From Halomarina pelagica (GTDB lineage: Archaea > Halobacteriota > Halobacteria > Halobacteriales > Haloarculaceae), in NCBI RefSeq assembly GCF_024228315.1, contig NZ_CP100454.1, forward strand, positions 3,286,001 through 3,350,000: 64,000 nt of DNA, in the 5' to 3' direction. Of this stretch, positions 1-64,000 are shown in pieces. The notes below the pieces were generated by a model, which was given only the letters and a program-made list of their open reading frames with translations, did no database searches and had not been told where the DNA came from. Made by a program: the position numbers and the translations under genes. Numbering within the stretch: the stretch's first letter is position 1; the number at the start of each line of letters is the position of its first letter.

Positions 1-397
1 CCTCCAGCGCGCGCTCGATGCGCTCGGGCGGGTGGGGCGCGTTGTCCATCTGCGGGTTGACCGCGTTGCGCGCGATGCGGTCGACGAGGCGGCGGCGCTT
101 CTGCTCCTGCATCTCGCGGCGCTGCTCGGCCGTGATCTGTATCTCGCCGCGTTTTATCACCTCGGGGATGATCTCCATCGGATCGGTCGTCCCGAACGCG
201 TCCTCGAGATCGCTCTCGGCGGGCCGGTCGCCGCGCGAGGCGTCCTCGAAGACGTCCTCGGCGGCGATGACCTCCTCCAGTTCCCCGTCGAATTCGTCGC
301 GTTTGATCGCCAGCGCGGCGTCCGGGTCCACGAGCACTTCGAATCGAGCGCCGTGCGATTCGAGTCGAGCCGTCACCGCCTCGTCGAGGGAAATCAT
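1..397 (-). CDS. Ribosome maturation protein SBDS/SDO1 homolog, C-terminus outside window
   Basis: The minus-strand frame from the ATG at 397 reads [14 protein letters not shown], followed by [17 protein letters not shown] and a segment rich in EDVFEDA, then [29 protein letters not shown]. This is the N-terminal FYSH domain and start of the central domain of the SBDS family, which in eukaryotes helps release eIF6 from 60S subunits; the archaeal role is inferred to be ribosome maturation. About 132 residues are inside the window, roughly half the family length. It lies just downstream of psmA on the same strand (gap about 118 bases), the usual archaeal SBDS-proteasome-exosome neighbourhood. 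Confidence 0.9.
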
Positions 398-515
398 GAC
401 GGAGAATACCGCTTCGCTCCTAAAGTGTGTTTCTTCGGCGGCGAGCCGTCTCGACGCGGACCGACGAGCGGCGACGCCAGCGCCGGGCGCGGCGCGATCG
501 GACGCGACCGCGCGG

Positions 516-1262
516 TTACTGCTCCTCGTCGGCGAGGAGGTCGTGCTCCTCGAGGTAGGACGCGATCTTCTCCTCGTCGAACTCGTCGTACTGCTCGGTC
601 TCGGCGTCGATGGTGGCGATGCCGAGGCCGTCCGATCGGAGTCCGTCGTCGCTGACGGACGCGAGCGCGTTGAGCGCCAGGCCGACGCCCGAGTCGAGGT
701 CCATCTCCTCGCGGTAGTGCTCCTTGAGGTAGTCCTCGATGGCGCTGCGGTCCGCGCCGACGGCGAGCGCCTTCCACTCGTAGGGCGTGCCCGACGGGTC
801 CGTCTCGAACAGGCGGGGACGGCCGCTGTCGTCGATGCCCCCGATGATGAGCGCGACGCCGAAGGGGCGCGCGCCGCCGACCTGCGTGTACTGCTGGATG
901 TTGTCGGTGACCGCCTTCGTCAGCGTCTCGACGCTGATGGGTTCGCCGTAGCGCAGCTGGTTGATCTGCGCCTGCCGACGGGCGTAGTCGATGAGCTGTC
1001 GGGCGTCGGCGACGTGGCCCGCGCTCGCGATGCCGATGTGATCGTCGGCCTTGTGGAGCTTCTCCACGCTCGATCCTTCGAGGAGCGGGGAACTGATGCG
1101 CTTGTCCGCGACGAGGACCACGCCGTCGGTCGTTCGAACGCCGATACTTGCGGACCCGCGCTTCACGGCTTCGCGGGCGTACTCGACCTGATAGAGCCGT
1201 CCGTCCGGGGAGAAGATGGTGATCCCCCGGTCGTAGGCCTGCTGTTGACTTTGACCCTGCAT
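516..1262 (-). CDS. psmA: Proteasome alpha subunit
   Basis: 248 residues forming the outer ring of the archaeal 20S proteasome. The N-terminus [21 protein letters not shown] followed by [15 protein letters not shown] is the proteasome alpha signature, and the [14 protein letters not shown]-type strand follows. The N-terminal gate residues ([10 protein letters not shown]) are intact. There is no active-site threonine, as expected for alpha. The ATG at 1262 is chosen because the longer open frame upstream is high-GC noise overlapping pop5. The stop codon of pop5 lies 2 bases upstream, so the two are probably co-transcribed. The matching beta subunit is at 45301-46017 and is not linked to this operon. 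Confidence 0.97.
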
Positions 1263-1264
1263 CG

Positions 1265-1744
1265 TTAGTTGAGATCGTGTCCTGTCGCCCCCGCGAACCC
1301 CGACTCGACCCGCACGTCGACGCGGTCGTCCCGCGCGACTGCCGGCCGCTCGGCGCCCTCGAACGCGACGGTGTTCTCCTCCGAAAGTTCCGGCGGGCGC
1401 CGTATATACCTTTCTTCGCAGGCCCGGACGGTCCCCCCGACTCCCCGGACGGTCACGCCGATCGGGTGGCCGTCCACCTCGCGGACGCAGGCGAGGACCG
1501 CCCGCCCCCGGCTCACCTCGCCGCGCCGGACGCGGACGACCGCGTACCCCGCGCCGTCCTCGAAGGCGAACCCGTAGACGCTCAGGTCGAGCGCCGCGCT
1601 CCCCGCGTCGCCGACGAGGTTCTGCGCGGCGTACCACACCTCGCGCTGGAACGCCCCGCGGTCGAAGTCGGCGTCCGGCCAGCCCTCGAGACCGACCCCG
1701 AGGTAGCGCCAGCGCGGGCGGAGGTGCTTCGGGAGGTGTCTCAC
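1265..1744 (-). CDS. rnp2: RNase P protein component 2 (Pop5/Rpp14)
   Basis: 159 residues starting at a GTG (MRHLPKHLRPRWRYLGVGLEG). The opening basic LPKHLRPRxRYL motif is typical of archaeal Pop5, which binds RNase P RNA with Rpp30 and helps 5' tRNA processing. Further support is its position directly upstream of psmA (2-base gap), the standard archaeal pop5-psmA arrangement. The C-terminal third (after about residue 125) is acidic and less conserved. It probably works with the Rpp30 protein at 3772-4467, from which it is here separated by an inserted region. Confidence 0.88.
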   Translation of the reverse strand: MRHLPKHLRPRWRYLGVGLEGWPDADFDRGAFQREVWYAAQNLVGDAGSAALDLSVYGFAFEDGAGYAVVRVRRGEVSRGRAVLACVREVDGHPIGVTVRGVGGTVRACEERYIRRPPELSEENTVAFEGAERPAVARDDRVDVRVESGFAGATGHDLN

Positions 1745-2079
1745 GTCCCGAAGTCGGCGTCGGCGGGGGTTTAATCGCTCGGAATCGCGTCGCTCGAACG
1801 CGCGCTCGCGGCCGAGCGCCGCCGGCGTCCGTCCGTCGGTTCGGGCGGCGCTCGGTTATACGGCTGCGACGTGTGCGGGGCGATGGTTCGGCGGTTCGCA
1901 CACGAGGGGGCGAGAGCGTGCCCCGACTGTACGAGCGGGGTCCTACGACCGGTGTGATTCGGCACCGGGACGGCGAACTCCCCGTGTACTCTTCCCTCGG
2001 CGGTGGTGAGCGGCCCGGACGTTCGCTCGAACTGAGCGGTAAGCCGGGAGGTTATCCGGCTCCGAGGTGAGACGGGCGT
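1745..2079. other. Intergenic region between pop5 and a divergent regulator
   Basis: 335 bases between the GTG start of pop5 (minus) and the ATG of the HTH-10 gene at 2080 (plus). It should hold two divergent promoters. A GTTATA-type sequence near 1855-1862 could serve pop5 or an antisense start; the segment before 2080 contains GTTATCC near 2051 that is a weak TATA candidate. I see no convincing protein-coding frame, repeat or RNA gene. Confidence 0.4.
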
Positions 2080-2742
2080 ATGAGCGTAATCGCGGACTGT
2101 ACCGTCCCGACCGAGTCGTTCGCGCTCCGAGGAGCACTCGAGGACAACCCGCAGACGGCACTGGAGGCCGAACGGGTGGCCACGCACAGCGCCGAGTGGG
2201 CCCTCCCATTCCTGTGGGCGAGCGGCGGTGATCGTGAGGCCTTCATCGCGGCGCTCCGAGACGATCCGACGGTCGAGGACGCCGCCGTCATCGAAGCAGT
2301 GGACGGCAGCGTGCTGTACAAGGTGCAGTGGTGCGATCGAGTCATCGAACTCGTGAACGAGATGATCGACCAGCACGCGGTCATCCTAGAGGCGGAGGCG
2401 CAGTCCCGACGCTGGCGATTCAAGCTCCGCTTCGCCGAGGAGGGACAGGTCGCCACGTTCCAGCGCCACTTCACCGAGCAGGGGCACGCGTTCGAGGTCA
2501 ACAGGCTCTACCGCCCGACGGAACCGCGCCGGCGGGAGTACGGCCTGACCGCCGAGCAGTACGAAACGTTGGTGACGGCGCTCGATCGGGGGTATTTCGA
2601 AATCCCGCGCACTGTCTCGACCGACGACCTCGCGGAGATCCTCGGTATCTCCTCGAACGCCGTCTCTCAGCGGCTCCGGCGTGCGTCCGCGAACCTCGTC
2701 CGAAACACGCTCCTGATCGGGCCCCGGGACCCCGGCACGTGA
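2080..2742 (+). CDS. HTH-10 (bacterio-opsin activator-type) transcriptional regulator
   Basis: 220 residues. The N-terminal ~150 residues resemble the sensor/GAF-like domain of haloarchaeal Bat-type regulators (pattern ...FALRGALEDNP, LPFLWASGGD, LYKVQWCDRV, LEAEAQSRRWRFKLRF). The C-terminal ~55 residues are an HTH-10 domain: LTAEQYETLVTALDRGYFEIPR, then DLAEILGISSNAVSQRLRRA. The ligand is unknown. It stands alone on the plus strand inside an otherwise minus-strand RNA-processing/proteasome group. It belongs to the same family as the regulators at 5570, 6947 and 7679 but is clearly divergent from them. Confidence 0.9.
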   Translation: MSVIADCTVPTESFALRGALEDNPQTALEAERVATHSAEWALPFLWASGGDREAFIAALRDDPTVEDAAVIEAVDGSVLYKVQWCDRVIELVNEMIDQHAVILEAEAQSRRWRFKLRFAEEGQVATFQRHFTEQGHAFEVNRLYRPTEPRRREYGLTAEQYETLVTALDRGYFEIPRTVSTDDLAEILGISSNAVSQRLRRASANLVRNTLLIGPRDPGT

Positions 2743-3167
2743 TAGAGAGCGAGGGGACCTCCCGCGCTCGAGGGATCGACGGTTCGCGGCGGCGGCGCAC
2801 GTCTCGGACATAAAGCCCGGTACGCTCGCACGCGAAGGTCCTTGCTCCGGCCTATCCTCCCGATAGTAGGCGCGGTCCCCGGACGAAATCATCAGCAGTA
2901 AGCGATCGATCACCGGGTCCGTCGGGCAGCGCTTCCGCTACGTGTGCCATCCGATGCATCGCGCCCGGGCGGATTCGGACACGAAGCGATCGTCGAAATC
3001 CCACGATCAACGACCGCGCCTACGACGTTTTTTCGGCGCAGTGACGGTCCGGCCGTCGCGCCGTCGTACTCGAACGTCCCACAGCCGTCCCTCGCGAGCG
3101 CTCGAAGCGGAAGAGGGCCACGCCCGACTCCGTACGGCGCGCGGAGAACCCACTCGTGGGGTAGCGG
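2743..3167. other. Non-coding gap between convergent genes
   Basis: 425 bases between the ends of two convergent genes. Open frames here on both strands have the arginine/serine-rich translation typical of high-GC shadow frames and no recognisable motif. A T6 run sits near 3029-3034 and could terminate plus-strand transcription from the HTH-10 gene. I see no RNA gene or repeat. It could be the remains of a decayed gene, but nothing supports a specific one. Confidence 0.35.
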
Positions 3168-3788
3168 CTACTCGCGCGCCTCGGCCCGCTCCGCCACCAG
3201 CACGCCGAACTGCTCGTGGACCATCTCGACGGCGGTCAGCGCGAACCCGGCGTCGGTGAGCGCGTCCGCGAGCATCCCGACGGTGGCGGGGTCGTCCACC
3301 TCGGGGCTGTACAGCGGGTTCTCGGGATCGGGCGACCCGAAGAACATCACGTCGCCGAGGACGAACCGCCGCGGGCCGAGGGCCGCGATCGCCTCGATCG
3401 CCTCGCGCTTCTCCTCGTCCGCGAGGTGGTGCATGGCGAAGTTGGAGACGACCACGTCGACCGCCCCGTCGTACGCGGGGTCGCGGAACGTCCCCTTCCC
3501 GAACTCTACGTTGTCGAGGCCGAGGTCCGCGGCCTTCTCGCGGGCGCGCTCCATCATCCCCTCGCTGATGTCGCGGCCGACCACGCGCTTCGCGCGCCCG
3601 GCGAGCGCCAGCCCGATGGCCCCCGTCCCGCAGCCGAGGTCGAGGACCACGTCGTCCGGCCCCGGGTCGGCGTAGTCGACGACGAGCGAGACGCACGCCC
3701 GGTACTCCTCGGTCTGGTTCTGCGAGTCGTCGTAGTCGGCGGCGATCTCGTCGAAGCGGTCGGCGTGTTCCTCAATCGTCCTCTTCAT
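3168..3788 (-). CDS. Class I SAM-dependent methyltransferase
   Basis: 206 residues from the ATG at 3788 (MKRTIEEHADRFDEIAADYDD). Motif I is VVLDLGCGTGAIGLALA (about residues 67-83), followed by an acidic end of strand 2 (VVGRDISEGMM) and motif IV-like VDVVVSNFAMHHL. The fold is a small-molecule or RNA methyltransferase of the UbiE/Methyltransf_25 type; the substrate is not readable. Its start overlaps the end of rpp30 by 17 bases, so the two are translated from one message, and a link with tRNA or rRNA maturation is plausible by context only. Confidence 0.85.
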   Translation of the reverse strand: MKRTIEEHADRFDEIAADYDDSQNQTEEYRACVSLVVDYADPGPDDVVLDLGCGTGAIGLALAGRAKRVVGRDISEGMMERAREKAADLGLDNVEFGKGTFRDPAYDGAVDVVVSNFAMHHLADEEKREAIEAIAALGPRRFVLGDVMFFGSPDPENPLYSPEVDDPATVGMLADALTDAGFALTAVEMVHEQFGVLVAERAEARE

Positions 3789-4467
3789 ACCTCCCACGTC
3801 GGACCCCCGGCTCAATGAACGAATCGGACCGCCGCTCGCGGTTCCGGGCGGCGAGTCGACCCCACTCGCGCAACCCCTCGCGGATCCACTCCGCGTCGAG
3901 GCCGATCACCTCGCCGACGGCGACGAGTTCGCGCGGCGCGCGCAGTTGGAGGTGCCCCCGCGCGTCGGCGCTCACGACGTGGGGCGCGTCGTACTTCGCG
4001 ACGAGTTCGCGCAGCTTTCGCAGGTCGGCGATGGCTCGCACCCGCGGGCCGCCGTCGGCGCGGAGCACCCGCGAGAGGTCGAACTCGATCCGGACGCCGT
4101 TCTCCGCGGCGGCGCGGGCGAGGACGTGGTTGACGTCGCCGCCGTCCATCGGGTGTGCCAGCACGTCCACGCGCTCGTCCTCGACGGCGAACCGGTTGAG
4201 CGGGCCGCCGTGGACGCAGACCACCGTACGTCGCGTCCGGTGGCTCGTGACGAACCCGGCCGCCCGCGAGCGGCGCTCGGCGCGCACCTCCACGCCGTCG
4301 ACGACGTCGACGCCGTACTCGGCGGTGATCGCCTCGGCGTCGTAGTCGGCCGTCGCGTCGCCGTGGTTGCGGACCACGAGCCCCTCGTATCCCTGCTCGG
4401 CGGCGGTCAGCGCCATGCGGGCGACGGTGCTCTCCCCGTCGGGGCGGACGTGGACGGCCTCGTACAT
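3772..4467 (-). CDS. rnp3: RNase P protein component 3 (Rpp30)
   Basis: 231 residues from the ATG at 4467 (MYEAVHVRPDGESTVARMALTA). It shows the PHP/TIM-barrel pattern of archaeal Rpp30: GYEGLVVRNHGD, VDVVDGVEVRAE, VCVHGGPLNRFAVEDERVDVLAHP, then ADLRKLRELVAKYDAPHVVSADARGHLQLRAPRE. Together with Pop5 it stimulates the catalytic domain of RNase P RNA. The longer reading frame upstream to 4656 is rejected because the conserved start is at 4467. The TATA-like stretch at 4668-4680 is a candidate promoter with a long leader; alternatively it is read from the exosome-like gene upstream. Confidence 0.9.
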   Translation of the reverse strand: MYEAVHVRPDGESTVARMALTAAEQGYEGLVVRNHGDATADYDAEAITAEYGVDVVDGVEVRAERRSRAAGFVTSHRTRRTVVCVHGGPLNRFAVEDERVDVLAHPMDGGDVNHVLARAAAENGVRIEFDLSRVLRADGGPRVRAIADLRKLRELVAKYDAPHVVSADARGHLQLRAPRELVAVGEVIGLDAEWIREGLREWGRLAARNRERRSDSFIEPGVRRGRYEEDD

Positions 4468-4746
4468 ACCCCCCGTTCCGCGGTGGACGGTTTGACGGTT
4501 GCGTTCCGGGCGGCGTCGGTCCCGGGAAAGAGTGGTCCGGCGTGCCGGGCCACGCCGGACGGCCGCGCTCGTCACGGTGGTCGCCTGACTCGCGCGGCCG
4601 TCCGATCCGACGGACGACGTCCGAATAGTTACGAGCCTGTTACGCCGTGAAAACAACGGGCAAGGTGATATTTATCGGGGTGCCGGCGGTTTCGGGGCGG
4701 CCTCCGATCGTCGAGCGCCGTCGGTCGGGGATCGATCGGCGACCGT

Positions 4747-5172
4747 TCAGAGATCGGCGAGCGTCTCCCGCGCGTTCTCGACGGCGGCGTCCTTCCGCGC
4801 GGGGTACGCCTCGACCTTGGCCCGGAAGGAGATGCCCTTCCCGAGCGCGACCCGCCCCCCGAACGCCGCCTGCTTGTCGAGGTAGAGGTAGAGTTCGCAG
4901 TCCTCGGTGACGCGTCGGTCGAGTTGGCCGAGGATCTGGTCGAGGTCGTCCGAGGTCGCCAGTCGCGACAGCACGTGACGGATGCCGTCGGCGTTCTCGA
5001 CCCGCGCCGAGCGGACGACGATGCGGTCGCCGTGGTGGCCGACGTTCTCGGCGCGCTCGATCGGGAACTCCTCGGGGAGGAACGTCCGGAGGGCGTCCTC
5101 GACGCGTCGCTCGTCCTCGGTCGCGTAGGCGAACGCCTGCAGGTCGACGTAGTGGAAGGGAACGCCCGACAT
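4747..5172 (-). CDS. Archaeal exosome-associated RNA-binding protein (COG1325-like)
   Basis: 141 residues. The pattern FHYVDLQAFAYATEDERRVEDALRTFLP, then HHGDRIVVRSARVENADGIRHVLSRL and DQILGQLDRRVTEDCELYLYLDKQAAFGG matches the small archaeal RNA-binding family often listed as a predicted exosome subunit. No enzymatic motif is present. It heads, together with the SH3-like protein, the Rpp30/methyltransferase group on the same strand, consistent with a role in RNA processing or decay. Stop of the upstream gene is 10 bases away. Confidence 0.75.
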   Translation of the reverse strand: MSGVPFHYVDLQAFAYATEDERRVEDALRTFLPEEFPIERAENVGHHGDRIVVRSARVENADGIRHVLSRLATSDDLDQILGQLDRRVTEDCELYLYLDKQAAFGGRVALGKGISFRAKVEAYPARKDAAVENARETLADL

Positions 5173-5182
5173 CCGCGCGGCG

Positions 5183-5383
5183 CTACTCCTCGCTCGCTTC
5201 GCTCTCGTCGGCGGCCTCGAGCGAGTCCTCGGGGACGCCCTGCTCCTGGCCGTCCTCGAAGCTCACCGTGTAGGTGGCGTTCCCGAACATGTTCTCGACG
5301 ACCTGCGTGATCGTCCCCGTCCGCCCGTCGAACTCGCTGTGCTGGTCGTGCAGTACGACGCGGTCGTCCTCTTCGAATGCCAT
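5183..5383 (-). CDS. Small SH3-like (DUF1918-type) protein
   Basis: 66 residues from the ATG at 5383 (MAFEEDDRVVLHDQHSEFDGRTGTI). The D/E-rich N-terminus, the KOW/SH3-like beta pattern (DRVVLHD...GRTGTITQVVENMFGNATYTVSFEDGQEQGVPEDSLE) and the acidic tail suggest a small all-beta barrel protein that may bind nucleic acid or a ribosomal component. No function is known. It is probably the first gene of the downstream RNA-processing group. A longer frame begins at 5410 but lacks support. Confidence 0.7.
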   Translation of the reverse strand: MAFEEDDRVVLHDQHSEFDGRTGTITQVVENMFGNATYTVSFEDGQEQGVPEDSLEAADESEASEE

Positions 5384-5440
5384 ACGAGGTGGTACCCGAG
5401 GCCGGGACAAAAAGGCCGTGATTTGCCCGACGGACGACGG

Positions 5441-5528
5441 ATCCGGCGTCGGTCCGGCGTCGGTCCGGCGTCGATCCGGCGTCGATTCACTGTCGATTCA
5501 CCGTCGCCGTCGATTCACCGTCGATCGA
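5441..5528. repeat. Short tandem repeat, ~11-bp units
   Basis: Four successive 11-base units of the form (g/a)tccggcgtcg run from about 5441 to 5484, followed by units of the form attca(c)(t/c)gtcg to about 5528 ending in atcgatcgatcg. It sits between the start of the SH3-like gene and the end of the HTH-10 gene at 5570, so it is non-coding. Such an array can arise by slippage; its regulatory value is unknown. Confidence 0.8.
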
Positions 5529-5569
5529 TCGCGATTCGTCGTGGATCCATCGATGTGTCGCCGACTCCG

Positions 5570-6235
5570 TCAGTCGCCGTCGTCGCCGTGGCCCGTCATC
5601 AGCGCGTGTTTGATGAGGGTCTCGTGGCCCCGGCGGAGGCGTTCGGAGAGCGCCTGGTGGGAGATGCCGAGTTCGTGGGCGAGTTCGGCCGCGGTGACGT
5701 CGCGGGGGACCTTGTAGTAGCCCCGGTCGACCGCGGTGGTGAGCGTCTCCTGTTGCATCTTCGTCAGCCCAAGTTCGCTGTGACGCCCCTCGTCCAGCCG
5801 GTAGATCCGCGTGAACCGCAGGGCGAGACCGTTCTCCTCGCAGTACTCGTACGTCTGCGAGAGGGCGCTGTGTTCGGGAAATAGGACGCGAAAGCGCCAC
5901 ACGTCACCCTTTCCGACGGCGGCGAGGATCGTCGCGTCCTCCTCGACGAGCAGGTGCACGAGCGACTGGATGCGATCGATCCACTCCATCTGGTAGAGCT
6001 GTTCCTCCTCGCCGTCGACGAGCAGCCGGAGGTTCTCCACGCTGGGATCCGCGTCGAGCGTCGCCGTGAGCGCCTCGGAGTCCGCGCCGAGCGCCCAGAC
6101 GTACGGCATGACGCGGTCCATGTCGTGGGCGACGAGGCGCTCGATGTCGAACTCGACCTCCTCGAACGTCTCGAGCGTCTCTCGTAACGCGAATTCGTTC
6201 GCCGGTATCTCCACCTCCGCGACAGTACCCCCCAT
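5570..6235 (-). CDS. HTH-10 (Bat-type) transcriptional regulator
   Basis: 221 residues starting MGGTVAEVEIPANEFALRE. It has an N-terminal Bat-like sensor region (VMPYVWALGADSEALTATL, LYQMEWIDRIQSLVHLLVEEDATIL, DVWRFRVLFPEHSALSQTY) and a C-terminal HTH-10 domain (LGLTKMQQETLTTAVDRGYYKVPRD, then ELAHELGISHQALSERLRRGHETLIKHAL). The recognition helix HQALSERLRRG resembles those of the paralogs at 6947 and 7679. It is the last gene of a minus-strand cluster of regulators. Sensor ligand unknown. Confidence 0.9.
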   Translation of the reverse strand: MGGTVAEVEIPANEFALRETLETFEEVEFDIERLVAHDMDRVMPYVWALGADSEALTATLDADPSVENLRLLVDGEEEQLYQMEWIDRIQSLVHLLVEEDATILAAVGKGDVWRFRVLFPEHSALSQTYEYCEENGLALRFTRIYRLDEGRHSELGLTKMQQETLTTAVDRGYYKVPRDVTAAELAHELGISHQALSERLRRGHETLIKHALMTGHGDDGD

Positions 6236-6325
6236 GATCCCCGAAGGCTAACCGGGGGGACCGTATATCGTCGTCGGTGGGGGGTCGGCGTCTCTCGGCG
6301 GGGGACGCTGTCGAACGTCCCGCTC

Positions 6326-6380
6326 GCGGTCGTGGTCGTGGGGATGGTCGTGGGGATAGTCGTGGTCGTGGTCGTGATCG
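6326..6380. repeat. Low-complexity GGTCGT-rich tract
   Basis: The plus strand repeats ggtcgtgg about five times, twice with an intervening ggat, in the 198-base gap between the regulator starting at 6235 and the winged-helix gene ending at 6434. One plus-strand frame through it translates to a run of valines, which I regard as an artefact of the repeat and not as a gene. Confidence 0.7.
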
Positions 6381-6433
6381 CGCGTCGTACGATCGCCGCG
6401 TCGAGAACGTCGCTCGCGTCCGGGGTCAGAGCG

Positions 6434-6871
6434 CTACTTCTCCGGCTCGTCCGTCAGTTCGTCGGTCAGCGCCTCTATCTCGTCGAGCAACGATTCGACG
6501 GTCGGCCGGTCGGCGTACCTGATCCGTCCCCGACGGGGGTCGTACTCGAGGAGTCCGGCCTCGTCGAGTCGGGGGAGGATCGTGTGGTGGAGGCGGATCG
6601 CGAGGCGTCGTCGGTCCCTCTCCGGGTCGGTCTCGGGTTCGCGAGCGGCGTGCTCGTACAGCCGTTCGCAGAGGGCGTCGAGGGTGACGACTTCGTCCGA
6701 CGCGGCGCTCAGACGGGCGAGTACGCGGCGTCGGTTCGCGTCGGCGAGAACGTCGAGCAACTCGTCCCGGGGGACCCGGCTCGGGATCTCGGCCGTACCT
6801 CCGGTGATCGCCTCGCGGCGATCGGATTCACCAGGATTCACGTTCCCACGACCGACCGCCGGACCAAACAC
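6434..6871 (-). CDS. Winged-helix protein of the haloarchaeal DUF7344 type
   Basis: 145 residues. After a ~30-residue polar leader the sequence PRDELLDVLADANRRRVLARLSAAS...VTLDALCERL and RLAIRLHHTILPRLDEAGLLEYDPRRGRIRY is the standard small haloarchaeal winged-helix domain, with helix-turn-helix and wing ending in EYDPRRG. Such proteins are presumed DNA-binding regulators. The conserved core would also fit a start within the leader; the ATG at 6871 is the only in-frame ATG upstream of it. It lies between HTH-10 genes on the same strand. Confidence 0.8.
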   Translation of the reverse strand: MFGPAVGRGNVNPGESDRREAITGGTAEIPSRVPRDELLDVLADANRRRVLARLSAASDEVVTLDALCERLYEHAAREPETDPERDRRRLAIRLHHTILPRLDEAGLLEYDPRRGRIRYADRPTVESLLDEIEALTDELTDEPEK

Positions 6872-6946
6872 GTTCTCCCTTGTTACGTCCAGCCGTTGAA
6901 GTGCCCCCGTACCGCGGGCGTCCCCGGTCCGCTCGTCCGGCGCTCG

Positions 6947-7603
6947 TCACCGACGATCCTCCCCCTGGAGGACGTGTTCGAGGATCGCCTTGTTACCCCG
7001 GCGGATGCGCTGGGAGAGCGCCTGCTGGGAGATGTCGAGTTCGTCCGCGAGATCCGAAAGCGTCGACTGACTGGGAGTGTCGAAGTATCCGCGTTCGAGC
7101 GCGAGGAGGAGCGCCCGTCGCTGTTCGGGCGTGACGTCGAGTGGATCGCTCTCGAGGATCGGATCGCTCAACGTGTAGACGCGGCCGAGGGAGTAGGAGA
7201 TGCCACCGTCGAGACAGGCGTTGTGGAACTCGGAGAGGTGTTCGTGCGTCGGGAAGATCAGCCGTAGGTCCCAGCTCTCGTTTCGGTTCTGCGCCTGGAG
7301 GACGACCGCGTCCGTGACGGTCAGCGCGTCGGTGAAGTCCCGCACCGTCTCGTTCCACTCGGCGGCGTAGAGGACGCGGTTGTCGAACCGCTCGAGCGCG
7401 GTGAGTTCGGTCACCTGTCCGCTCTCCTCGACGCGCCGCTCGAACGCCTCCAGGTCGCCGTTCTTCGCCCAGAAGAGCGGCAGTGAGCCGCTCCCCAGCG
7501 GAACGATCCGTTCGAACTCGACGGCGAGATCCGGCGCGTCGTTCAGAATCGAACCCAGCGGAAAGTAGGACGGTGAGAGGGAGATTTCGGCGATGACGGC
7601 CAT
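6947..7603 (-). CDS. HTH-10 (Bat-type) transcriptional regulator, tandem paralog A
   Basis: 218 residues starting MAVIAEISLSPSYFPLGSIL. Sensor region includes LPLFWAKNGDLEAFERRVE, VLYAAEWNETVRDFTDAL and WDLRLIFPTHEHLSEFHNACLDGG; the C-terminal HTH-10 domain is LDVTPEQRRALLLALERGYFDTP then LADELDISQQALSQRIRR. The last ~22 helix-turn-helix residues are identical to those of the next gene upstream (7679-8347), so both probably recognise the same DNA. A palindrome lies against its TATA box (7642-7657), suggesting auto- or cross-regulation. Confidence 0.92.
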   Translation of the reverse strand: MAVIAEISLSPSYFPLGSILNDAPDLAVEFERIVPLGSGSLPLFWAKNGDLEAFERRVEESGQVTELTALERFDNRVLYAAEWNETVRDFTDALTVTDAVVLQAQNRNESWDLRLIFPTHEHLSEFHNACLDGGISYSLGRVYTLSDPILESDPLDVTPEQRRALLLALERGYFDTPSQSTLSDLADELDISQQALSQRIRRGNKAILEHVLQGEDRR

Positions 7604-7641
7604 TGCGGCGAACCATCATTCGCCGCCAGGATCTGTCTCTG

Positions 7642-7670
7642 CCTTGTTCCAACAAGGTATATTTACGATT
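7642..7670 (-). promoter_or_regulatory. Promoter with palindromic operator beside the TATA box
   Basis: Read on the minus strand, a TATA-like TAAATATA (7653-7664 region) is followed by a perfect inverted repeat, 7-base arms CCTTGTT and AACAAGG with a 2-base spacer (7642-7657). The distance of the TATA element to the ATG at 7603 allows a start about 7632 and a short leader. The repeat lies between TATA and the inferred start, a position where a bound repressor would block polymerase. Binding by the HTH-10 paralogs is an inference. Confidence 0.6.
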
Positions 7671-7678
7671 GGACGGGG

Positions 7679-8347
7679 TCACTCGACCGATGCACTCGAA
7701 GCGCCCAGCAGGACGTGTTCGAGGATCGCCTTGTTACCCCGGCGGATGCGCTGGGAGAGCGCCTGCTGGGAGATGCCGAGTTCGTCCGCGAGCGAGGTGA
7801 GCGTCACCTCGCTCGGGGTGTCGAAGTACCCCTCTTCGAGCGCCAGCAAGAGGGCCTCCCGCTGTTCGTCGGTCAGGGAGACGCCGCCGCCCTCGGTTCC
7901 AGTATTGGACAGAGTGTAGACGCGACCGAGCGTGTACGACAGACCGATCTCGAGGCAGTGGTTGTGAAACTCCGAGAGCGTCTCGTGGGAGTGAAACACC
8001 AGGCGGAAGTGCCAGCTCTCGTCGTCGTGACCGTGCGCGCGCAGGATGAGCGCATCGGTGACCGCGAGCCCGTCGATGAACCCCTTCGCCTCGCCGCACC
8101 ACGTGACCGAGTACAGGGTGCGTCCGTCGGTCCGGACGAGACGCGTCAGCTCGCCCACGTCGTCACTGGTTCGAAGCCGCCGTTCGAACGCCTCCATGTC
8201 GCTCCCCCACGCCCAGAGGATCGGCATGGCGTCACCATCGGTCGGGATGATCCGTTCGAACTCGACGTGTACGTCCGAATCGGCAGTGAGGAGCGTACCC
8301 AGGGGAAAGCCGTCCGGCGGAAGGGCGACTTCGGCAATGACTGCCAT
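7679..8347 (-). CDS. HTH-10 (Bat-type) transcriptional regulator, tandem paralog B
   Basis: 222 residues starting MAVIAEVALPPDGFPLGTLL. It aligns along its whole length with paralog A: VEFERIIP, MPILWAWGSDMEAFERRLR, LYSVTWCGEAKGFIDGL, WHFRLVFHSHETLSEFHNHCLE, LGRVYTLSN, then the HTH-10 domain LTDEQREALLLALEEGYFDTP and LADELGISQQALSQRIRR. The sensor halves have diverged strongly while the DNA-binding ends are identical over about 66 bases of DNA. This fits two sensors feeding one regulon. It lies 75 bases upstream of paralog A. Confidence 0.92.
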   Translation of the reverse strand: MAVIAEVALPPDGFPLGTLLTADSDVHVEFERIIPTDGDAMPILWAWGSDMEAFERRLRTSDDVGELTRLVRTDGRTLYSVTWCGEAKGFIDGLAVTDALILRAHGHDDESWHFRLVFHSHETLSEFHNHCLEIGLSYTLGRVYTLSNTGTEGGGVSLTDEQREALLLALEEGYFDTPSEVTLTSLADELGISQQALSQRIRRGNKAILEHVLLGASSASVE

Positions 8348-8619
8348 GCGCTACGTAGGTAGCCGAGCAGCAGCGGCGTAAAGGTTACCCCGGCGATCGA
8401 ATTCGACGAGGCCGCACCCGCCGAGTTCGCCCCGCGAGACGACCGTAGCCGGTCGATACATCGATCCGACTTCAGATAGTTCAGAGATCTAAGCTGGTTA
8501 AGACCTCATTAATAGTTAAGCGAACGATTACGTTATAGAGCGTTAAGATAGTCTGTGACGCCTCCCGCGCTCCGGTCGGCAACGAAGCCTTATTCCCGAC
8601 GCTCGACGTACCCGAGACG
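8348..8619. promoter_or_regulatory. AT-rich regulatory region upstream of the NUDIX gene
   Basis: Between divergent genes, the stretch 8466-8550 is conspicuously AT-rich for this genome. It holds three direct GTTAAG hexamers (8497-8502, 8515-8520, 8542-8547), an ATTAATAG (8509-8516) and a GTTATAGAG (8532-8540), any of which could be a TATA element for the plus-strand genes starting at 8620/8652. The left part (8348-8460) should carry the minus-strand promoter of the HTH-10 gene. Confidence 0.5.
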
Positions 8620-8655
8620 ATGAACGATCACGGGACAGCGGGGGGTTCACCGTGA
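8620..8655 (+). CDS. Possible 11-residue upstream ORF overlapping the NUDIX start
   Basis: An ATG at 8620 opens an 11-codon frame (MNDHGTAGGSP) whose TGA at 8653-8655 overlaps the GTG start of the NUDIX gene in the pattern GTGA. The arrangement would allow translational coupling by termination-reinitiation. It is the first ATG after the AT-rich promoter. There is no family evidence; it may be a leader peptide or chance. Confidence 0.35.
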   Translation: MNDHGTAGGSP

Positions 8656-9206
8656 CGCTCGACGAGTTGTGGTTCCTCGCGGACGAGGCGTCCCGGCGCG
8701 CCGAGCGGGCGTACCACCGACTGTGCGAGCACTCGGACGGCACCCTCGAGTTCACGCGAGAGCGCGCCGTCTCGCGCCGGCGGTTCGAGACGCTCGCGGA
8801 GCGCATCCGGGCGACGGGGGCGCCCTACGGCGCTCACTCGGTCGTCCACCGCGAGTCGGGCGAACTCCTCCTCGTCCGCCACGAGGGGGTCGACATGTGG
8901 GTTCTCCCGGGCGGCGGCGTCGACGGCGACGAGTCGTTCCGCGAGACGGCCCGGCGCGAACTCGCGGAGGAGGCGGGCGTCGAGGTGACCTACGAGGGGC
9001 TGGCGATGCTCACCCGCGTCGAACTCCGTCACGGGAACTACGAGACGTGGGGCGTCCTCCCGGTCTTCGCCGCGCGGGCGGAGACGGTCGAGCCGACCGT
9101 GACGGATCCCGACGGGGAGATCAGCGAGGCGCGCTGGTTCGCCGACCTCCCGGCCGACACGCGCGACCGCGAGGAACTGCTCGCCTGGCGGGCGGAGGCG
9201 CTGTGA
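8652..9206 (+). CDS. NUDIX hydrolase
   Basis: 184 residues from a GTG at 8652. A ~55-residue helical N-terminal extension (MTLDELWFLADEASRRAERAYHR...ETLAERIRATGAP) precedes the NUDIX domain. The NUDIX box is at about residues 88-110: GGGVDGDESFRETARREL then AEEAGV, with all consensus glycine and glutamate positions (REL-x-EE-x-G). Substrate probably a nucleoside diphosphate derivative, not determinable from sequence. The N-terminal extension is typical of haloarchaeal members. The start is chosen because the domain extension begins here and the only upstream ATG (8620) is out of frame. Confidence 0.9.
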   Translation: MTLDELWFLADEASRRAERAYHRLCEHSDGTLEFTRERAVSRRRFETLAERIRATGAPYGAHSVVHRESGELLLVRHEGVDMWVLPGGGVDGDESFRETARRELAEEAGVEVTYEGLAMLTRVELRHGNYETWGVLPVFAARAETVEPTVTDPDGEISEARWFADLPADTRDREELLAWRAEAL

Positions 9207-9262
9207 CCGCGCGACGCACGTGACGGGTCCGCCGGGTCGCCCCCGACGACTCCCGCACGCGG

Positions 9263-10150
9263 TCACCTCGCCGCGCCGACGTCGGCGCACGCGTCCAGCA
9301 GGTGCGCCCGCAGGGCGTCGTGGGCGACGGCGGCGGTCACGTGCCCCTTCTCCACCGTCCGGAGGTCCATCCCGTCGTAGCACCCGCGCTGCTCGTCGTA
9401 CTCGACGAGTCGGTCGTAGCGCGCGAGCAGCGGCGCGACGCCCCCGGACTCGGCGTCGTCGTACGCCGCCTCGAAGTTCAGAACCTCGCGCAGCACCCCC
9501 GGGCGCGACCGGGCCTCCGGGGCGGTGAGGTGGCGGTACGCCGAGGCGGTGAACAGCAGATCCGGTGCCGCGCCCGCGAGCATCGGGACGTACGCGTCCG
9601 CCGTGTCGAACGCCGCCCGGTGGAAGTTCGTCACGAACCCGCCGAGGCTGATACCGGACACGGCCGCGGGACCGTCGAGTCCTTCGACGACCGCCTGCGC
9701 GAGCGCCGCGGACGCGGCGACCATCGCGGCGAAGTTGTCGAGCGACTCCATCGCCGCGAGGTACGCCATCGACGGGACGTCGTGAAAGGCCGCCCTGATC
9801 GCGATGCAGTTCGCGCCGAGCGGTCCGTCCGCGGGACGGACGACGTCGCGAAACGAGTTCGTCGCGGCGTCGTCCGCGTCCGGCCGCTCGCCGCTCCCGT
9901 GGTGGTAGAGGAGCGTCGGCGCGTCGGGGCCGTGCCACTCCGCGACGACCAGCCCGAGCGGCAGTCGCCCGACGAGCGTCCGCGCCACCAGTTCGTGCGT
10001 CCCCGGCGTCAGCGGCGGGCGGTCGAGGCGCACCGCGTCGAGGTGCTCCGCGAGCGGCGGGCTCTCGAGTCGCCGGGAGAAGATCCGCGGACCGACGAGC
10101 GCGGCGGTGGCGCGGACGGTGAGCGCGTCGAGCGCGCCGTGTCGGTTCAC
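9263..10150 (-). CDS. Alpha/beta hydrolase
   Basis: 295 residues starting MNRHGALDALTVRATAALVGPRIF. The nucleophile elbow is SGISLGGF (GxSxG, around residues 165-172), and the oxyanion/second-motif region is LLYHHGSGE (about 79-87). A late EKGHVTA (near residue 271) supplies the likely catalytic histidine. It resembles uncharacterised haloarchaeal hydrolases of about 300 residues. It follows the DUF35 gene by 1 base, so it belongs to the thiolase-DUF35 transcription unit and might hydrolyse an acyl-CoA or ester product; that link is inference. Confidence 0.85.
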   Translation of the reverse strand: MNRHGALDALTVRATAALVGPRIFSRRLESPPLAEHLDAVRLDRPPLTPGTHELVARTLVGRLPLGLVVAEWHGPDAPTLLYHHGSGERPDADDAATNSFRDVVRPADGPLGANCIAIRAAFHDVPSMAYLAAMESLDNFAAMVAASAALAQAVVEGLDGPAAVSGISLGGFVTNFHRAAFDTADAYVPMLAGAAPDLLFTASAYRHLTAPEARSRPGVLREVLNFEAAYDDAESGGVAPLLARYDRLVEYDEQRGCYDGMDLRTVEKGHVTAAVAHDALRAHLLDACADVGAAR

Positions 10151-10151
10151 G

Positions 10152-10595
10152 TCAGACCAGCTCGAAGGCGTGAATCGGCCAGTCGCTCTCGTAGGAGAGC
10201 GCCGCCGACCGCTCCGCGTCGGTGGGCTCCCGGACGACGAGTTCGACCCGCGCGCCGATCTCGACCGCGTCGTACGGCGCGTCCACCCGGCCGGTGAGGC
10301 GAGCGCCGGAGTCGAGTTCGACGATCGCGACGGTGTACGGCGCGAGGTCGGCGAACGCCGGCGGCGGCGTCCGGACCTCGGTGTGGGAGACGACCGTTCC
10401 CGAACGCGGCTGTTCCTCGACGTCCACCGCCCGATTCCCGCAGGCGTAGCAGGCTGGGCGTGGGGGGACGAGCGCCGCCCCGCAGTCCCCGCAGGTCGCG
10501 CCGAGGAGCCGTCCCTCGGAGAGCGCCGCGAAGAACCCCGGCAGGGTGAACGGGCTGTCGGCGTCGAGGTCGTCTGGCGCGAGCGGTCCGGTCAT
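10152..10595 (-). CDS. Zn-ribbon/OB-fold DUF35 protein, thiolase partner
   Basis: 147 residues. N-terminal rubredoxin-like zinc ribbon with two CxxC motifs (CGDCG and CYACG at about residues 35-55), followed by an OB-fold region (SGTVVSHTEVRTPPP, YTVAIVELDSGARLTGRV). DUF35 proteins bridge thiolase and HMG-CoA synthase in archaea and shuttle acyl-CoA. Its ATG overlaps the thiolase stop by 4 bases (ATGA), so translation is coupled. No HMG-CoA synthase gene is adjacent, so the complex here may be thiolase-DUF35 only. Confidence 0.92.
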   Translation of the reverse strand: MTGPLAPDDLDADSPFTLPGFFAALSEGRLLGATCGDCGAALVPPRPACYACGNRAVDVEEQPRSGTVVSHTEVRTPPPAFADLAPYTVAIVELDSGARLTGRVDAPYDAVEIGARVELVVREPTDAERSAALSYESDWPIHAFELV

Positions 10596-11758
10596 GTCGC
10601 GGTCACCACGTGCGAGACGGTCACGGCGTCGGCGACGCCGCCCTCGTTGACCAGGAGCGCCGTCCGGGCGTCCTCGACCTGTCGCTCGCCGGCCCGGCCG
10701 GTGAGCTGTTCGTACGCCTCGACGGCCTGGGCGATCCCCGTCGCGCCGATGGGGTGGCCGCGCGCCTTCAGCCCGCCGCTCGTGCTGAGGCGCACGTCGG
10801 TCCAGCCGTCGGAGCGCTCGGCCGGGTCGAGCGCGCTCTCGTAGCCCAGCCCGCGCGGGGCGAACCCGACCGCCTCCGAGAGGAGCGCCTCGCAGACGGT
10901 GAACGCGTCGTGGACCTCCGCGAGGTCGACGTCCTCGGGTCCGACGCCCGCCTCCCCGTAGGCCCGCTCGGCGGCGACGTTCGCCCCCTCGACGAACGTC
11001 AGGTCCCGCGCTGCGACGCCGATGTTGTTCGCGGCCGCGCCGACGCCCGCCACCCGTACTTGCTCGTCGCGCTGGACGAGGTCGTCCGCGAGTTCCGGCG
11101 TGGTCACGAGCGCGACGGCCGCCCCGTCGGAGACGGGCGCGCAGTCGAACAGCTTCAGCGGCGGCGCGATGTAGTTCGACTCGAGGACGGCGTCGAGGTC
11201 GATCTCGCGGCGGAACTGCGCGCGCGGGTTCCGAGCCGCGTTCCGGTGGTTCTTCACGGCGATGCGCGCGAGGTCCGCCTCGGTCGCGTCATGCTCGTGG
11301 AGGTACCGCTGTGCGAGCAGCGCGTACTGGCTGGGCGCGGTGATCCCCGAGCGCTGTTCGAGCGCGCGGTCGAACGCCGCGGAGAGGGCGTCGGTCGCGC
11401 CGGCCGTCCCGCCCGCGGTCATCTTCTCGACGCCGCAGGCGAGGACGGCCTCGTGGGTCCCCCGACGCACGTCCTCGACCGCGTGGCGGAGCGCGAGCGC
11501 CCCGGCGGCGGCACAGCCCTCGACGCGCTCGGCGGGGACGTTCCGCAGCCCCGCCCACTCCGCGAGGAGCGTCCCGTACATGATCTGGTGCTCGTACGCC
11601 TCCGACTGGTTGCCGACGTAGAGGGCCTCCACCACCTCCGCGGGGTCGGGGAGCCCCTCGAACGCCTCCGCCAGCGCGACCGAGAAGAGGTCCCGGCCGG
11701 GCAGGTCGGTGCGACCGATCGGCGAACAGCCGACCGCGACGATCCGTGGGTCTGGCAT
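10592..11758 (-). CDS. Thiolase-family protein (acetyl-CoA acetyltransferase / SCP-x type)
   Basis: 388 residues from the ATG at 11758 (MPDPRIVAVGCSPIGRTDLPGRDLFSVAL). The active-site cysteine region is VEGCAAAGALALRHAVEDV (about residues 80-98). The C-terminal part shows SEVHDAFT-like LAEVHDAFTVCEALL and STSGGLKARGHPIGATGIAQAVE with the GHPIGATG histidine motif. The terminal cysteine seen in classic biosynthetic thiolases is replaced by the SCP-x-type arrangement, which is common in archaeal DUF35-linked thiolases. It is the first gene of a three-gene unit with DUF35 and an alpha/beta hydrolase. Confidence 0.92.
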   Translation of the reverse strand: MPDPRIVAVGCSPIGRTDLPGRDLFSVALAEAFEGLPDPAEVVEALYVGNQSEAYEHQIMYGTLLAEWAGLRNVPAERVEGCAAAGALALRHAVEDVRRGTHEAVLACGVEKMTAGGTAGATDALSAAFDRALEQRSGITAPSQYALLAQRYLHEHDATEADLARIAVKNHRNAARNPRAQFRREIDLDAVLESNYIAPPLKLFDCAPVSDGAAVALVTTPELADDLVQRDEQVRVAGVGAAANNIGVAARDLTFVEGANVAAERAYGEAGVGPEDVDLAEVHDAFTVCEALLSEAVGFAPRGLGYESALDPAERSDGWTDVRLSTSGGLKARGHPIGATGIAQAVEAYEQLTGRAGERQVEDARTALLVNEGGVADAVTVSHVVTAT

Positions 11759-11760
11759 GC

Positions 11761-11773
11761 GTGCACACTGCAC
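11761..11773 (-). promoter_or_regulatory. Short palindrome before the thiolase start
   Basis: Arms GTGCA and TGCAC separated by 3 bases end two bases from the thiolase ATG. Further upstream on the minus strand a GATTTAG-like element (about 11783-11790) may be the TATA box, so the palindrome would cover the transcription start. It could be an operator; arms of 5 bases are short and may be chance. Confidence 0.35.
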
Positions 11774-11880
11774 GAGCACCGCTAAATCGTTTCGCCCTCG
11801 CCGCACCGGTTCGTCCGGTTCGCGTGACCGTCTCCCGCCCCGACCGGGTAAATCGTCCCCTACTCGGGACGGATCGGCCG

Positions 11881-12708
11881 CTACTCCGGACCGAACGTCT
11901 CTCCCGGGCGCGCGTCGGCGTCCATCCGCCGGAGGGCGGCGCGGGCGTTCGCGGCGTCGTAGCCGAACAGCACGTCCTTCGAGTAGGCGTCCGCCACCTC
12001 GCTCGCCTTGATGAGGCGATCGACGTCGACGTTGACGGCGTACAGCTCGATCGAGAACGGCGTCACCAGCTCGTCGACGAAGCCCGAGGCGATCACCTCG
12101 AGCCAGTAGGTCGTCGAGTAGGCCATGTCGTAGATCGGGACGACGAACTCGTCCACGTAGTCGTCCAGCGCGGCGGGGTCGAGCCCCGCGCGCTCCCGGA
12201 GGTGCCCGGGGTACGGGTCGGGGTAGAGCGTGAGGTGGAGGCGACCGGGCACGCGCTCGCGCGCCTCGGCGACGAACTCCTCGATGACGTGCGCGCGCCA
12301 CTCGAAGCGATCCTCGAAGTCGCTCTCCTCGAACCGCCGCCGACACCGATCGCAGTAGCAGTACTCCGGGCGGGGAAAGCCCACGTCGTCGAGGCGAACG
12401 TCCGGCGAGACCGCCGCGCAGTCCTCGATCGTTTCCAACAACCCCTCGCGGTACGTATCGTGCGTGGGACAGACGTAGGACCAGTCGAAGAACTGGCGCT
12501 CGCGCGTGGCGGGCTGTCCCTCGTCGTTCACCGGCAGGAGGTCGGGTTCGGCCCGCGTCGCGGCGTTGTCCGCGAAGCAGGAGACCATGTTCACCGCCCC
12601 GGGGACGGGGTCGGAGGCGCGCCCGGAGACGTCCTTGGCCTCGTAGAACCGCCGGTCGAACTCCTCCCACTCCAGTTCGGGCGGGTTGCGCGTGACGACG
12701 CCGTACAT
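11881..12708 (-). CDS. Uncharacterised protein with glycoside-hydrolase-like features
   Basis: 275 residues from the ATG at 12708 (MYGVVTRNPPELEWEEFDRRFYEAKD). A central segment DVRLDDVGFPRPEYCYCDRCRRRFEES has the CxCxxC pattern followed by RRF that recurs in putative TIM-barrel glycosidases, where catalytic acids follow strand ends. Strands such as RLHLTLYPDPYPGHL and EFVVPIYDMAYSTTYWLEVI fit a barrel. No signal peptide. The family is not identified with certainty and the reaction is unknown. It stands alone, with 122 bases before the thiolase unit. Confidence 0.5.
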   Translation of the reverse strand: MYGVVTRNPPELEWEEFDRRFYEAKDVSGRASDPVPGAVNMVSCFADNAATRAEPDLLPVNDEGQPATRERQFFDWSYVCPTHDTYREGLLETIEDCAAVSPDVRLDDVGFPRPEYCYCDRCRRRFEESDFEDRFEWRAHVIEEFVAEARERVPGRLHLTLYPDPYPGHLRERAGLDPAALDDYVDEFVVPIYDMAYSTTYWLEVIASGFVDELVTPFSIELYAVNVDVDRLIKASEVADAYSKDVLFGYDAANARAALRRMDADARPGETFGPE

Positions 12709-12818
12709 GCCCTCCGCTTGCGCGGGGGCACGCCTAAGTGGTTCGTTCGGCGGGGACCGCGCCCCGGGGAGGGACGTGTCCGAAGGATTCGGTCCGGTCG
12801 TCTGTTCGGGTCGTTCGG

Positions 12819-12887
12819 CTATCGCTTCACGTAGAACGCGACGGCGATAGTGACCAGTGCGACGAGTGCGAGTACTTTCTTGGACAT
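12819..12887 (-). CDS. 22-residue membrane microprotein
   Basis: An ATG at 12887 opens a 22-codon frame, MSKKVLALVALVTIAVAFYV followed by two basic residues and TAG. It is a single hydrophobic helix flanked by lysines at both ends, a composition that random frames in this GC-rich DNA rarely give. A minus-strand AT-rich element (AAAGATTATG, about 12914-12923) lies at a distance suited to a promoter. It follows pyrI by 56 bases on the same strand. Function unknown; possibly a small membrane-bound regulator. Confidence 0.55.
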   Translation of the reverse strand: MSKKVLALVALVTIAVAFYVKR

Positions 12888-12943
12888 CGACCGATCGATC
12901 GCCGCGACGGATCATAATCTTTCCCCCTCGTCGACTGAACGGT

Positions 12944-13396
12944 TCAGATGTGGTCGGCGATGTCCCGTCGGATGATCGTGTCGCAGTAGGCACACCGAAC
13001 GCCGGCGTCGAGGACTTCGAAGGCGGACGCTACCGGCTCGTCTCCCGTCGTGATGCAGTTGGGGTTCGGGCAGGCGAGCACGCCCTCCACGCGGTCGGGA
13101 CGGACGACGCGGTTCTTCTCGACCACCTCGTAGTCGCGGACGATGTTGATCGAGGCGGCGGGCGCGATGAGCGAGATGACGTCCACCTCCGCCTGGCTGA
13201 GTTCGCGGCCCTCGACCTTCACGATGTCCTTCCGGCCGAGCTTGTCGCTCGGGACGTTCATCCCGACGCTGACCGTCTCGCCGGCGGAACCGTCGATGCC
13301 GAGGATGGCGAGCACCTTGAGTGCCTGCCCGCCGGGGACGTGGTCGATGACGGTGCCGTCGCGGATCTTGGAGACGCGGAGCGTGTCGTCGCTCAT
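12944..13396 (-). CDS. pyrI: Aspartate carbamoyltransferase regulatory subunit
   Basis: 150 residues. The N-terminal allosteric domain carries [29 protein letters not shown] and the C-terminal zinc domain carries four cysteines in CPNPNCIT and [10 protein letters not shown], the zinc site that contacts PyrB. The family binds ATP/CTP and controls de novo pyrimidine synthesis. It overlaps pyrB by 4 bases (ATGA), so subunits are made from a coupled message. Length is standard. Confidence 0.97.
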
Positions 13397-14298
13397 CGGT
13401 CCTCACCCCCGATCATCGCGTCGAGCAGCGCCATGCGGACGGGGACGCCGTTGTGCGCCTGCTCGAAGTACTTCGCGCGAGTCGTGTCGTCGACGTCGGC
13501 CGAGATCTCGTCCACGCGCGGAAGCGGGTGCATCACGACGAGGTCCTCGCGGGCGGCCGCGAGCGTCCCCTCGTCGATCCGGTACTGCCCCGCGACGGCG
13601 CGGTACTCGTTCTCGTCGGGGAAGCGCTCGCGCTGGATGCGCGTCACGTAGAGCACGTCCAGTTCCGAGAGCACCTCCTCCAGGTCGGTGTGTTCGCGGA
13701 CCTGCGCGCCCGCCTCGTGGAGGTCGTAGCGCACCGACCGCGGCAACCGGAGGCTCTCGGGGCTGACGAAGTGCTGGCGGGCGTCGAAGTTCGTGAGGGC
13801 CGACGCGAGCGAGTGGACCGTCCGGCCGTACTTCAGGTCGCCCATGATCCCGATGGTGAGGTCGTCCAGCCCCGCGTTCTCGCGGATCGTATAGAGGTCG
13901 AGCAGCGTCTGGGAGGGGTGCTGTCCGGCCCCGTCGCCCGCGTTGATGAGCGGGACGTCGACGAACTCGCTCGCCATCTTCGCCGCCCCCTCGCTCGGGT
14001 GCCGGAGGACGATCGCGTCGGCGTACCCCTCGACGACGCGCACCGTGTCGGCGAGCGTCTCGCCCTTCTTCACCGAGGAGGTCTCGACGGGCCCCATGTC
14101 GACGGTGGTTCCGCCGAGGCGCTTCATCGCGGCGTCGAAGCTCATCTTCGTCCGCGTGCTCGGCTCGAAGAACAGGAGCGCGAGGATCGCGTCGCCGTGA
14201 TCCGGGGGGTCGTCCGCGATGGTCGCGGCACGGTCGAGCACGGCCTCGATGTCGTCCCGCGAGAGCTGTTTCGCGCTGATCAGGTGGTCGTGCCGCAT
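13393..14298 (-). CDS. pyrB: Aspartate carbamoyltransferase catalytic subunit
   Basis: 301 residues from the ATG at 14298 ([24 protein letters not shown]). The carbamoyl-phosphate site [12 protein letters not shown] (about residues 46-57), the SVKKGET loop, RHPSEGA, and HPLPRVDEI motif are all intact. It condenses carbamoyl phosphate and aspartate to N-carbamoylaspartate. A much longer upstream frame is rejected, as the conserved start is here. It shares an intergenic promoter region with the divergent MinD-like gene, which holds an inverted repeat (14305-14327). Confidence 0.97.
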
Positions 14299-14304
14299 CA
14301 GTTG

Positions 14305-14327
14305 CAAGCCGGACACCGAGGGGCTTG
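14305..14327. promoter_or_regulatory. Inverted repeat in the pyrB / MinD-like divergent promoter region
   Basis: Arms CAAGCC (14305-14310) and GGCTTG (14322-14327) with an 11-base spacer lie 7 bases upstream of the pyrB ATG. The symmetry and place suggest an operator or leader hairpin for the pyrimidine operon. No regulator is identified. Confidence 0.35.
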
Positions 14328-14380
14328 AATCTCCCGAACCGCACCGTGGGTTTACGTAGGAGGACGGACCCAGCGACGGT

Positions 14381-15055
14381 ATGCTGGCGGTCGCAGGCGG
14401 CAAGGGCGGGGTCGGGAAGACGACGACGACGCTCTGTCTCGCGGAGGCGCTCGCGCGGATCGAGGGGCGAGCCGTGGCCGTGGACGCAGACAGGGAGATG
14501 CCGGACCTCGCTCGAGCGGCCGGACTCGAAGACGGGACGCGCGAAGCGCCGAGGGGGGACGTCGCCGCGATCGCCGAGGGGCGGTCCCCCGGCGAGGCCG
14601 GTCGGCCGCTCCCCTCGAACCCGCGCGTTACCGTCGTCTCGACCCGCCGCTGCTCGGCGGCGACCCTCCGTCGCGCACTCTCGGCGATGCTCGAGGCGGA
14701 CGCGCCGGTGCTCGTCGACTGCCCGGCGGGCGCGGGTCGCGACGCGGCGCTCCCGCTTCGATGCGCGGAGCGCGCGCTCGTCGTCTCGACGCCGACGCCC
14801 GCCAGCCTCCGCGACGCGGCGAAGACCGTCGCGATGGCCGAGGCGCTCGGCACGCCCGTCGTCGGCGCGGCGGTCACCCGGTGCGACGGCGTCCCGGAGA
14901 CGGCGTCCCGGCTGCTCACCTGTCCGATTCGCGCCCGCATCCCCCCGGCGACGTCGCCCCGATCGAACCGCGGCGTACGTGCGGCGTACGCGGGGCTCGC
15001 CGAACGTTTTATTTCATTGAACACTAACCAAAATAGCTATACATACACGGACTAA
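14381..15055 (+). CDS. MinD/ParA-like P-loop ATPase
   Basis: 224 residues. The deviant Walker A motif [10 protein letters not shown] is at residues 6-15 and the switch-like [17 protein letters not shown] follows at about 112-128. The fold is the SIMIBI class used for positioning and partitioning. The C-terminus lacks a visible amphipathic membrane-targeting helix: it ends in an asparagine/tyrosine-rich tail encoded by AT-rich DNA that doubles as the promoter of the next gene. It is shorter than typical MinD (about 260 residues). Co-oriented with the KaiC-like gene 19 bases downstream, suggesting a functional pair. Confidence 0.85.
15003..15050 (+). promoter_or_regulatory. Promoter of the KaiC-like gene inside the MinD-like gene's 3' end
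   Basis: AT-rich stretch with TTTATTTC (15008-15015) and AATAGCTATACATAC (about 15032-15047), both TATA-like, just before the ATG at 15075. It lets the second gene be transcribed separately from the first. Confidence 0.5.
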
Positions 15056-15074
15056 TGAAATCCCGTGAAGTGAG

Positions 15075-15701
15075 ATGGTCGAGAGGCTCCAGACGGGCGT
15101 CGACGTGCTCGACCGGAAGCTCGGCGGCGGCATCCCCGCCGGGAGTCTGGTCGCGCTCTGTGCGCCCCCCGCGAGCCAGGCGGAGTTGTTCCTCCACGAA
15201 CTCACCGCGACCCGGGGGACGCTCTACGTCACGCTCGCGCGCACGGAGGCCGCCGTCGCGGATAGCTTCCGGAACTCACCGACGCGGGCGGGCACGCCCA
15301 CCGTCAGGCACGTCACCGGCGACGCGCCCCTCGACAACGCGGCGAAGCTCGTGAGCGCGCTCCCGGAGACCTCCAACCTCATCGTCGACCCGGCGGACGT
15401 CCTCGAACGGCACGACCAGGACCGCTATCGAAACTTCCTGAACGGACTCCAGAACCACATCCAGAACACGGGCGGAGTAGCGGTACTCTACTGCCTCGAC
15501 GGGGTGGCCGTCCCGACGGGTCGAGACACGACCAGACACGTGGCGGACATCGTCTTCGACCTCGAAACGCGCGTCGGGAACGACGCCGTCGAGAACCGCC
15601 TCACCGTCCCCAAGTTCCGCGGCGGCCGTGCGCTCCCGGACGTGGTGAAGCTCGAACTCGCGGAGGGGGTCACCATCGACACGAGCCGGGACATCGCGTA
15701 G
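15075..15701 (+). CDS. KaiC/RadA-like protein with degenerate P-loop
   Basis: 208 residues. The start MVERLQTGVDVLDRKLGGGIPAGSLVALCAPP matches KaiC/Rad55-type proteins, but the Walker A loop GxxxxGKT is replaced by APPASQAEL (residues 30-38), lacking the lysine. The second half (HVADIVFDLETRVGNDAVENRLTVPKFRGGRALPDVVKLEL) retains the RecA-fold core. ATP binding by the usual loop is therefore doubtful, and the protein may be a regulatory or scaffolding relative. Such degenerate haloarchaeal proteins are often listed as HTR-like regulators. It follows the MinD-like ATPase. Confidence 0.8.
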   Translation: MVERLQTGVDVLDRKLGGGIPAGSLVALCAPPASQAELFLHELTATRGTLYVTLARTEAAVADSFRNSPTRAGTPTVRHVTGDAPLDNAAKLVSALPETSNLIVDPADVLERHDQDRYRNFLNGLQNHIQNTGGVAVLYCLDGVAVPTGRDTTRHVADIVFDLETRVGNDAVENRLTVPKFRGGRALPDVVKLELAEGVTIDTSRDIA

Positions 15702-16011
15702 GTCGGACATATCATCTGCGCTCACTGCCGATTGTCAGCGACAGTGGCTGTTCGAGGCGGGCGTGTGTCACCGTAGCGAGAGCGTTACGCGTCCCTTACC
15801 CCGCTCCGTCGGTGGATGGAGGGCCGTTTCGGCCCCCGTCCCCGGCGCGTTTCCCCGGAAAGGTTAGCGATACGTGATACTCATTCAGGCACCTCCCAAC
15901 GAGAAAACCGTGGTGCGGAGCCGGGGTGAAACGGTCCGAAACTCCGCGGGACCGTGCGGAACGTACTCACAGTGATATAACGCTGCGAGCCAGTGGTGAA
16001 GACGATTACAC
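15702..16011. other. Intergenic region, promoter of the winged-helix gene at its right end
   Basis: 310 bases. The right end has a TATA element GATATAAC (15974-15981), about 34 bases before the ATG at 16012, which implies a short leader. The remainder contains no convincing frame, RNA gene or repeat. Confidence 0.5.
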
Positions 16012-16338
16012 ATGGACGATGTCACGAGTGGGATACTGGCAAACCACCGGCGGCGGTACGTGCTCTCGTACCTCGAGGACTGTCCGCGCGAGTCGGTCTC
16101 GGTCGCCGACCTCACCAGTCAGGTGATCGCCCGGGAACTGGTGATGGGACCGGTACCGGTGGACCCGGAGTCCGTCGAGGTGACGCTCACGCGCGTTCAC
16201 CTCCCGCGACTCGACGACGCGGGGGCCATCGAGTACGACCGCGACGCCGACACGGTCCGACGCCGCCGTCCGGACGACCTGGAGGTGGCCCTAGAAGACA
16301 GTACAGTTCGCATACCGCAAGAGGGGAGTTCCGCGTAG
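16012..16338 (+). CDS. Small winged-helix regulator of the DUF7344 type
   Basis: 108 residues starting MDDVTSGILANHRRRYVLSYLEDC. The LANHRRRYVLSYLE core, VSVADLTSQVIARE and VTLTRVHLPRLDDAGAIEYDRDADTVR segments form the haloarchaeal winged helix seen also in the protein at 6434. It is half the size of most regulators and lacks a sensor domain. Its TATA box at 15974-15981 predicts a nearly leaderless transcript. Function unknown; DNA binding inferred. Confidence 0.8.
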   Translation: MDDVTSGILANHRRRYVLSYLEDCPRESVSVADLTSQVIARELVMGPVPVDPESVEVTLTRVHLPRLDDAGAIEYDRDADTVRRRRPDDLEVALEDSTVRIPQEGSSA

Positions 16339-16500
16339 GGCCGACCCTTCGCCCTCGCCGTTTCGCCGCCCCCGCCGTCTCCGCCTCCTCGCTCTCCTCA
16401 CTCCCCGCTACTCCCTTCCGTTCTCGGAACAGCTAGAACGTCGTGGGGACGGAGCGCGTCGCCCCGCGTCGGTTCGACCCCCGTCCGGGCGGGGGTACTG

Positions 16501-17523
16501 TTACTCCTCGTCCAGTTCGTCGACGATGTCGTCGGCGTCCACGTCGGCCTCCTCCAGCGCCGCCTCGAGGTCGGCACCGCCGGCACCGCCGGCACCGCCC
16601 ATGCCGCCCATCATGCCCCCGAGTCCGCCCATCCCGGCGGCCGCGTTGTCGATCGTCTCCTGAATGATCACGCGGTCGAGGTCGACCTGGTCCATGATCT
16701 GCTGGGCGATCTGCTGCTTCTGGAACATCCACTGCTGGTTGAACGAGAGCTGCGGGCTCGCCTCGACGTAGAGCGTCTCCTTCTCGACCGTCACGGTCTC
16801 GAACTCGGGTTCGGCCTCCTCGTCCTCCTCGCTCTCTTCGTCCTCGTCGGGCTCGACCAGCTGTTCCTCCTCGACCTCGTCGGTCCGGATGTCCATCTCC
16901 AGGTCGGCGTCGAGGTACATGTCGAACAGCCCCTTCGCGCGTTCGAGTTTGTCCTCGACGACGCCGACGACCTCGTAGTCGTACTCGATGTCCTCGCCCG
17001 CGAGCGGGTGGTTGAAGTCGACGCGCGCGCGGCCGCCGATGATCGTCTCGAGGTAGCCCTGCTGTCCGTCGACGTTCACCTGCGCGCCGGGGTAGCGGTC
17101 GTCCTCCGGGATCTTCTCGGCGCTGACCGTGCGCACGTTCTCCTGGTCGTACTCGCCGAAGGCCTCGGCGGCCGGGACCGTCACGGAGCCGGAGTCGCCG
17201 ACCTCCTTGCCGACGACGTCCTCCTCGACGGCCTCGAAGATGTGGCCAGCACCGAGGACGACGACGCGCGGTTCGAACTCACGCTGTTCGGTGTCGATCC
17301 CCTCCTCCTCGGCGACCTCCTCGTCGGTCGTGTCGACGAGCTGGTCCCCCTCGACGGTGCGAGCGGTGTAGGCGAGCCGGACGAAGTCGCCGTCCTGGAC
17401 GCCCTCGGTCTCGGCCTCCTCCTCTTCGACTTCCTCCTGCTCGGCGTCCGTCTCCTGCTCGTCGACCGCTTCCTGTTCGGTCTCCTCCCGCTCGGCGACC
17501 TCCTCGTCGGGTTCGTCACTCAT
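16501..17523 (-). CDS. FKBP-type peptidyl-prolyl isomerase (SlyD-like, archaeal long form)
   Basis: 340 residues from the ATG at 17523. A ~45-residue extremely acidic leader (repeated Glu/Gln/Asp) precedes the FKBP domain: GDFVRLAYTARTVEGDQLVDTT, VVVLGAGHIFEAVEEDVVG, SVTVPAAEAFGEY, then the insert-in-flap region VNVDGQQGYLETIIGGRARVDFNHPLAGEDIEYDYEV. The C-terminal part (after residue ~205) contains an acidic linker, a helical region and a Gly/Met-rich stretch (GMGGLGGMMGGMGG). The family assists folding of cytosolic proteins. An SD-like GGGAGG precedes the ATG. Confidence 0.92.
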   Translation of the reverse strand: MSDEPDEEVAEREETEQEAVDEQETDAEQEEVEEEEAETEGVQDGDFVRLAYTARTVEGDQLVDTTDEEVAEEEGIDTEQREFEPRVVVLGAGHIFEAVEEDVVGKEVGDSGSVTVPAAEAFGEYDQENVRTVSAEKIPEDDRYPGAQVNVDGQQGYLETIIGGRARVDFNHPLAGEDIEYDYEVVGVVEDKLERAKGLFDMYLDADLEMDIRTDEVEEEQLVEPDEDEESEEDEEAEPEFETVTVEKETLYVEASPQLSFNQQWMFQKQQIAQQIMDQVDLDRVIIQETIDNAAAGMGGLGGMMGGMGGAGGAGGADLEAALEEADVDADDIVDELDEE

Positions 17524-17640
17524 ACCGAACACGTCCTCCCGAAGCACCCTTAATAACCACGTTTCGAAGAGGCGAGTGAGTCGGCGTACCACGGCCGTGA
17601 GTTCAGGTCGTTTTTTACCGTCTCGGGCCCCTCCCAGCGT

Positions 17641-18168
17641 ATGTACGAGGTCGAGGTCAAACTCCCGGCGGACCACGAGCGCGTCCGCCGTCGGCTCGAC
17701 GAACTCGGTGCCGCCCACGAGGCGACCGTCGAGCAGCGCGACACCTACTACGACGCTCCCCACCGATCCTTCTCCGAGACCGACGAGGCCCTCCGGATCC
17801 GTCGCGTCCGGCGCGACGGGGAGACGGACGCGCGGGTCACCTACAAGGGGCCGCTCGTGGACGACGCCTCGAAGACCCGCGAGGAGGTGGAGACGGGCGT
17901 CGAGGACGTCGACGCGATGGCCCGCGTCCTCGACCGCCTGGGATTCGACCCGGTCGCCACCGTCGAGAAGCGCCGAGAGGTGTACGCCCTTGACGGGTAC
18001 ACCGTCGTCCTCGACGCGGTGGAGGGACTCGGCGAGTTCGTCGAGGTCGAACGCGAGAGCGCCGAGATCGACGCCGCCCGCGAGGGGGCCTTCGACCTCT
18101 GTCGCGATCTCGACCTCGATCCCGACGACCAGATCCGGGCGTCGTACCTCGAACTCCTCTTGGAATAA
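17641..18168 (+). CDS. CYTH-domain protein (class IV adenylate cyclase CyaB-like)
   Basis: 175 residues. The N-terminal ExExK motif is present as YEVEVKL (residues 2-8), with RDTYYDAP, ALRIRRVR, VTYKGPL, KTREEVETGVED and EVERESAE as successive charged strands of the CYTH tunnel. CYTH enzymes act on triphosphates (cAMP synthesis, thiamine triphosphate or polyphosphate); archaeal members are called CyaB but their substrate is not established here. A TTTTTTACC element near 17611 gives a leaderless-type promoter. Normal length. Confidence 0.88.
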   Translation: MYEVEVKLPADHERVRRRLDELGAAHEATVEQRDTYYDAPHRSFSETDEALRIRRVRRDGETDARVTYKGPLVDDASKTREEVETGVEDVDAMARVLDRLGFDPVATVEKRREVYALDGYTVVLDAVEGLGEFVEVERESAEIDAAREGAFDLCRDLDLDPDDQIRASYLELLLE

Positions 18169-18205
18169 CTGTAGAGCATATTTGAGGAGTTCAAGGTTTC
18201 CGTAA

Positions 18206-18213
18206 GTTATACG
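18206..18213 (+). promoter_or_regulatory. TATA box for the S-adenosylmethionine synthetase gene
   Basis: GTTATACG centred about 28 bases before the ATG at 18238, so the transcript is predicted to be leaderless. This supports choosing 18238 over the out-of-frame ATG at 18228. Confidence 0.55.
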
Positions 18214-18237
18214 ACCGGGGACGGTGAATGGCGGCTA

Positions 18238-19443
18238 ATGAGCCAGCGAAACATCCGCGTCGAGCCGATGGCGGGCCTCGCCGTCGAGGATCAGGCGGTG
18301 GAGATCGTCGAGCGAAAGGGCCTCGGCCACCCCGACTCTATCTGCGACGGGATCGCCGAGCACGTCTCGCAGGCGCTCGCCCGCGAGTACCTCGACCGCG
18401 TCGGGACGGTCCTCCACTACAACACCGACGAGACCCAGCTCGTCGCCGGATCGGCCGCGCCGGCCTTCGGCGGCGGCGAGACCATCGAGCCGATCTACCT
18501 GCTCATCGTCGGCCGCGCCACGAAGGAGTACCGGGGGACGAAGATACCCACCGAGACGACCGCGCTGCGCGCGGCCCGCGAGTACCTCTCGTCGCACTTC
18601 CCCGAACTCGAGTTCGGGACGGACATCGTCGTAGACGTGGAACTCGGGGAGGGATCGGGCGACCTCCAGGAGGTCTTCGGCGACGAGGGGCGCGCCGTTC
18701 CGATGGCCAACGACACGAGCTTCGGCGTCGGACACGCCCCCCTCACCGAGACCGAGGAGATCGTCCTCAACGCCGAACGCCGGCTGAACGCCGAGTACGC
18801 GAGCGACCACCCCGAACTCGGCCAGGACATCAAGGTGATGGGCAAGCGCGAGGGCGACCGCATCGACGTGACCGTCGCCGCCGCGATGATCGACGCCTAC
18901 GTCGACGGACTTGACGACTATCGCGACGCGGTCGCCGGCGTCCGGGAGTTCGTCCTCGACCTCGCCACGGACTACACGGACCGCGAGGTCGAGGTCCACG
19001 TCAACACCGCCGACAGCTACGAGGAGGGCGCGATCTACCTCACGACGACCGGCACCTCCGCCGAGCAGGGCGACGACGGCTCGGTGGGACGGGGCAACCG
19101 CGCCAACGGCCTCATCACGCCCAATCGCTCGATGAGCATGGAGGCCACGAGCGGCAAGAACCCCGTCAACCACATCGGGAAGATCTACAACCTCCTCTCG
19201 ACGCAGATCGCCCGCGCCGTCGTCGCGGAGGTCGACGGCATCCGCGAGATCCGCATCCGCCTGCTCTCCCAGATCGGCCAGCCCATCGACGACCCGCACG
19301 TCGCGGACGCCGCGCTCGTCACCGAGGCTGGCGTCGAGGTCGCTGACATCCAGGCCGACGTCGAGGCCGTCGTCGACCGCGAACTCGCGAACGTTACCTC
19401 GATCACCGAGCGCGTGATCGCCGGCGAACTCGCCACCTTCTAG
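18238..19443 (+). CDS. mat: S-adenosylmethionine synthetase, archaeal type
   Basis: 401 residues ([34 protein letters not shown]). Archaeal MAT motifs are clear: [14 protein letters not shown] (residues 29-42), [25 protein letters not shown], and C-terminal [22 protein letters not shown] with [11 protein letters not shown]. It makes S-adenosylmethionine from methionine and ATP. Length and motif order are normal. A predicted leaderless transcript starts at its TATA box. Confidence 0.97.
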
Positions 19444-19810
19444 GAACCACCTTTTTGCAGGGGGTCCTCGGCGCTCGCTCCGCGAGCGCCTCGAATCCCA
19501 CCAAAAATCTGCATTGTTGGACGCTTTGCGTCCAACAGGCTTCCAGAACCGCCGGCGGTTCTGGAAGGACCAAAAAGGCCGCCTCGCTCCGCTCGGCGCG
19601 TGAACCGCTCGCTCCCTGCGGTCGCTCGCGGACGCTTCGGTCTCGGCGATCCACTCCGACGAGTTTCGCGCCGTCTCTTCAGGTGGCGTATCGCGGCTCG
19701 CGGGTGCGGAACTGCGAGCGTACAGTATCTTTGACCGGGACGCGCCGCATCTCGCATCCCGCCACGCCGCGTAACGAAACCGATTTCCCGCGCCTGCGTC
19801 GAGTACGCCC
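19444..19810. repeat. Non-coding region with a cluster of strong hairpins
   Basis: 367 bases after the MAT stop. In order: an 8-base stem with TCC loop (19471-19489); a 10-base stem with TTT loop (19515-19537); a perfect 28-base palindrome with 14-base arms (19540-19567, arms starting CTTCCAGAACCGCC); and imperfect CGCTC/GAGCG stems at about 19580-19630. A T5 run (19452-19456) precedes the first. Together they could act as transcript ends or structured RNA elements. Similar stem-with-triplet-loop hairpins recur at 28104-28204. Confidence 0.8.
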
Positions 19811-20278
19811 ATGACCACGGTCTGTCTCCTCGGGGCGGACGACTGCGACCTCCGCTACGAGCTGCTCTCCCGGGAGACCTCGCGCGAGGCGCTGTCGACC
19901 TACCGGCTGGACCGGCCGTTCGAGAACAGCCTCGCCGTCGAGACCATCAGCCTCGGGAGCGCCGTCTCGCTGCTCAACGACCTCGACTGGTACCTCGTCC
20001 GGTTCGCGGAGGCGGCGCTCGTGCTCGAACCCTCGGTCAGCGAGACGGAGTGGCTCTCCCGGAACCTCGCCGAGGCGATCCGCGAGGGGAGCGTCGCCCC
20101 CGAGGCGTCGGACCGCTACCTCAAGGTCTACGGCCTCGAAACCGCCGACGAGGGCTCGACGCGGCCGGTCGAGCCGATGTACGTCGCCCGGACCGGGCGA
20201 CAGCTACCCGAGTACGACCTGCGGGAGGTCGAGGAGACGATGCTCGTGCGCGTCACCGAGGACGAGTTCGGCGGGTGA
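19811..20278 (+). CDS. Uncharacterised haloarchaeal protein (possibly DUF5804)
   Basis: 155 residues starting [22 protein letters not shown]. It is soluble, acidic, and without enzymatic motifs that I recognise; a mixed alpha/beta pattern with [28 protein letters not shown] and [24 protein letters not shown] is visible. I associate it with a haloarchaea-only family often annotated DUF5804, not with certainty. Its start lies 367 bases past MAT, after the hairpin cluster. Confidence 0.6.
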
Positions 20279-20369
20279 GGGTCGGCCCGCCCCCGACGGC
20301 CGTCCGGCCGCTTCTCGACGGCTAGGGCCAGAGGGCAAGTGTTTACTCGGCGGGACGGACAGTGCTGGT

Positions 20370-21473
20370 ATGGAACTGGGGTCCGCCGACGCGTTCGACC
20401 GGACGGGGACGCTCGGCATCGAAGAGGAGTTCTTCGTCGTCGACGAGCGGGGTCGCCCCACCTCCGGGACGGACGAACTCGTCTACGGGACGGAGCCGCC
20501 CGCGATACTGGAGGGGCGACTCGACCACGAGCTGTTCAAGTTCGTGATCGAGACGCAGACGCCGACGATCGAGTCGCTCGCCGACGCCCGGGACGCGCTC
20601 GTCGAGGTCCGCGAGGCGCTGGTCGAGCACGCGGCGGCCCACGGCTATCGCATCGCGGCCGCCGGGTTGCACCCCGCCGCGAAGTGGCGCGAACTCGAAC
20701 ACGCCGAGAAGCCGCGCTACCGCGCCCAGCTCGACCGCATCCAGTACCCGCAGCACCGAAACACGACCGCGGGCCTGCACGTCCACGTCGGCGTCGACGA
20801 CGCGGACAAGGCGACCTGGATCGCCAACGAGATCCGCTGGCACCTCCCGGTTCTGCTCGCGCTGTCGGCGAACTCGCCGTTCTGGGACGGCTACGACACC
20901 GGCCTCGCCTCGGCCCGGGCGAAGATCTTCGAGGGGCTGCCGAACACGGGCATGCCCACCGCCTTCGGGTCCTTCGAGGAGTTCCTCCGGCTCGAACGGC
21001 TGATGATCGAGACGAACTCCATCCGGGACCGCGGGGAACTCTGGTACGACGTTCGCCCGCACTCCGCCCACGGCACCGTCGAGGTGCGGACGCCCGACGG
21101 TCAGGCCGACCCCGAACGCGTGTTCGCGTTCGTCGAGTACGTCCACGCGCTCGTGACCGACCTCGGAGAGCGGTACGAGGACAGTCGCGACCCGTGGGCG
21201 GAGGCGCGCCACCGCGGCGACGGGACGCGCCACCGACGTGAGACGCTCGACGAGAACAAGTGGCGGGCGATGCGCTGGGGCCACGAGGCCTCGTTCATCG
21301 ACCGCGCGTGCGAGTCGACGTGCGACCTCGGCGAGGTCGTCGACCGCGAGTGCGAGCGACTCGGGACCTCGGGGATCCGGGACGTGTATGCGGGAGAGAG
21401 CGGTGCCGATCGACAGCGCCGCCTGCGGGAGGAGGGCGGCCTCGACGCGCTCTGCGAGTCGCTGCTCCTCTAG
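20370..21473 (+). CDS. gshA: Glutamate-cysteine ligase (gamma-glutamylcysteine synthesis)
   Basis: 367 residues. GCS2-family pattern: [15 protein letters not shown] (residues 14-28), [48 protein letters not shown], and C-terminal [17 protein letters not shown]. Haloarchaea use gamma-glutamylcysteine as their main thiol and this is the known ligase type. It makes gamma-glutamylcysteine from glutamate, cysteine and ATP. No GshB is adjacent, as expected. Confidence 0.92.
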
Positions 21474-21521
21474 GGGAGGATTTTTGTCGATCAATTCCCT
21501 GGCATCGGATACAATCAATCT

Positions 21522-22016
21522 ATGGCGACAGATAACGAGAACGACGATACACCGGGGATTCACGGGGGAAGCGTCCGCGGACGGATCGAGGGGGGTGCGG
21601 AGGGAGCGGTGGAACAACTCGACGACGGACTCGTCGAACTGCTCACCTGGGTCCTCGACACCGAGACGCGGGCGCGCATCTACATCTACCTCCGCCAGCA
21701 TCCCGACTCGACGAGCGATGAGATCGCCGAGGGGACCGGCCTGTACCCCAGCACGGTCCGGGAAGCCCTCGCCGAACTGACCGACGACGGCACCGTGACG
21801 CGGCGAAAGCGGAAGTCCGCCGGGGCGGGAAACAACCCCTACGAGTACGTCGCTATCTCGCCGAGCGACCTCGTGGCCGACGTCGTTGGGGACGTACAGG
21901 ACGAACTGAACACGGTGTTCAACCTGGACGACGTGCTCGCCGATCGGACGAGCGACGCCCAGCCGGTGCAGATCTCCGTCGAACGCCCCGCCGAAGGAGC
22001 CGCTGACGACGATTGA
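21522..22016 (+). CDS. Winged-helix transcriptional regulator
   Basis: 164 residues. An acidic N-terminus (MATDNENDDTPGIHGGSVRG) is followed by a winged helix: LLTWVLDTETRARIYIYLRQHPDSTSDEIAEGTGLYPSTVREALAELTDDGTVTRRKR, then an acidic C-terminal tail. The wing KRKSAGAGNNPYEYVAISP is characteristic of haloarchaeal TrmB/ArsR-like proteins. Effector unknown. It lies 48 bases after gshA and could be co-transcribed, but a role in thiol control is only a guess. Confidence 0.82.
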   Translation: MATDNENDDTPGIHGGSVRGRIEGGAEGAVEQLDDGLVELLTWVLDTETRARIYIYLRQHPDSTSDEIAEGTGLYPSTVREALAELTDDGTVTRRKRKSAGAGNNPYEYVAISPSDLVADVVGDVQDELNTVFNLDDVLADRTSDAQPVQISVERPAEGAADDD

Positions 22017-22080
22017 TCGACCCGATCGATCGCGAATCGATAGCCGAAGGCATAAGCCGCGCGCGGCCCACGTGAGTCGT

Positions 22081-22581
22081 ATGAATGTCGCGCTCGGGGG
22101 GACGTTCGATCCGGTGCACGACGGCCATCGAGCGCTGTTCGAGCGGGCGTTCGAACTCGGCGACGTCACCGTCGGTCTGACCAGCGACGACCTCGCGCCG
22201 AAGACGCGAAACGAGGAGCGGTACGTCCGCCCGTACGAGGAGCGACGGCGCGACCTCGAACGCGAACTCGCACCGTACGCCGACCGCTACGACCGCGAGT
22301 ACGAGATCCGAACGCTCGAGGAACCGACGGGGATCGCGACGGAGGAACCCGACTTCGACTACCTCATCGTCTCGCCGGAGACGACCGAGGGCGGCCGACT
22401 CGTCAACGAGATCCGCGAGGAGAAGGGGTACGATCCGCTCGAGATCGTCGTCGTCGAACACGTCCCCGCGGAGGACGGCGAGCGTATCTCCTCGACGCGC
22501 ATCGTCCGCGGCGAGATCGACGAACACGGCGACCTCACGCCCGACGCCTCGGGACGGCCTCCCGCGCGGGAGCAGCGCTGA
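22081..22581 (+). CDS. coaD: Phosphopantetheine adenylyltransferase (archaeal CoaD type)
   Basis: 166 residues from the ATG at 22081 (MNVALGGTFDPVHDGHRALFERAFELG). GGTFDPVHDGH (residues 6-16) is the nucleotidyltransferase TxxHxGH motif, and the C-terminal ISSTRIVRGEID supplies the second ISSTxxR motif. It adenylates 4'-phosphopantetheine in CoA synthesis. An in-frame GTG at 22072 would add three residues; the ATG fits the family better. The gene downstream is on the other strand. Confidence 0.95.
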   Translation: MNVALGGTFDPVHDGHRALFERAFELGDVTVGLTSDDLAPKTRNEERYVRPYEERRRDLERELAPYADRYDREYEIRTLEEPTGIATEEPDFDYLIVSPETTEGGRLVNEIREEKGYDPLEIVVVEHVPAEDGERISSTRIVRGEIDEHGDLTPDASGRPPAREQR

Positions 22582-22626
22582 CGCCGTTCGCCGCCACCCG
22601 TCCAGCGGGTCGAACCCACCGGCGCG

Positions 22627-22935
22627 TCACCAGTTCGGCCGGCGCAGCCCCGCCTCCTCGATCAACTCCTTCCACCGCTTCTGGATCGTGAGCCGCGAGA
22701 CCTCGGCCGCGTCGGCGACGTCGCCCTGGGAGCGTCGATCGCCCTCGATGAGCGCGCCGACGTAGACGCTCGCCGCGAGCGTGGCCTGCTTCGAGCGCTC
22801 GGACTCGGGCAGCGTCGAGAGGAAGAGGTCGGCCGCGCGCGAACGGGCCGGGCCACCGAGGTCGAGGCGGTCCCCGATCCGGTCGAGGGCCGCCAACCAC
22901 TGCTCGTTCTCGACCTGGTCGCGCGCGCGGAACAT
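22627..22935 (-). CDS. TFB-like protein with a single cyclin domain
   Basis: 102 residues from the ATG at 22935 (MFRARDQVENEQWLAALDRIGDRLDLG). The pattern ARSRAADLFLSTLPESERSKQATLAASVYVGALIEGDRRSQGDVADAAEVSRLTIQKRWKELIEEAGL fits the TFIIB cyclin-box fold with its C-terminal helix-turn-helix. It lacks the N-terminal zinc ribbon and the second cyclin repeat of a true TFB. Such small proteins are common in haloarchaea and are presumed regulators. A 27-base longer start exists. Confidence 0.8.
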   Translation of the reverse strand: MFRARDQVENEQWLAALDRIGDRLDLGGPARSRAADLFLSTLPESERSKQATLAASVYVGALIEGDRRSQGDVADAAEVSRLTIQKRWKELIEEAGLRRPNW

Positions 22936-23057
22936 GGTACACGGTGGACGCCCGACGCGCATAGCGCTTTGGTTCGACGGACCTTGATCCGTCGGCGTCT
23001 CTGCCGGCGGTGAGAGAGCGACAGGTTCATTGTGGGCATCGAGGTACGTGGAAACGA

Positions 23058-23141
23058 GCGTGGGTAGCCAAGCCAGGAAACGGCGCAGCGCTTAGGACGC
23101 TGTCCCGTAGGGGTCCGCCGGTTCAAATCCGGTCCCACGCA
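23058..23141 (+). tRNA. tRNA-Leu (anticodon UAG)
   Basis: 84 nt. The 7-base acceptor arms GCGTGGG (23058-23064) and CCCACGC (23134-23140) pair perfectly, with discriminator A at 23141. The anticodon stem CAGCG/CGCTG closes the loop CTTAGGA with TAG at its centre. A long variable arm (TGTCCCGTAGGGGTCC region) marks a class II tRNA, and the T-loop GTTCAAAT is standard. There is no intron. Its 3' half is the target of two downstream repeats, marking an integration site. Confidence 0.97.
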
Positions 23142-23264
23142 TTTTCTGTCCGAGCGACAGCGAGGACGAAAATCGAACGGAGCGGATTCTGAATCCTGTC
23201 GGTCGCAGCGGTCGAGCGGAGCGAGGCCGACCGTCCGACTCCGGTTCAAATCCGGTCCCACTCA
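23118..23264 (+). repeat. Direct repeats of the tRNA-Leu T-arm/acceptor 3' end
   Basis: The tRNA 3' end (23118-23141) recurs at 23241-23264 with 23 of 24 bases identical (one G to T change in the acceptor end). It lies 123 bases downstream of the original, outside any gene. This looks like an att site left by one integration or excision event, nested within the larger island that ends at 28095. Confidence 0.75.
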
Positions 23265-23269
23265 TACCT

Positions 23270-23294
23270 ACCGCAGTGTCGCCTTGCGGTTTTT
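23270..23294 (+). terminator. Hairpin terminator-like element after the tRNA repeat
   Basis: ACCGCA (23270-23275) pairs with TGCGGT (23285-23290), followed by a T run ending at 23294. It could end the tRNA-Leu transcript or transcripts from the island edge. Confidence 0.55.
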
Positions 23295-23373
23295 CTGACA
23301 AACTCCCGTGCTGGCCGTGCTTCCACGACGGATTCAAGACTCCAGCAGACACGGCGGAGGTAAGCACGGAGCG

Positions 23374-23697
23374 ATGACCCGCTCTCGGATACTCGGCGTT
23401 CCGCTCGTCACTGTGGGCGTGGTCATTATCATCATCGGTACGCTCGTGATACTCGTCGGCGTGGACGAGCAGCGGTTAGCCGAGGAGTGGGCGCAACAGA
23501 AACAGTACCAGTGTGAGAATGCAGTTATTCAGACACTCCCAAACGATGCCTCACCAGAAGAAGTCTCACTGACGCTTCACGAGAAGCGCAGTGGCTCGTA
23601 CCGAACGAGTCCCTACCATTTCGGGGGTATCAAGGTGGTCATCAGGGTCGTGCCTGCGCTACTCGGCGGGGCTATAGCCTATCACGGAACTCGCTGA
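23374..23697 (+). CDS. Small membrane protein in the tRNA-Leu island
   Basis: 107 residues from the ATG at 23374 (MTRSRILGVPLVTVGVVIII). The N-terminal helix (about residues 6-30, very Val/Ile rich) and a C-terminal hydrophobic segment (IKVVIRVVPALLGGAIAYHG) flank a ~50-residue polar domain starting DEQRLAEEWAQQKQYQCEN, so it is probably double-spanning with an extended loop. No family is recognised. It sits between the tRNA repeats and the restriction-methyltransferase and belongs to the accessory island. A longer frame from 23308 has no support. Confidence 0.55.
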   Translation: MTRSRILGVPLVTVGVVIIIIGTLVILVGVDEQRLAEEWAQQKQYQCENAVIQTLPNDASPEEVSLTLHEKRSGSYRTSPYHFGGIKVVIRVVPALLGGAIAYHGTR

Positions 23698-23728
23698 TTC
23701 GGTCTGCTTCGGCCCCTATCTTTCCGTC

Positions 23729-23738
23729 ACATATTTGT
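23729..23738 (+). promoter_or_regulatory. TATA box of the type IIG gene
   Basis: ACATATTTGT lies 32-41 bases before the ATG at 23770, so the transcript would have a leader of about 8-10 nt. The position supports the chosen start. Confidence 0.5.
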
Positions 23739-23769
23739 AATCTCAGGTGAGCATCTTTGTCAATCACTA

Positions 23770-26700
23770 ATGAGCCAGGCAACTCTCTCTGACCGGCCTT
23801 ACGTCAATTCGAATCTCTTCTCGGGTCACTATTTGGACGAGCGGGTATCGGAGCGAGACGAGTGGGACTGCGATACCGAAGCCGAGGAAGCGCTGGAAAA
23901 ACTCCAGTCGCTCTACGACCTTGAAGGGAGTCTGGTCGAGGGATACAAGGAAGACCCGCTTATCGACAACTGGATTGACGAAGTACTGGATATCCTCGGG
24001 TTCGGCACGCAAGTCGAGACAACGCTTCCCGGTGGTGGTGGGTTCGTTGACGTGCTACTCTTCGAGGACGATGTCACTCGACGCGATACCGCTGAAGTCT
24101 ATCTGAAGACCGAAAGCACAACGGACCTATTCGAGGGCGGTATCAGCATCGTCGAGGCGAAGCGGTGGGACGCCGACTTCACGCAACGATTCAGTGAACA
24201 GCGACCGTACCGGAACGCTTCGCATCAAATTAAGCACTATCTGGAGCGCACGTCTGAGAACATCCAATGGGGCGTCCTGACGAACGGACGTAAGTGGCGT
24301 CTGTACGGGACCAAGGATTACGAGACGCAGACCTACTACGAAGTTGACCTGCCGGAACTCCTCGAACAAGGTGGTCTTGATGCGTTCAAGTACTTCTACG
24401 TCTTCTTCCGACCGGCTGCCTTCCGCGACTCCGCTGGCACGACATTCCTCGATACGGTATGGGCCGAAAGTGAGACGGCAGCGCAGGAACTTGGTGAAGA
24501 CCTCCAAGACAACGTCTTCACGGCGTTGCGAGTTCTCGGACGAGGATTCGTCGAGACGAACGACTTCGATATTGACCCTGACGACGAGGACACCCTCAAC
24601 GAACTCAAAGATCAGTCGTTGGTGTTGCTGTACCGGTTGATGTTCTTGCTCTACGCCGAAGCACGAGGACTAATCCACCCCGAAGGTCAGAAGGCGAAAG
24701 ACGAATACGAGCAGAATTTCAGTCTCGATACCCTCCGACAGCAGATTCACGACGCAATCGGAGAAGTCGACGAGGGCTTTGAAGACGAGTTCAGTGAGTA
24801 CTCGACGGGGATGTGGAGCCGGCTTCAAGACCTATTCCGACTCATTGACGAGGGGGAAGAGTCGTTGGGTATTCCGCCGTACAATGGTGGCCTATTCAAC
24901 CCGGAAGAACACGCCTTTCTGTCCGAACATGAGGTGAGCAACCGCTATCTCGCGGAGGTCATCTACCGACTCTCAACGACGCCGAACGACGAGGGGCGCT
25001 TTGTTCTCGCCGACTACGCCGACCTCGATACCCGCCACCTCGGCAGCGTTTACGAAGGCCTCCTCGAACACCAGTTCCGAATCGCGCCCGAGCAGTATGC
25101 GGCGGTCGCAGAGGACGGTGGTCAAGTCTGGAAGCCAGCCACTGAGGTCAGTGTTGCCGAGGCCGTCGAGACGGTTCCTGAGGGCGGCCTGTACGTCGTA
25201 AACGACGAGGGCGAGCGTAAGGCTACGGGTGCCTACTACACACCGGATTACGTAGTGACGTATATCGTCGAGGAGACGGTCGGGCCGCTGATTGAGGAGA
25301 TACGCGAGGATCTCATTGACCAAGGCTTTGAGCCGGGCACGCAGGAATATATCGGTCCGTTCTTCCGACGCGTGACTGACCTACGAATTCTTGACCCCGC
25401 GATGGGAAGTGGTCACTTCCTGACGAAGACAACAGGCTACCTCTCCGAGCAGGTAATGGCGGAGGTCCGCGAGGCCGAAACCGAGTTCGGGGTGGCGTTC
25501 GACGAACAGCATATCCGGCGTGAAATTGCCAAGGAATGCATCTATGGCGTCGATTTGAACGGAATGGCCGTTGAACTGGCGAAGCTATCGATGTGGTTGG
25601 AGACGCTGGCCGCTGACCGTCCACTGGCGTTCCTTGACCATCACCTGATGCATGGTAACTCGCTCGTAGGGAGTGATGTCGTAGACATCCTCGGCGATGA
25701 CGACGAGAAAGCGGGCCAGACAGAGCTTTTTGATTACATGGATCAGGCCCGTCAGCAGGCCCTCAAACACGTGATGGAGCTGATGCAGGACTTGATTTCC
25801 ATTGACAACGAGACTCTTGACGACATTAAGGAGATGGAGCGGGTCTACGGGGAGATCCGCGATGACCCGCAGTACCAACACCTCCTCCATATGATAAATG
25901 TCCATACTGCAGAACAGTTTGGACTTGATGTCCCTAGCGGAGCTTACGAAACGATAGCAAAAGCACTTAAGAACGACGATTGGGAAACTGTTGAGGACGA
26001 GGATTGGTATCGCTCGGCGCAGGCGATAGCCGACGAAGAAGCTTTCTTCCATTGGGAACTGGAGTTCCCGAGCGTGTTCTACGATAAAAACGGCGAGCGA
26101 CGGAACGACGAAGGGTTCGACGCCGTGATCGGGAATCCGCCGTGGGTTGATATTAAGGGGCTTGAAAATCCCGACGTACTCTTTGACCTGTTCGAAACCA
26201 GTTTTAACAGAGTAAATATCTACTCAGCTTTCTGTGAGCGAGCTACAAATTTGATTCGAGTAAATGGGAAATTCGGGTATATAACTCCCAATTCCTACAT
26301 GACACAGAGTTCGTATCGACCACTACGCATGCATTTTATTGACAATTACGAGATTGAACGGCTTGTCCGTCTTCCAGATAGAGTATTTAGTAACGTTACG
26401 ATGGAAACCGCCATTATTGTGTCCACGAAGATGGAAAACCAAGAGATTCAGGACGACAGTTTGACTGCGATCATATACGATCGAGAGTCAACGGTTAGTC
26501 AGATTCCGGACTCTCATGCTGAAGTAAAAGATGTCAATCCGTCCTACTGGAACAGGGACGGTTTAATTTTCGATATATTTACTTCGAATGAAGATCGAAA
26601 AGTTCTAAATATGTTGGAGGAGTCACAATTCCGGATCGGAGATTTATTCGAAACCTCTCTCGGACTCACTCCGTACGATAAGCATCAAGGACACACCAAA

Positions 26701-27792
26701 GAGCAGATTGAAAATCGTGTCTTTCACGCAGATGAGAAAGAGACAGGGAATCACCACAAACTCACAAGCGGGTCTGGAATCGGACGATATCGACTATCGT
26801 GGGAAGGCGGCGAGTGGATTGAATACGGCGATTGGCTCGGTTCTGAGCGTGAAAAGAGGTTCTTCACCGAACCGAGATGTATTGTCCGGCAGATCGTTTC
26901 AACAGGTGGAAAATATGGCATTAATGCAACTTTCGCCGATGAGACGATGTTTCATACGCAGGTTGGATTCGTTCTCCTTCCGAAGGACGGAGACAAACAG
27001 AAAGCAAAGAATATCGTCGGACTGCTGAATTCCCGTCTTCTAACGTTCTACCATCGGAAACGATACTTGGACGAGAACAAGGATACCTTCCAAAAGATAC
27101 TCATCCAAGACGCGAAAGAGTTCCCCGTCCCAGAAGGATTCACTACAGACGAATTAACGAGTAAAGTAGAAAAAATAGAAGAGCTAATTGAGGAGCGAGA
27201 AAGACTCAACCTCAACCTCCTCGATTACCTCGGCAACTTTGACAGCGGTGAGCGACTACCAGATAATGGATTCTATCAGCCCGTGGCCGAGTCGGATTCC
27301 ATCCTCCACGAAACCGCGGAAGACAACGATGACCACCTGCGCATCCGCATCGGGGACGTGCGTGTGGTCCGCGAGGACGATGACACCGTGCTGGTGGAGG
27401 CGACGGCACGATACCGCCCCGACGAGGACGAGGACTTCGTCGAAACGGAGTGGAAACCGACGTTCCGGCTGACCAGTCTCTCTGAGACTGAGGCTGACCT
27501 CGTTGAGGCGTTTGTGCCCGTGGCGTCTGAGGAGGGCGGCGGATTTGCGGGCTTCCGAAAAAAGGCGACCAAGACGAACTCGCTCATTGACCGGTTGAAG
27601 GCTCTCACACTCCCGGACCCCGATGACGTTGCCGACGACCTCGCTCACTACCTGCACGCCGTCGAACGCGCCGAGAAACTCGACGAGAAAATCGAGAAAA
27701 CGGACAAGCTGATTGACGAAATCGTGTACGAACTCTACGGATTGACTGACGATGAGATCGAGGTCGTGGAGGAAGCGCTGGCCGACAACTGA
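23770..27792 (+). CDS. Type IIG restriction enzyme/DNA methyltransferase (Eco57I-like)
   Basis: 1340 residues. N-terminal PD-(D/E)xK-like nuclease: VDVLLF with Asp94 and the EAKRW motif with Glu129/Lys131, giving the D...ExK set. The methyltransferase core has TGAYYTPDYVV, motif I LDPAMGSGHFL (Asp542) and motif IV NPPW (Asn789-Trp792), an N6-adenine MTase signature. The C-terminal region after ~820 holds the target recognition domain (YDKHQGHTKEQIENRVFHAD) and a helical end. A single chain thus would cut and protect DNA, an innate phage defence. The region encoding residues ~800-1150 is markedly AT-richer than its surroundings, indicating transfer. It fills most of an island bounded by tRNA-Leu repeats. 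Confidence 0.9.
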   Translation: MSQATLSDRPYVNSNLFSGHYLDERVSERDEWDCDTEAEEALEKLQSLYDLEGSLVEGYKEDPLIDNWIDEVLDILGFGTQVETTLPGGGGFVDVLLFEDDVTRRDTAEVYLKTESTTDLFEGGISIVEAKRWDADFTQRFSEQRPYRNASHQIKHYLERTSENIQWGVLTNGRKWRLYGTKDYETQTYYEVDLPELLEQGGLDAFKYFYVFFRPAAFRDSAGTTFLDTVWAESETAAQELGEDLQDNVFTALRVLGRGFVETNDFDIDPDDEDTLNELKDQSLVLLYRLMFLLYAEARGLIHPEGQKAKDEYEQNFSLDTLRQQIHDAIGEVDEGFEDEFSEYSTGMWSRLQDLFRLIDEGEESLGIPPYNGGLFNPEEHAFLSEHEVSNRYLAEVIYRLSTTPNDEGRFVLADYADLDTRHLGSVYEGLLEHQFRIAPEQYAAVAEDGGQVWKPATEVSVAEAVETVPEGGLYVVNDEGERKATGAYYTPDYVVTYIVEETVGPLIEEIREDLIDQGFEPGTQEYIGPFFRRVTDLRILDPAMGSGHFLTKTTGYLSEQVMAEVREAETEFGVAFDEQHIRREIAKECIYGVDLNGMAVELAKLSMWLETLAADRPLAFLDHHLMHGNSLVGSDVVDILGDDDEKAGQTELFDYMDQARQQALKHVMELMQDLISIDNETLDDIKEMERVYGEIRDDPQYQHLLHMINVHTAEQFGLDVPSGAYETIAKALKNDDWETVEDEDWYRSAQAIADEEAFFHWELEFPSVFYDKNGERRNDEGFDAVIGNPPWVDIKGLENPDVLFDLFETSFNRVNIYSAFCERATNLIRVNGKFGYITPNSYMTQSSYRPLRMHFIDNYEIERLVRLPDRVFSNVTMETAIIVSTKMENQEIQDDSLTAIIYDRESTVSQIPDSHAEVKDVNPSYWNRDGLIFDIFTSNEDRKVLNMLEESQFRIGDLFETSLGLTPYDKHQGHTKEQIENRVFHADEKETGNHHKLTSGSGIGRYRLSWEGGEWIEYGDWLGSEREKRFFTEPRCIVRQIVSTGGKYGINATFADETMFHTQVGFVLLPKDGDKQKAKNIVGLLNSRLLTFYHRKRYLDENKDTFQKILIQDAKEFPVPEGFTTDELTSKVEKIEELIEERERLNLNLLDYLGNFDSGERLPDNGFYQPVAESDSILHETAEDNDDHLRIRIGDVRVVREDDDTVLVEATARYRPDEDEDFVETEWKPTFRLTSLSETEADLVEAFVPVASEEGGGFAGFRKKATKTNSLIDRLKALTLPDPDDVADDLAHYLHAVERAEKLDEKIEKTDKLIDEIVYELYGLTDDEIEVVEEALADN

Positions 27793-28043
27793 TACGGAAT
27801 CACGGTCCTCCTCGGGTTTCTGATACCGGGCGGCTTTCTAACTCAAGATGGTTCACGGCATGACGCGATGCCCGAAATTGAGACAGGGGAAATGGTGATT
27901 GATTGTCTATTCTATGGCAACAGTCGCTAACACTGTCCCGTTAGTCTTTAAATACTACCGAGTATGTATTACTTAAATAAAGGTTCCAAGAAGATTGTAA
28001 CGGACACGAAACAGGGTCTTAGACGCGCCTCTGGAGAGTCTGT

Positions 28044-28095
28044 GCTTAGGACGCTATCCCGGAGGAGCCTCGTAGTCCAAATCCGGTCCCACGCA
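28044..28095 (+). repeat. Degenerate copy of the 3' half of tRNA-Leu (att-like repeat)
   Basis: Aligned without gaps to tRNA-Leu 23090-23141, 42 of 52 positions agree by eye; the first 12 and the last 18 bases (ending CCGGTCCCACGCA) are identical and the changes cluster in the variable and T-arm. No 5' half is present, so it is no functional tRNA. It marks the far end of an integrated element, in the orientation expected for attR. Confidence 0.8.
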
Positions 28096-28103
28096 CTACG
28101 ACC

Positions 28104-28204
28104 TTTTACTACGAGCGGGCTCCGCCCGCTCCGTAAAAGCTCGACCAAAAGCACAGCGTCGCTCCCTACGGTCGCTCCTTGGCCCGAGCGCCGCAGGCGC
28201 TCGG
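28104..28204. repeat. Hairpin cluster next to the att-like repeat
   Basis: A nested hairpin at 28104-28138: outer arms TTTTAC and GTAAAA, inner 8-base stem GAGCGGGC/GCCCGCTC with a TCC loop. A second perfect stem at 28184-28204 has 9-base arms CCGAGCGCC/GGCGCTCGG with a GCA loop. Between them a GTCGCTCCCTACGGTCGCTCC stretch (28157-28177) resembles one at about 19603-19626. The design parallels the cluster after MAT. Confidence 0.7.
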
Positions 28205-28330
28205 TGAACGGCTTCGCTCGGGTTCTTCGAACCGCTCACTCGCCGACGTTCGAACCCGGCGGATGTACGGCGGTTTTCCGACGACGGTCGCACAGAAAGG
28301 CTATGCCCGAAACGGTGGTATTCCACCGAC

Positions 28331-28882
28331 GTGTCCTCCTACTCCCGTCGCGCCGCGCTCCGTCGGTGCGCCCTGGTCGGTGCGGTCGGCGTCGCCGGCT
28401 GTCTGGGCCGGCACGGACGCGGAGACGATCGACGCGGCGGAGCGACCGCGTCGGCCGAGTTTCACGAGGACTGCCCGGACGACGGGTCGGTGACCGCGTG
28501 CGTCGAGGACGTCGTCCTCCGGCAGGGGGAGTCGGGGACCGCCGCGGTTCTCGTCCGGCACGCGAGCACCGTACAGGTGTTCCCCCCGGAGACGTTCGCC
28601 GAGTCGCTCCCGCCCTCGCACGCCTCTCCCGTCGAGATGGGCCTCGGGATCGACGACGCGTCCGTTCGCCCCCGGCCCGACGGCACGATGGAGTCGTACC
28701 CGCCCTACTGGCGGTGGGACGAACCGCGAGACCGGGTGACCGCCGAACTCCCCGTCTTCGTCGAGTCGACCGCGCCGCCGGGGACGTACCGGTACAGCGT
28801 CGAGGCGCGGCCGAGGGACGTCTCGGCCGATCGAAAGCCGGTGACGGCGAACGGCACGATAGACGTGACGGAGCGTGCGTAG
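28331..28882 (+). CDS. Tat-exported haloarchaeal lipoprotein, unknown function
   Basis: 183 residues from a GTG. The N-terminus SSYSRRAALRRCALVGAVGV is a twin-arginine signal followed by the lipobox VAGC (cysteine near residue 24), as in most haloarchaeal lipoproteins. The mature part (FHEDCPDDGSVTACVEDVVLRQGESGTAAVLVRHASTVQVF) suggests a beta-sandwich surface domain. It is anchored to the outer face of the membrane. No partner is evident; it begins just after the island edge and may be the first resident gene. Confidence 0.75.
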   Translation: MSSYSRRAALRRCALVGAVGVAGCLGRHGRGDDRRGGATASAEFHEDCPDDGSVTACVEDVVLRQGESGTAAVLVRHASTVQVFPPETFAESLPPSHASPVEMGLGIDDASVRPRPDGTMESYPPYWRWDEPRDRVTAELPVFVESTAPPGTYRYSVEARPRDVSADRKPVTANGTIDVTERA

Positions 28883-29042
28883 GCGGGCACTCGGGTGTCA
28901 CCTCGCGGGCCGGTCGTGGACTCCGACGGCGAGTTCGTCGCGTTACCGGAGCGAGTACCGGCTCTCTCGAAGCCGGTCGACGCTTCGGACGGATTATTCC
29001 GCACACGGGGCCGCCGCCCTCCCCGACCCGCAGCCTCGATCG

Positions 29043-29279
29043 TCATCGGCTCCACTTTCGGTTGCTCTCCCCGAGGTAGACCCGTCGAAAGAGCGGGAGG
29101 AACGCGCGACCGAGGACGACGCCGACCGCGAGGAGGACGAAGACGACGGACACGCCCTCCAGACGGAAGGACAGCGCCACGGCGACGCTCGCGGCGACGC
29201 ACAGGAGCAGGAAGAAGGCGAACAGCGCGACCTGAACGAATCGTCCGTGCGTCGGTGCTGCCGCCAACGAGAGTGACAT
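29043..29279 (-). CDS. Small two-helix membrane protein
   Basis: 78 residues starting MSLSLAAAPTHGRFVQVALFAFFLL. Two hydrophobic helices, about residues 15-37 and 44-64, are followed by a basic tail RRVYLGESNRKW. No family is recognised. It stands alone on the minus strand between two plus-strand genes. The hydrophobic pattern supports a real gene more than composition alone. Confidence 0.55.
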   Translation of the reverse strand: MSLSLAAAPTHGRFVQVALFAFFLLLCVAASVAVALSFRLEGVSVVFVLLAVGVVLGRAFLPLFRRVYLGESNRKWSR

Positions 29280-29466
29280 ACCGGGTGAACTCGGCGGGAT
29301 AGTATATGCCTTGTGGCGTTATTCGACGCTCAATCACGATAACGTTCAGTTTCTCCCATCGGGGCCGTGGGGTCCGGGGGAGAGGTCCCCCGAGCACGGC
29401 GGCTCTCTATCGCAGAGCGGCACTCCGAGGACAAGAGACAAGCCGCCGGCCGAGAGTGAATGGAGT

Positions 29467-29862
29467 ATGAGTGTTCTTACCGAAACGCGCGTGGAAGCGG
29501 TGATGACTGCGCCGGTGGAGACGATCCCCTCGGACGCGACTATCAGGGAAGCGGCGGAAGTGATGCGCGATCACGACATCAGCGCGCTCCTCGTCCCGGG
29601 GGTCGACGCGGGGATCTTCACGAGCACCGACCTGCGGGACGCGATCGCCGACGGACGCGACCCCGACCAGTGCCGCGTCGCCGACGTGATGACGACCCCG
29701 GTCGAGTCGGTCACCGCGGAGTTGCGGTTGGGTGAGGTCGTCGCGATGCTGACCACGTACGGCTTCAACCACCTCCCGGTCCGCGACAGCGATGGGGACT
29801 ACGTGGGGATCGTCTCCTCGACCGACATCAAGGAGCGCCTCGCCGCGTCCGTAGACGAGTAA
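29467..29862 (+). CDS. CBS-domain pair protein
   Basis: 131 residues from the ATG at 29467 (MSVLTETRVEAVMTAPVETIPSDATIREAAEVMRDHDISALLV). It consists of two CBS repeats: VMTAPVETIPSDATI...GIFTSTDLRDAI and VMTTPVESVTAELRLGEVVAMLTTYGFNHLPVRDSDGDYVGIVSSTDIKE. CBS pairs bind adenosine nucleotides; no effector domain is fused. A longer upstream frame to 29311 is rejected as it lacks conservation. The function is regulatory, partner unknown. Confidence 0.9.
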   Translation: MSVLTETRVEAVMTAPVETIPSDATIREAAEVMRDHDISALLVPGVDAGIFTSTDLRDAIADGRDPDQCRVADVMTTPVESVTAELRLGEVVAMLTTYGFNHLPVRDSDGDYVGIVSSTDIKERLAASVDE

Positions 29863-29938
29863 TCCTCCCCCCTGATCCGCGACGGGCGCGCCTGTGCAAC
29901 CCCAGGACCTACCCGGGTCGAGTACCTTTCAGTGACGC

Positions 29939-30292
29939 ATGGTCGAGAAGGAACTCGGACAGGCGACGATCGCGTACGAGGATCCGGACGAGGGGACCGT
30001 CGAGCGGACGGTCCAGAACGAGCACGTCGCGTACTTCCAGGACCACTGGATCGTGAAGACCGGCGAGGACGACGAGGGCCGCGACGTCGTCCGCCGGATC
30101 CCCGCGACGCGCGTCTACTATGTCGAACGGACCGTCGAGCGGTTCGAGGAGGAGGTCAAGACGCTCCGCGATCAGGTGCAGTCGTTCACCGACGACCTCC
30201 GGACGAAGTTCCTGGGCGGTGGCGACGGCGGCGACGGGAACGACGTTCGCCGCGTGGACGTAGAGAGCGGCGAATCGAGCGGGCGGAGCTGA
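29939..30292 (+). CDS. Uncharacterised haloarchaeal acidic protein
   Basis: 117 residues (MVEKELGQATIAYEDPDEGTVERTVQNEHVAYFQDHWIVKTGEDDEG). The first ~65 residues form a likely beta domain; VYYVERTVERFEEEVKTLRDQVQSFTDDLRTKF is a predicted coiled coil (about residues 60-93); the tail is Gly/Asp rich. No function known. It lies upstream of dacZ on the same strand, separated by a T8 run (30346-30353). Confidence 0.65.
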   Translation: MVEKELGQATIAYEDPDEGTVERTVQNEHVAYFQDHWIVKTGEDDEGRDVVRRIPATRVYYVERTVERFEEEVKTLRDQVQSFTDDLRTKFLGGGDGGDGNDVRRVDVESGESSGRS

Positions 30293-30345
30293 TAACCGGC
30301 GTCGCGCGCATGCCGGAGCTACGAGCCGCGGCGAGAAGCGTCCGG

Positions 30346-30353
30346 TTTTTTTT
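30346..30353 (+). terminator. Oligo-T transcript end
   Basis: Eight consecutive Ts, 54 bases after the stop of the acidic protein gene, in otherwise GC-rich sequence. Archaeal transcription often ends at such tracts. It separates this gene from dacZ. Confidence 0.5.
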
Positions 30354-30427
30354 GAACGTTCAGGCACGCGAGAGGCGAGACGGAACACGTCCGTCAGACG
30401 CACGTCCGCCGTCCGAACGACGTTCGC

Positions 30428-30462
30428 AAAGGTTTTTGACGTACTCCCTAGACATAGGAGTA
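30428..30462 (+). promoter_or_regulatory. dacZ promoter with inverted repeat before the start codon
   Basis: A TATA-like AAAGGTTTTT (30428-30437) is followed by an inverted repeat with 6-base arms TACTCC (30442-30447) and GGAGTA (30457-30462) directly before the ATG at 30464. GGAG is also the only SD-like motif, so a hairpin or bound regulator would hide both the start and the ribosome site. Confidence 0.5.
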
Positions 30463-30463
30463 T

Positions 30464-31276
30464 ATGTCCGCGCTGGGTGACCTGCTGGACGACATCGTTG
30501 AGGATGTCGACGTCGTATTTCTGTTCTCACCGAGCGCCTCTACGCACGAGCGCTTCGCCGAGTACGAGGAGACGCCGCTCGTCGTCGTCGCGCTCGAGAA
30601 CACCGTCGACGCGGAGGCGTTCGTCGAACTCCCCCTCGAGTTCAACGAGTTGACCGAGCGGATTCGGTTCGGTCTCGAAGGGGGACTGGACAAGGGATAC
30701 GTCACTGAGGGGGATCACGTCGCCTGCGCGACGAAGCTCTTCGACGACAGCATCGACACCGTGACGCGCGTTCGCGCCGGCGAGTTCACCTACTCCGGGG
30801 TGTACGACCTGTTCGTCAGCTCGCGGGCCGAACCGTCGGTCATCCGCGACGTGCTCGAGGTGGCGATCGAACTCGGCAAGAAGGGCCAGAAGGGCAAGCA
30901 GGTGGGGGCGCTGTTCGTCGTCGGCGACGCCGGGAAGGTGATGAACAAGTCGCGGTCGCTGTCGTACAACCCCTTCGAGAAGTCACACGTCCACGTCGGC
31001 GACCCCATCGTGAACGTGATGCTGAAGGAGTTCTCCCGGCTCGACGGCGCGTTCATCATCAGCGACTCGGGGAAGATCGTCTCCGCGTACCGCTACCTCG
31101 AACCCTCCGCGGAGGGCGTGGACATCCCGAAGGGACTCGGGGCGCGGCACATGGCCGCCGGGGCGATCACCCGCGACACGAACGCCATCGCCATCGCCCT
31201 CTCGGAGAGCGACGGGCTCGTGCGCGCGTTCAGCGGCGGCGAGTTGATACTCGAACTGGACCCGGAGGAGTACTGA
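30464..31276 (+). CDS. dacZ: Diadenylate cyclase (c-di-AMP synthase)
   Basis: 270 residues. The C-terminal DisA_N-type cyclase domain carries DGA (residues 194-196) and the GARHMAAGAITRDTNA motif (226-241), the two catalytic and ATP-binding signatures; the archaeal N-terminal domain (SALGDLLDDIVEDVDVVFLFSP, ELTERIRFGLEGGLDKGYV) is haloarchaeal DacZ type. The family makes c-di-AMP from ATP; in Haloferax it is essential and linked to osmotic control. It is followed after one base by an MscS channel gene, consistent with turgor or ion control. Confidence 0.95.
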   Translation: MSALGDLLDDIVEDVDVVFLFSPSASTHERFAEYEETPLVVVALENTVDAEAFVELPLEFNELTERIRFGLEGGLDKGYVTEGDHVACATKLFDDSIDTVTRVRAGEFTYSGVYDLFVSSRAEPSVIRDVLEVAIELGKKGQKGKQVGALFVVGDAGKVMNKSRSLSYNPFEKSHVHVGDPIVNVMLKEFSRLDGAFIISDSGKIVSAYRYLEPSAEGVDIPKGLGARHMAAGAITRDTNAIAIALSESDGLVRAFSGGELILELDPEEY

Positions 31277-31277
31277 G

Positions 31278-32063
31278 ATGACGCAGGTCCGATCGTTCGC
31301 CCAGGACGTCGTGGAGATCGTCTCCACGTCGCTCGTCGCGATCGCCGTCCTCGTGTTCGGACTCGTCCTCGGCTTCCTCGTCGGACGGCTCACGCAACGG
31401 CTCCTGGTCGCGGTCGGCGTCCCGTCGGCCGTCGAGGGGACGGCGTTCGAGCGGGCGGCACAGCGCCTCGGCACCTCGACGGTCGGGCTGGTCGCCACGC
31501 TCCTCACCCTGTTCATCTACCTCGCGACCATCGGCGCGGCGCTCGAACTCGAGGGCTTCCTCGAGACGCGCCTCTCGCTGATGGCGTTTCTGGGGTACCT
31601 TCCTCAGGTGTTCGCCGCCGTCCTCGTGCTCATCGTCGGTCTCGTCATCGGCGACAAACTCGAACTCGCCATCCAGGAACGGTTCAAGGGCGTGAAGCTC
31701 ACCGAGGTGAACGTCCTCCCGCTGGTCGTCAAGTACAGCGTCATCTACCTCGCCGTCGTCGTCGCGCTCTCGACGCTGGGACTCCCCGCGGGGGCGCTGC
31801 TGGTCCTGCTCGGCGGCTACTTCTTCGCGGTCATCGTCTTCGGCGGGCTCGCGCTTCGGGACGTGCTCGCCGCCGCCTCGGCGGGCGTCTTCCTCCTCCT
31901 CACCCAGCCGTACGGCATCGGCGACACGGTCGAGGTCGACGGCCACCGGGGCATCGTCCAGGAGGTCGACGTCTTCGTCACGCACGTCGAGAGCGACGAC
32001 GAGGAGTTCATCGTCCCCAACCACCTCGTCTTCAAGTCCGGCATCGTCCGGGTTCGTCAGTGA
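31278..32063 (+). CDS. Small-conductance mechanosensitive channel (MscS family)
   Basis: 261 residues. Several membrane helices (SLVAIAVLVFGLVLGFLVG; LPQVFAAVLVLIVGLVIG; VKYSVIYLAVVVALSTLG; ALLVLLGGYFFAVIVFGGLALRDVLA) are followed by the MscS beta domain YGIGDTVEVDGHRGIVQEVDVFVTHV and FIVPNHLVFKSGIV. It is shorter at the C-terminus than E. coli MscS. The start lies one base after the dacZ stop, so c-di-AMP synthesis and channel are co-expressed; a direct control by c-di-AMP is inference. Confidence 0.9.
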   Translation: MTQVRSFAQDVVEIVSTSLVAIAVLVFGLVLGFLVGRLTQRLLVAVGVPSAVEGTAFERAAQRLGTSTVGLVATLLTLFIYLATIGAALELEGFLETRLSLMAFLGYLPQVFAAVLVLIVGLVIGDKLELAIQERFKGVKLTEVNVLPLVVKYSVIYLAVVVALSTLGLPAGALLVLLGGYFFAVIVFGGLALRDVLAAASAGVFLLLTQPYGIGDTVEVDGHRGIVQEVDVFVTHVESDDEEFIVPNHLVFKSGIVRVRQ

Positions 32064-32082
32064 GCGACCCCCGAGTCGGTAG

Positions 32083-32586
32083 TCAGTCCCGGTCGACCGG
32101 TTCCGCCGGCACGCCGACGACCGTCTCGCCCGGCGGCACGTCCTCGACGACCAGCGAGTTGGCTCCCACCTGCGCGCCCGCACCGATCGTCACGCCCGGG
32201 AGGACGACCGCCTTCGCGCCGATCATGGCGCGCTCGCCGACGACGACGTCGCCCAGCCGGTACTCGTCCTGCAGGAACTCGTGACAGAGCAGGACGGCGT
32301 CGTAGCCGACGATGCAGTGGTCCTCGAGGGTGACGCGCTCGGGCCAGAACACGTCCGGGGTGGCCTCGAGCCCCCACGAGACCCCCTCGCCGACGGTGAC
32401 GCCCATCCGCCGGAGCGCCCAGCTCCGCAGGCGGAGGCTCGGGGCGATCCGCGCGAGCAGGACGAGGAGGTAGTTGAACGTCACCCGGAGCGGCGACTTC
32501 GCGTCGGTCCAGTGGCGCAGCGAGTTGAGCGCCCCCGGCGTCGGGATGCGATCCAGGCGGTCGTGACGGCGCGCGTCGTCGGTCAC
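32083..32586 (-). CDS. Left-handed beta-helix acyltransferase (maltose O-acetyltransferase-like)
   Basis: 167 residues from a GTG. Hexapeptide-repeat stretches are visible from about residue 65: TVGEGVSWG, RVTLEDHCIVGYDAVLLCHEF, VVVGERAMIGAKAVVLPGVTIGAGAQVGANSLVVEDVPPG. The N-terminal helical part (LNSLRHWTDAKSPLRVTFNYLLVLLARI) is hydrophobic and may bind the membrane. The acceptor is unknown: sugars, lipids or surface glycans are possible. It is convergent with the mscS gene (19-base gap). Confidence 0.85.
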   Translation of the reverse strand: MTDDARRHDRLDRIPTPGALNSLRHWTDAKSPLRVTFNYLLVLLARIAPSLRLRSWALRRMGVTVGEGVSWGLEATPDVFWPERVTLEDHCIVGYDAVLLCHEFLQDEYRLGDVVVGERAMIGAKAVVLPGVTIGAGAQVGANSLVVEDVPPGETVVGVPAEPVDRD

Positions 32587-32654
32587 GGTCGCGCTTCGGC
32601 GGGGAGGGTAATGAACGGGTACGGATACGATACGGATCGAGGTACGGGTCCGCG

Positions 32655-34010
32655 TCAGCCCCGGAGTTCCTCCACGTGGTCGATGCGCCGCTGCACCAGC
32701 GCGCCGGTTCCGATGTCGTGGCGCACGTGCAGCCCCTCCTCGCCCGCGACGGAGAGCGCCTTCTCGGCGATCCGCTCCGCCTCCGCGATGGTGTGTCCGA
32801 CGCCGACGACCGCGAACGACCGGGAGGTCGTCGTGTAGATGCCGTCCTCGCGCTCGTCCACGCTGGCGTAGAAGAGGAGCGCATCGCCGTGCTCCACGCT
32901 CGACGCGTTCGCGGCGCGCGTCACGCTGGCTTCGTCGATCTCGACTCTCGCGCCCGCCTCGGGGTCGGTCGGGTACCCGGCGGGGACGGCGTACTTGCAG
33001 ACGGTCGCCCTGGCGTCGAAGGCGAGTTCCGGGAGCGGGTCGCCCTCGCGCGCGGCGACGAGCACGTCCAGGAAGGGCGTCTCCAGCACGGGGAGCGTGT
33101 TCATCGCCTCGGGGTCACCGAATCGGGCGTTGAACTCGACCACCCGCACGCCGTCGGCGGTGAGCATGAACTGGCCGTAGAGGACGCCCTTGTAGCCCTC
33201 GAGCGCCTCGACAGTGGCCTCGACGATCGACACCGCCTCGTCGTAGTCGGCCTCGGTCATGAAGGGGAGTTCGAACGAGGCGTCGCTGTAACTGCCCATC
33301 CCGCCGGTGTTCGGCCCCTCGTCGCCCTCGTAGGCGCGCTTGTGGTCCTGCACGGCGGGCGAGACGCGGACCTCGCCGCCCGCGACGAACGCCTGTACGG
33401 TGAACTCCTCGCCCACGAGGCGCTCCTCGAGCACCACGCGGTCGTACCCCGACTCGCGGAGGTACGCCTTCGCCTCCTCCTTGGTGATCTGATCGCCCGT
33501 CACGCGGACGCCCTTCCCGCCGGTCAGGCCCGCCGGCTTCACCGCGAGGTCGCCGTCGGAGGCGTCGACGTACTCGCAGGCGGCCTCCACGTCGTCGAAC
33601 GTCTCGAAGTCGGGACAGCCCGGGATCCCCTCCTCGCGCATGAACCGCCGCTGGAAGGCCTTGTCCGTCTCGATGCGGGCCTGCTCCGCGCGCGGGCCGA
33701 ACGCGTAGACGCCCGCCTCGTCCAGCGCGTCGGCCACGCCCGCCGCGAGCGGTGCCTCCGGGCCGACCACCGCGAGCGTCGCCCCGACCGCCTCGGCGTA
33801 GGCGACGACCGCCTCGGGGTCGGTCTCGTCCAGCACCTCGAACCCGTCTGCCAGGGCGACGATGCCGGGGTTGCGGTTGCTCGCACAGGCGTAGAGCGCG
33901 CAGTCGGGGGCGGAACGCGAGGCGTCCGAGGGGCCGGGGGCGGACGCCAGCGCGCGGGCGATGGCGTGTTCGCGGCCGCCGCCGCCGACGAGGAGCACGG
34001 TCTCGGTCAT
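32655..34010 (-). CDS. purD: Phosphoribosylamine-glycine ligase
   Basis: 451 residues from the ATG at 34010 (MTETVLLVGGGGREHAIARAL). GGGGREHA (residues 9-16) is the PurD signature, followed by VVGPEAPLAAGVADAL, DLAVKPAGLTGGKGV (ATP grasp), EGDEGPNTGGMGSYS and VVEFNARFGDPEAMNTLP. It is the second step enzyme of purine synthesis. The long frame extending upstream is rejected. The purM gene for a later step is at 43658. Confidence 0.96.
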   Translation of the reverse strand: MTETVLLVGGGGREHAIARALASAPGPSDASRSAPDCALYACASNRNPGIVALADGFEVLDETDPEAVVAYAEAVGATLAVVGPEAPLAAGVADALDEAGVYAFGPRAEQARIETDKAFQRRFMREEGIPGCPDFETFDDVEAACEYVDASDGDLAVKPAGLTGGKGVRVTGDQITKEEAKAYLRESGYDRVVLEERLVGEEFTVQAFVAGGEVRVSPAVQDHKRAYEGDEGPNTGGMGSYSDASFELPFMTEADYDEAVSIVEATVEALEGYKGVLYGQFMLTADGVRVVEFNARFGDPEAMNTLPVLETPFLDVLVAAREGDPLPELAFDARATVCKYAVPAGYPTDPEAGARVEIDEASVTRAANASSVEHGDALLFYASVDEREDGIYTTTSRSFAVVGVGHTIAEAERIAEKALSVAGEEGLHVRHDIGTGALVQRRIDHVEELRG

Positions 34011-34101
34011 GCGCGAGAGGCGTGCGCAGGGAGATGTAAAGGTTGCTCTTCGAACGACGAGTCGTGTGCACGGACGTGGGTATTCGGAGGGGGCGACGGT
34101 C

Positions 34102-35049
34102 TCAGTCGTCCGCCTCGTCGGCGTCCGCCGGCCGGCCGAGGCGCGCCCGGACGAGGGCGAACTCCTCGGCGAGGACGTCGCGCTCGACGAGGCCGAACCC
34201 GAGGACGACGACGGCGAAGCCGAGTGCCGTCGACGCCGCGATCCGCTCGTCGAGGACGAGCGCGCCGGCGATCGCCGCGACGACGGGGACGGCGTAGGTG
34301 ACGAGGTTCGCCCGGATCGGTCCCACCCGCTCGATGAGCGCGAAGTAGGCGGGGAACGCGCCCGCGGTCGAGAAGAGCCCGAGGTACGCGACGGCACCGA
34401 GCGCGACGGGCGTCCAGGCGACCGCGGCGGGCGACTCGCCGAGCGCGAGGCTGGCGACGTGGACGAGCGCGGCCGAGAGCGCCATCGCCCACGCGGTCAT
34501 CGCGAGGCTCCCCACGCCCGGGTCGATGCGCCGGAGGAGGACGCTCCCGAAGGCCACGGACACCGCCGCGACGGCGACGAGCGCCTGTCCGACCGCGCCC
34601 GCGGCGAGCAGCCGCGACGGGTCGGGGGCGACGACGATCACCACGCCGATCAGTCCGAGGAGGACGCCGAGCGCGCCGACCGCGGAGATGCGCTCGTCGG
34701 GGAGGAGGAAGCGCGCGAACAGCGGCGAGAGGACCGGCGCGAGGCTGAACATGACCGCCGCGGCCCCGCTCGTCGTGTACTGCTGGCCGACGAAGAGCAG
34801 GACGGCGTTGAGCGAGACGAGGAAGACGGCGCTGACGACGACGGCGCGGTAGTCCGCGCCCGTCAGGGGTCGCCAGTAGCCGCCGCGGACGGCGACGACC
34901 CCGAGCAGGACGAGCGCGCCCACGTCGAACCGGAGCGCGGCGAAGAGCACCGGCGGCAGGACCGTCAGCCCCACCTCGATCGCGGCGAACGCGGTCCCGA
35001 ACAGCAGCGCGGTCGCGAGGAACAACCCCGCCGTCGCGTACCGCCTCAC
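34102..35049 (-). CDS. DMT-superfamily transporter (EamA)
   Basis: 315 residues from a GTG at 35049 (MRRYATAGLFLATALLFGTAFAAIEVGL). About ten hydrophobic helices in two EamA repeats (FGTAFAAIEVGL..., and again from LLRRIDPGVGSLAMTAWAMALSAALVHVAS). A GGAGG ribosome site lies 7 bases before this GTG; an alternative upstream GTG at 35148 adds 33 non-conserved residues and is less likely. It probably exports metabolites or amino acids; substrate unknown. It is downstream of and co-oriented with no other gene. Confidence 0.85.
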   Translation of the reverse strand: MRRYATAGLFLATALLFGTAFAAIEVGLTVLPPVLFAALRFDVGALVLLGVVAVRGGYWRPLTGADYRAVVVSAVFLVSLNAVLLFVGQQYTTSGAAAVMFSLAPVLSPLFARFLLPDERISAVGALGVLLGLIGVVIVVAPDPSRLLAAGAVGQALVAVAAVSVAFGSVLLRRIDPGVGSLAMTAWAMALSAALVHVASLALGESPAAVAWTPVALGAVAYLGLFSTAGAFPAYFALIERVGPIRANLVTYAVPVVAAIAGALVLDERIAASTALGFAVVVLGFGLVERDVLAEEFALVRARLGRPADADEADD

Positions 35050-35378
35050 GCGGTCGCCTCCGACGCTCCTCGCACCGTTCCCGACGGCTCGCTCGACGGA
35101 CGCGGTGGTCGTCCGCGGATCGACGCGCTCCCCCTCACGATACCTCACGGTACGCGGGGGGCGGCGTTACCGTGTCGGTCGCCGCACCAGGTAGTGTTCA
35201 GATACGCTCCGACTGACCGGACCCCGCCACTGGGTGGGATTGAAAGGACCGTCGTCGAGACGGCGGGGGCTTTCGAACCGTCCCGATCGACCGATGCGAC
35301 GCAGACTTGCGTATCCGAACGCCACCCCGCGCGACGGGCACGCCACGCCTTTACCGCGTGCGGGTCCAAGGGGGAGAC

Positions 35379-37481
35379 ATGAGCGCCACGGATCGAAACC
35401 GCCTCGACGAGGAGCGGAGTCCGTACCTCCGCCAGCACGCCGACAACCCCGTCAACTGGCAGCCGTGGGACGAGGACGCCCTCGCCGCGGCGCGCGAGCG
35501 GGACGTCCCGATCTTCCTCTCGATCGGCTACTCCGCCTGCCACTGGTGTCACGTGATGGAGGAGGAGAGCTTCGAGGACGAGGGGGTCGCCGAACTGCTC
35601 AACGAGCACTTCGTCCCGATCAAGGTCGACCGCGAGGAGCGCCCGGACCTCGACAGCCTGTACATCAGCATCTGCCAGATGGTCCGAGGGAACGCCGGGT
35701 GGCCCCTCTCGGTGTGGCTCACGCCGGACGGACGACCCTTCTACGTCGGGACCTACTTCCCGAGGGAACCCCAGCGGGGGATGCCCGGCTTCCGCGGACT
35801 GCTCTCGGACATCGCCGAGTCGTGGGCCGACCCCGACGACCGCCGCGAGATGGAGACGCGCGCCGACCAGTGGACGCGCGCCATCGAGGACGAACTCGAG
35901 TCCGTCCCCGACCAGCCCGGCGAGCCCCCGGAAGCGGACCACCTGGCGCGGGTCGCGGAGGCGACCGTCCGCGCCGCCGACCGCGAACACGGCGGGTTCG
36001 GGCAGGGCCAGAAGTTCCCCCAGACCGGTCGTATCCACCTGCTCCTGCGGGCGTACGACCGCACGGGCCGGGACGCCTACCGCGCGGTCGTGGATGAGAC
36101 GCTCTCGGCGATGGCGAACCGCGGGCTGTACGATCACGTCGGCGGCGGCTTCCACCGCTACACGACCGACCGCTCCTGGACGGTGCCCCACTTCGAGAAG
36201 ATGCTCTACGACCAGGCCGAACTCGTCCGGGCGATGCTCGCGGGCTTCCAGGCGACCGGCAACGCCCGCTACCGCCACGTGGCCGACGAGACGCTGGCGT
36301 TCGTCGAGCGCGAACTCCGCCACGAGGGGGGCGGCTTCTTCTCGACGCTCGACGCCCGGAGCGGCGGCGAGGAGGGCACCTTCTACGTCTGGACCCCCGA
36401 GTCGGTCCGCGAGGCGGTGGACGACGGGACGGCCGCCGACCTCTTCTGCGCCTACTACGGCGTCACCGAGTCGGGCAACTTCGAGGGGGGGACGACCGTC
36501 CTCACGGTCTCCTCCTCGCTCGCCGACCTCGCCGAGGAGTTCGACCTCGACCCGGGGACGGTCGAGGCGAAGCTCGCGGCGGCGCACGACGACGTCTTCG
36601 AGGCGCGCGAGCGGCGCGAGCGCCCGCCGCGCGACGAGAAGGTGCTCGCGGGGTGGAACGGACTGATGATCTCCGCGTTCGCGGCGGGTGCGCTCGTCGC
36701 GAGCGAGGGGTACGCCGACCGCGCCACGGAGGCGCTCGCGTTCGTCCGCGAGCACCTCTGGGACGCCGACGAGGGCGTCCTCCACCGGCGGTACAAGGAC
36801 GGGGAGGTCGCCATCAGGGGGTATCTCGAGGACTACGCCTTCCTCGGGCGCGGCGCGCTGCGCTGCTACGAGGCGACCGGCGAGGTCGAGCACCTCGCGT
36901 TCGCGCTCGACCTCGCCCGCGCGATCGAGCGGGAGTTCTGGGACGGGTCGTCGGGGACGCTCTACTTCACGCCCGAGAGCGGCGAGGACCTCGTCGCCCG
37001 CCCGCAGGAACTCACGGACCACTCGACGCCCTCCAGCGCCGGGGTGGCCGCCTCGCTCCTGCTCGCGCTCGATCACTTCGCCCCCGACGAGGGGTTCGGC
37101 GACGTCGCGGAGTCGGTCCTCTCGACGCACGGGAACCGGATCCGCGGCGACCCGCTCCAGCACGCGGCGCTCGCGCTGGCGGCCGACGAGTACGCCTCCG
37201 GACACGTCGAACTCACCGTCGCCGCCGACGGACTGCCCCGCGAGTGGCGCGACCGGCTGGCGACGACGTACCTCCCCCGCCGCCTGCTCGCCCCGCGACC
37301 GCCGACCGACGACGGGCTGTCGGCGTGGCTCTCTGAACTGGGGCTGGACGACGCGCCGCCGATCTGGGCGTCGCGCGACGCAATCGACGACGAGCCCACG
37401 GTCTACCTCTGTGAGGACTTCGCGTGCTCGCCGCCGCAGACGGCGCTCTCCGACGCGCTGGCGTGGCGCGGACGCGAGTGA
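35379..37481 (+). CDS. Thioredoxin-domain protein, YyaL/DUF255 family
   Basis: 700 residues from the ATG at 35379 ([30 protein letters not shown]). The N-terminal thioredoxin-like DUF255 domain has [12 protein letters not shown] (CxxC, about residues 51-54), then [15 protein letters not shown]. The rest is an alpha/alpha six-barrel-like region ([30 protein letters not shown]...). Family members are poorly characterised but universally soluble and large. It heads a thiol-rich neighbourhood (thioredoxin-like protein, cysteine synthase). Confidence 0.93.
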
Positions 37482-37519
37482 CCGACCACCGTCTCGGCCG
37501 ACCTCGATCGAGCCGTCGA

Positions 37520-37768
37520 TCAGCGGGTCGGCGTCGGCCGCGGCGGGTTGCGAAAGAGGCCGTCGCCGACGACGGCGGCCGCGACGACCGACGCGCCGAG
37601 CAGCGCGCGATCCGACGGTACCGCGAACGCCTCCGCGACGAGGAGCGCCGCCGCGAACGCGACGGGAACGGCGAGGAGGAGCGCGTCGTAGCGCGTCAGC
37701 GGCGGCCGTCCCCCGGTCGGTCGCTCGGACTCGGTCCCGGCGTGCGCGGTGCTATCGCTCTCCGGCAT
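37520..37768 (-). CDS. Small membrane protein
   Basis: 82 residues (MPESDSTAHAGTESERPTGG) with two hydrophobic helices: ALLLAVPVAFAAALLVAEAF (about residues 29-48) and ALLGASVVAAAVVGDGLF (about 55-72). The N-terminal 25 residues are polar. The family is not recognised. It lies 49 bases upstream of the thioredoxin-like gene on the same strand, so a shared transcript is possible. Confidence 0.55.
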   Translation of the reverse strand: MPESDSTAHAGTESERPTGGRPPLTRYDALLLAVPVAFAAALLVAEAFAVPSDRALLGASVVAAAVVGDGLFRNPPRPTPTR

Positions 37769-37817
37769 GAACGCTCACCGGTCGGGAGTATCCCGCCGAT
37801 TCCACTAAAATTTTACG

Positions 37818-38195
37818 TCAGTCCAGCGCGCGGAGCGCGTCCGCGACGTAGACGGCCGCGGGGACGTCTTCGGACTCGACGAAGCGGACGAGTTCCTCGC
37901 CGCCCCGCTCGACGACGATCGTCGGGATGTACTCGACGCCGTACTCCTCGACGCCGGGACCGACCTTGTTCCCGTCCTCGTCCTTCTCGACGGGGAAGTC
38001 CTCGATCCGCTCGTCGGGGACGTCAGCCGCGCGGAGCGCCGCCGCGAAGTCGGGCAGTTGCGCCCGGCAGTCCTTGCACCAGTCGCCGCCCCACACCTTG
38101 TAGGTCACGTCGTCGGCCGCGCGCAGCGTCTCGACGGTCTCCCCGTACGCGTCGGCCGACCAGACCGGGTTCGGCGACATCGTCTCTAACCTCAT
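37818..38195 (-). CDS. Thioredoxin-like protein
   Basis: 125 residues from the ATG at 38195 (MRLETMSPNPVWSADAYGETVETLRAADD). The active site is WGGDWCKDCRAQLPDF (CxxC, Lys-Asp between), then a conserved proline region YIPTIVVERGGEELVRFVE. It is a small oxidoreductase, cytosolic. A later ATG at 38180 also fits. The 12-residue longer frame is unlikely. Confidence 0.85.
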   Translation of the reverse strand: MRLETMSPNPVWSADAYGETVETLRAADDVTYKVWGGDWCKDCRAQLPDFAAALRAADVPDERIEDFPVEKDEDGNKVGPGVEEYGVEYIPTIVVERGGEELVRFVESEDVPAAVYVADALRALD

Positions 38196-38312
38196 TGCCC
38201 AGACTCGACGGGCGGAGGGCTTAACGGCCACGCTCTCGGGTCCGCCCGTCGCTCCTACACCGCCCCGCTCGGTGCGACCGCCCGCGTCGGCGACGCGCTC
38301 GACCGCGCGCGA

Positions 38313-38750
38313 TCACACCTCCCTCGCGACGACCTCCCGGAGCGCGTGGCGGTGGCAGGCCTTCTTCTCGCCCTCGAAGCAGACGAGCACGACGTCCTCG
38401 CCCGACCGGACCCGCCGCGCGAGGTCCTCGACCGCCGCCCGCGCGTCCTCGCTCTCGGCGAGGTGCTCGCGGTAGCGCCGCTCGAAGTCGACGTCCTCCC
38501 AGGCGGCGTTGTGCGCCCCCTCGTCGCACAGCCCCCGGGCTTTGAGGTCCTCGTGGCGCGCCTTCACCTCGTCGAGCAGTTCCGCGGGCGGACCGAGTTC
38601 GGGACGGTTCTCGTCGACCGCGCCGCTGAACCAGCGCGTCGGCCGGCGGACGACCCCGACGAGCGTCTCCCCGCCGGAGAGATCGGCGAGGTCGTGCTGG
38701 ACGGCGGCGAGGTACGTCTCCCCGAGCGTCCCCGCGTCGCTCCCGCTCAT
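38313..38750 (-). CDS. DUF488 family protein
   Basis: 145 residues. The characteristic DUF488 pattern appears: LVGVVRRPTRWFSGAVDENRPELGPPAELLDEVKARHE in the first half and GEDVVLVCFEGEKKACHRHALREVV at the end, with the conserved Cys-His. The function of DUF488 is unknown; a link to nucleic acid or thiol chemistry has been speculated. It is convergent with nothing and divergent from the cysteine synthase gene. Confidence 0.85.
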   Translation of the reverse strand: MSGSDAGTLGETYLAAVQHDLADLSGGETLVGVVRRPTRWFSGAVDENRPELGPPAELLDEVKARHEDLKARGLCDEGAHNAAWEDVDFERRYREHLAESEDARAAVEDLARRVRSGEDVVLVCFEGEKKACHRHALREVVAREV

Positions 38751-38851
38751 ACCCCGACCTCCGCGCTCGGCGGGAAAAACCTGTCGCGGTCGGGCGGCGC
38801 GTTCTGCCGGTGTCCGCCATCCCTTTACTCGTCCGACCGGAAGTCACGTCC

Positions 38852-39841
38852 ATGGACGACTCCATCCTCGACGCGATCGGATCGCCGCTCGTACGGGTGG
38901 CCTCGCCGCCCGGCGCGACCGTGGCGGCGAAGATCGAGTCGAAGAACCCCGGCGGCTCCGCCAAGGACCGTCCGGCGATGGCGATGGTGGAGGCCGCGGA
39001 GCGCGACGGCCGCCTCCGTCCCGGCGACCGCCTCGTCGAGCCGACGAGCGGCAACACCGGCATCGGGCTGTCGATGGTCGCCGCCGCGAAGGGCTACGAC
39101 ATCACCATCGTCATGTCCGAGGACATGTCGCCGGAGCGCCGCCGGATCATGCGCGCCTACGGCGCGGACATCGAACTCGTCGAGGGCGACATCTCGGCGG
39201 CGAAGGCGCGCGCGGACGAACTGGAGGCGGCGGAGGGGATGGTCCAGCTGCGCCAGTTCGAGAACGCCGCCAACCCCGAGGCCCACTACCGGACGACCGC
39301 CGAGGAGATACTCGAACAGGTCGGGGGGCGACGCGTCGACGCGCTCGTCGCCGGTGTCGGCACGGGCGGCACCCTCTCCGGCACCGGCCGCCGCCTCCGC
39401 GAGGCGTTCCCCGAGATGGAGGTCGTCGCGGTCGAGCCGGCGGACAACGCCGTCCTCTCGACCGGCGAGGGCGGGCGCGACGACTTCCAGGGCATGGGGC
39501 CGGGATTCGTCAGTCCGAACCTCGACCTCGACCTGATCGACTCCGTCGAGACGGTGGAGGTCGAGGCCGCCGAGGCCGAGTGCCGCCGCCTCGCCCGCGA
39601 GGAGGGGATCCTCGTCGGGCAGTCCTCCGGCGCGTCGAACCTCGCCGCCCGCCGGGTCGCCGCCCGCCTCGCCGACCCGGCGGCCGACTGCCCCGAGGCC
39701 CCCGAAGCGCCCGCGCCCGATCGGCCCTCCCAGCAGCGCCCGGTCGTCGCCGGGGACGGCGGCCGGGCGGACTGCCCGCTCGTGATCACGGTGTTCTGGG
39801 ACAGCGGCGAGCGCTACATGTCCACCGGGATGTTCGACTGA
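38852..39841 (+). CDS. Cysteine synthase (PLP-dependent, O-acetylserine sulfhydrylase family)
   Basis: 329 residues from the ATG at 38852 (MDDSILDAIGSPLVRVASPPGATVAAKIESKNPGGSAKDR). The PLP lysine is in GGSAKDRPA (about residue 38), the substrate loop EPTSGNTGIGLSM follows, and GVGTGGTLSGTGR binds the phosphate. The C-terminus has VGQSSGASNLAARRVA then a proline-rich insertion (PEAPEAPAPDRPSQQRP) before DCPLVITVFWDSGERYM, unlike bacterial CysK. It forms cysteine from O-acetylserine (or phosphoserine) and sulfide. It is divergent from DUF488. Confidence 0.93.
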   Translation: MDDSILDAIGSPLVRVASPPGATVAAKIESKNPGGSAKDRPAMAMVEAAERDGRLRPGDRLVEPTSGNTGIGLSMVAAAKGYDITIVMSEDMSPERRRIMRAYGADIELVEGDISAAKARADELEAAEGMVQLRQFENAANPEAHYRTTAEEILEQVGGRRVDALVAGVGTGGTLSGTGRRLREAFPEMEVVAVEPADNAVLSTGEGGRDDFQGMGPGFVSPNLDLDLIDSVETVEVEAAEAECRRLAREEGILVGQSSGASNLAARRVAARLADPAADCPEAPEAPAPDRPSQQRPVVAGDGGRADCPLVITVFWDSGERYMSTGMFD

Positions 39842-39847
39842 GGACGA

Positions 39848-40330
39848 CTACGCCTCCAGCCGATCGGCGACCTGCTCCAGCTGCGCCCGTCGCTCCTCGA
39901 TGGCCTCCTCGCGCATCGACGCCTCCTCGTCGGTCTCGCAGACCACGTCGGGGACCGGCGTCGGCCGGCCCTCCTCGTCGAGCGCGACGAAGGTGAAGAA
40001 GGAACTCGTCGTCGAGCGGTTCGGCCCCTCTCGACGGGGGTTCTCCGCGTGGACGTCCACCTTCACGTCGAGGCTGGTGCGGCCGGTGGCGAAGACGTAC
40101 CCCTTCACGACGACCACCTCGCCCAGTTCGATGGGCGAGATGAAGTCCACGTGATCCATCGACGCCGTCACGACCTGGTTGCTCGCGAAGCGCATCGCCG
40201 CGATGGCACCGCAGATGTCCATCCAGTTCAACACCGCGCCGCCGAGCGCGCGACCCAGGTTGTTCGTGTCGTTCGGCAACAGGATCTCGGTCATCTCGGT
40301 GTACGACGTCGCCAACGGTACCGGTTCCAT
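39848..40330 (-). CDS. Acyl-CoA thioesterase (hotdog fold)
   Basis: 160 residues (MEPVPLATSYTEMTEILLPNDTNNLGRALGGAVLNWMD). The pattern PNDTNNLGRALGGAVLNWMDICGAIAAMR and VTASMDHVDFISPIELGEVVVVKGYV is that of YciA/BFIT-type acyl-CoA hydrolases. The catalytic Asn/Asp region is DTNNLGR. The C-terminal 30 residues are a charged helix. It hydrolyses acyl-CoAs of unknown chain length. It is convergent with the cysteine synthase gene (gap 6). Confidence 0.92.
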   Translation of the reverse strand: MEPVPLATSYTEMTEILLPNDTNNLGRALGGAVLNWMDICGAIAAMRFASNQVVTASMDHVDFISPIELGEVVVVKGYVFATGRTSLDVKVDVHAENPRREGPNRSTTSSFFTFVALDEEGRPTPVPDVVCETDEEASMREEAIEERRAQLEQVADRLEA

Positions 40331-40435
40331 GTCCCTCCCGTGGCGTCGGTCGACAATAGGTGCTGGTGTCGACGGCCCGGCCCCGCCCGGACACGTCTCG
40401 TTCCGCCACTTTTACGAAGTAGAGAATAACTCCAA

Positions 40436-40445
40436 AGCTTATATG
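40436..40445 (+). promoter_or_regulatory. TATA-like element upstream of HalOD1 gene
   Basis: AAGCTTATAT lies about 140 bases before the HalOD1 ATG at 40585 and would give an untranslated leader of about 115 bases, unusually long for this genome. No structure is evident in the leader. Confidence 0.4.
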
Positions 40446-40584
40446 TTTGCGGTGCTAATCACTCTCATCCGTCGCCGACGACGGTGTCCAGCGGTCGGCC
40501 GCGGTTGCACGCCGTGTCCGGGGTCCGGTGTCCGTCCCGGGCCCCGGACGAGGGAACAACTCACTGACCGACATCAACAAACGC

Positions 40585-40863
40585 ATGTCGAAAAACGCCA
40601 CATCACAGACGGTGTACAGCCCGACGAGCGTCGACGCCCCGATCGGCAGTTCGGACCTGTCCGAACTGCTCGTCTACGCCATGGAGGAGACGCTCGGATC
40701 CGACGCGCCGCGGACGCTCTACGAGGTGATCGACCCCGACGCGCTCGACGCGCTGTTCGCCCCGCGTTACAACGGCGAGCCGCGCGAACCGGGTACGGTG
40801 ATCCTCGACTACGGCGGACGCACGTTCATCGTCGAGAGTACGGGATCGGTCCTCGTCGAGTGA
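40585..40863 (+). CDS. HalOD1 output-domain protein
   Basis: 92 residues from the ATG at 40585 (MSKNATSQTVYSPTSVDAPIGSSDLSELLVYAMEETLG). The HalOD1 fold pattern is DLSELLVYAMEETLGSDAP, TLYEVIDPDALDALF and GTVILDYGGRTFIVESTGSVLVE. HalOD1 is a haloarchaea-only output domain found at the C-terminus of signal proteins or standalone; its target is unknown. The frame upstream to 40528 lacks conservation. Confidence 0.88.
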   Translation: MSKNATSQTVYSPTSVDAPIGSSDLSELLVYAMEETLGSDAPRTLYEVIDPDALDALFAPRYNGEPREPGTVILDYGGRTFIVESTGSVLVE

Positions 40864-40930
40864 TCCGTCCCGGTCGTCGTCCCCTCCGACGGCGATACTG
40901 GTATGAAGGCTGAACCGATAGCCAGTAGCA

Positions 40931-42418
40931 ATGAGTGAGCAGGCCCCGGAGCGGGGGTCCGTCCACGTCGTCGGAACGGCCCACGTCTCCGCGGACAGCG
41001 TCGAGGAAGTCGAACGCGTCATCGAGGAGGAGCGGCCCGACGTGGTGGCCGTCGAACTCGACGAGGGGCGGTACCGCCAACTGCGCGGTGACGGCCCCGA
41101 GGACCTCGACGCGAGCGACCTCCTTCGCGGTAACACCGTCTTTCAGTTTCTCGCCTACTGGATGCTCTCCTACGTGCAGGCCCGCCTGGGCGACGAGTTC
41201 GACATCAACCCGGGCGCGGACATGCTCGCGGGGATCGACGCGGCGGAGCGACTCGGTATCGACGTCGCGCTCGTCGACCGCGACATCCAGGTGACCATCC
41301 AGCGGTTCTGGGCGCGCCTCTCGGCGTTCGAGAAGCTGAAGCTCGTCGGCGGACTCGCGCTCAACGTCACCGACGGGCGGAGCCTCGGCCTGGCGACGGG
41401 GCTGTTCCTCGGCGCGTCGATCGCCGTCGTCGCCGAGGCGGTCGCCGGGCCGTTTCTCGTCCCGCCGGTCGCCCCCGGGGTGCTGGTGGCCGTCGCCGAC
41501 ACCGCGGTCGTCGCGCTGGCGGTCGGCGCGGCGCTGGGCGCGGTCCTCGCCCTCGCGTTCGGCGTCCTCGACGAGGAACCCGAGGACGTAGAGGAGTTCG
41601 ACATGTCAGACCTCACGAACACCGACGTGGTGAGCGCGATGATGGAGGAGTTCCGCCGGTTCTCCCCCGGGGGTGCGGAGGCGCTGATCGACGAGCGCGA
41701 CGCCTTCATCGCCCACCGCCTGGTCGCGCTCCGCGAGGGGGGACGCGACGTGGTCGCCGTCGTCGGCGCGGGCCACCGCGAGGGGATCGAGCGCTACCTC
41801 GCCCGCCCCGAGACGCTGCCGCCGATGGACTCGCTGGTCGGGACGCAGTCGGGACGGCGCGTCTCGCTCGCCAAGGTCGTCGGTTACCTGTTCACCCTCG
41901 GCTTCCTCGCGTTCTTCGTCCTGCTGGCGATGGCGGGGGTGCGAAACAGTTTCCTGCTCGAACTGTTCGCCGCGTGGTTCCTCGTCAACGGCGTATTCAC
42001 GTTCGCCCTGGCGAAGGTCGCCGGGGCGCACTGGACGAGCGCGCTCGTCGGCGGTGCCGTCGCGTGGCTCACGAGCATCAACCCGCTGCTCGCGCCGGGG
42101 TGGTTCGCGGGGTACGTCGAACTGCGCTACACGGACGTGAACGTCGCCGACATCGCCACGCTCAACGAGATCCTGAGCGACGAGGAGAGCCCCGTCCGCG
42201 ACCTCCTCGCCCGGATGCGCGAGGTGCCGCTGTTCCGCCTCATCCTCGTCGTCGCGCTGACGAACGTCGGCAGCTTCGTCGGCTCGATGGTCTTCCTGTG
42301 GGTGTTCGTCCCGGTCCTGTTCAGCGGGCAGGGGATCACCAGCGCGGGCGAGATCGTCGGGCTCCTGCTCGAGGGGGTCAGAAACAGCGTCGACCTGCTC
42401 CTCGGGGTGGCGGTCTGA
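40931..42418 (+). CDS. TraB family membrane protein (GumN/PrgY-like)
   Basis: 495 residues. The N-terminal TraB domain carries GTAHVSADSVEEVE (about residues 15-28), VVAVELDEGRY and, further on, VVAVVGAGHREGIERYL, the three family motifs. Two hydrophobic helices lie in the domain (RSLGLATGLFLGASIAVVAEAV, LVAVADTAVVALAVGAALGAVLALAF) and the C-terminal third holds about five more (GYLFTLGFLAFFVLLAMAG onward). TraB relatives are thought to be proteases or ligand exporters acting on peptides in bacteria; role in haloarchaea unknown. The stop overlaps the ATG of the next gene (TGATG). Confidence 0.9.
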   Translation: MSEQAPERGSVHVVGTAHVSADSVEEVERVIEEERPDVVAVELDEGRYRQLRGDGPEDLDASDLLRGNTVFQFLAYWMLSYVQARLGDEFDINPGADMLAGIDAAERLGIDVALVDRDIQVTIQRFWARLSAFEKLKLVGGLALNVTDGRSLGLATGLFLGASIAVVAEAVAGPFLVPPVAPGVLVAVADTAVVALAVGAALGAVLALAFGVLDEEPEDVEEFDMSDLTNTDVVSAMMEEFRRFSPGGAEALIDERDAFIAHRLVALREGGRDVVAVVGAGHREGIERYLARPETLPPMDSLVGTQSGRRVSLAKVVGYLFTLGFLAFFVLLAMAGVRNSFLLELFAAWFLVNGVFTFALAKVAGAHWTSALVGGAVAWLTSINPLLAPGWFAGYVELRYTDVNVADIATLNEILSDEESPVRDLLARMREVPLFRLILVVALTNVGSFVGSMVFLWVFVPVLFSGQGITSAGEIVGLLLEGVRNSVDLLLGVAV

Positions 42419-43032
42419 TGCGCTTCTCGACCCGCGAGGTGGTCGACCTCGGCGCGGCGTGGGTTGCCCTCGGGATCGCCTTCACCCTCTTTCTCGACCG
42501 GGGACTCGCGTTCTCGCTGGTGTGGGGCGACCTGGCGCTCTCGGCGGTGCTCGACACGCTCGCCGTCAGCATGGTCACCGTCGGCGTCGGCTTCCTCCTG
42601 CACGAACTCGCGCACAAGGTGGTCGCGGTGCGCTTCGGCCAGCTCGCGGAGTTCCGCGCCGACTACGGGATGCTCGCGCTCGCCATCGGCGCGGCCCTCG
42701 CCGGGTTCCTCTTCGCCGCGCCCGGCGCGGTCTACCACGGCGGGCGGCCCATCACCGAGCGACAGGTCGGCCTCATCGCGCTGGCCGGCCCGGCGACCAA
42801 CGTCGTGCTGGCCGGCGTGTTCGCGCCGCTTCTGGCCGTCGCCCCGCTCGGGACGGTGGGACAGCTGGGCGTCACGATCAACCTCATCCTCGCCGGATTC
42901 AACATGCTCCCCTTCGGCCCGCTCGACGGTCGGAAGGTCCTCGGCTGGAGCAAGGTGGTGTTCGCCGTCTCGTTCGTGATCTGCGCGGGGCTGGCGGCGC
43001 TCTCGCTGGCGTTCGTCGGGACGGGGTTCTGA
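42418..43032 (+). CDS. Membrane metalloprotease of the M50 (site-2 protease-like) type
   Basis: 204 residues from the ATG overlapping the TraB stop by one base. The zinc motif HELAHK (residues 61-66 in GVGFLLHELAHKVVAVRFGQLAEFRAD) lies in the second hydrophobic helix. The second motif FGPLDGRKVLGW provides a zinc-binding aspartate. Five to six transmembrane helices. It would cut membrane substrates. The tight coupling with TraB suggests a joint membrane-quality or signalling role. Confidence 0.88.
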   Translation: MRFSTREVVDLGAAWVALGIAFTLFLDRGLAFSLVWGDLALSAVLDTLAVSMVTVGVGFLLHELAHKVVAVRFGQLAEFRADYGMLALAIGAALAGFLFAAPGAVYHGGRPITERQVGLIALAGPATNVVLAGVFAPLLAVAPLGTVGQLGVTINLILAGFNMLPFGPLDGRKVLGWSKVVFAVSFVICAGLAALSLAFVGTGF

Positions 43033-43212
43033 GAGGGGGGACCGCGGCGTCCCCGGCCGAGCGCTCTCGATCAGGTCGCGTCACCCCGGGTCGCCGATCG
43101 CCCGGGAGCGCGACCGCGTCCCGGATGGAAACCAGTGTGAAGGGGTGAGTTCGGACGTGAGCCCCCGGAACCGCCCACCTCGCGAACCGGCGTCGCAGGG
43201 GCCGGAGGGGAA

Positions 43213-43222
43213 GATACTTATC
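43213..43222 (+). promoter_or_regulatory. TATA box for the membrane protein gene at 43248
   Basis: GATACTTATC ends 26 bases before the ATG, implying a leaderless or nearly leaderless transcript. Confidence 0.5.
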
Positions 43223-43247
43223 GACACAGGATACGTAACTGACAGGT

Positions 43248-43613
43248 ATGACCACCGAACTGCGGGAGACGGCGTTCGACGGCGCGGTCGTCGCGGCGAG
43301 CGCCCTACTGTTCGTCTCGTACGTATTGGGACTGTTCTCCTCGTACGCCCTGCCGTTGGCCGGCGGCGTGCTCGTCCTGGCGGTGGCCGCCCTCGCCCCG
43401 CGCGGCGCGCGGTGGCTCCTCGGCTTCGGGGCGACCCTCGGCGTCTTCCTCGCCGGGTGGGTGGTCCCCCGCCTCGTCTTCGAGCATCCGGGCGTCCGCG
43501 TCCCCCCGGGAGTCGAACCGTACCTCGCCGCGGCGCTGAGCGGCGTCGTCCTGTTCGCTCTGTTTCTCGCCTTCTACGTCGTCCCGTTCGCCCCGTCGTC
43601 CCGTCCCGCCTGA
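43248..43613 (+). CDS. Uncharacterised four-helix membrane protein
   Basis: 121 residues (MTTELRETAFDGAVVAASALLFVSYVLGLFSSYALPLAGGVLVLAVAALAP). Four hydrophobic segments, about residues 12-30, 33-49, 54-76 and 92-115, are separated by short loops; a conserved basic turn is PRGARW. No family is recognised. It is followed 44 bases later by purM on the same strand. Confidence 0.6.
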   Translation: MTTELRETAFDGAVVAASALLFVSYVLGLFSSYALPLAGGVLVLAVAALAPRGARWLLGFGATLGVFLAGWVVPRLVFEHPGVRVPPGVEPYLAAALSGVVLFALFLAFYVVPFAPSSRPA

Positions 43614-43657
43614 CGCCATCCGGTGGGCTTTTGTCCGCCCCTCGCGCGCTCTCGCGC

Positions 43658-44704
43658 ATGAACGAGGACGGCGCTCGCGACGGCGGTGAGGACGCCGAAC
43701 GGGGGGCGAACGACGAGGAGCGGATGACCTACTCGGGGGCGGGCGTGGACATCGCGGACAGCGAGGCGGCGACGGCGGCGCTCGTCGGCGCAGTCGGCGA
43801 GTTCGAGGGCGACTACGCGGGCCTCCTCGACATCGGCGACCGCTACCTCGCGCTCGCCACGGACGGCGTCGGGACGAAGCTGCTCGTCGCCGAGGCGCTT
43901 GGCGACTTCACCACCATCGGCGTCGACTGCATCGCGATGAACGTCAACGACCTCGTCGCGGCGGGCGTCGAGCCCGTGGCGTTCGTGGACTACCTCGCGG
44001 TCGACGCGCCGGACGACGACGTGGCCGAGCAGGTGGGTCGGGGGCTCGCGGCGGGCGCGGCCGAGGCGGGTATCGCGCTCGTCGGCGGCGAGACGGCCGT
44101 GATGCCCGACGTGATCAGGGGACTCGACCTCGCGGGGACCTGCGCCGGCCTCGCGCCGAAGGACGCGATCTTCCCGGGCGAGGCCGAGGTCGGCGACGCG
44201 CTCGTGGGGTTCCCGGCGAGCGGCGTCCACTCGAACGGCCTCACGCTGGCGCGGAAGGCCGCCACGAGGAACCACGAGTACACCGACCCGTTCCCGCTCG
44301 ACGAGTCCCGCACGGTGGGGGAGGTCCTGCTCGAACCGACGCGCATCTACGCCGACCTGCTCGCGCCGCTGCGCGAGCGCGACGCGCGCGCCGCCGCCCA
44401 CGTCACCGGCGGCGGCTGGACGAACCTCCTGCGGATGGGCGCGCGCCGCTACGTCGTGGACGACCCCTTCGATCCGAACCCGGTCTTCGAGTTCGTCCGA
44501 CGCGAGGGGAACGTGGCCGACGAGGAGATGTACCGGACGTTCAACATGGGCACCGGCTTCGTGGCGGCGTGCGCGCCGGCCGACGCCGAGGCGGTCGTCG
44601 AAGCGACGGACGACGGTCGCGTCGTCGGTCGCGTCGAGGCGGCGGGCGGGCAGGCGGGAAGCGAGGCGGGGACGGTCGAGATTCGAGGGCTGACGCTGTC
44701 GTAG
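43658..44704 (+). CDS. purM: Phosphoribosylformylglycinamidine cyclo-ligase
   Basis: 348 residues from the ATG at 43658. After a ~22-residue acidic extension the conserved MTYSGAGVDIADSEAA and DGVGTKLLVAEA (ATP/substrate motif) follow, then TIGVDCIAMNVNDLVAAGVEPVAFVDYLA, GGETAVMP and VTGGGWTNLLRM. It makes AIR in purine synthesis. The N-terminal acidic leader is typical of haloarchaeal forms. A longer frame upstream is rejected. Confidence 0.95.
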   Translation: MNEDGARDGGEDAERGANDEERMTYSGAGVDIADSEAATAALVGAVGEFEGDYAGLLDIGDRYLALATDGVGTKLLVAEALGDFTTIGVDCIAMNVNDLVAAGVEPVAFVDYLAVDAPDDDVAEQVGRGLAAGAAEAGIALVGGETAVMPDVIRGLDLAGTCAGLAPKDAIFPGEAEVGDALVGFPASGVHSNGLTLARKAATRNHEYTDPFPLDESRTVGEVLLEPTRIYADLLAPLRERDARAAAHVTGGGWTNLLRMGARRYVVDDPFDPNPVFEFVRREGNVADEEMYRTFNMGTGFVAACAPADAEAVVEATDDGRVVGRVEAAGGQAGSEAGTVEIRGLTLS

Positions 44705-44760
44705 GGGCCGTCCGACGATCGAACCGCCGGACGGCCGGACGAGGACGACGAGCGCCCGAC

Positions 44761-45195
44761 CTACCGGACGGTCACGACGGGGACGGGCGATCTTCGAGTG
44801 ACCTCCTCCGCCACGCTCCCGAGGAGGGCCTTCTTCAGGGTCGAGCGACCGTGCGTGCCGACGACGACCATGTCTGCGTCGTGGTCAGCGGCGTACCGCA
44901 CGATCATCTCGTGGACGCGGCCGACGGCGACGGCCGTTCGGATCGTCGCCCCCTCGCGCTCGGCGATCGCCTCCGCCTGCTCGAACAGTTCGGCCGCGCG
45001 TTCGCGCTCCTCGTCGAGCCAGTCCTCCCACTCGTGGGGGTCGTCGCCCCACCCTTTCATGGCGGTCGGGTCGCGCTCCCGGTCGACCACGTAGAGGGCG
45101 ACGACGTCGTCGTCCGGGAACTCGCTCGCGGCGAACGCCAGTCCGCGTTCCGCGAGCAGCGATCCGTCGTAGGCGACGAGCACCCGTCGGGTCAT
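44761..45195 (-). CDS. Universal stress protein (UspA family)
   Basis: 144 residues from the ATG at 45195 (MTRRVLVAYDGSLLAERGLAFAAS). The Usp fold starts with the VAYDGS loop and ends with DMVVVGTHGRSTLKKALLGSVAEEVTRRSPVPVVTV, containing the G-x2-G-x9-G-(S/T) ATP-binding pattern. It may bind ATP. Role in haloarchaea is general stress. It is on the opposite strand to purM. Confidence 0.92.
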   Translation of the reverse strand: MTRRVLVAYDGSLLAERGLAFAASEFPDDDVVALYVVDRERDPTAMKGWGDDPHEWEDWLDEERERAAELFEQAEAIAEREGATIRTAVAVGRVHEMIVRYAADHDADMVVVGTHGRSTLKKALLGSVAEEVTRRSPVPVVTVR

Positions 45196-45300
45196 GGTCC
45201 ACGCTACGCGGGCCGGGGACAAAGGTGACACTCAACGTACATCACGCGATGGAACTCTCTCGCGGAGGAAGGAGGAAGCGAGAGCGAGAACGGGACGCCG

Positions 45301-46017
45301 CTACAGGACCTCGTCGAAGTCCTTGTGGCCCTGGATCTCGACGCCCTCGTCGGTCACCTCGGCGAGGAAGACGCCGTTACCGGAGCCGGTGTCGCGCTCG
45401 ACGGCGGCCTTGACGGCGCTGGCGGCGACCTCCTTGGCCTCGTCGTTGGTCATGCCGTCGCGGTACTCGCGTTCGAGCGTCCCGTAGGCGACCGTCAGGC
45501 CCGAGCCGGTGACGGTGTAGTCGTCCTCCATGACGCCGCCGGCGGGGTCGATGGAGTAGACGTGGTGGCCCTCGTCGTCGACGCCGCCGAGGATGGGGTT
45601 GATGGCGAAGAACGGACCGCCGCGGGCGAAGTTGCCCGCGAGCGTCGAGAGCGCCTGCATGCTCATCGGCTCGCCGCGACGGGACTCGTAGAGGTTCACC
45701 TCGGCCCGGAGCGAGCGGATGAACGACTGCGCGCCGCCGACGCTCCCGACGAGCGTGAGCGCGGCCGTCGGGTGGATCTGCTCGACCTTCTGGACGTTCT
45801 TGTTCGAGACGAACCGCCCGCCCAGCGAGGCGCGCATGTCCGTCGCGATGACGACGCCGTCCGTGGTCGTGATGCCGATGGTGGTCGTTCCGGTCTGGTT
45901 CACCTTCTCCAGGTCCTTCTCCGAGACGTCCGGCAACTGGCCGACTTCCGGTTCGTAGATGGGAACCTCGTAGTCGCGCCGGTCGTACTCGAGCGAGGAC
46001 TGATCGTGGCGGTACAT
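45301..46017 (-). CDS. psmB: Proteasome beta subunit
   Basis: 238 residues from the ATG at 46017 (MYRHDQSSLEYDRRDYEVP). A 43-residue propeptide ends at VNQTG, and the catalytic threonine is the next residue (Thr44 in this numbering), starting TTTIGITTTDGVVIATD with the catalytic Asp17 and Lys33-equivalents (ATDMRAS). Haloarchaeal propeptides of this length are removed during assembly. It builds the inner rings of the 20S particle with PsmA (516-1262). A TATA box GATAAAAG on the minus strand (46043-46050) gives a leaderless transcript; an in-frame GTG at 46023 is less likely. Confidence 0.97.
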   Translation of the reverse strand: MYRHDQSSLEYDRRDYEVPIYEPEVGQLPDVSEKDLEKVNQTGTTTIGITTTDGVVIATDMRASLGGRFVSNKNVQKVEQIHPTAALTLVGSVGGAQSFIRSLRAEVNLYESRRGEPMSMQALSTLAGNFARGGPFFAINPILGGVDDEGHHVYSIDPAGGVMEDDYTVTGSGLTVAYGTLEREYRDGMTNDEAKEVAASAVKAAVERDTGSGNGVFLAEVTDEGVEIQGHKDFDEVL

Positions 46018-46061
46018 TACCACGGACTATCCGTCCTGCGCTGATAAAAGCACCCCTTCGC

Positions 46062-46259
46062 TCACTCGGCCGGCGACTCCGCGAACTCCCGCGACCGCTC
46101 GTAGGCGTCCCCCAGTCGCGCGATCGCGCGGTGGACCGGGAGGAACGGGAGGCCCACGCGACGCGCGACCATCGCCAGGGGGAGCATGAGGATGCCCGTG
46201 AGGAGGGCGGCCTGATACAGGGCGAACAGGGTTACGGACCGAAGCCGTTCGAACACCAT
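46062..46259 (-). CDS. Small membrane protein upstream of psmB
   Basis: 65 residues (MVFERLRSVTLFALYQAALLTGILMLPLAMVARRVG). One long hydrophobic stretch, about residues 10-34, then a helical, charged C-terminus (VHRAIARLGDAYERSREFAESPAE). It lies 45 bases upstream of the psmB start on the same strand. No family is recognised, but it is hydrophobic and has an ordered positive-inside pattern, so probably real. Confidence 0.6.
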   Translation of the reverse strand: MVFERLRSVTLFALYQAALLTGILMLPLAMVARRVGLPFLPVHRAIARLGDAYERSREFAESPAE

Positions 46260-46532
46260 TTCGTATCAGTCCTCAGCCACAGAAGCACACATAAACGTTG
46301 CGGACCATCGAGTGCCACGACACGTCCACACACGGCCGCCACGTATAGCGATTCAACCGTACTTGATCGGGGAGCAACCGCGTCGATCTACGGGTCCCCG
46401 TTTCGCGTAACTGGCAGTTTAGCGATCGGCAATATCCGCATACGTTATGGCGAAATTCGACGTGACGTGCGCGCCGGGCGGCGCGCGGACGGAAAACACA
46501 AAGACCGATAACGCGGAGGGCGAGGTGGGCGT

Positions 46533-46892
46533 ATGACGAACTATCTGGTGGCGATGGAGGCGGCGTGGCTCGTCCGCGACGTCGAGGCCATCGACGACGC
46601 GATCGGCGTCGCCGTGAGCGAGGCGGGAAAGCGACTGAACCGGAAGGACATGGACTACGTCGAGGTCGAGGTCGGCGGGACGCCCTGTCCGGCCTGCGGC
46701 GAGGCCTTCGACTCGGCGTTCATCGCCGCCGACACAGCCCTCGTCGGCCTCCTGCTGGAGATGAAGGTGTTCAACGCCGAGGGCGAACAGCACGCCCAGC
46801 GCATCGCCAAGAGCGAGGTCGGCGGCGCGCTCCGCGACGTCCCGCTCAAGGTGATCGAGACGTTCGAGCTACAGGACGACGAGGAACAGTAG
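46533..46892 (+). CDS. DUF555 family protein (UPF0212)
   Basis: 119 residues (MTNYLVAMEAAWLVRDVEAIDDAIGVAVSEAGKRLN). It shows the archaeal DUF555 pattern: MDYVEVEVGGTPCPACGEAFDSAFIAADTALVGLLLEMKVFNAE, with one CxxC (CPAC) that may bind a metal, and a helical end VGGALRDVPLKVIETFEL. Function unknown; present in most archaea. The gap of 273 bases upstream shows nothing recognisable. Confidence 0.88.
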   Translation: MTNYLVAMEAAWLVRDVEAIDDAIGVAVSEAGKRLNRKDMDYVEVEVGGTPCPACGEAFDSAFIAADTALVGLLLEMKVFNAEGEQHAQRIAKSEVGGALRDVPLKVIETFELQDDEEQ

Positions 46893-46974
46893 GCGTCGTA
46901 CCCCGCCTCGCACCCTGGGTGGCTCCGTTCTCCACCGTCGGTAGAAACAAGTATGAGCAGTAGTTATTTCGACC

Positions 46975-47520
46975 ATGGAACTCCCCACCCCGCAGGACCT
47001 CCGCGAACGCCGGACGGAGTTGGAGTTGACGCAGAGCGAACTGGCCGACCGGGCGGGGGTCTCACAGCCGCTCATCGCCCGGATCGAGGGAAACGACGTC
47101 GACCCGCGCCTCTCGACGCTCCGGCGCATCGTGAACGCCCTCGACGAGGCCGAGGGCGACATCCTCCGCGCCGACGACATCATGCACGGCCCGGTCGCCG
47201 CCATCGCGCCCGACGACAGCGTCCGCGGGGCGGTCGAGGTGATGAGCGACGAGGGCTACTCCCAGCTTCCGGTCGTCCACGACGGGTACCCCGTCGGCAT
47301 CATCAGCAACAGCGACGTCCGTCGGGTGGGCGACGACGAGGGGCTCGGCGACCTCCCGGTCGCCGACGTGATGCGCGAGTCCATCACCACGGTCACCCCC
47401 GACGCGACGCTCGACGAGATCGACAACCACCTCGACCACCACGACGCCGTCATCGTGATCGAGGGCGGGCGGATGACCGGCATCATCACCGAGGCGGACG
47501 TGGCGGTCCACCTGCAGTGA
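46975..47520 (+). CDS. XRE-type HTH regulator with CBS domain pair
   Basis: 181 residues. N-terminal helix-turn-helix of the XRE type: PTPQDLRERRTELELTQSELADRAGVSQPLIARIEG (about residues 4-39). Two CBS repeats follow: DIMHGPVAAIAPDDSVRGAVEVMSDEGYSQLPVV...GIISNSDV and VMRESITTVTPDATLDEIDNHLDHHDAVIVIEGGRMTGIITEADVA. The CBS pair probably binds an adenine nucleotide and alters DNA binding. Conserved across archaea. Nothing nearby indicates a target. Confidence 0.93.
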   Translation: MELPTPQDLRERRTELELTQSELADRAGVSQPLIARIEGNDVDPRLSTLRRIVNALDEAEGDILRADDIMHGPVAAIAPDDSVRGAVEVMSDEGYSQLPVVHDGYPVGIISNSDVRRVGDDEGLGDLPVADVMRESITTVTPDATLDEIDNHLDHHDAVIVIEGGRMTGIITEADVAVHLQ

Positions 47521-47624
47521 CGACGCGGACCTCGGACCGCCGCCCTCCTCTCGGGTGACTCGGAGTCCATCCCCCCTCGTTCACCGCCTCTGTTCTGTCG
47601 AGAAATCTCATTCGTAGCTTCTGT

Positions 47625-47634
47625 AAAAAGTATT
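47625..47634 (+). promoter_or_regulatory. TATA box of the zinc-ribbon gene
   Basis: AAAAGTATTA centred about 27 bases before a GTG at 47657, which could be a leaderless start in frame with the ATG at 47687 (which would give a ~30-base leader). Both starts are possible. Confidence 0.45.
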
Positions 47635-47686
47635 ACACCCTCCGAACCGAATTGTCGTGACAACCCGTGCCATCTGGGGGACGACC

Positions 47687-48322
47687 ATGTCAAACGCTAC
47701 CGGGGAACTTACTGTCGCGTGTTACGTCCGGCCGACGCAGCTCCTGGAACCGATCGACGCGCACGTCGAGACGCTGAAACGGTGCGAGCGCGAGGGGCAC
47801 GTCGACGCGCTGTTGGTGCGGGCGTGGCCCGACGAGGTCAGCCTCTCGGGATCGGTGACGTCCGACGAGACGCTCGCGACCTTCCGGCGGTTCAGTCGGT
47901 GGGCGGAGCGCGAGGGCGTCAGCGTCTGCCCGCCGTTCGAACGACTGACCCTGATCTCTGAGATAACGGACGAACGCCGCGAGGTGCTGCGGACGCCGCT
48001 CATGTGTCTCGCGGTCTACGTCGACGACCGCCTCGGCGCGGTCTTCCCGCACACCGACGGCGAGCGAACCCACGGCGTCACCGAGGCGACCGCGACGCTG
48101 CGCGCCGGCGACCTCCCGCCGCGGGTCGCCGACGTGGTCCCGTCGGAACCCGACGCGGTCGGGACGTGTCCCGGCTGTACCCGGGAGGTCGTCTCGGGAC
48201 AGGGCGTCTTCGCCTGCCCCGACTGCCGCTGGACGGCGACGGTCGCGCCCGGGGGACGCTATCGGGACGCGCTCGAACTCCGAACCGCGCCGGCGATGCG
48301 GGTGGACCGGCCGCTCGATTGA
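47687..48322 (+). CDS. Haloarchaeal zinc-ribbon protein, unknown function
   Basis: 211 residues from the ATG at 47687 (MSNATGELTVACYVRPTQLLEPIDAHVETL); the in-frame GTG at 47657 would add ten. The N-terminal ~120 residues (VDALLVRAWPDEVSLSGSVTSDETLATFRRFSRWAEREGVSVCPPFE) form a helical domain. A C-terminal zinc ribbon has CPGC and CPDC (about residues 165-190). Similar haloarchaeal proteins carry an HTH-like fold, but no function is established here. It is probably expressed from the AAAAGTATTA promoter. Confidence 0.7.
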   Translation: MSNATGELTVACYVRPTQLLEPIDAHVETLKRCEREGHVDALLVRAWPDEVSLSGSVTSDETLATFRRFSRWAEREGVSVCPPFERLTLISEITDERREVLRTPLMCLAVYVDDRLGAVFPHTDGERTHGVTEATATLRAGDLPPRVADVVPSEPDAVGTCPGCTREVVSGQGVFACPDCRWTATVAPGGRYRDALELRTAPAMRVDRPLD

Positions 48323-48365
48323 CGCGGTCGTCCGGCTTTTTGTCCCGTCGCTCCGTACGCCCTCC

Positions 48366-49115
48366 ATGACCGTCCGCCACCGAGGACTCGCGATCGACTG
48401 GTTCGGCTACGCCACGGTCCGCATCGAGACGCCCGAGGGGTTCGTCGCCTACCTCGACCCCGGTCGCTACGGCGTGCTGACCGGCGAGTGGGAACCGGAC
48501 ACGCCCGGCGTCGGCCACCCGCCGGCGCGGGACTACGCGCCCCGCGACGGCGACCTCGTCTGTGTCACCCACGACCACCACTACGACTCCGACGCCGTCC
48601 GGCGCGTCGCGGGCGAGGACGCCACCCTCGTCGTCTACGAGGCCGTGGACGCGGCGAACGTCTCGCGGGACGTCGAACCCGTCGAGGGGCTTCCCTACCA
48701 CGTCGAGCGCGTCGGCTACGGCGACGAGGTCGCCTTCGACGGCGTCGAGGTGCGCGCGATCCCCGCGTACAACGAACCCGACGGCCCGCACACCCGCGAG
48801 GGGGGCGAGCCGTACCACCCCGAGGGATTCGGCTGCGGCTTCGTCCTCGAGATCGGCGGCGCGACCGCCCTCTGGCCCGGCGACTCGGACGTCCTCCCGG
48901 ATCAGGAGGCCGTCGACGCGACGCTCCTCCTCCCGCCGATCGGCGGGTCGTTCACCATGGACCGCGAGGGCGCGGCCGACCTGGCCGAGACGATCGCCCC
49001 GGAACTCGTCCTCCCGATCCATTACAACACGTTCGCGGCGCTCGAAGCGGACTCCGGGGCGTTCGCGGCGGACGTGGCCGGGCGCGGGATCCCGGTCGTC
49101 CTCGACGAGCGGTGA
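48366..49115 (+). CDS. Metallo-beta-lactamase-fold hydrolase (UlaG-like)
   Basis: 249 residues (MTVRHRGLAIDWFGYATVRIETPEGFVAYLDPG). Zinc motif THDHHYDSDAVRR (HxHHxD, near residue 62), then a distant GDSDVLPD aspartate and PIHYNTFAAL histidine near the C-terminus. The UlaG/COG2220 type fold acts on lactones or other substrates; the substrate is unknown. It begins 43 bases after the zinc-ribbon gene. Confidence 0.9.
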   Translation: MTVRHRGLAIDWFGYATVRIETPEGFVAYLDPGRYGVLTGEWEPDTPGVGHPPARDYAPRDGDLVCVTHDHHYDSDAVRRVAGEDATLVVYEAVDAANVSRDVEPVEGLPYHVERVGYGDEVAFDGVEVRAIPAYNEPDGPHTREGGEPYHPEGFGCGFVLEIGGATALWPGDSDVLPDQEAVDATLLLPPIGGSFTMDREGAADLAETIAPELVLPIHYNTFAALEADSGAFAADVAGRGIPVVLDER

Positions 49116-49221
49116 CGCCGGCGCGCCGGGCGCGCGGCGCTACTCCCGACCGGTCGTCGGTCGCCGCGGGTCGTCCCCGCGGGTTGTCACCGCCGATCGT
49201 CGTCCATCGCCGTCGCTCCCG

Positions 49222-49467
49222 TCACTCGTCGTCGGCCTCCGCCGTCGCCCACTCCATCGCGCGGTCGATCGCGGCCTCGACCCCCTCGAACGTCCCGAGG
49301 TCGGTCCACTCGTCGGTCGCGTCGTCGTAGAGCCAGACGGCGTAGGGCTCTCCCTTGTATCGCTGGTCCTCGACGTAGAGTTCCCGCGATCCCTCCTCCT
49401 CCAGCCAGATGCACACCTGCTTGCCGCCCTCCAGGTCGCGGCGGCGGGTCCAGCCGTTCATTCCCAT
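49222..49467 (-). CDS. Small uncharacterised haloarchaeal protein
   Basis: 81 residues (MGMNGWTRRRDLEGGKQVCIWLEEEGSRELYVEDQRYKGEPYAVWLYDD). A compact beta pattern with several conserved aromatic residues ends in a helical, acidic tail VEAAIDRAMEWATAEADDE. Occurs in the neighbourhood of topoisomerase genes in haloarchaea as far as I recall, but that is not certain. No function. An internal Met3 start is possible. Confidence 0.6.
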   Translation of the reverse strand: MGMNGWTRRRDLEGGKQVCIWLEEEGSRELYVEDQRYKGEPYAVWLYDDATDEWTDLGTFEGVEAAIDRAMEWATAEADDE

Positions 49468-49541
49468 GTCTACAGTGTGGAGGGCGAGCCGGAAAACCGT
49501 GATTCACGGCCGCGAGAGTCTCCCGACGACCGACCCGCCGA

Positions 49542-50645
49542 TCAGACGACGTCCATCTCAGAGAGCCGTTCGGGGAGGTAGGTGTCGGTGACGAAGTCGA
49601 GCCCGCGGGAGGCCAGCGCCTGCTGTTCCGCCTTCTTCCCGATGTCGAGCTGGAGTTCGATCTGCTCGGTCCAGTACTCCGACTGGAAGCGGGGGTCCTC
49701 GAGTTCCGACTGGAGGGCGTTCACGTCCGAGTCGCTGAGGGGGTCCGTCGGGAGGTCGTAACTGACGATGTCGGACGGCTGGATGCCGACGAACTGCGCC
49801 TGGGGGGTGGCGAGGCGCTCCGAGAGGTGCGCGGACTTGATCGACCCGTAGGCCACCGAGCCGTAGATGCGGTAGGACCACGGGTCGCCGTCGGTGAACA
49901 CCACCACGGGCAGGTCGAGTTCGTCGCGCAGTCGCTTGGTGATGCGTCGGGTCGCGCGGGCGGGCTGGCCCTTCAGGTGGACGATGATGACGTTGTAGTC
50001 CGTGTCGAAGCCGTTCTCGACCAGCCGATCGCGCATCCCGCCGGTCTCGACGCACAGCACGAAGTCGGCGTCGTGATCGAGGAACTCGATGGTGTCGGGG
50101 TTGTTCGGGATCTGGTAGCCCCCCTCGCCGACGTCCTCCTGGCAGTGGATCTCGCGCTCGCCGCGGCGGGTCTGCTCGCGGAGGAAGAGCGGTCCCATCA
50201 GGGTCGCGCCGGACTCCTCCGGGCGCATGTTGAAGTCCTCGCGGGTGACGTGCGAGACGATCTCCAGGTCCTCGACGAGCTGGTTCGACTCGTCCTGGTC
50301 GCTGAACTGCGCGGCGTCTGCGTCCCACGACTCGCTCAGGTAGTACAGCTCACGCAGGGTCGAGGAGCGTCCCTCCTCGAGCTGGTTCGAGAGGAAGTCG
50401 ATGACGTAGACGGCCTTCAGGAGCTTCTGCGCGCCGCCGACGGAGTTCGCCGAGCGCGTGGAGTGGCGGTCGCCGTAGACCCACACGCCCTGCTCCTCGT
50501 CGTACTCGATGTTCGACTTCGTGCGCGTCGGGATGCGCATCTCGGGGACCTCGCCCGCCGCGAACTGGTCGTAGAACGCCGCGGCGAGGTCGATCAGTCG
50601 TTCGCGCGCTTCGTCGTTCTTCGGGTTGGGTGTATCTGTGCTCAT
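49542..50645 (-). CDS. top6A: DNA topoisomerase VI subunit A
   Basis: 367 residues. The Spo11/Top6A 5Y-CAP domain holds [12 protein letters not shown] with the catalytic tyrosine at 101-102 (second of the Tyr pair by analogy with Spo11). The Toprim domain follows: [11 protein letters not shown] and [20 protein letters not shown] (Glu and Asp-x-Asp metal ligands). It is the cleavage subunit of the type IIB topoisomerase that relaxes and decatenates DNA. It lies 3 bases downstream of top6B (stop codon of B to ATG of A) and is co-transcribed with it. Confidence 0.96.
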
Positions 50646-50648
50646 GGG

Positions 50649-53036
50649 TTACGCGTTGATGGTGAGTTTCGTCTGCTCGACGCCCTCGACGGTGATGTCG
50701 AACGACGCCTCTCCGTCCACGTCGTACTCGATGACTGCCCGCTCGCCGCTCGGGACGGTCGGACTCCACTTGACGAACCACTCGCCGTCCATCTCGACGA
50801 CGGTGGCGTCCTCGAGGTCGCCCGGGTCGGCGCTGACGATGTCGGTCACGTCGAGTCGCTCGTTCGTATCGGAGAAGTTGTGCACGACCACGCGCACGCG
50901 GCCGTCCTCGACCCGACGCTCGACGAGGACGTTGTTCATGATCCGCGCCAGCGAGTCCTCGATCGCGAGCGGTTCGCGTTCGGTGACGGCCGAGAGCTTC
51001 TCGGCCATCCGCGGGAGGATCTCCGCGATGACGTCCTGCTTGCGGCGGCGGCGCTCCATCGACCGGCGCTTGTTCAGGTAGCGCTTGAGGTCGCGGGCGG
51101 CCTCGCGGAGGGCGAGTTCGATCTCGTCCTCGATGGCCGGGACGCTCGCCACGGCGTCCTTCGACTCGCTCGTGAAGGGCACGTTCGTCGAGGCGACGTG
51201 GACCATCAGGACGGCCGGGCCGTTCGGCATGCCGCTCCCCCCGGGCTGGTCGAGGCCGTAGTTGCGCCAGTTGATCCGCTTCACGACGCCCGTGATGGCG
51301 CAGGCACCCTGCTGGTAGACGAGCGGGACGCGGTTGGCGAAGCGCAACACCTTCGTCCGCCCGTCGGCCGGGATATCGCCGCCGTAGGCGATGCCCGCCT
51401 CGACGATGAACGGGTCGCCGCTGTGGACCTCCGCGTCGCGGGTCGCCGCCGCGTAGAAGTCGGCGTCGAACTCCTTGCGCAGGCCCTCCTCCAGCAGTCC
51501 CGCGGTGATCGGCGCGAGGCAGTCGGTCGGCGGCGCGAGGATGTCGGTGGCGCGCATCGCCTCCAGGAGGTCGCTCGCGGCGTCGCGATCGTCCGCCACC
51601 TGGCTCACCTTCGGCACCTCGTCGGGGACGGTCCGACAGACCCCCCAGATCGCCTCGACGACGTTCTCGCGGGCCGTCTCGCCGAAGCTCACGTCCTCGC
51701 GCTCCCTGGCGCGGTCGGCGGCGCGGTCGACCCGCGCCGCGAGCGTCGCGCGGGTGACGCGGTCGCGCGCGTCCTCGTCGGTGGCGAACGTCGTCGCGAT
51801 GCGCCGCGCGAGGGCGGAGACGGCCGCGTCGTCCTTCCGGCTGGTCGTGACCTCGTCGACGAGGCGGTGGAGGTCGGCCTCGCGGTCGGCGGTAATCGCC
51901 TCCCACGCGGCCTCGACCGCCCGCTCCCGGACGGTGTCGCCGAAGGTGGTCCCCGTCTCCTCGGCGGCGCGATCGGCGGCGTTCCCCACGACGGCGACGA
52001 GTTCGTGGTGGGAGAGACGCGTGCGCTCGGTCACGACGTCGGCGATCGCCCCGGCGAACGCCTCGGTCGCCTCCGCGCCCTTGCCGTTGACGGCCTCGGC
52101 GACGGCGGCCTCGACGTCCGGTTCCTCGTGGGCCTCCGGCGGCCGCCAGCTCATCTCGCGGCCGAAGTGCTGGTCGCGGAAGCTCTCGAGCAGGCTGTCT
52201 GCCGTCTTCTGGCCGACGCGCGTGAACTCCGACTGGAAGAACCCCGACAGCGAGTAGGAGTCGGTCCGCCCGAGCATCTTGATGAGGGTCCCGAGTTCGA
52301 CGCCGTGAGGGTGGGGGCGGATCTCCTCGGTCCGGGCGGGGAGCTGGTCGGTCGCGCGCTCGAACTTCAGGTGCTCGCTCGGCTCGCGGAACTCGATGCG
52401 GGCGTGGGGGTTGACGATCGCCGTGTTCTCGACGTAGTCGTGGAGCTGCCCCCGGGCGCGCATGTTCGCCTCCATCTCCAGTTCGATGCGCGTCCCGTGG
52501 GGGCGCTCCCAGGAGGTCGTGGATTCGACTGCGATCTCCGGTTCGTTCTCGTCCGTGTCGATGATCAGCTCGAAGTACTGCGCCTCCGCGTCGCCCTGCG
52601 TTCGGGAGGTGATCTTCGCAGGCTTGCCGCTCGTCAGCTGCGAGTAGAGCACCGCGGCCGAGATTCCGATGCCCTGTTGTCCGCGGTTCTGCTCGCGTAC
52701 GTGGAACCGCGAGCCGTACAGCAGTTTCCCGAACACCTTGGGGATCTGTTCGCGGGTGATGCCGGGACCGTTGTCCTCGATGACGAGCCGGTAGTAGTCG
52801 CCGGCCTCCGCGATCTCGACGTAGATGTCGGGGAGGATGTCTGCCTCCTCCGTGGCGTCGAGGGCGTTGTCGACGGCCTCCTTGACGGCGGTGACGAGCG
52901 CACGCGCCCCGCTGTCGAAGCCGAGCATGTGCTTGTTCTTCTCGAAGAACTCGGCGATGGAGATGGCTCGCTGGCCCTTCGCCAGTTCCTCGGCGACGTT
53001 ACCGCCGCCACCGAGTTCCGACTGGTATGACGTCAT
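50649..53036 (-). CDS. top6B: DNA topoisomerase VI subunit B
   Basis: 795 residues. The GHKL ATPase domain shows [16 protein letters not shown] (about residues 49-64), [15 protein letters not shown] and [10 protein letters not shown]; the H2TH and transducer domains follow. About 200 residues (roughly 300-500) form a haloarchaeal insertion with two similar blocks, one near residues 352-377 ([12 protein letters not shown]) and one near 438-463 ([12 protein letters not shown]). The C-terminus ends with an immunoglobulin-like region [19 protein letters not shown]. It works as A2B2. A TATA box CTTAAAAC (53063-53070, minus) implies a leaderless transcript. Confidence 0.96.
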
Positions 53037-53060
53037 TCCTGTTCCCTCTTTGTGAAGCCC

Positions 53061-55121
<2,061 letters not shown>

Positions 55122-55138
55122 CGGGACGAGACACGACA

Positions 55139-55210
55139 ATGGACGCGATTACCACCGAGACAGAGACAGGTATGGGACGGATCGAAGCGACGCCGGGGGT
55201 GCGCCGATGA
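55139..55210 (+). CDS. 23-residue ORF between gyrB and gyrA, coupled to gyrA
   Basis: ATG at 55139, TGA at 55208-55210, translation [20 protein letters not shown] followed by three residues (VRR). The stop overlaps the gyrA ATG by 4 bases (ATGA), so translation of the two could be coupled. It starts 17 bases after gyrB. The threonine/glutamate-rich peptide matches nothing I know. It may be a leader that sets gyrA output. Confidence 0.45.
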
Positions 55211-57714
55211 GCGCCGACCTCCCGGGCGAGGAGCCGCCGGCCGCGGATCGGGTGAGCGCCGTCCGCGTCGAGGAGGAGATGGAGCAGTCGTACATCGACT
55301 ACGCGATGAGCGTCATCGTCGGTCGCGCGCTGCCCGACGCTCGCGACGGGCTGAAACCCGTCCAGCGGCGCATCCTCTACGCGATGCACGAGGAGGGGAT
55401 CTCCTCGAACGCGGGCCACCGCAAGGCCTCGAACATCGTCGGGGACACGATGGGGAGCTACCACCCCCACGGCGACCAGTCGATCTACGACGCGCTCGCC
55501 CGCATGGCCCAGGAGTTCTCGCTCCGCTACCCGCTCGTCGACGGCCAGGGGAACTTCGGGAGCGTCGACGGCGACCCGCCGGCCGCCATGCGCTACACGG
55601 AGGCGCGGATGGCACCCCTCGCGGAGGAGATGCTCCGCGACATCGAGAAGGACACCGTCGACTTCGAGTCGAACTACGACGACCGCCTGCAGGAGCCGGT
55701 GGTCCTCCCGGCGGCGGTGCCGAACCTCCTGCTCAACGGCGCGTCGGGGATCGCCGTCGGGATGTCCACGAACATCCCGCCGCACAACCTCGGCGAGGTG
55801 ATCGACGGCGTCGTCCACCTCATCGACAACCCCGACTGCACGGTGAGCGACCTCATGGAGTTCGTGCAGGGGCCGGACTTCCCGACGGGGGCGAATATCG
55901 TCGGCCGACAAGGCATCTACGACGCCTATCAGACCGGCCGCGGGAAGCTCCGCGTGCGCGCCGAACTGGAGGTCGACGAGGAGGAGGGCCGGATCGTCGT
56001 CACGGAACTCCCCTACCAGGAGAACAAGGCCCGGCGCATCGAGCGCATCGCGAACGACGTCAACAGCGGCCGCATCGAGGGTATCAGCGACCTGCGGGAC
56101 GAGTCCGACCGCGAGGGGATCCGCGTCGTGATCGAGCTGAAGCGCGGCGCGAACGCCGACGTGGTGAGAAACCAGCTGCTCGAACACCACCTCGAACGGA
56201 CGTTCGGCGTCATCTCGTTGGCGCTGGTCGACGGCCAGCCCCGTGTGCTGAACCTGAAGCAGTTGCTGGAGGAGTACCTGAAGCACCGTCGGGAGGTCGT
56301 CCGCCGGCGCAGCGAGCACCTGCTCGCGGAGGCTGAGGACCGCGCGCACATCCTCGAGGGTCGCCTGAAGGCCCTCGAACACGTCGACGAGGTGGTCGGC
56401 CTGGTGCGAAACGCGGAGGACCGCGACGGCGCGAAGGCCGCCCTGCGCGAGGCGTTCGAGTTCTCGAAGGCGCAGGCGGAGCACATCGTCCGGATGCAGC
56501 TCGGGAGCCTCACCTCGATGGAGGCGGCCGAGTTGCGCGAGGAGTACGAGGATGTCACTGCCGAGATCGAGCGCCTCGAGACCATCCTCGGCGACGAGTC
56601 CGAACTGCTCGGCGTCATCGAGGAGGAACTGCTCGAGGTGAAGGCGAAGTACGACGACGACCGGCGCACCGCGATCGTCGAGGACACCGGGAGCGTCACC
56701 GACGAGGACCTCATCCCCGAGGAGGAGATGGTCGTCGTGCTCACCGAGGACGACTACGTGAAGCGGATGCCCCTCTCCTCGTTCGACCCGCAGCACCGCG
56801 GCGGGAAGGGCATCATCGGCACCCGGCTGAAGGACGGCGACCGGGTGAGCACCGTCTTCCAGGCGAGCACGCACGACTACCTCCTCTGTTTCACCAGCGC
56901 GGGGCAGGTCTACCAGCTGAAGACCTACGAACTGCCCGAGATGGGTCGCACCGCCCGCGGTCGGTCGGCGGTCAACGTCCTCTCGCTCGACCGCGACGAG
57001 CGGGTGACGGCCATCGTCAACACCGACGACTTCGACGAGGACGAGTTCCTCACGATGGTCACCCGCGGCGGCTACATCAAGCGGACGCCGGTCGGCGAGT
57101 TCGACAACATCCTCTCGACGGGCATCCGCGCCGTCTCGCTCGAGGCGGGCGACGAACTCGTCGACGTGGCGGTCACCGACGGCGAGTCCGACGTGATCGT
57201 CGGCACGGAGGGCGGGATGGTCATCCGCTTCGACGAGACGGAGGCGCGGGCGATGGGCCGCACCGCGCGCGGCGTCAACGCCATCAAACTGACCGACCGG
57301 AACGTCGGGAGCGAGAACCTCGCCGACCGACGCGACTGGGAGGGCGACGCCGTCGTCGGCCTCGTCTGCGCGACGGAGGCCGACGACCGCGACCTGCTGA
57401 CGGTGACCTGGCACGGGTACGGCAAGCGCACGCCGCTCTCGGCGTACCGCAGGCAGTCCCGGTACGGCAAGGGGCTCATCGACATCAAGACGAACGCGCG
57501 GAACGGCCACGTCGTCGCGCTGAAGACCGTGAGCGAGGACGACGACCTCGTCATCATGAGCGAGGGCGGGCAGATCATGCGGACGCACGCCCGAGAGGTG
57601 TCCGAGCAGGGCCGGAACACGATGGGGGTGCGGGTGATGCGCCTCGACGACCGCGACTGGGTCGCGAGCGTCGACGTGTTCGACGCATCGACCCGCGCCG
57701 ACGCCTCCGAGTGA
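55207..57714 (+). CDS. gyrA: DNA gyrase subunit A
   Basis: 835 residues ([34 protein letters not shown]). The winged-helix and tower domains carry [21 protein letters not shown] and the catalytic tyrosine at residue 130 in [10 protein letters not shown]. The region matching E. coli 80-87 reads HGDQSIYD: the position of Ser83 is Gln91, while Asp87 is Asp95. The C-terminal beta-propeller has six repeats with GXXG loops and the GyrA-box-like QHRGGKG segment. It wraps DNA for supercoiling with GyrB. A fluoroquinolone effect of Gln91 is inference. Confidence 0.97.
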
Positions 57715-57803
57715 GTGGGGGCCGCTGACGCCCGGGAGAGGCGAGCGTCGAAATCGCCCCGCGGCGTTACGTTCATGGCCCCCGACGGCCAACCACACGA
57801 TAG

Positions 57804-58262
57804 ATGAGGCGAGATTACTTCACCCTCGACGTCGACCCCGGCTCCGAGGAGGGCGCGAAGCCGGTGGTCGACATCGAGTTCATCGGTCCCGAGGGACAGT
57901 TCGAGGACCGTCTGATCGACGAGTCGGGCGCGACGCTCGGTTCGAAGCAGATCGACGTCTCCTATCGGCTCCGGGAGTCGGAGATGGTCCCCGAAGCGAT
58001 CGGCGTCTTCGCCATGACAAATCGCATCACCGGCGACTACGTCTTCGAGGTGAACGTCGACGGCGGGACGGTCCTCGATCTCGTGCACGCCGCCCGCGAG
58101 TACGGGAAGGCGGCAGACATCGACGACGGCCGGTATCAGATCGCGATCTCGACCGGCGACCGACAGCTCGTCAGCTACGACAAGTCGACGTTCCTCGTCT
58201 ACGACCTCGACGGCGAACTCCTCCGCCAGCACAGCCTCATCCCCAGCGGCGTCGAACTCTGA
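57804..58262 (+). CDS. DUF5793 family protein
   Basis: 152 residues starting MRRDYFTLDVDPGSEEGAKPVVDIEF. The C-terminal YDKSTFLVYDLDGELLRQHSLIPSGVEL (about residues 125-152) is the hallmark of the haloarchaeal DUF5793 family, and the middle shows FAMTNRITGDYVFEVN and AAREYGKA. Function unknown. Located after gyrA in many haloarchaea. Confidence 0.85.
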   Translation: MRRDYFTLDVDPGSEEGAKPVVDIEFIGPEGQFEDRLIDESGATLGSKQIDVSYRLRESEMVPEAIGVFAMTNRITGDYVFEVNVDGGTVLDLVHAAREYGKAADIDDGRYQIAISTGDRQLVSYDKSTFLVYDLDGELLRQHSLIPSGVEL

Positions 58263-58377
58263 GAGCGCCTGCGCCTTTTTCGCGGGAGTTCCCTCTCCTC
58301 CCCGGGGCCGCTCGCCTCCCCGTTGCGGCCGGAGGAAGACGGTACCTGATAAGTACCTCCCGTGCGGCCGTACGTCC

Positions 58378-59745
58378 ATGGAACTGTTCGGAACCGCGGG
58401 GATCCGCGGCGACGTCCGCGATCGGGTGACCCCCGAACTCGCGCTCGCGGTGGGGCGCGCGGTCGGCCGGGAGGCGGACGAACTCGTCGTCGGGCGCGAC
58501 GGCCGCGAGACGGGGGCCGCGCTGGCCGCCGCGGTCGAGGCCGGAGCCGAGAGCGCCGGGGCGACGGTCCGCCGGGCGGGGCGGGTGCCGACCCCGGCGC
58601 TCGCGTTCGCCGCGCGGGGCCGCCACGGCGTGCAGGTGACCGCGAGCCACAACCCGCCGACGGACAACGGACTGAAGCTGTTCGTCGACGGCGAGGAGTA
58701 CGACGGCGAGGGGGAGGCGCGCATCGAGGCGCGCGTCGGGGCGAGCGACGGTCCCGTCCCGTGGGACGAGTGGGGCGACGGCGGGAGCGTCGCCCCCCTG
58801 CCGGACTACCGCGAGGCGGTCGTCGCGTACGCCCGCGAGCGCGGCCCCGCGCTCGACGGTCTGACGATCGTCGTCGACTGTGGAAACGGGATGGCCGCGC
58901 TCGCGACACCGCAGGTGCTCCGCGCGCTCGGGGCGCACGTCGTCGCGCTCAACGCGAACGTCGACGGTCACTTCCCGGGCCGGCCGAGCAAGCCGACGCC
59001 GGAGACGCTGACCGACCTCCGGCGGTTCGTCGCCGACCGCCCGGCCCCGGTCCTCGGCCTCGCCCACGACGGGGACGCGGACCGCATCGTCGTCGTCGGG
59101 CGCGACGGCGAGGTGGTCCACGAGGACACCGTCCTCGCGATCCTCGCCGAGCACTACGTCCGCGCGAGCGACGCGGCCGACCCGGTCGTCGTCACGACGC
59201 CGAACGCCTCCGGACGGATCGACGAGCGCGTCGCCGACGCGGGCGGCCGCACCGAGCGGGTGAAACTCGGCGCGCTCCACGAGGGCATCGCGGCCGCGCG
59301 CGCCGCGGGCGGCGACGTCGTCTTCGCGGGCGAACCGTGGAAGCACGTCCACACCGCGTTCGGCCCGTGGATCGACGGCGTCGCGAGCGCCGCGGTGCTA
59401 TCGACGCTCGTCGCCGACGCGGCGGCGGCCGACCTGACGGGGGGGCTCGCCGCGCTCCGCGACCCCGTCACCGAGCGGCCGTACCGGAAGGTGAGCGTCC
59501 GGTGCCCCGACGAGCGCAAGGCGGGCGCGATGCGGCTGCTGGAGGCGCGCCTGCCGACGGCGTTCCCCGAGGCGGCCGTCGAGACGGAGTACGGCGTTCG
59601 CCTCGACTTCGGCGGCGCGTGGACGCTCGTCCGCCCGAGCGGCACCGAACCCTACGTCCGGGTCTACGCCGAGAGCGAGGACGTGGACGCGCTCGTCGAT
59701 CGGGTCGTCGACGCCGTCGAGGGGGCCGTCGCCGACGCCGGGTGA
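58378..59745 (+). CDS. glmM: Phosphohexomutase, phosphoglucosamine mutase (GlmM) type
   Basis: 455 residues (MELFGTAGIRGDVRDRVTPELALAVGRA). The phosphoserine loop is TASHNPPTDNGLK (Ser90), the metal loop DGDADR (about 231-236), the sugar-binding GEPWKHVHTAF-like region and the phosphate-binding RPSGTEPYVRVYAES at the C-terminus. It probably interconverts glucosamine 1- and 6-phosphate, or mannose/glucose phosphates; archaeal members are hard to separate by sequence. No sugar gene is adjacent. Confidence 0.9.
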   Translation: MELFGTAGIRGDVRDRVTPELALAVGRAVGREADELVVGRDGRETGAALAAAVEAGAESAGATVRRAGRVPTPALAFAARGRHGVQVTASHNPPTDNGLKLFVDGEEYDGEGEARIEARVGASDGPVPWDEWGDGGSVAPLPDYREAVVAYARERGPALDGLTIVVDCGNGMAALATPQVLRALGAHVVALNANVDGHFPGRPSKPTPETLTDLRRFVADRPAPVLGLAHDGDADRIVVVGRDGEVVHEDTVLAILAEHYVRASDAADPVVVTTPNASGRIDERVADAGGRTERVKLGALHEGIAAARAAGGDVVFAGEPWKHVHTAFGPWIDGVASAAVLSTLVADAAAADLTGGLAALRDPVTERPYRKVSVRCPDERKAGAMRLLEARLPTAFPEAAVETEYGVRLDFGGAWTLVRPSGTEPYVRVYAESEDVDALVDRVVDAVEGAVADAG

Positions 59746-59846
59746 GTCGACGACGCGCCGGACCCGCGTCGTCGGAATGAATTCATACACCTATCTCGGA
59801 AATAATGACGCGTGTGACGACGCGGCAGGGCGAACGGTGAAACGAT

Positions 59847-59856
59847 GTACTTATTC
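59847..59856 (+). promoter_or_regulatory. TATA box of the BMP operon
   Basis: GTACTTATTC about 38 bases before the ATG at 59894. The in-frame GTG at 59882 would be leaderless. The element lies in the 148-base gap after glmM. Confidence 0.5.
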
Positions 59857-59893
59857 GGGATCCGTCACGGTTTCTTGGTAGGTGTCTATAGCC

Positions 59894-61018
59894 ATGGAGA
59901 GGCGTGATTTCCTCAAGGGTGCGGGTATCGTTACGGCGGCCGGTCTCGCCGGCTGTACCGGCGGGCCGACCGAGGGCGGCTCCGGAGACGGCGACGGCGG
60001 CGGAAACGGGAGCGGCAACGGTTCCAACGGGACCGGCGGCGGCTCCGCGGAGGCCGCGGCGCAGATCGCGATGGTGTACGCGACCGGCGGTCTCGGCGAC
60101 GGGTCGTTCAACGACCAGGCCCAGCAGGGCGTCATCGAGGCGAAGAAGAAGCTGAACGTCGCGTACGAGGAGGGCGAACCGAGCAGCGAGTCGGACTTCT
60201 CGACGTTCCAGCGGCAGTACGCCCAGTCGACGAGCCCCGACTTCGACCTCGTCTGCTGCATCGGCTACCTCCAGACGGACGCGCTGAAGAACACCGCGCC
60301 GGAGTTCCCCGACCAGAAGTTCATGATCGTCGACAGCGTGGTCGACGCGAAGAACGTCGCGAGCTACGTCTTCAAGGAGCAGGACGGCTCGTACCTCGCG
60401 GGGCAACTCGCCGGTCTCCTCACCACGACGGACTTCTCGGCGGGCGCGGGGAAGACGAACGGCGACGCGAAGGTCGGCTTCGTCGGCGGCGTCGAGGGGT
60501 CGCTCATCGGTCGCTTCGAGGCCGGGTACGAGGCGGGCGTGAAGGCGGCCAACCCCGACGTCGAGGTGCTCTCGAACTACGTCGGCAGCTTCAACGACCC
60601 CACCGGCGGCAAGGAGACCGCCCTCTCCCAGTACAACCAGGGCGCGGACATCATCTACCACGCCTCCGGCAACACCGGGACGGGGGTCTTCCAGGCCGCC
60701 CAGGAGCAGGGGCGGTTCGCCATCGGCGTCGACCGCGACCAGTCGGTCACGAAGGAGAACTTCGCCGACGTCATCCTGGCGAGCATGGTCAAGCGCGTCG
60801 ACACGGCCGTCTTCACCTCGATCGAGGCCGTCGTGAACGGCGAGTTCGAGGGCGGGCAGACGACGACGCTCGGCCTGAAGGACGACGGGGTCGAACTCGT
60901 CTACGGACAGCAACTCGGGGGGTCCATCTCGGGCGAGGTCAAGTCCCGGATCCAGACCGCCCAGGAGAAGATCATCGACGGGACGATCACGGTCCCAACC
61001 GACCCCTCGAAGGTCTAA
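59894..61018 (+). CDS. BMP-family ABC transporter substrate-binding lipoprotein
   Basis: 374 residues from the ATG at 59894 (MERRDFLKGAGIVTAAGLAGC); GTG 59882 would add 4. It has a Tat signal (RRDFLK) and lipobox LAGC, then a Gly/Ser/Asp/Asn-rich linker (residues ~25-55) and the BMP domain: MVYATGGLGDGSFNDQAQQGV, KFMIVDSVV, KVGFVGGVEGSLIGRFEAGYEAGV, DIIYHASGNTGTGVFQAA, AIGVDRDQS. PnrA/BmpA relatives bind purine nucleosides. It is the first gene of an operon with ATPase and permease. Confidence 0.93.
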   Translation: MERRDFLKGAGIVTAAGLAGCTGGPTEGGSGDGDGGGNGSGNGSNGTGGGSAEAAAQIAMVYATGGLGDGSFNDQAQQGVIEAKKKLNVAYEEGEPSSESDFSTFQRQYAQSTSPDFDLVCCIGYLQTDALKNTAPEFPDQKFMIVDSVVDAKNVASYVFKEQDGSYLAGQLAGLLTTTDFSAGAGKTNGDAKVGFVGGVEGSLIGRFEAGYEAGVKAANPDVEVLSNYVGSFNDPTGGKETALSQYNQGADIIYHASGNTGTGVFQAAQEQGRFAIGVDRDQSVTKENFADVILASMVKRVDTAVFTSIEAVVNGEFEGGQTTTLGLKDDGVELVYGQQLGGSISGEVKSRIQTAQEKIIDGTITVPTDPSKV

Positions 61019-61057
61019 CGACGATCCGATGCGACATCGAACCCACACCCCCGTACG

Positions 61058-62737
61058 ATGACGACCGCCGTCCACCTCGACGGGATCACGAAGCGGTTCC
61101 CCGGCGTCGTCGCCAACGACGCCGTCGACCTCTCCGTCGAGCGCGGTACGGTCCACGCGCTCCTCGGGGAGAACGGAGCGGGCAAGACCACGCTGATGAA
61201 CGTCCTCTACGGCCTCTACCGACCGGACGAGGGCCGAGTGATCGTCGACGGCGAGCCGCGAACGTTCGACTCCCCCCGTGACGCCATCGACGCCGGCGTC
61301 GGGATGATCCACCAGCACTTCATGCTCGTCGATCCGATGACCGTCGCCGAGAACGTCACCCTCGGGAACGAACCCCGCAAGTGGTTCGGGCTGACCGTCG
61401 ACCGCGAGCGGGCCGCCCGCGAGGTCGCCGACCTCGGCGAGCGCTACGGCTTCGACGTGGACCCCGACGCGCGCGTCGAGGCGGTGAGCGTCGGCGTCCA
61501 GCAGCGCGTCGAGATCCTGAAGGCGCTGTACCGCGGCGCGGACGTGCTCATCCTCGACGAACCCACCGCCGTGCTCACGCCCCAGGAGGTCGAGGACCTC
61601 TTTTCGGTCTTCGAGGAACTCACCGAGCAGGGGAAGACGATCGTCTTCATCACCCACAAGCTCGGGGAGGCGATGCACGCCGCCGACGAGATCACCGTCC
61701 TCAGGGACGGCCGGAACGTCGGCACGGTCGCCGCCGAGGAGACGGATCGCGAATCGCTCGCGAAGCTGATGGTGGGCCGGGAGGTGCTCCTCGACGTGGA
61801 GAAGCGCCCCCGCGCCCCCGGGGAGACGGTTCTGACCGTCGACGGCGTCTCGGTCGCCGACGACCGCGGCGTGCCGGCCGTCGCCGACGCGTCGTTCCGC
61901 GTCCGCGAGGGCGAGGTGTTCGGCGTCGCCGGCGTGGACGGCAACGGCCAGTCCGAGCTGGTGGAGACGATCACCGGCCTGCGCCGCCCCGACGCGGGGC
62001 GCATCCTCCTCGGCGACGAGGACGTCACCGACGCGTCCCGACGCGAGCGCATCGAGGGGCGGATGGCCTACATCCCGGAGGACCGCCAGGAGCGCGGGCT
62101 CGTGATGGAGTTCGACCTCGTGGAGAACGGCCTGCTGGGTAACCAGCACCGAGAGCCGTACGCCCGCGGCGGACGCATCGACTGGGAGCGGACCCGTGCG
62201 CACGCGGAGGCGGTCATCGAGACGTACGACGTCCGCCCGCCGAACCCCGACGCGAACGCGGGGGCGCTCTCGGGCGGCAACCAGCAGAAGTTCATCGTCG
62301 GGCGGGAGTTCGCCCGCGATCCGCGGCTCGTGATCGCCACACATCCGACCCGCGGCGTGGACATCGGCTCGACCGAGTTCATCCACGAGCGACTGCTCGC
62401 GCTGCGCGAGGAGGGGGTCGCGGTCCTGCTGGTCTCCTCGCAACTGGAGGAGGTACAGGGCCTCTCCGACCGCCTCGCGGTGATGCACGCCGGCGAGATC
62501 ATGGACGTGGTCGATCCCGACACGGTCACCGAGGAGGAGATCGGCCTGCTGATGGCGGGCGAGCGCCCCGACGCGGGCGAGACGGTCCGCCTGGACGACG
62601 GAGCGGGCGCGGGCGAATCCTCGTCCGTCGGCGCTGACGAGGCGGACGAGGCGGAGGGTGCGAACGAGGCGGACGGGACGAGCGAGACGGACGGGGCGGG
62701 TCACGAGGCGACGGCGGGCGGAGGTGAGGGCCGGTGA
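61058..62737 (+). CDS. ABC transporter ATP-binding protein with two ABC domains
   Basis: 559 residues. First domain: Walker A GENGAGKTT (37-45), HQHFMLVD, signature SVGVQQRVEILKAL and LDEPTAVLTP. The second domain's P-loop is degenerate (GVDGNGQSEL, no GKT), with LSGGNQQKFIVGREFA and ATHPTRGVDIGS, as in ribose/nucleoside-type ATPases (YufO). About 50 C-terminal residues are an acidic low-complexity tail rich in EADE/ADG. It energises the nucleoside uptake system. The TGA overlaps the permease start (GTGA). Confidence 0.95.
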   Translation: MTTAVHLDGITKRFPGVVANDAVDLSVERGTVHALLGENGAGKTTLMNVLYGLYRPDEGRVIVDGEPRTFDSPRDAIDAGVGMIHQHFMLVDPMTVAENVTLGNEPRKWFGLTVDRERAAREVADLGERYGFDVDPDARVEAVSVGVQQRVEILKALYRGADVLILDEPTAVLTPQEVEDLFSVFEELTEQGKTIVFITHKLGEAMHAADEITVLRDGRNVGTVAAEETDRESLAKLMVGREVLLDVEKRPRAPGETVLTVDGVSVADDRGVPAVADASFRVREGEVFGVAGVDGNGQSELVETITGLRRPDAGRILLGDEDVTDASRRERIEGRMAYIPEDRQERGLVMEFDLVENGLLGNQHREPYARGGRIDWERTRAHAEAVIETYDVRPPNPDANAGALSGGNQQKFIVGREFARDPRLVIATHPTRGVDIGSTEFIHERLLALREEGVAVLLVSSQLEEVQGLSDRLAVMHAGEIMDVVDPDTVTEEEIGLLMAGERPDAGETVRLDDGAGAGESSSVGADEADEAEGANEADGTSETDGAGHEATAGGGEGR

Positions 62738-64000
62738 GCGCGCGCGACCGCGTCGAGGCGGCCCTCGAACGACTCGTGCGGGCCTCTGCGACCGAACGGT
62801 TCCTCATCAGCGCCGCGGCGCTCCTGCTCTCGATGCTCGTCGGCACCGTCATCGTCCTCGCGGCGGGACGGATGACCACCTGCGCGCCCGGGACGGGCGT
62901 GCACTACTTCGGCGTCGGGTTCTGTTACGACCCCGCGCGGGTGTACGACCGCCTGTTCCTCGGGGCGCTCGGCAACCCCATCAACCCCTACTTCGACCCG
63001 CTACACGGGCAGTTCGCGCCGCCGATCCAGCGCGGGTGGAGCCCGCTCAATCCGAAGGTCGCGCGGACGCTCGCCGAGACGACGATCCTCGTGTTCACGG
63101 GGCTCTCGGTCGCGGTGGCGTTCCGCGCCGGCATCTTCAACATCGGGACGCAGGGGCAACTGATCGCCGGCGGTCTCGCCTCCGTCCTCGCGATGCTCGC
63201 CGTCGCGCCCGCCCTGTCGGGGCTGGTCGGCGGTGCCGCCGGGACGTTCGTCGCGACGACGCTGATCCTCCTGGTCGGTCTCCTCGTCGGGGCGCTGTTC
63301 GGCGGCCTCTACGGGGCGATCCCGGGGATCCTGAAGGCGTACGCCGACGCGAACGAGGTCATCACGACGATCATGCTGAACTTCGTCGCGTCGCTGCTGG
63401 CGCTCTACCTCGTCGGGAACCACTTCAAGGACCCCGAGGCACTGGCGACGAAGACGCGCGACCTCCCCGCGTTCGCCGGGTTCGCGGACACGCTGTTCGG
63501 CTACTCGCGGTTCTCGATCTTCGCGCTGCTCGTCGCGCTCGCGCTGGTCGGCGGGATCTACTACCTGCTCGGCCACACCGCGTACGGGTTCGACCTGCGG
63601 ACGAGCGGCATCCAGCCGGAGGCGGCTGAGTACGGCGGCGTGGACGCCAAACGCACGATCGTCTCCAGCATGACCCTCTCGGGGGCGCTCGGCGGCGTGG
63701 GCGGCATGGTCTACGCCGTCATGTTCTTCGGGTACTTCCAGACGCCGATCCCCGCCTACGGGTTCGACGGCATCACCGTCTCCATCCTCGCGGGGAACAA
63801 CCCGCTCGGCGTGATCCCGGCGGCGTTCCTGTTCGGCCTCCTCAAGAGCGGGACGCTCGCCATCCAGCTCGACACGGCGCTCGACGTGCCGGTCGAACTC
63901 GTCGGCATCCTCCGCGGGCTGATCATCCTGTTCGTGGCGATGCCGGAGTTCTTCCGAATCGTCGGCCAGCGGGTCGTCGATCTCGACCCGGCGAGGCCGG
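62734..64000 (+). CDS. ABC transporter permease (BMP/nucleoside type), incomplete at window end
   Basis: GTG at 62734 inside the GTGA overlap with the ATPase. The frame is open to the window end, with no stop, so the 3' part is missing; at least 422 residues are encoded. Membrane helices such as FLISAAALLLSMLVGTVIVLAAG, TTILVFTGLSVAVAFRAG, IGTQGQLIAGGLASVLAML, LILLVGLLVGALFGGLYGAIPGILKA and the conserved NEVITTIMLNF and EYGGVDAKRTI loops match the BPD_transp_2 permease (YufP-like). A second permease is expected downstream. Confidence 0.9.
   Translation, partial: MSARDRVEAALERLVRASATERFLISAAALLLSMLVGTVIVLAAGRMTTCAPGTGVHYFGVGFCYDPARVYDRLFLGALGNPINPYFDPLHGQFAPPIQRGWSPLNPKVARTLAETTILVFTGLSVAVAFRAGIFNIGTQGQLIAGGLASVLAMLAVAPALSGLVGGAAGTFVATTLILLVGLLVGALFGGLYGAIPGILKAYADANEVITTIMLNFVASLLALYLVGNHFKDPEALATKTRDLPAFAGFADTLFGYSRFSIFALLVALALVGGIYYLLGHTAYGFDLRTSGIQPEAAEYGGVDAKRTIVSSMTLSGALGGVGGMVYAVMFFGYFQTPIPAYGFDGITVSILAGNNPLGVIPAAFLFGLLKSGTLAIQLDTALDVPVELVGILRGLIILFVAMPEFFRIVGQRVVDLDPARP

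Follow-up and report, generated by a model that had tools for sequence, protein, structure and literature searches.

Gene conversion as the probable source of a shared recognition-helix sequence in two tandem HTH_10 regulators of Halomarina pelagica

Two neighbouring regulator genes of the haloarchaeon Halomarina pelagica, here called A and B, have drifted apart in their sensor-coding parts and share a stretch of 66 identical nucleotides that encodes the presumed recognition helix. We consider it about 85% probable that A and B were duplicated before the two species H. pelagica and Halomarina halobia separated, and that the recognition-helix end was converted after the split, most likely from A. 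According to this model, a tandem duplication would have given A and B, their sensor halves would have drifted apart, and gene conversion (non-reciprocal recombination) in the H. pelagica lineage would later have copied the recognition-helix end from A into its neighbour, the outcome being two regulators with differing sensors and one common DNA-reading helix. Protein-level conservation would have kept the helix-turn-helix (HTH) end the most similar stretch of A and B and hence the best substrate for recombination, which would be the main reason why conversion was confined to it. Both genes lie in the window, the 64,000-nucleotide stretch of contig NZ_CP100454.1 (positions 3,286,001 to 3,350,000) that was analysed here, and coordinates given without a locus prefix are counted from its first letter. 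The regulator genes considered in the window are the following:

6947-7603, minus strand: gene A, a predicted 218-aa one-component regulator with a BAT-like sensor and a C-terminal HTH_10 domain
7679-8347, minus strand: gene B, a 222-aa paralogue of A, directly 5' of A and in the same orientation
6434-6871, minus strand: a DUF7344 (wHTH-like) gene 3' of A in the conserved cluster (PF24035, E 2.4e-15), with synteny in H. halobia
5570-6235, minus strand: gene C, the third BAT and HTH_10 regulator of the cluster, 78% identical to its H. halobia orthologue
2080-2742, plus strand: gene D, a fourth BAT and HTH_10 gene

Genes B, A, the DUF7344 gene and C form, in this order from 8347 to 5570, a row of four regulator genes on the minus strand. 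The proteins encoded by A and B are 59% identical and are predicted to be HTH_10 one-component regulators that control transcription by binding DNA. Both passed the gathering score of 23.1 bits for HTH_10 (PF04967) with 54.3 bits for A (E 1.2e-14) and 60.8 bits for B (E 1.1e-16). For BAT (PF15915, cut-off 25.8 bits), A scored above the threshold (34.0 bits, E 3.1e-8) and B marginally below it (24.7 bits, E 2.3e-5), the two matches covering the same part. This order of a sensor/BAT part followed by HTH_10 is that of the Bat family, from which A and B differ in having no PAS or GAF domains; Bat itself, the bacterioopsin activator, switches on the bop gene (cited in PMC7824242). A sequence search against solved structures gave zero matches, and a fold search returned only partial, low-scoring matches, the best reasonable one being Ta1207 of Thermoplasma (TM 0.39), so no ligand is proposed for the sensor. 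The HTH of gene C is 40-47% identical to those of A and B, its longest exact match being 19 nt with B and 12 nt with A, and C has undergone no conversion with either. Elsewhere in the window, a 4-kb low-GC stretch at 23770-27792 (0.49-0.56 against about 0.69) codes for a 1340-aa protein which, judged by eye from its NPPW motif, resembles a BREX/type IIG-type DNA methyltransferase; this stretch looks like a recent acquisition.

The shared sequence is made up of the following segments:

6969-7034, minus strand: putatively converted tract in A, 66 nt equal to the tract in B, encoding residues 191-211 with the presumed recognition helix
7710-7775, minus strand: putatively converted tract in B, 66 nt identical to 6969-7034
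7036-7052, minus strand: extension of the identity in A, 17 nt past one mismatch, encoding the end of helix 2
7777-7793, minus strand: extension of the identity in B, 17 nt that match the extension in A

The original prediction, made from the letters of the window, of 66 identical bases and 17 more nearly so was correct letter for letter and in its coordinates: a single mismatch is followed by 17 matches, which makes 83/84 bases identical, and identity is lost abruptly at both edges. The same prediction had assigned the identical DNA to the end of the DNA-binding domain, and this applies to the recognition helix and the end of helix 2 but not to the domain as a whole. In the predicted structure of A (mean pLDDT 77, about 65-81 in the HTH region) helices span residues 159-170, 182-188 and 193-213, and the 66-nt tract would correspond to the last of these, presumed to be the recognition helix and its extension. 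The one mismatch lies immediately before the 66-nt tract in a codon for Asp in A and its H. halobia orthologue A4 and for Gly in B and its orthologue B4. As this codon has stayed paralogue-specific in both species, the 84-nt stretch may consist of two patches or may have been selectively interrupted.

Synonymous divergence along the two genes proved to be uneven. All 21 codons for residues 191-211 of A are identical in B, whereas outside the tract this is true of 62 of the 103 codons that encode the same residue in both. Synonymous sites are thus homogenised in the tract. Purifying selection on the protein sequence of the recognition helix could, together with codon bias, have kept the DNA identical without recombination, since the HTH belongs to the best-conserved regions of the family and the codons of this genome are biased. 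We find this very improbable, as 21/21 identical codons would arise with a probability of about 10^-6.4 if codons were drawn according to the usage of this genome. Control pairs of HTH_10 genes with 68-75% identical HTH residues had merely 30-33% identical codons; in the pair at G000:C4:109500-117500 (genes 1195-1947 and 5487-6170 of the locus), with 75% protein and 33% codon identity, the HTH is conserved without conversion. Protein conservation therefore does not produce DNA identity. Exact matches within the HTH were also compared over the 1430 pairs formed by the 55 HTH_10 genes of the H. pelagica genome, which holds 55 HTH_10 domains. The longest were 66 and 62 nt, in the tandem pairs A/B and X/Y (described below), both of them same-strand neighbours, and the remaining 1428 pairs stayed at or below 25 nt. 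When a third gene was sought in this genome as the source of the A/B tract, the best other match reached about 81-82%, and we therefore conclude that the genome holds no third-gene donor.

The duplication and the tract could be placed relative to speciation by comparison with the sister species, H. halobia PSR21, in which every gene of the cluster has an orthologue and gene order is kept. Protein identity is 74% between A and A4 and 72% between B and B4. A protein tree calculated with the recognition helix left out recovered the clades A+A4 (support 100) and B+B4 (support 97), and the A/B duplication is therefore older than the species split. Within the tract the relationship is reversed: A and B agree at 63/63 nucleotides, A and A4 at 56/63 and B and B4 at 53/63. 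Sites outside the tract supported the grouping AA4|BB4 over AB|A4B4 by 62 to 13, and those inside supported the latter by 5 to 0 (Fisher p = 3.6e-4; scan permutation p = 0.005). In the AU test, too, the orthologue tree was rejected for the tract (p = 0.014), as was the paralogue tree for the remainder of the genes (about 1e-50). Of the codons for the same residue in the tract, 14/19 are identical between A and A4 and 11/19 between B and B4, that is, 26-42% differ. At synonymous sites of the tract the orthologues have thus diverged, and the identity of A and B can be attributed neither to protein nor to codon constraint. With gene trees that flip exactly at the tract and synonymous divergence that is uneven, gene conversion, one of the two explanations offered by the original prediction, is well supported as the probable mechanism.

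The tandem layout and the high HTH identity might also be read as the mark of a recent tandem duplication followed by unusually fast divergence of the sensors. This is hardly credible, as both copies have orthologues in H. halobia, stand in the same order there and group with them, and outside the tract the genes have diverged strongly at synonymous sites (41/103 same-residue codons differ). In H. halobia the homogenisation of A4 and B4 is weak and at most an older or less pronounced one (15/20 same-residue codons identical in the tract against 64/101 elsewhere), and one event after the split in the lineage of the window is therefore sufficient. As for its direction, over residues 192-209 of A the tract matches A4 at 4/4 of the sites at which A4 and B4 differ, which suggests A as the most likely donor. 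Besides this weak homogenisation in H. halobia and the paralogue-specific Asp/Gly codon, two points count against the model for A/B: the quartet signal consists of five informative sites only, and conversion between chromosome copies in Haloferax involves far longer tracts, sites 600 bp apart nearly always being converted together (PMC8223754).

The same pattern occurs again in another tandem HTH_10 pair of this genome, which belongs to an unrelated family. A survey covered a selection of 101 neighbouring HTH_10 pairs, examined locus by locus, and exact matches of at least 40 nt were present in six: A/B, X/Y, X4/Y4 and one pair each in the genomes G007, G015 and G002. Three of these are placed as follows:

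G000:C1:1147725-1151915, tandem, same strand: pair X/Y of H. pelagica, PAS-GAF-BAT-HTH_10 architecture, about 590 aa, unrelated to A/B
G004:C1:2899500-2908500: pair X4/Y4, the H. halobia orthologues of X/Y, with homogenised HTH
G015:C1:485500-487600, minus strand, genes 472-1122 and 1190-1837 of the locus: tandem HTH_10 pair of another genus with two separate near-identical tracts

Homogenisation of X/Y extends across the entire HTH, in H. halobia as well as in H. pelagica. In H. pelagica 44/50 same-residue codons are identical in the HTH against 138/224 elsewhere, and in H. halobia the HTHs of X4 and Y4 agree at 177/177 aligned nucleotides, against 159/177 and 162/177 between orthologues, the remaining protein being just 41% identical. 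Sites inside the HTH favoured the paralogue over the orthologue grouping by 9:0, those outside by 21:258 (Fisher 4e-10; AU p = 8e-4), and the flip coincides with the edge of the HTH domain. At the X/Y locus (G000:C1:1144700-1152100) about 870 bases separate the genes, apparently with small ORFs. Short repeats can suffer mis-polishing in assemblies, and a collapsed or mis-polished repeat could in general give rise to such identities. There is next to no chance that the A/B tract arose as an artefact of this kind: a tract of 66 nt fits within a single sequencing read, the flanks of the two copies are distinct, a mismatch falls within the longer match, and the same phenomenon arises independently in H. 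halobia. One further candidate for conversion was rejected, namely the two identical HTH_10 copies of H. halobia at 33-37 kb and 2944-2949 kb, which are a single locus present at both ends of the contig. On this contig (C1) the stretch that begins at 33 kb is 99.94% identical to the final 3.5 kb, and the contig is apparently a circular chromosome whose overlapping ends remained in the assembly.

In the three other pairs conversion is putative and was called from exact identity. The tracts of the G015 pair measure 58 nt in the sensor and 41 nt in helix 1 of the HTH, and in the G007 pair a sensor tract of 50 nt accompanies one of 47 nt in the HTH. The genes of the G002 pair (G002:C4:138500-141500) lie on opposite strands, their HTHs being 50% identical overall, and share 44 nt, YFEVPRRATLAELA, which end before the recognition helix; this identity may be due to conversion between inverted copies or to chance.

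A candidate for a common DNA target of A and B was located in the promoter of A:

7642-7657, no strand assigned: inverted repeat CCTTGTT-NN-AACAAGG directly 3' of a TATA-like stretch, candidate operator

This segment reads CCTTGTTCCAACAAGG, and H. halobia has CCTTGTCCCAACAAGG in the matching place. The arms CCTTGT-N4-ACAAGG are kept at 12/12 positions, while spacer and flanks have diverged. In archaeal promoters an operator just downstream of the TATA box fits autorepression, and the placement of the repeat, judged by eye, suits autorepression. The promoter of B does not contain the repeat, and the upstream region of the DUF7344 gene carries a single ACAAGG half-site that is kept in both species. 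From its conservation and position, the repeat is a plausible candidate operator common to A and B, at which the two sensors might compete, as the original prediction had supposed. The pattern CCTTGTNNNAACAAGG with at most two mismatches was rarer than its reversed pattern in both genomes (18 vs 40 and 6 vs 15) and is therefore no genome-wide regulon motif; of the HTH_10 loci scanned for the repeat in other genomes, which extended to more distantly related ones, that of H. halobia alone carried it.

The original prediction had named selection for the same DNA target as the other explanation of the tract. Conversions restricted to the HTH might have been retained since both regulators need one operator, be it through competition or through heterodimers, and those reaching into the sensor might have been purged. 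In keeping with this, the tract coincides with the HTH or its recognition helix in each of two pairs unrelated to one another, and this in two species, both A/B and X/Y retain diverged sensors, and the inverted repeat in the promoter of A is conserved; Carson and Scherer have speculated about selection preserving binding domains (PMC2720389). The remaining pairs point the other way: the G015 tracts lie in the sensor and helix 1 and miss the recognition helix, the G007 pair too carries a sensor tract, and the 44 nt of the opposite-strand G002 pair exclude the recognition helix. Residual homology by itself, moreover, predicts a bias towards the HTH. Selection for a shared target is therefore not required, and we regard it as possible but rather unlikely to have set the limits of the tracts. 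The conversion half of the original prediction is well supported, and the selection half is weakened by tandem pairs whose tracts miss the recognition helix or sit in the sensor. The data are most simply read as short-tract conversion at any place where neighbouring genes remain similar enough, which is most often in the HTH, and selection for a single target may add to it. The wider proposal that domain-limited conversion is a selected haloarchaeal mechanism, by which tandem HTH_10 pairs keep one target as their sensors diverge and so bring new inputs to an old operator, is a little more doubtful still.

These findings bear on how large regulator families are rewired, such as that of the 55 HTH_10 domains in this genome. 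If a neighbour resets the DNA-reading part time and again while the sensors diverge, paralogue trees based on the HTH will mislead, and regulators with different inputs can retain one target. The pairs listed here offer material on which limits of tracts set by selection can be told from those set by remaining sequence similarity.

A and B display features of concerted evolution, namely a bounded similarity of paralogues within the species, a duplication before the split and homogenised synonymous sites. Our literature search, in which most subscription journals were outside coverage, found no report of gene conversion for archaeal or bacterial helix-turn-helix regulators, and none of domain-limited gene conversion in the HTH_10/Bat family. 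Precedents come from other systems. In the mammalian homeobox genes TPRX1 and TPRX2, repeated gene conversion blocked divergence of the DNA-binding domain (PMC8208926). They resemble A and B in that conversion between paralogous transcription factors has held this domain alike, but they are not directly adjacent, whereas the pairs described here are archaeal one-component tandem regulators with tracts of about 60-180 nt. The mammalian gene pairs BMP8A/B, DDX19A/B and TUBG1/2 show partial concerted evolution of segments, the concerted regions not matching known domains (PMC2720389). Homogenisation is likewise restricted to a segment there, and paralogues are more alike than orthologues; unlike in those genes, the segment matches the DNA-binding domain in two of our pairs. 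In haloarchaea of the genus Haloferax, very efficient gene conversion acts between copies of the chromosome (PMC8223754, PMC11276520). These belong to the same class of organisms and possess efficient machinery, but the conversion described in them is allelic with long tracts, whereas that proposed here acts between paralogues over short ones.
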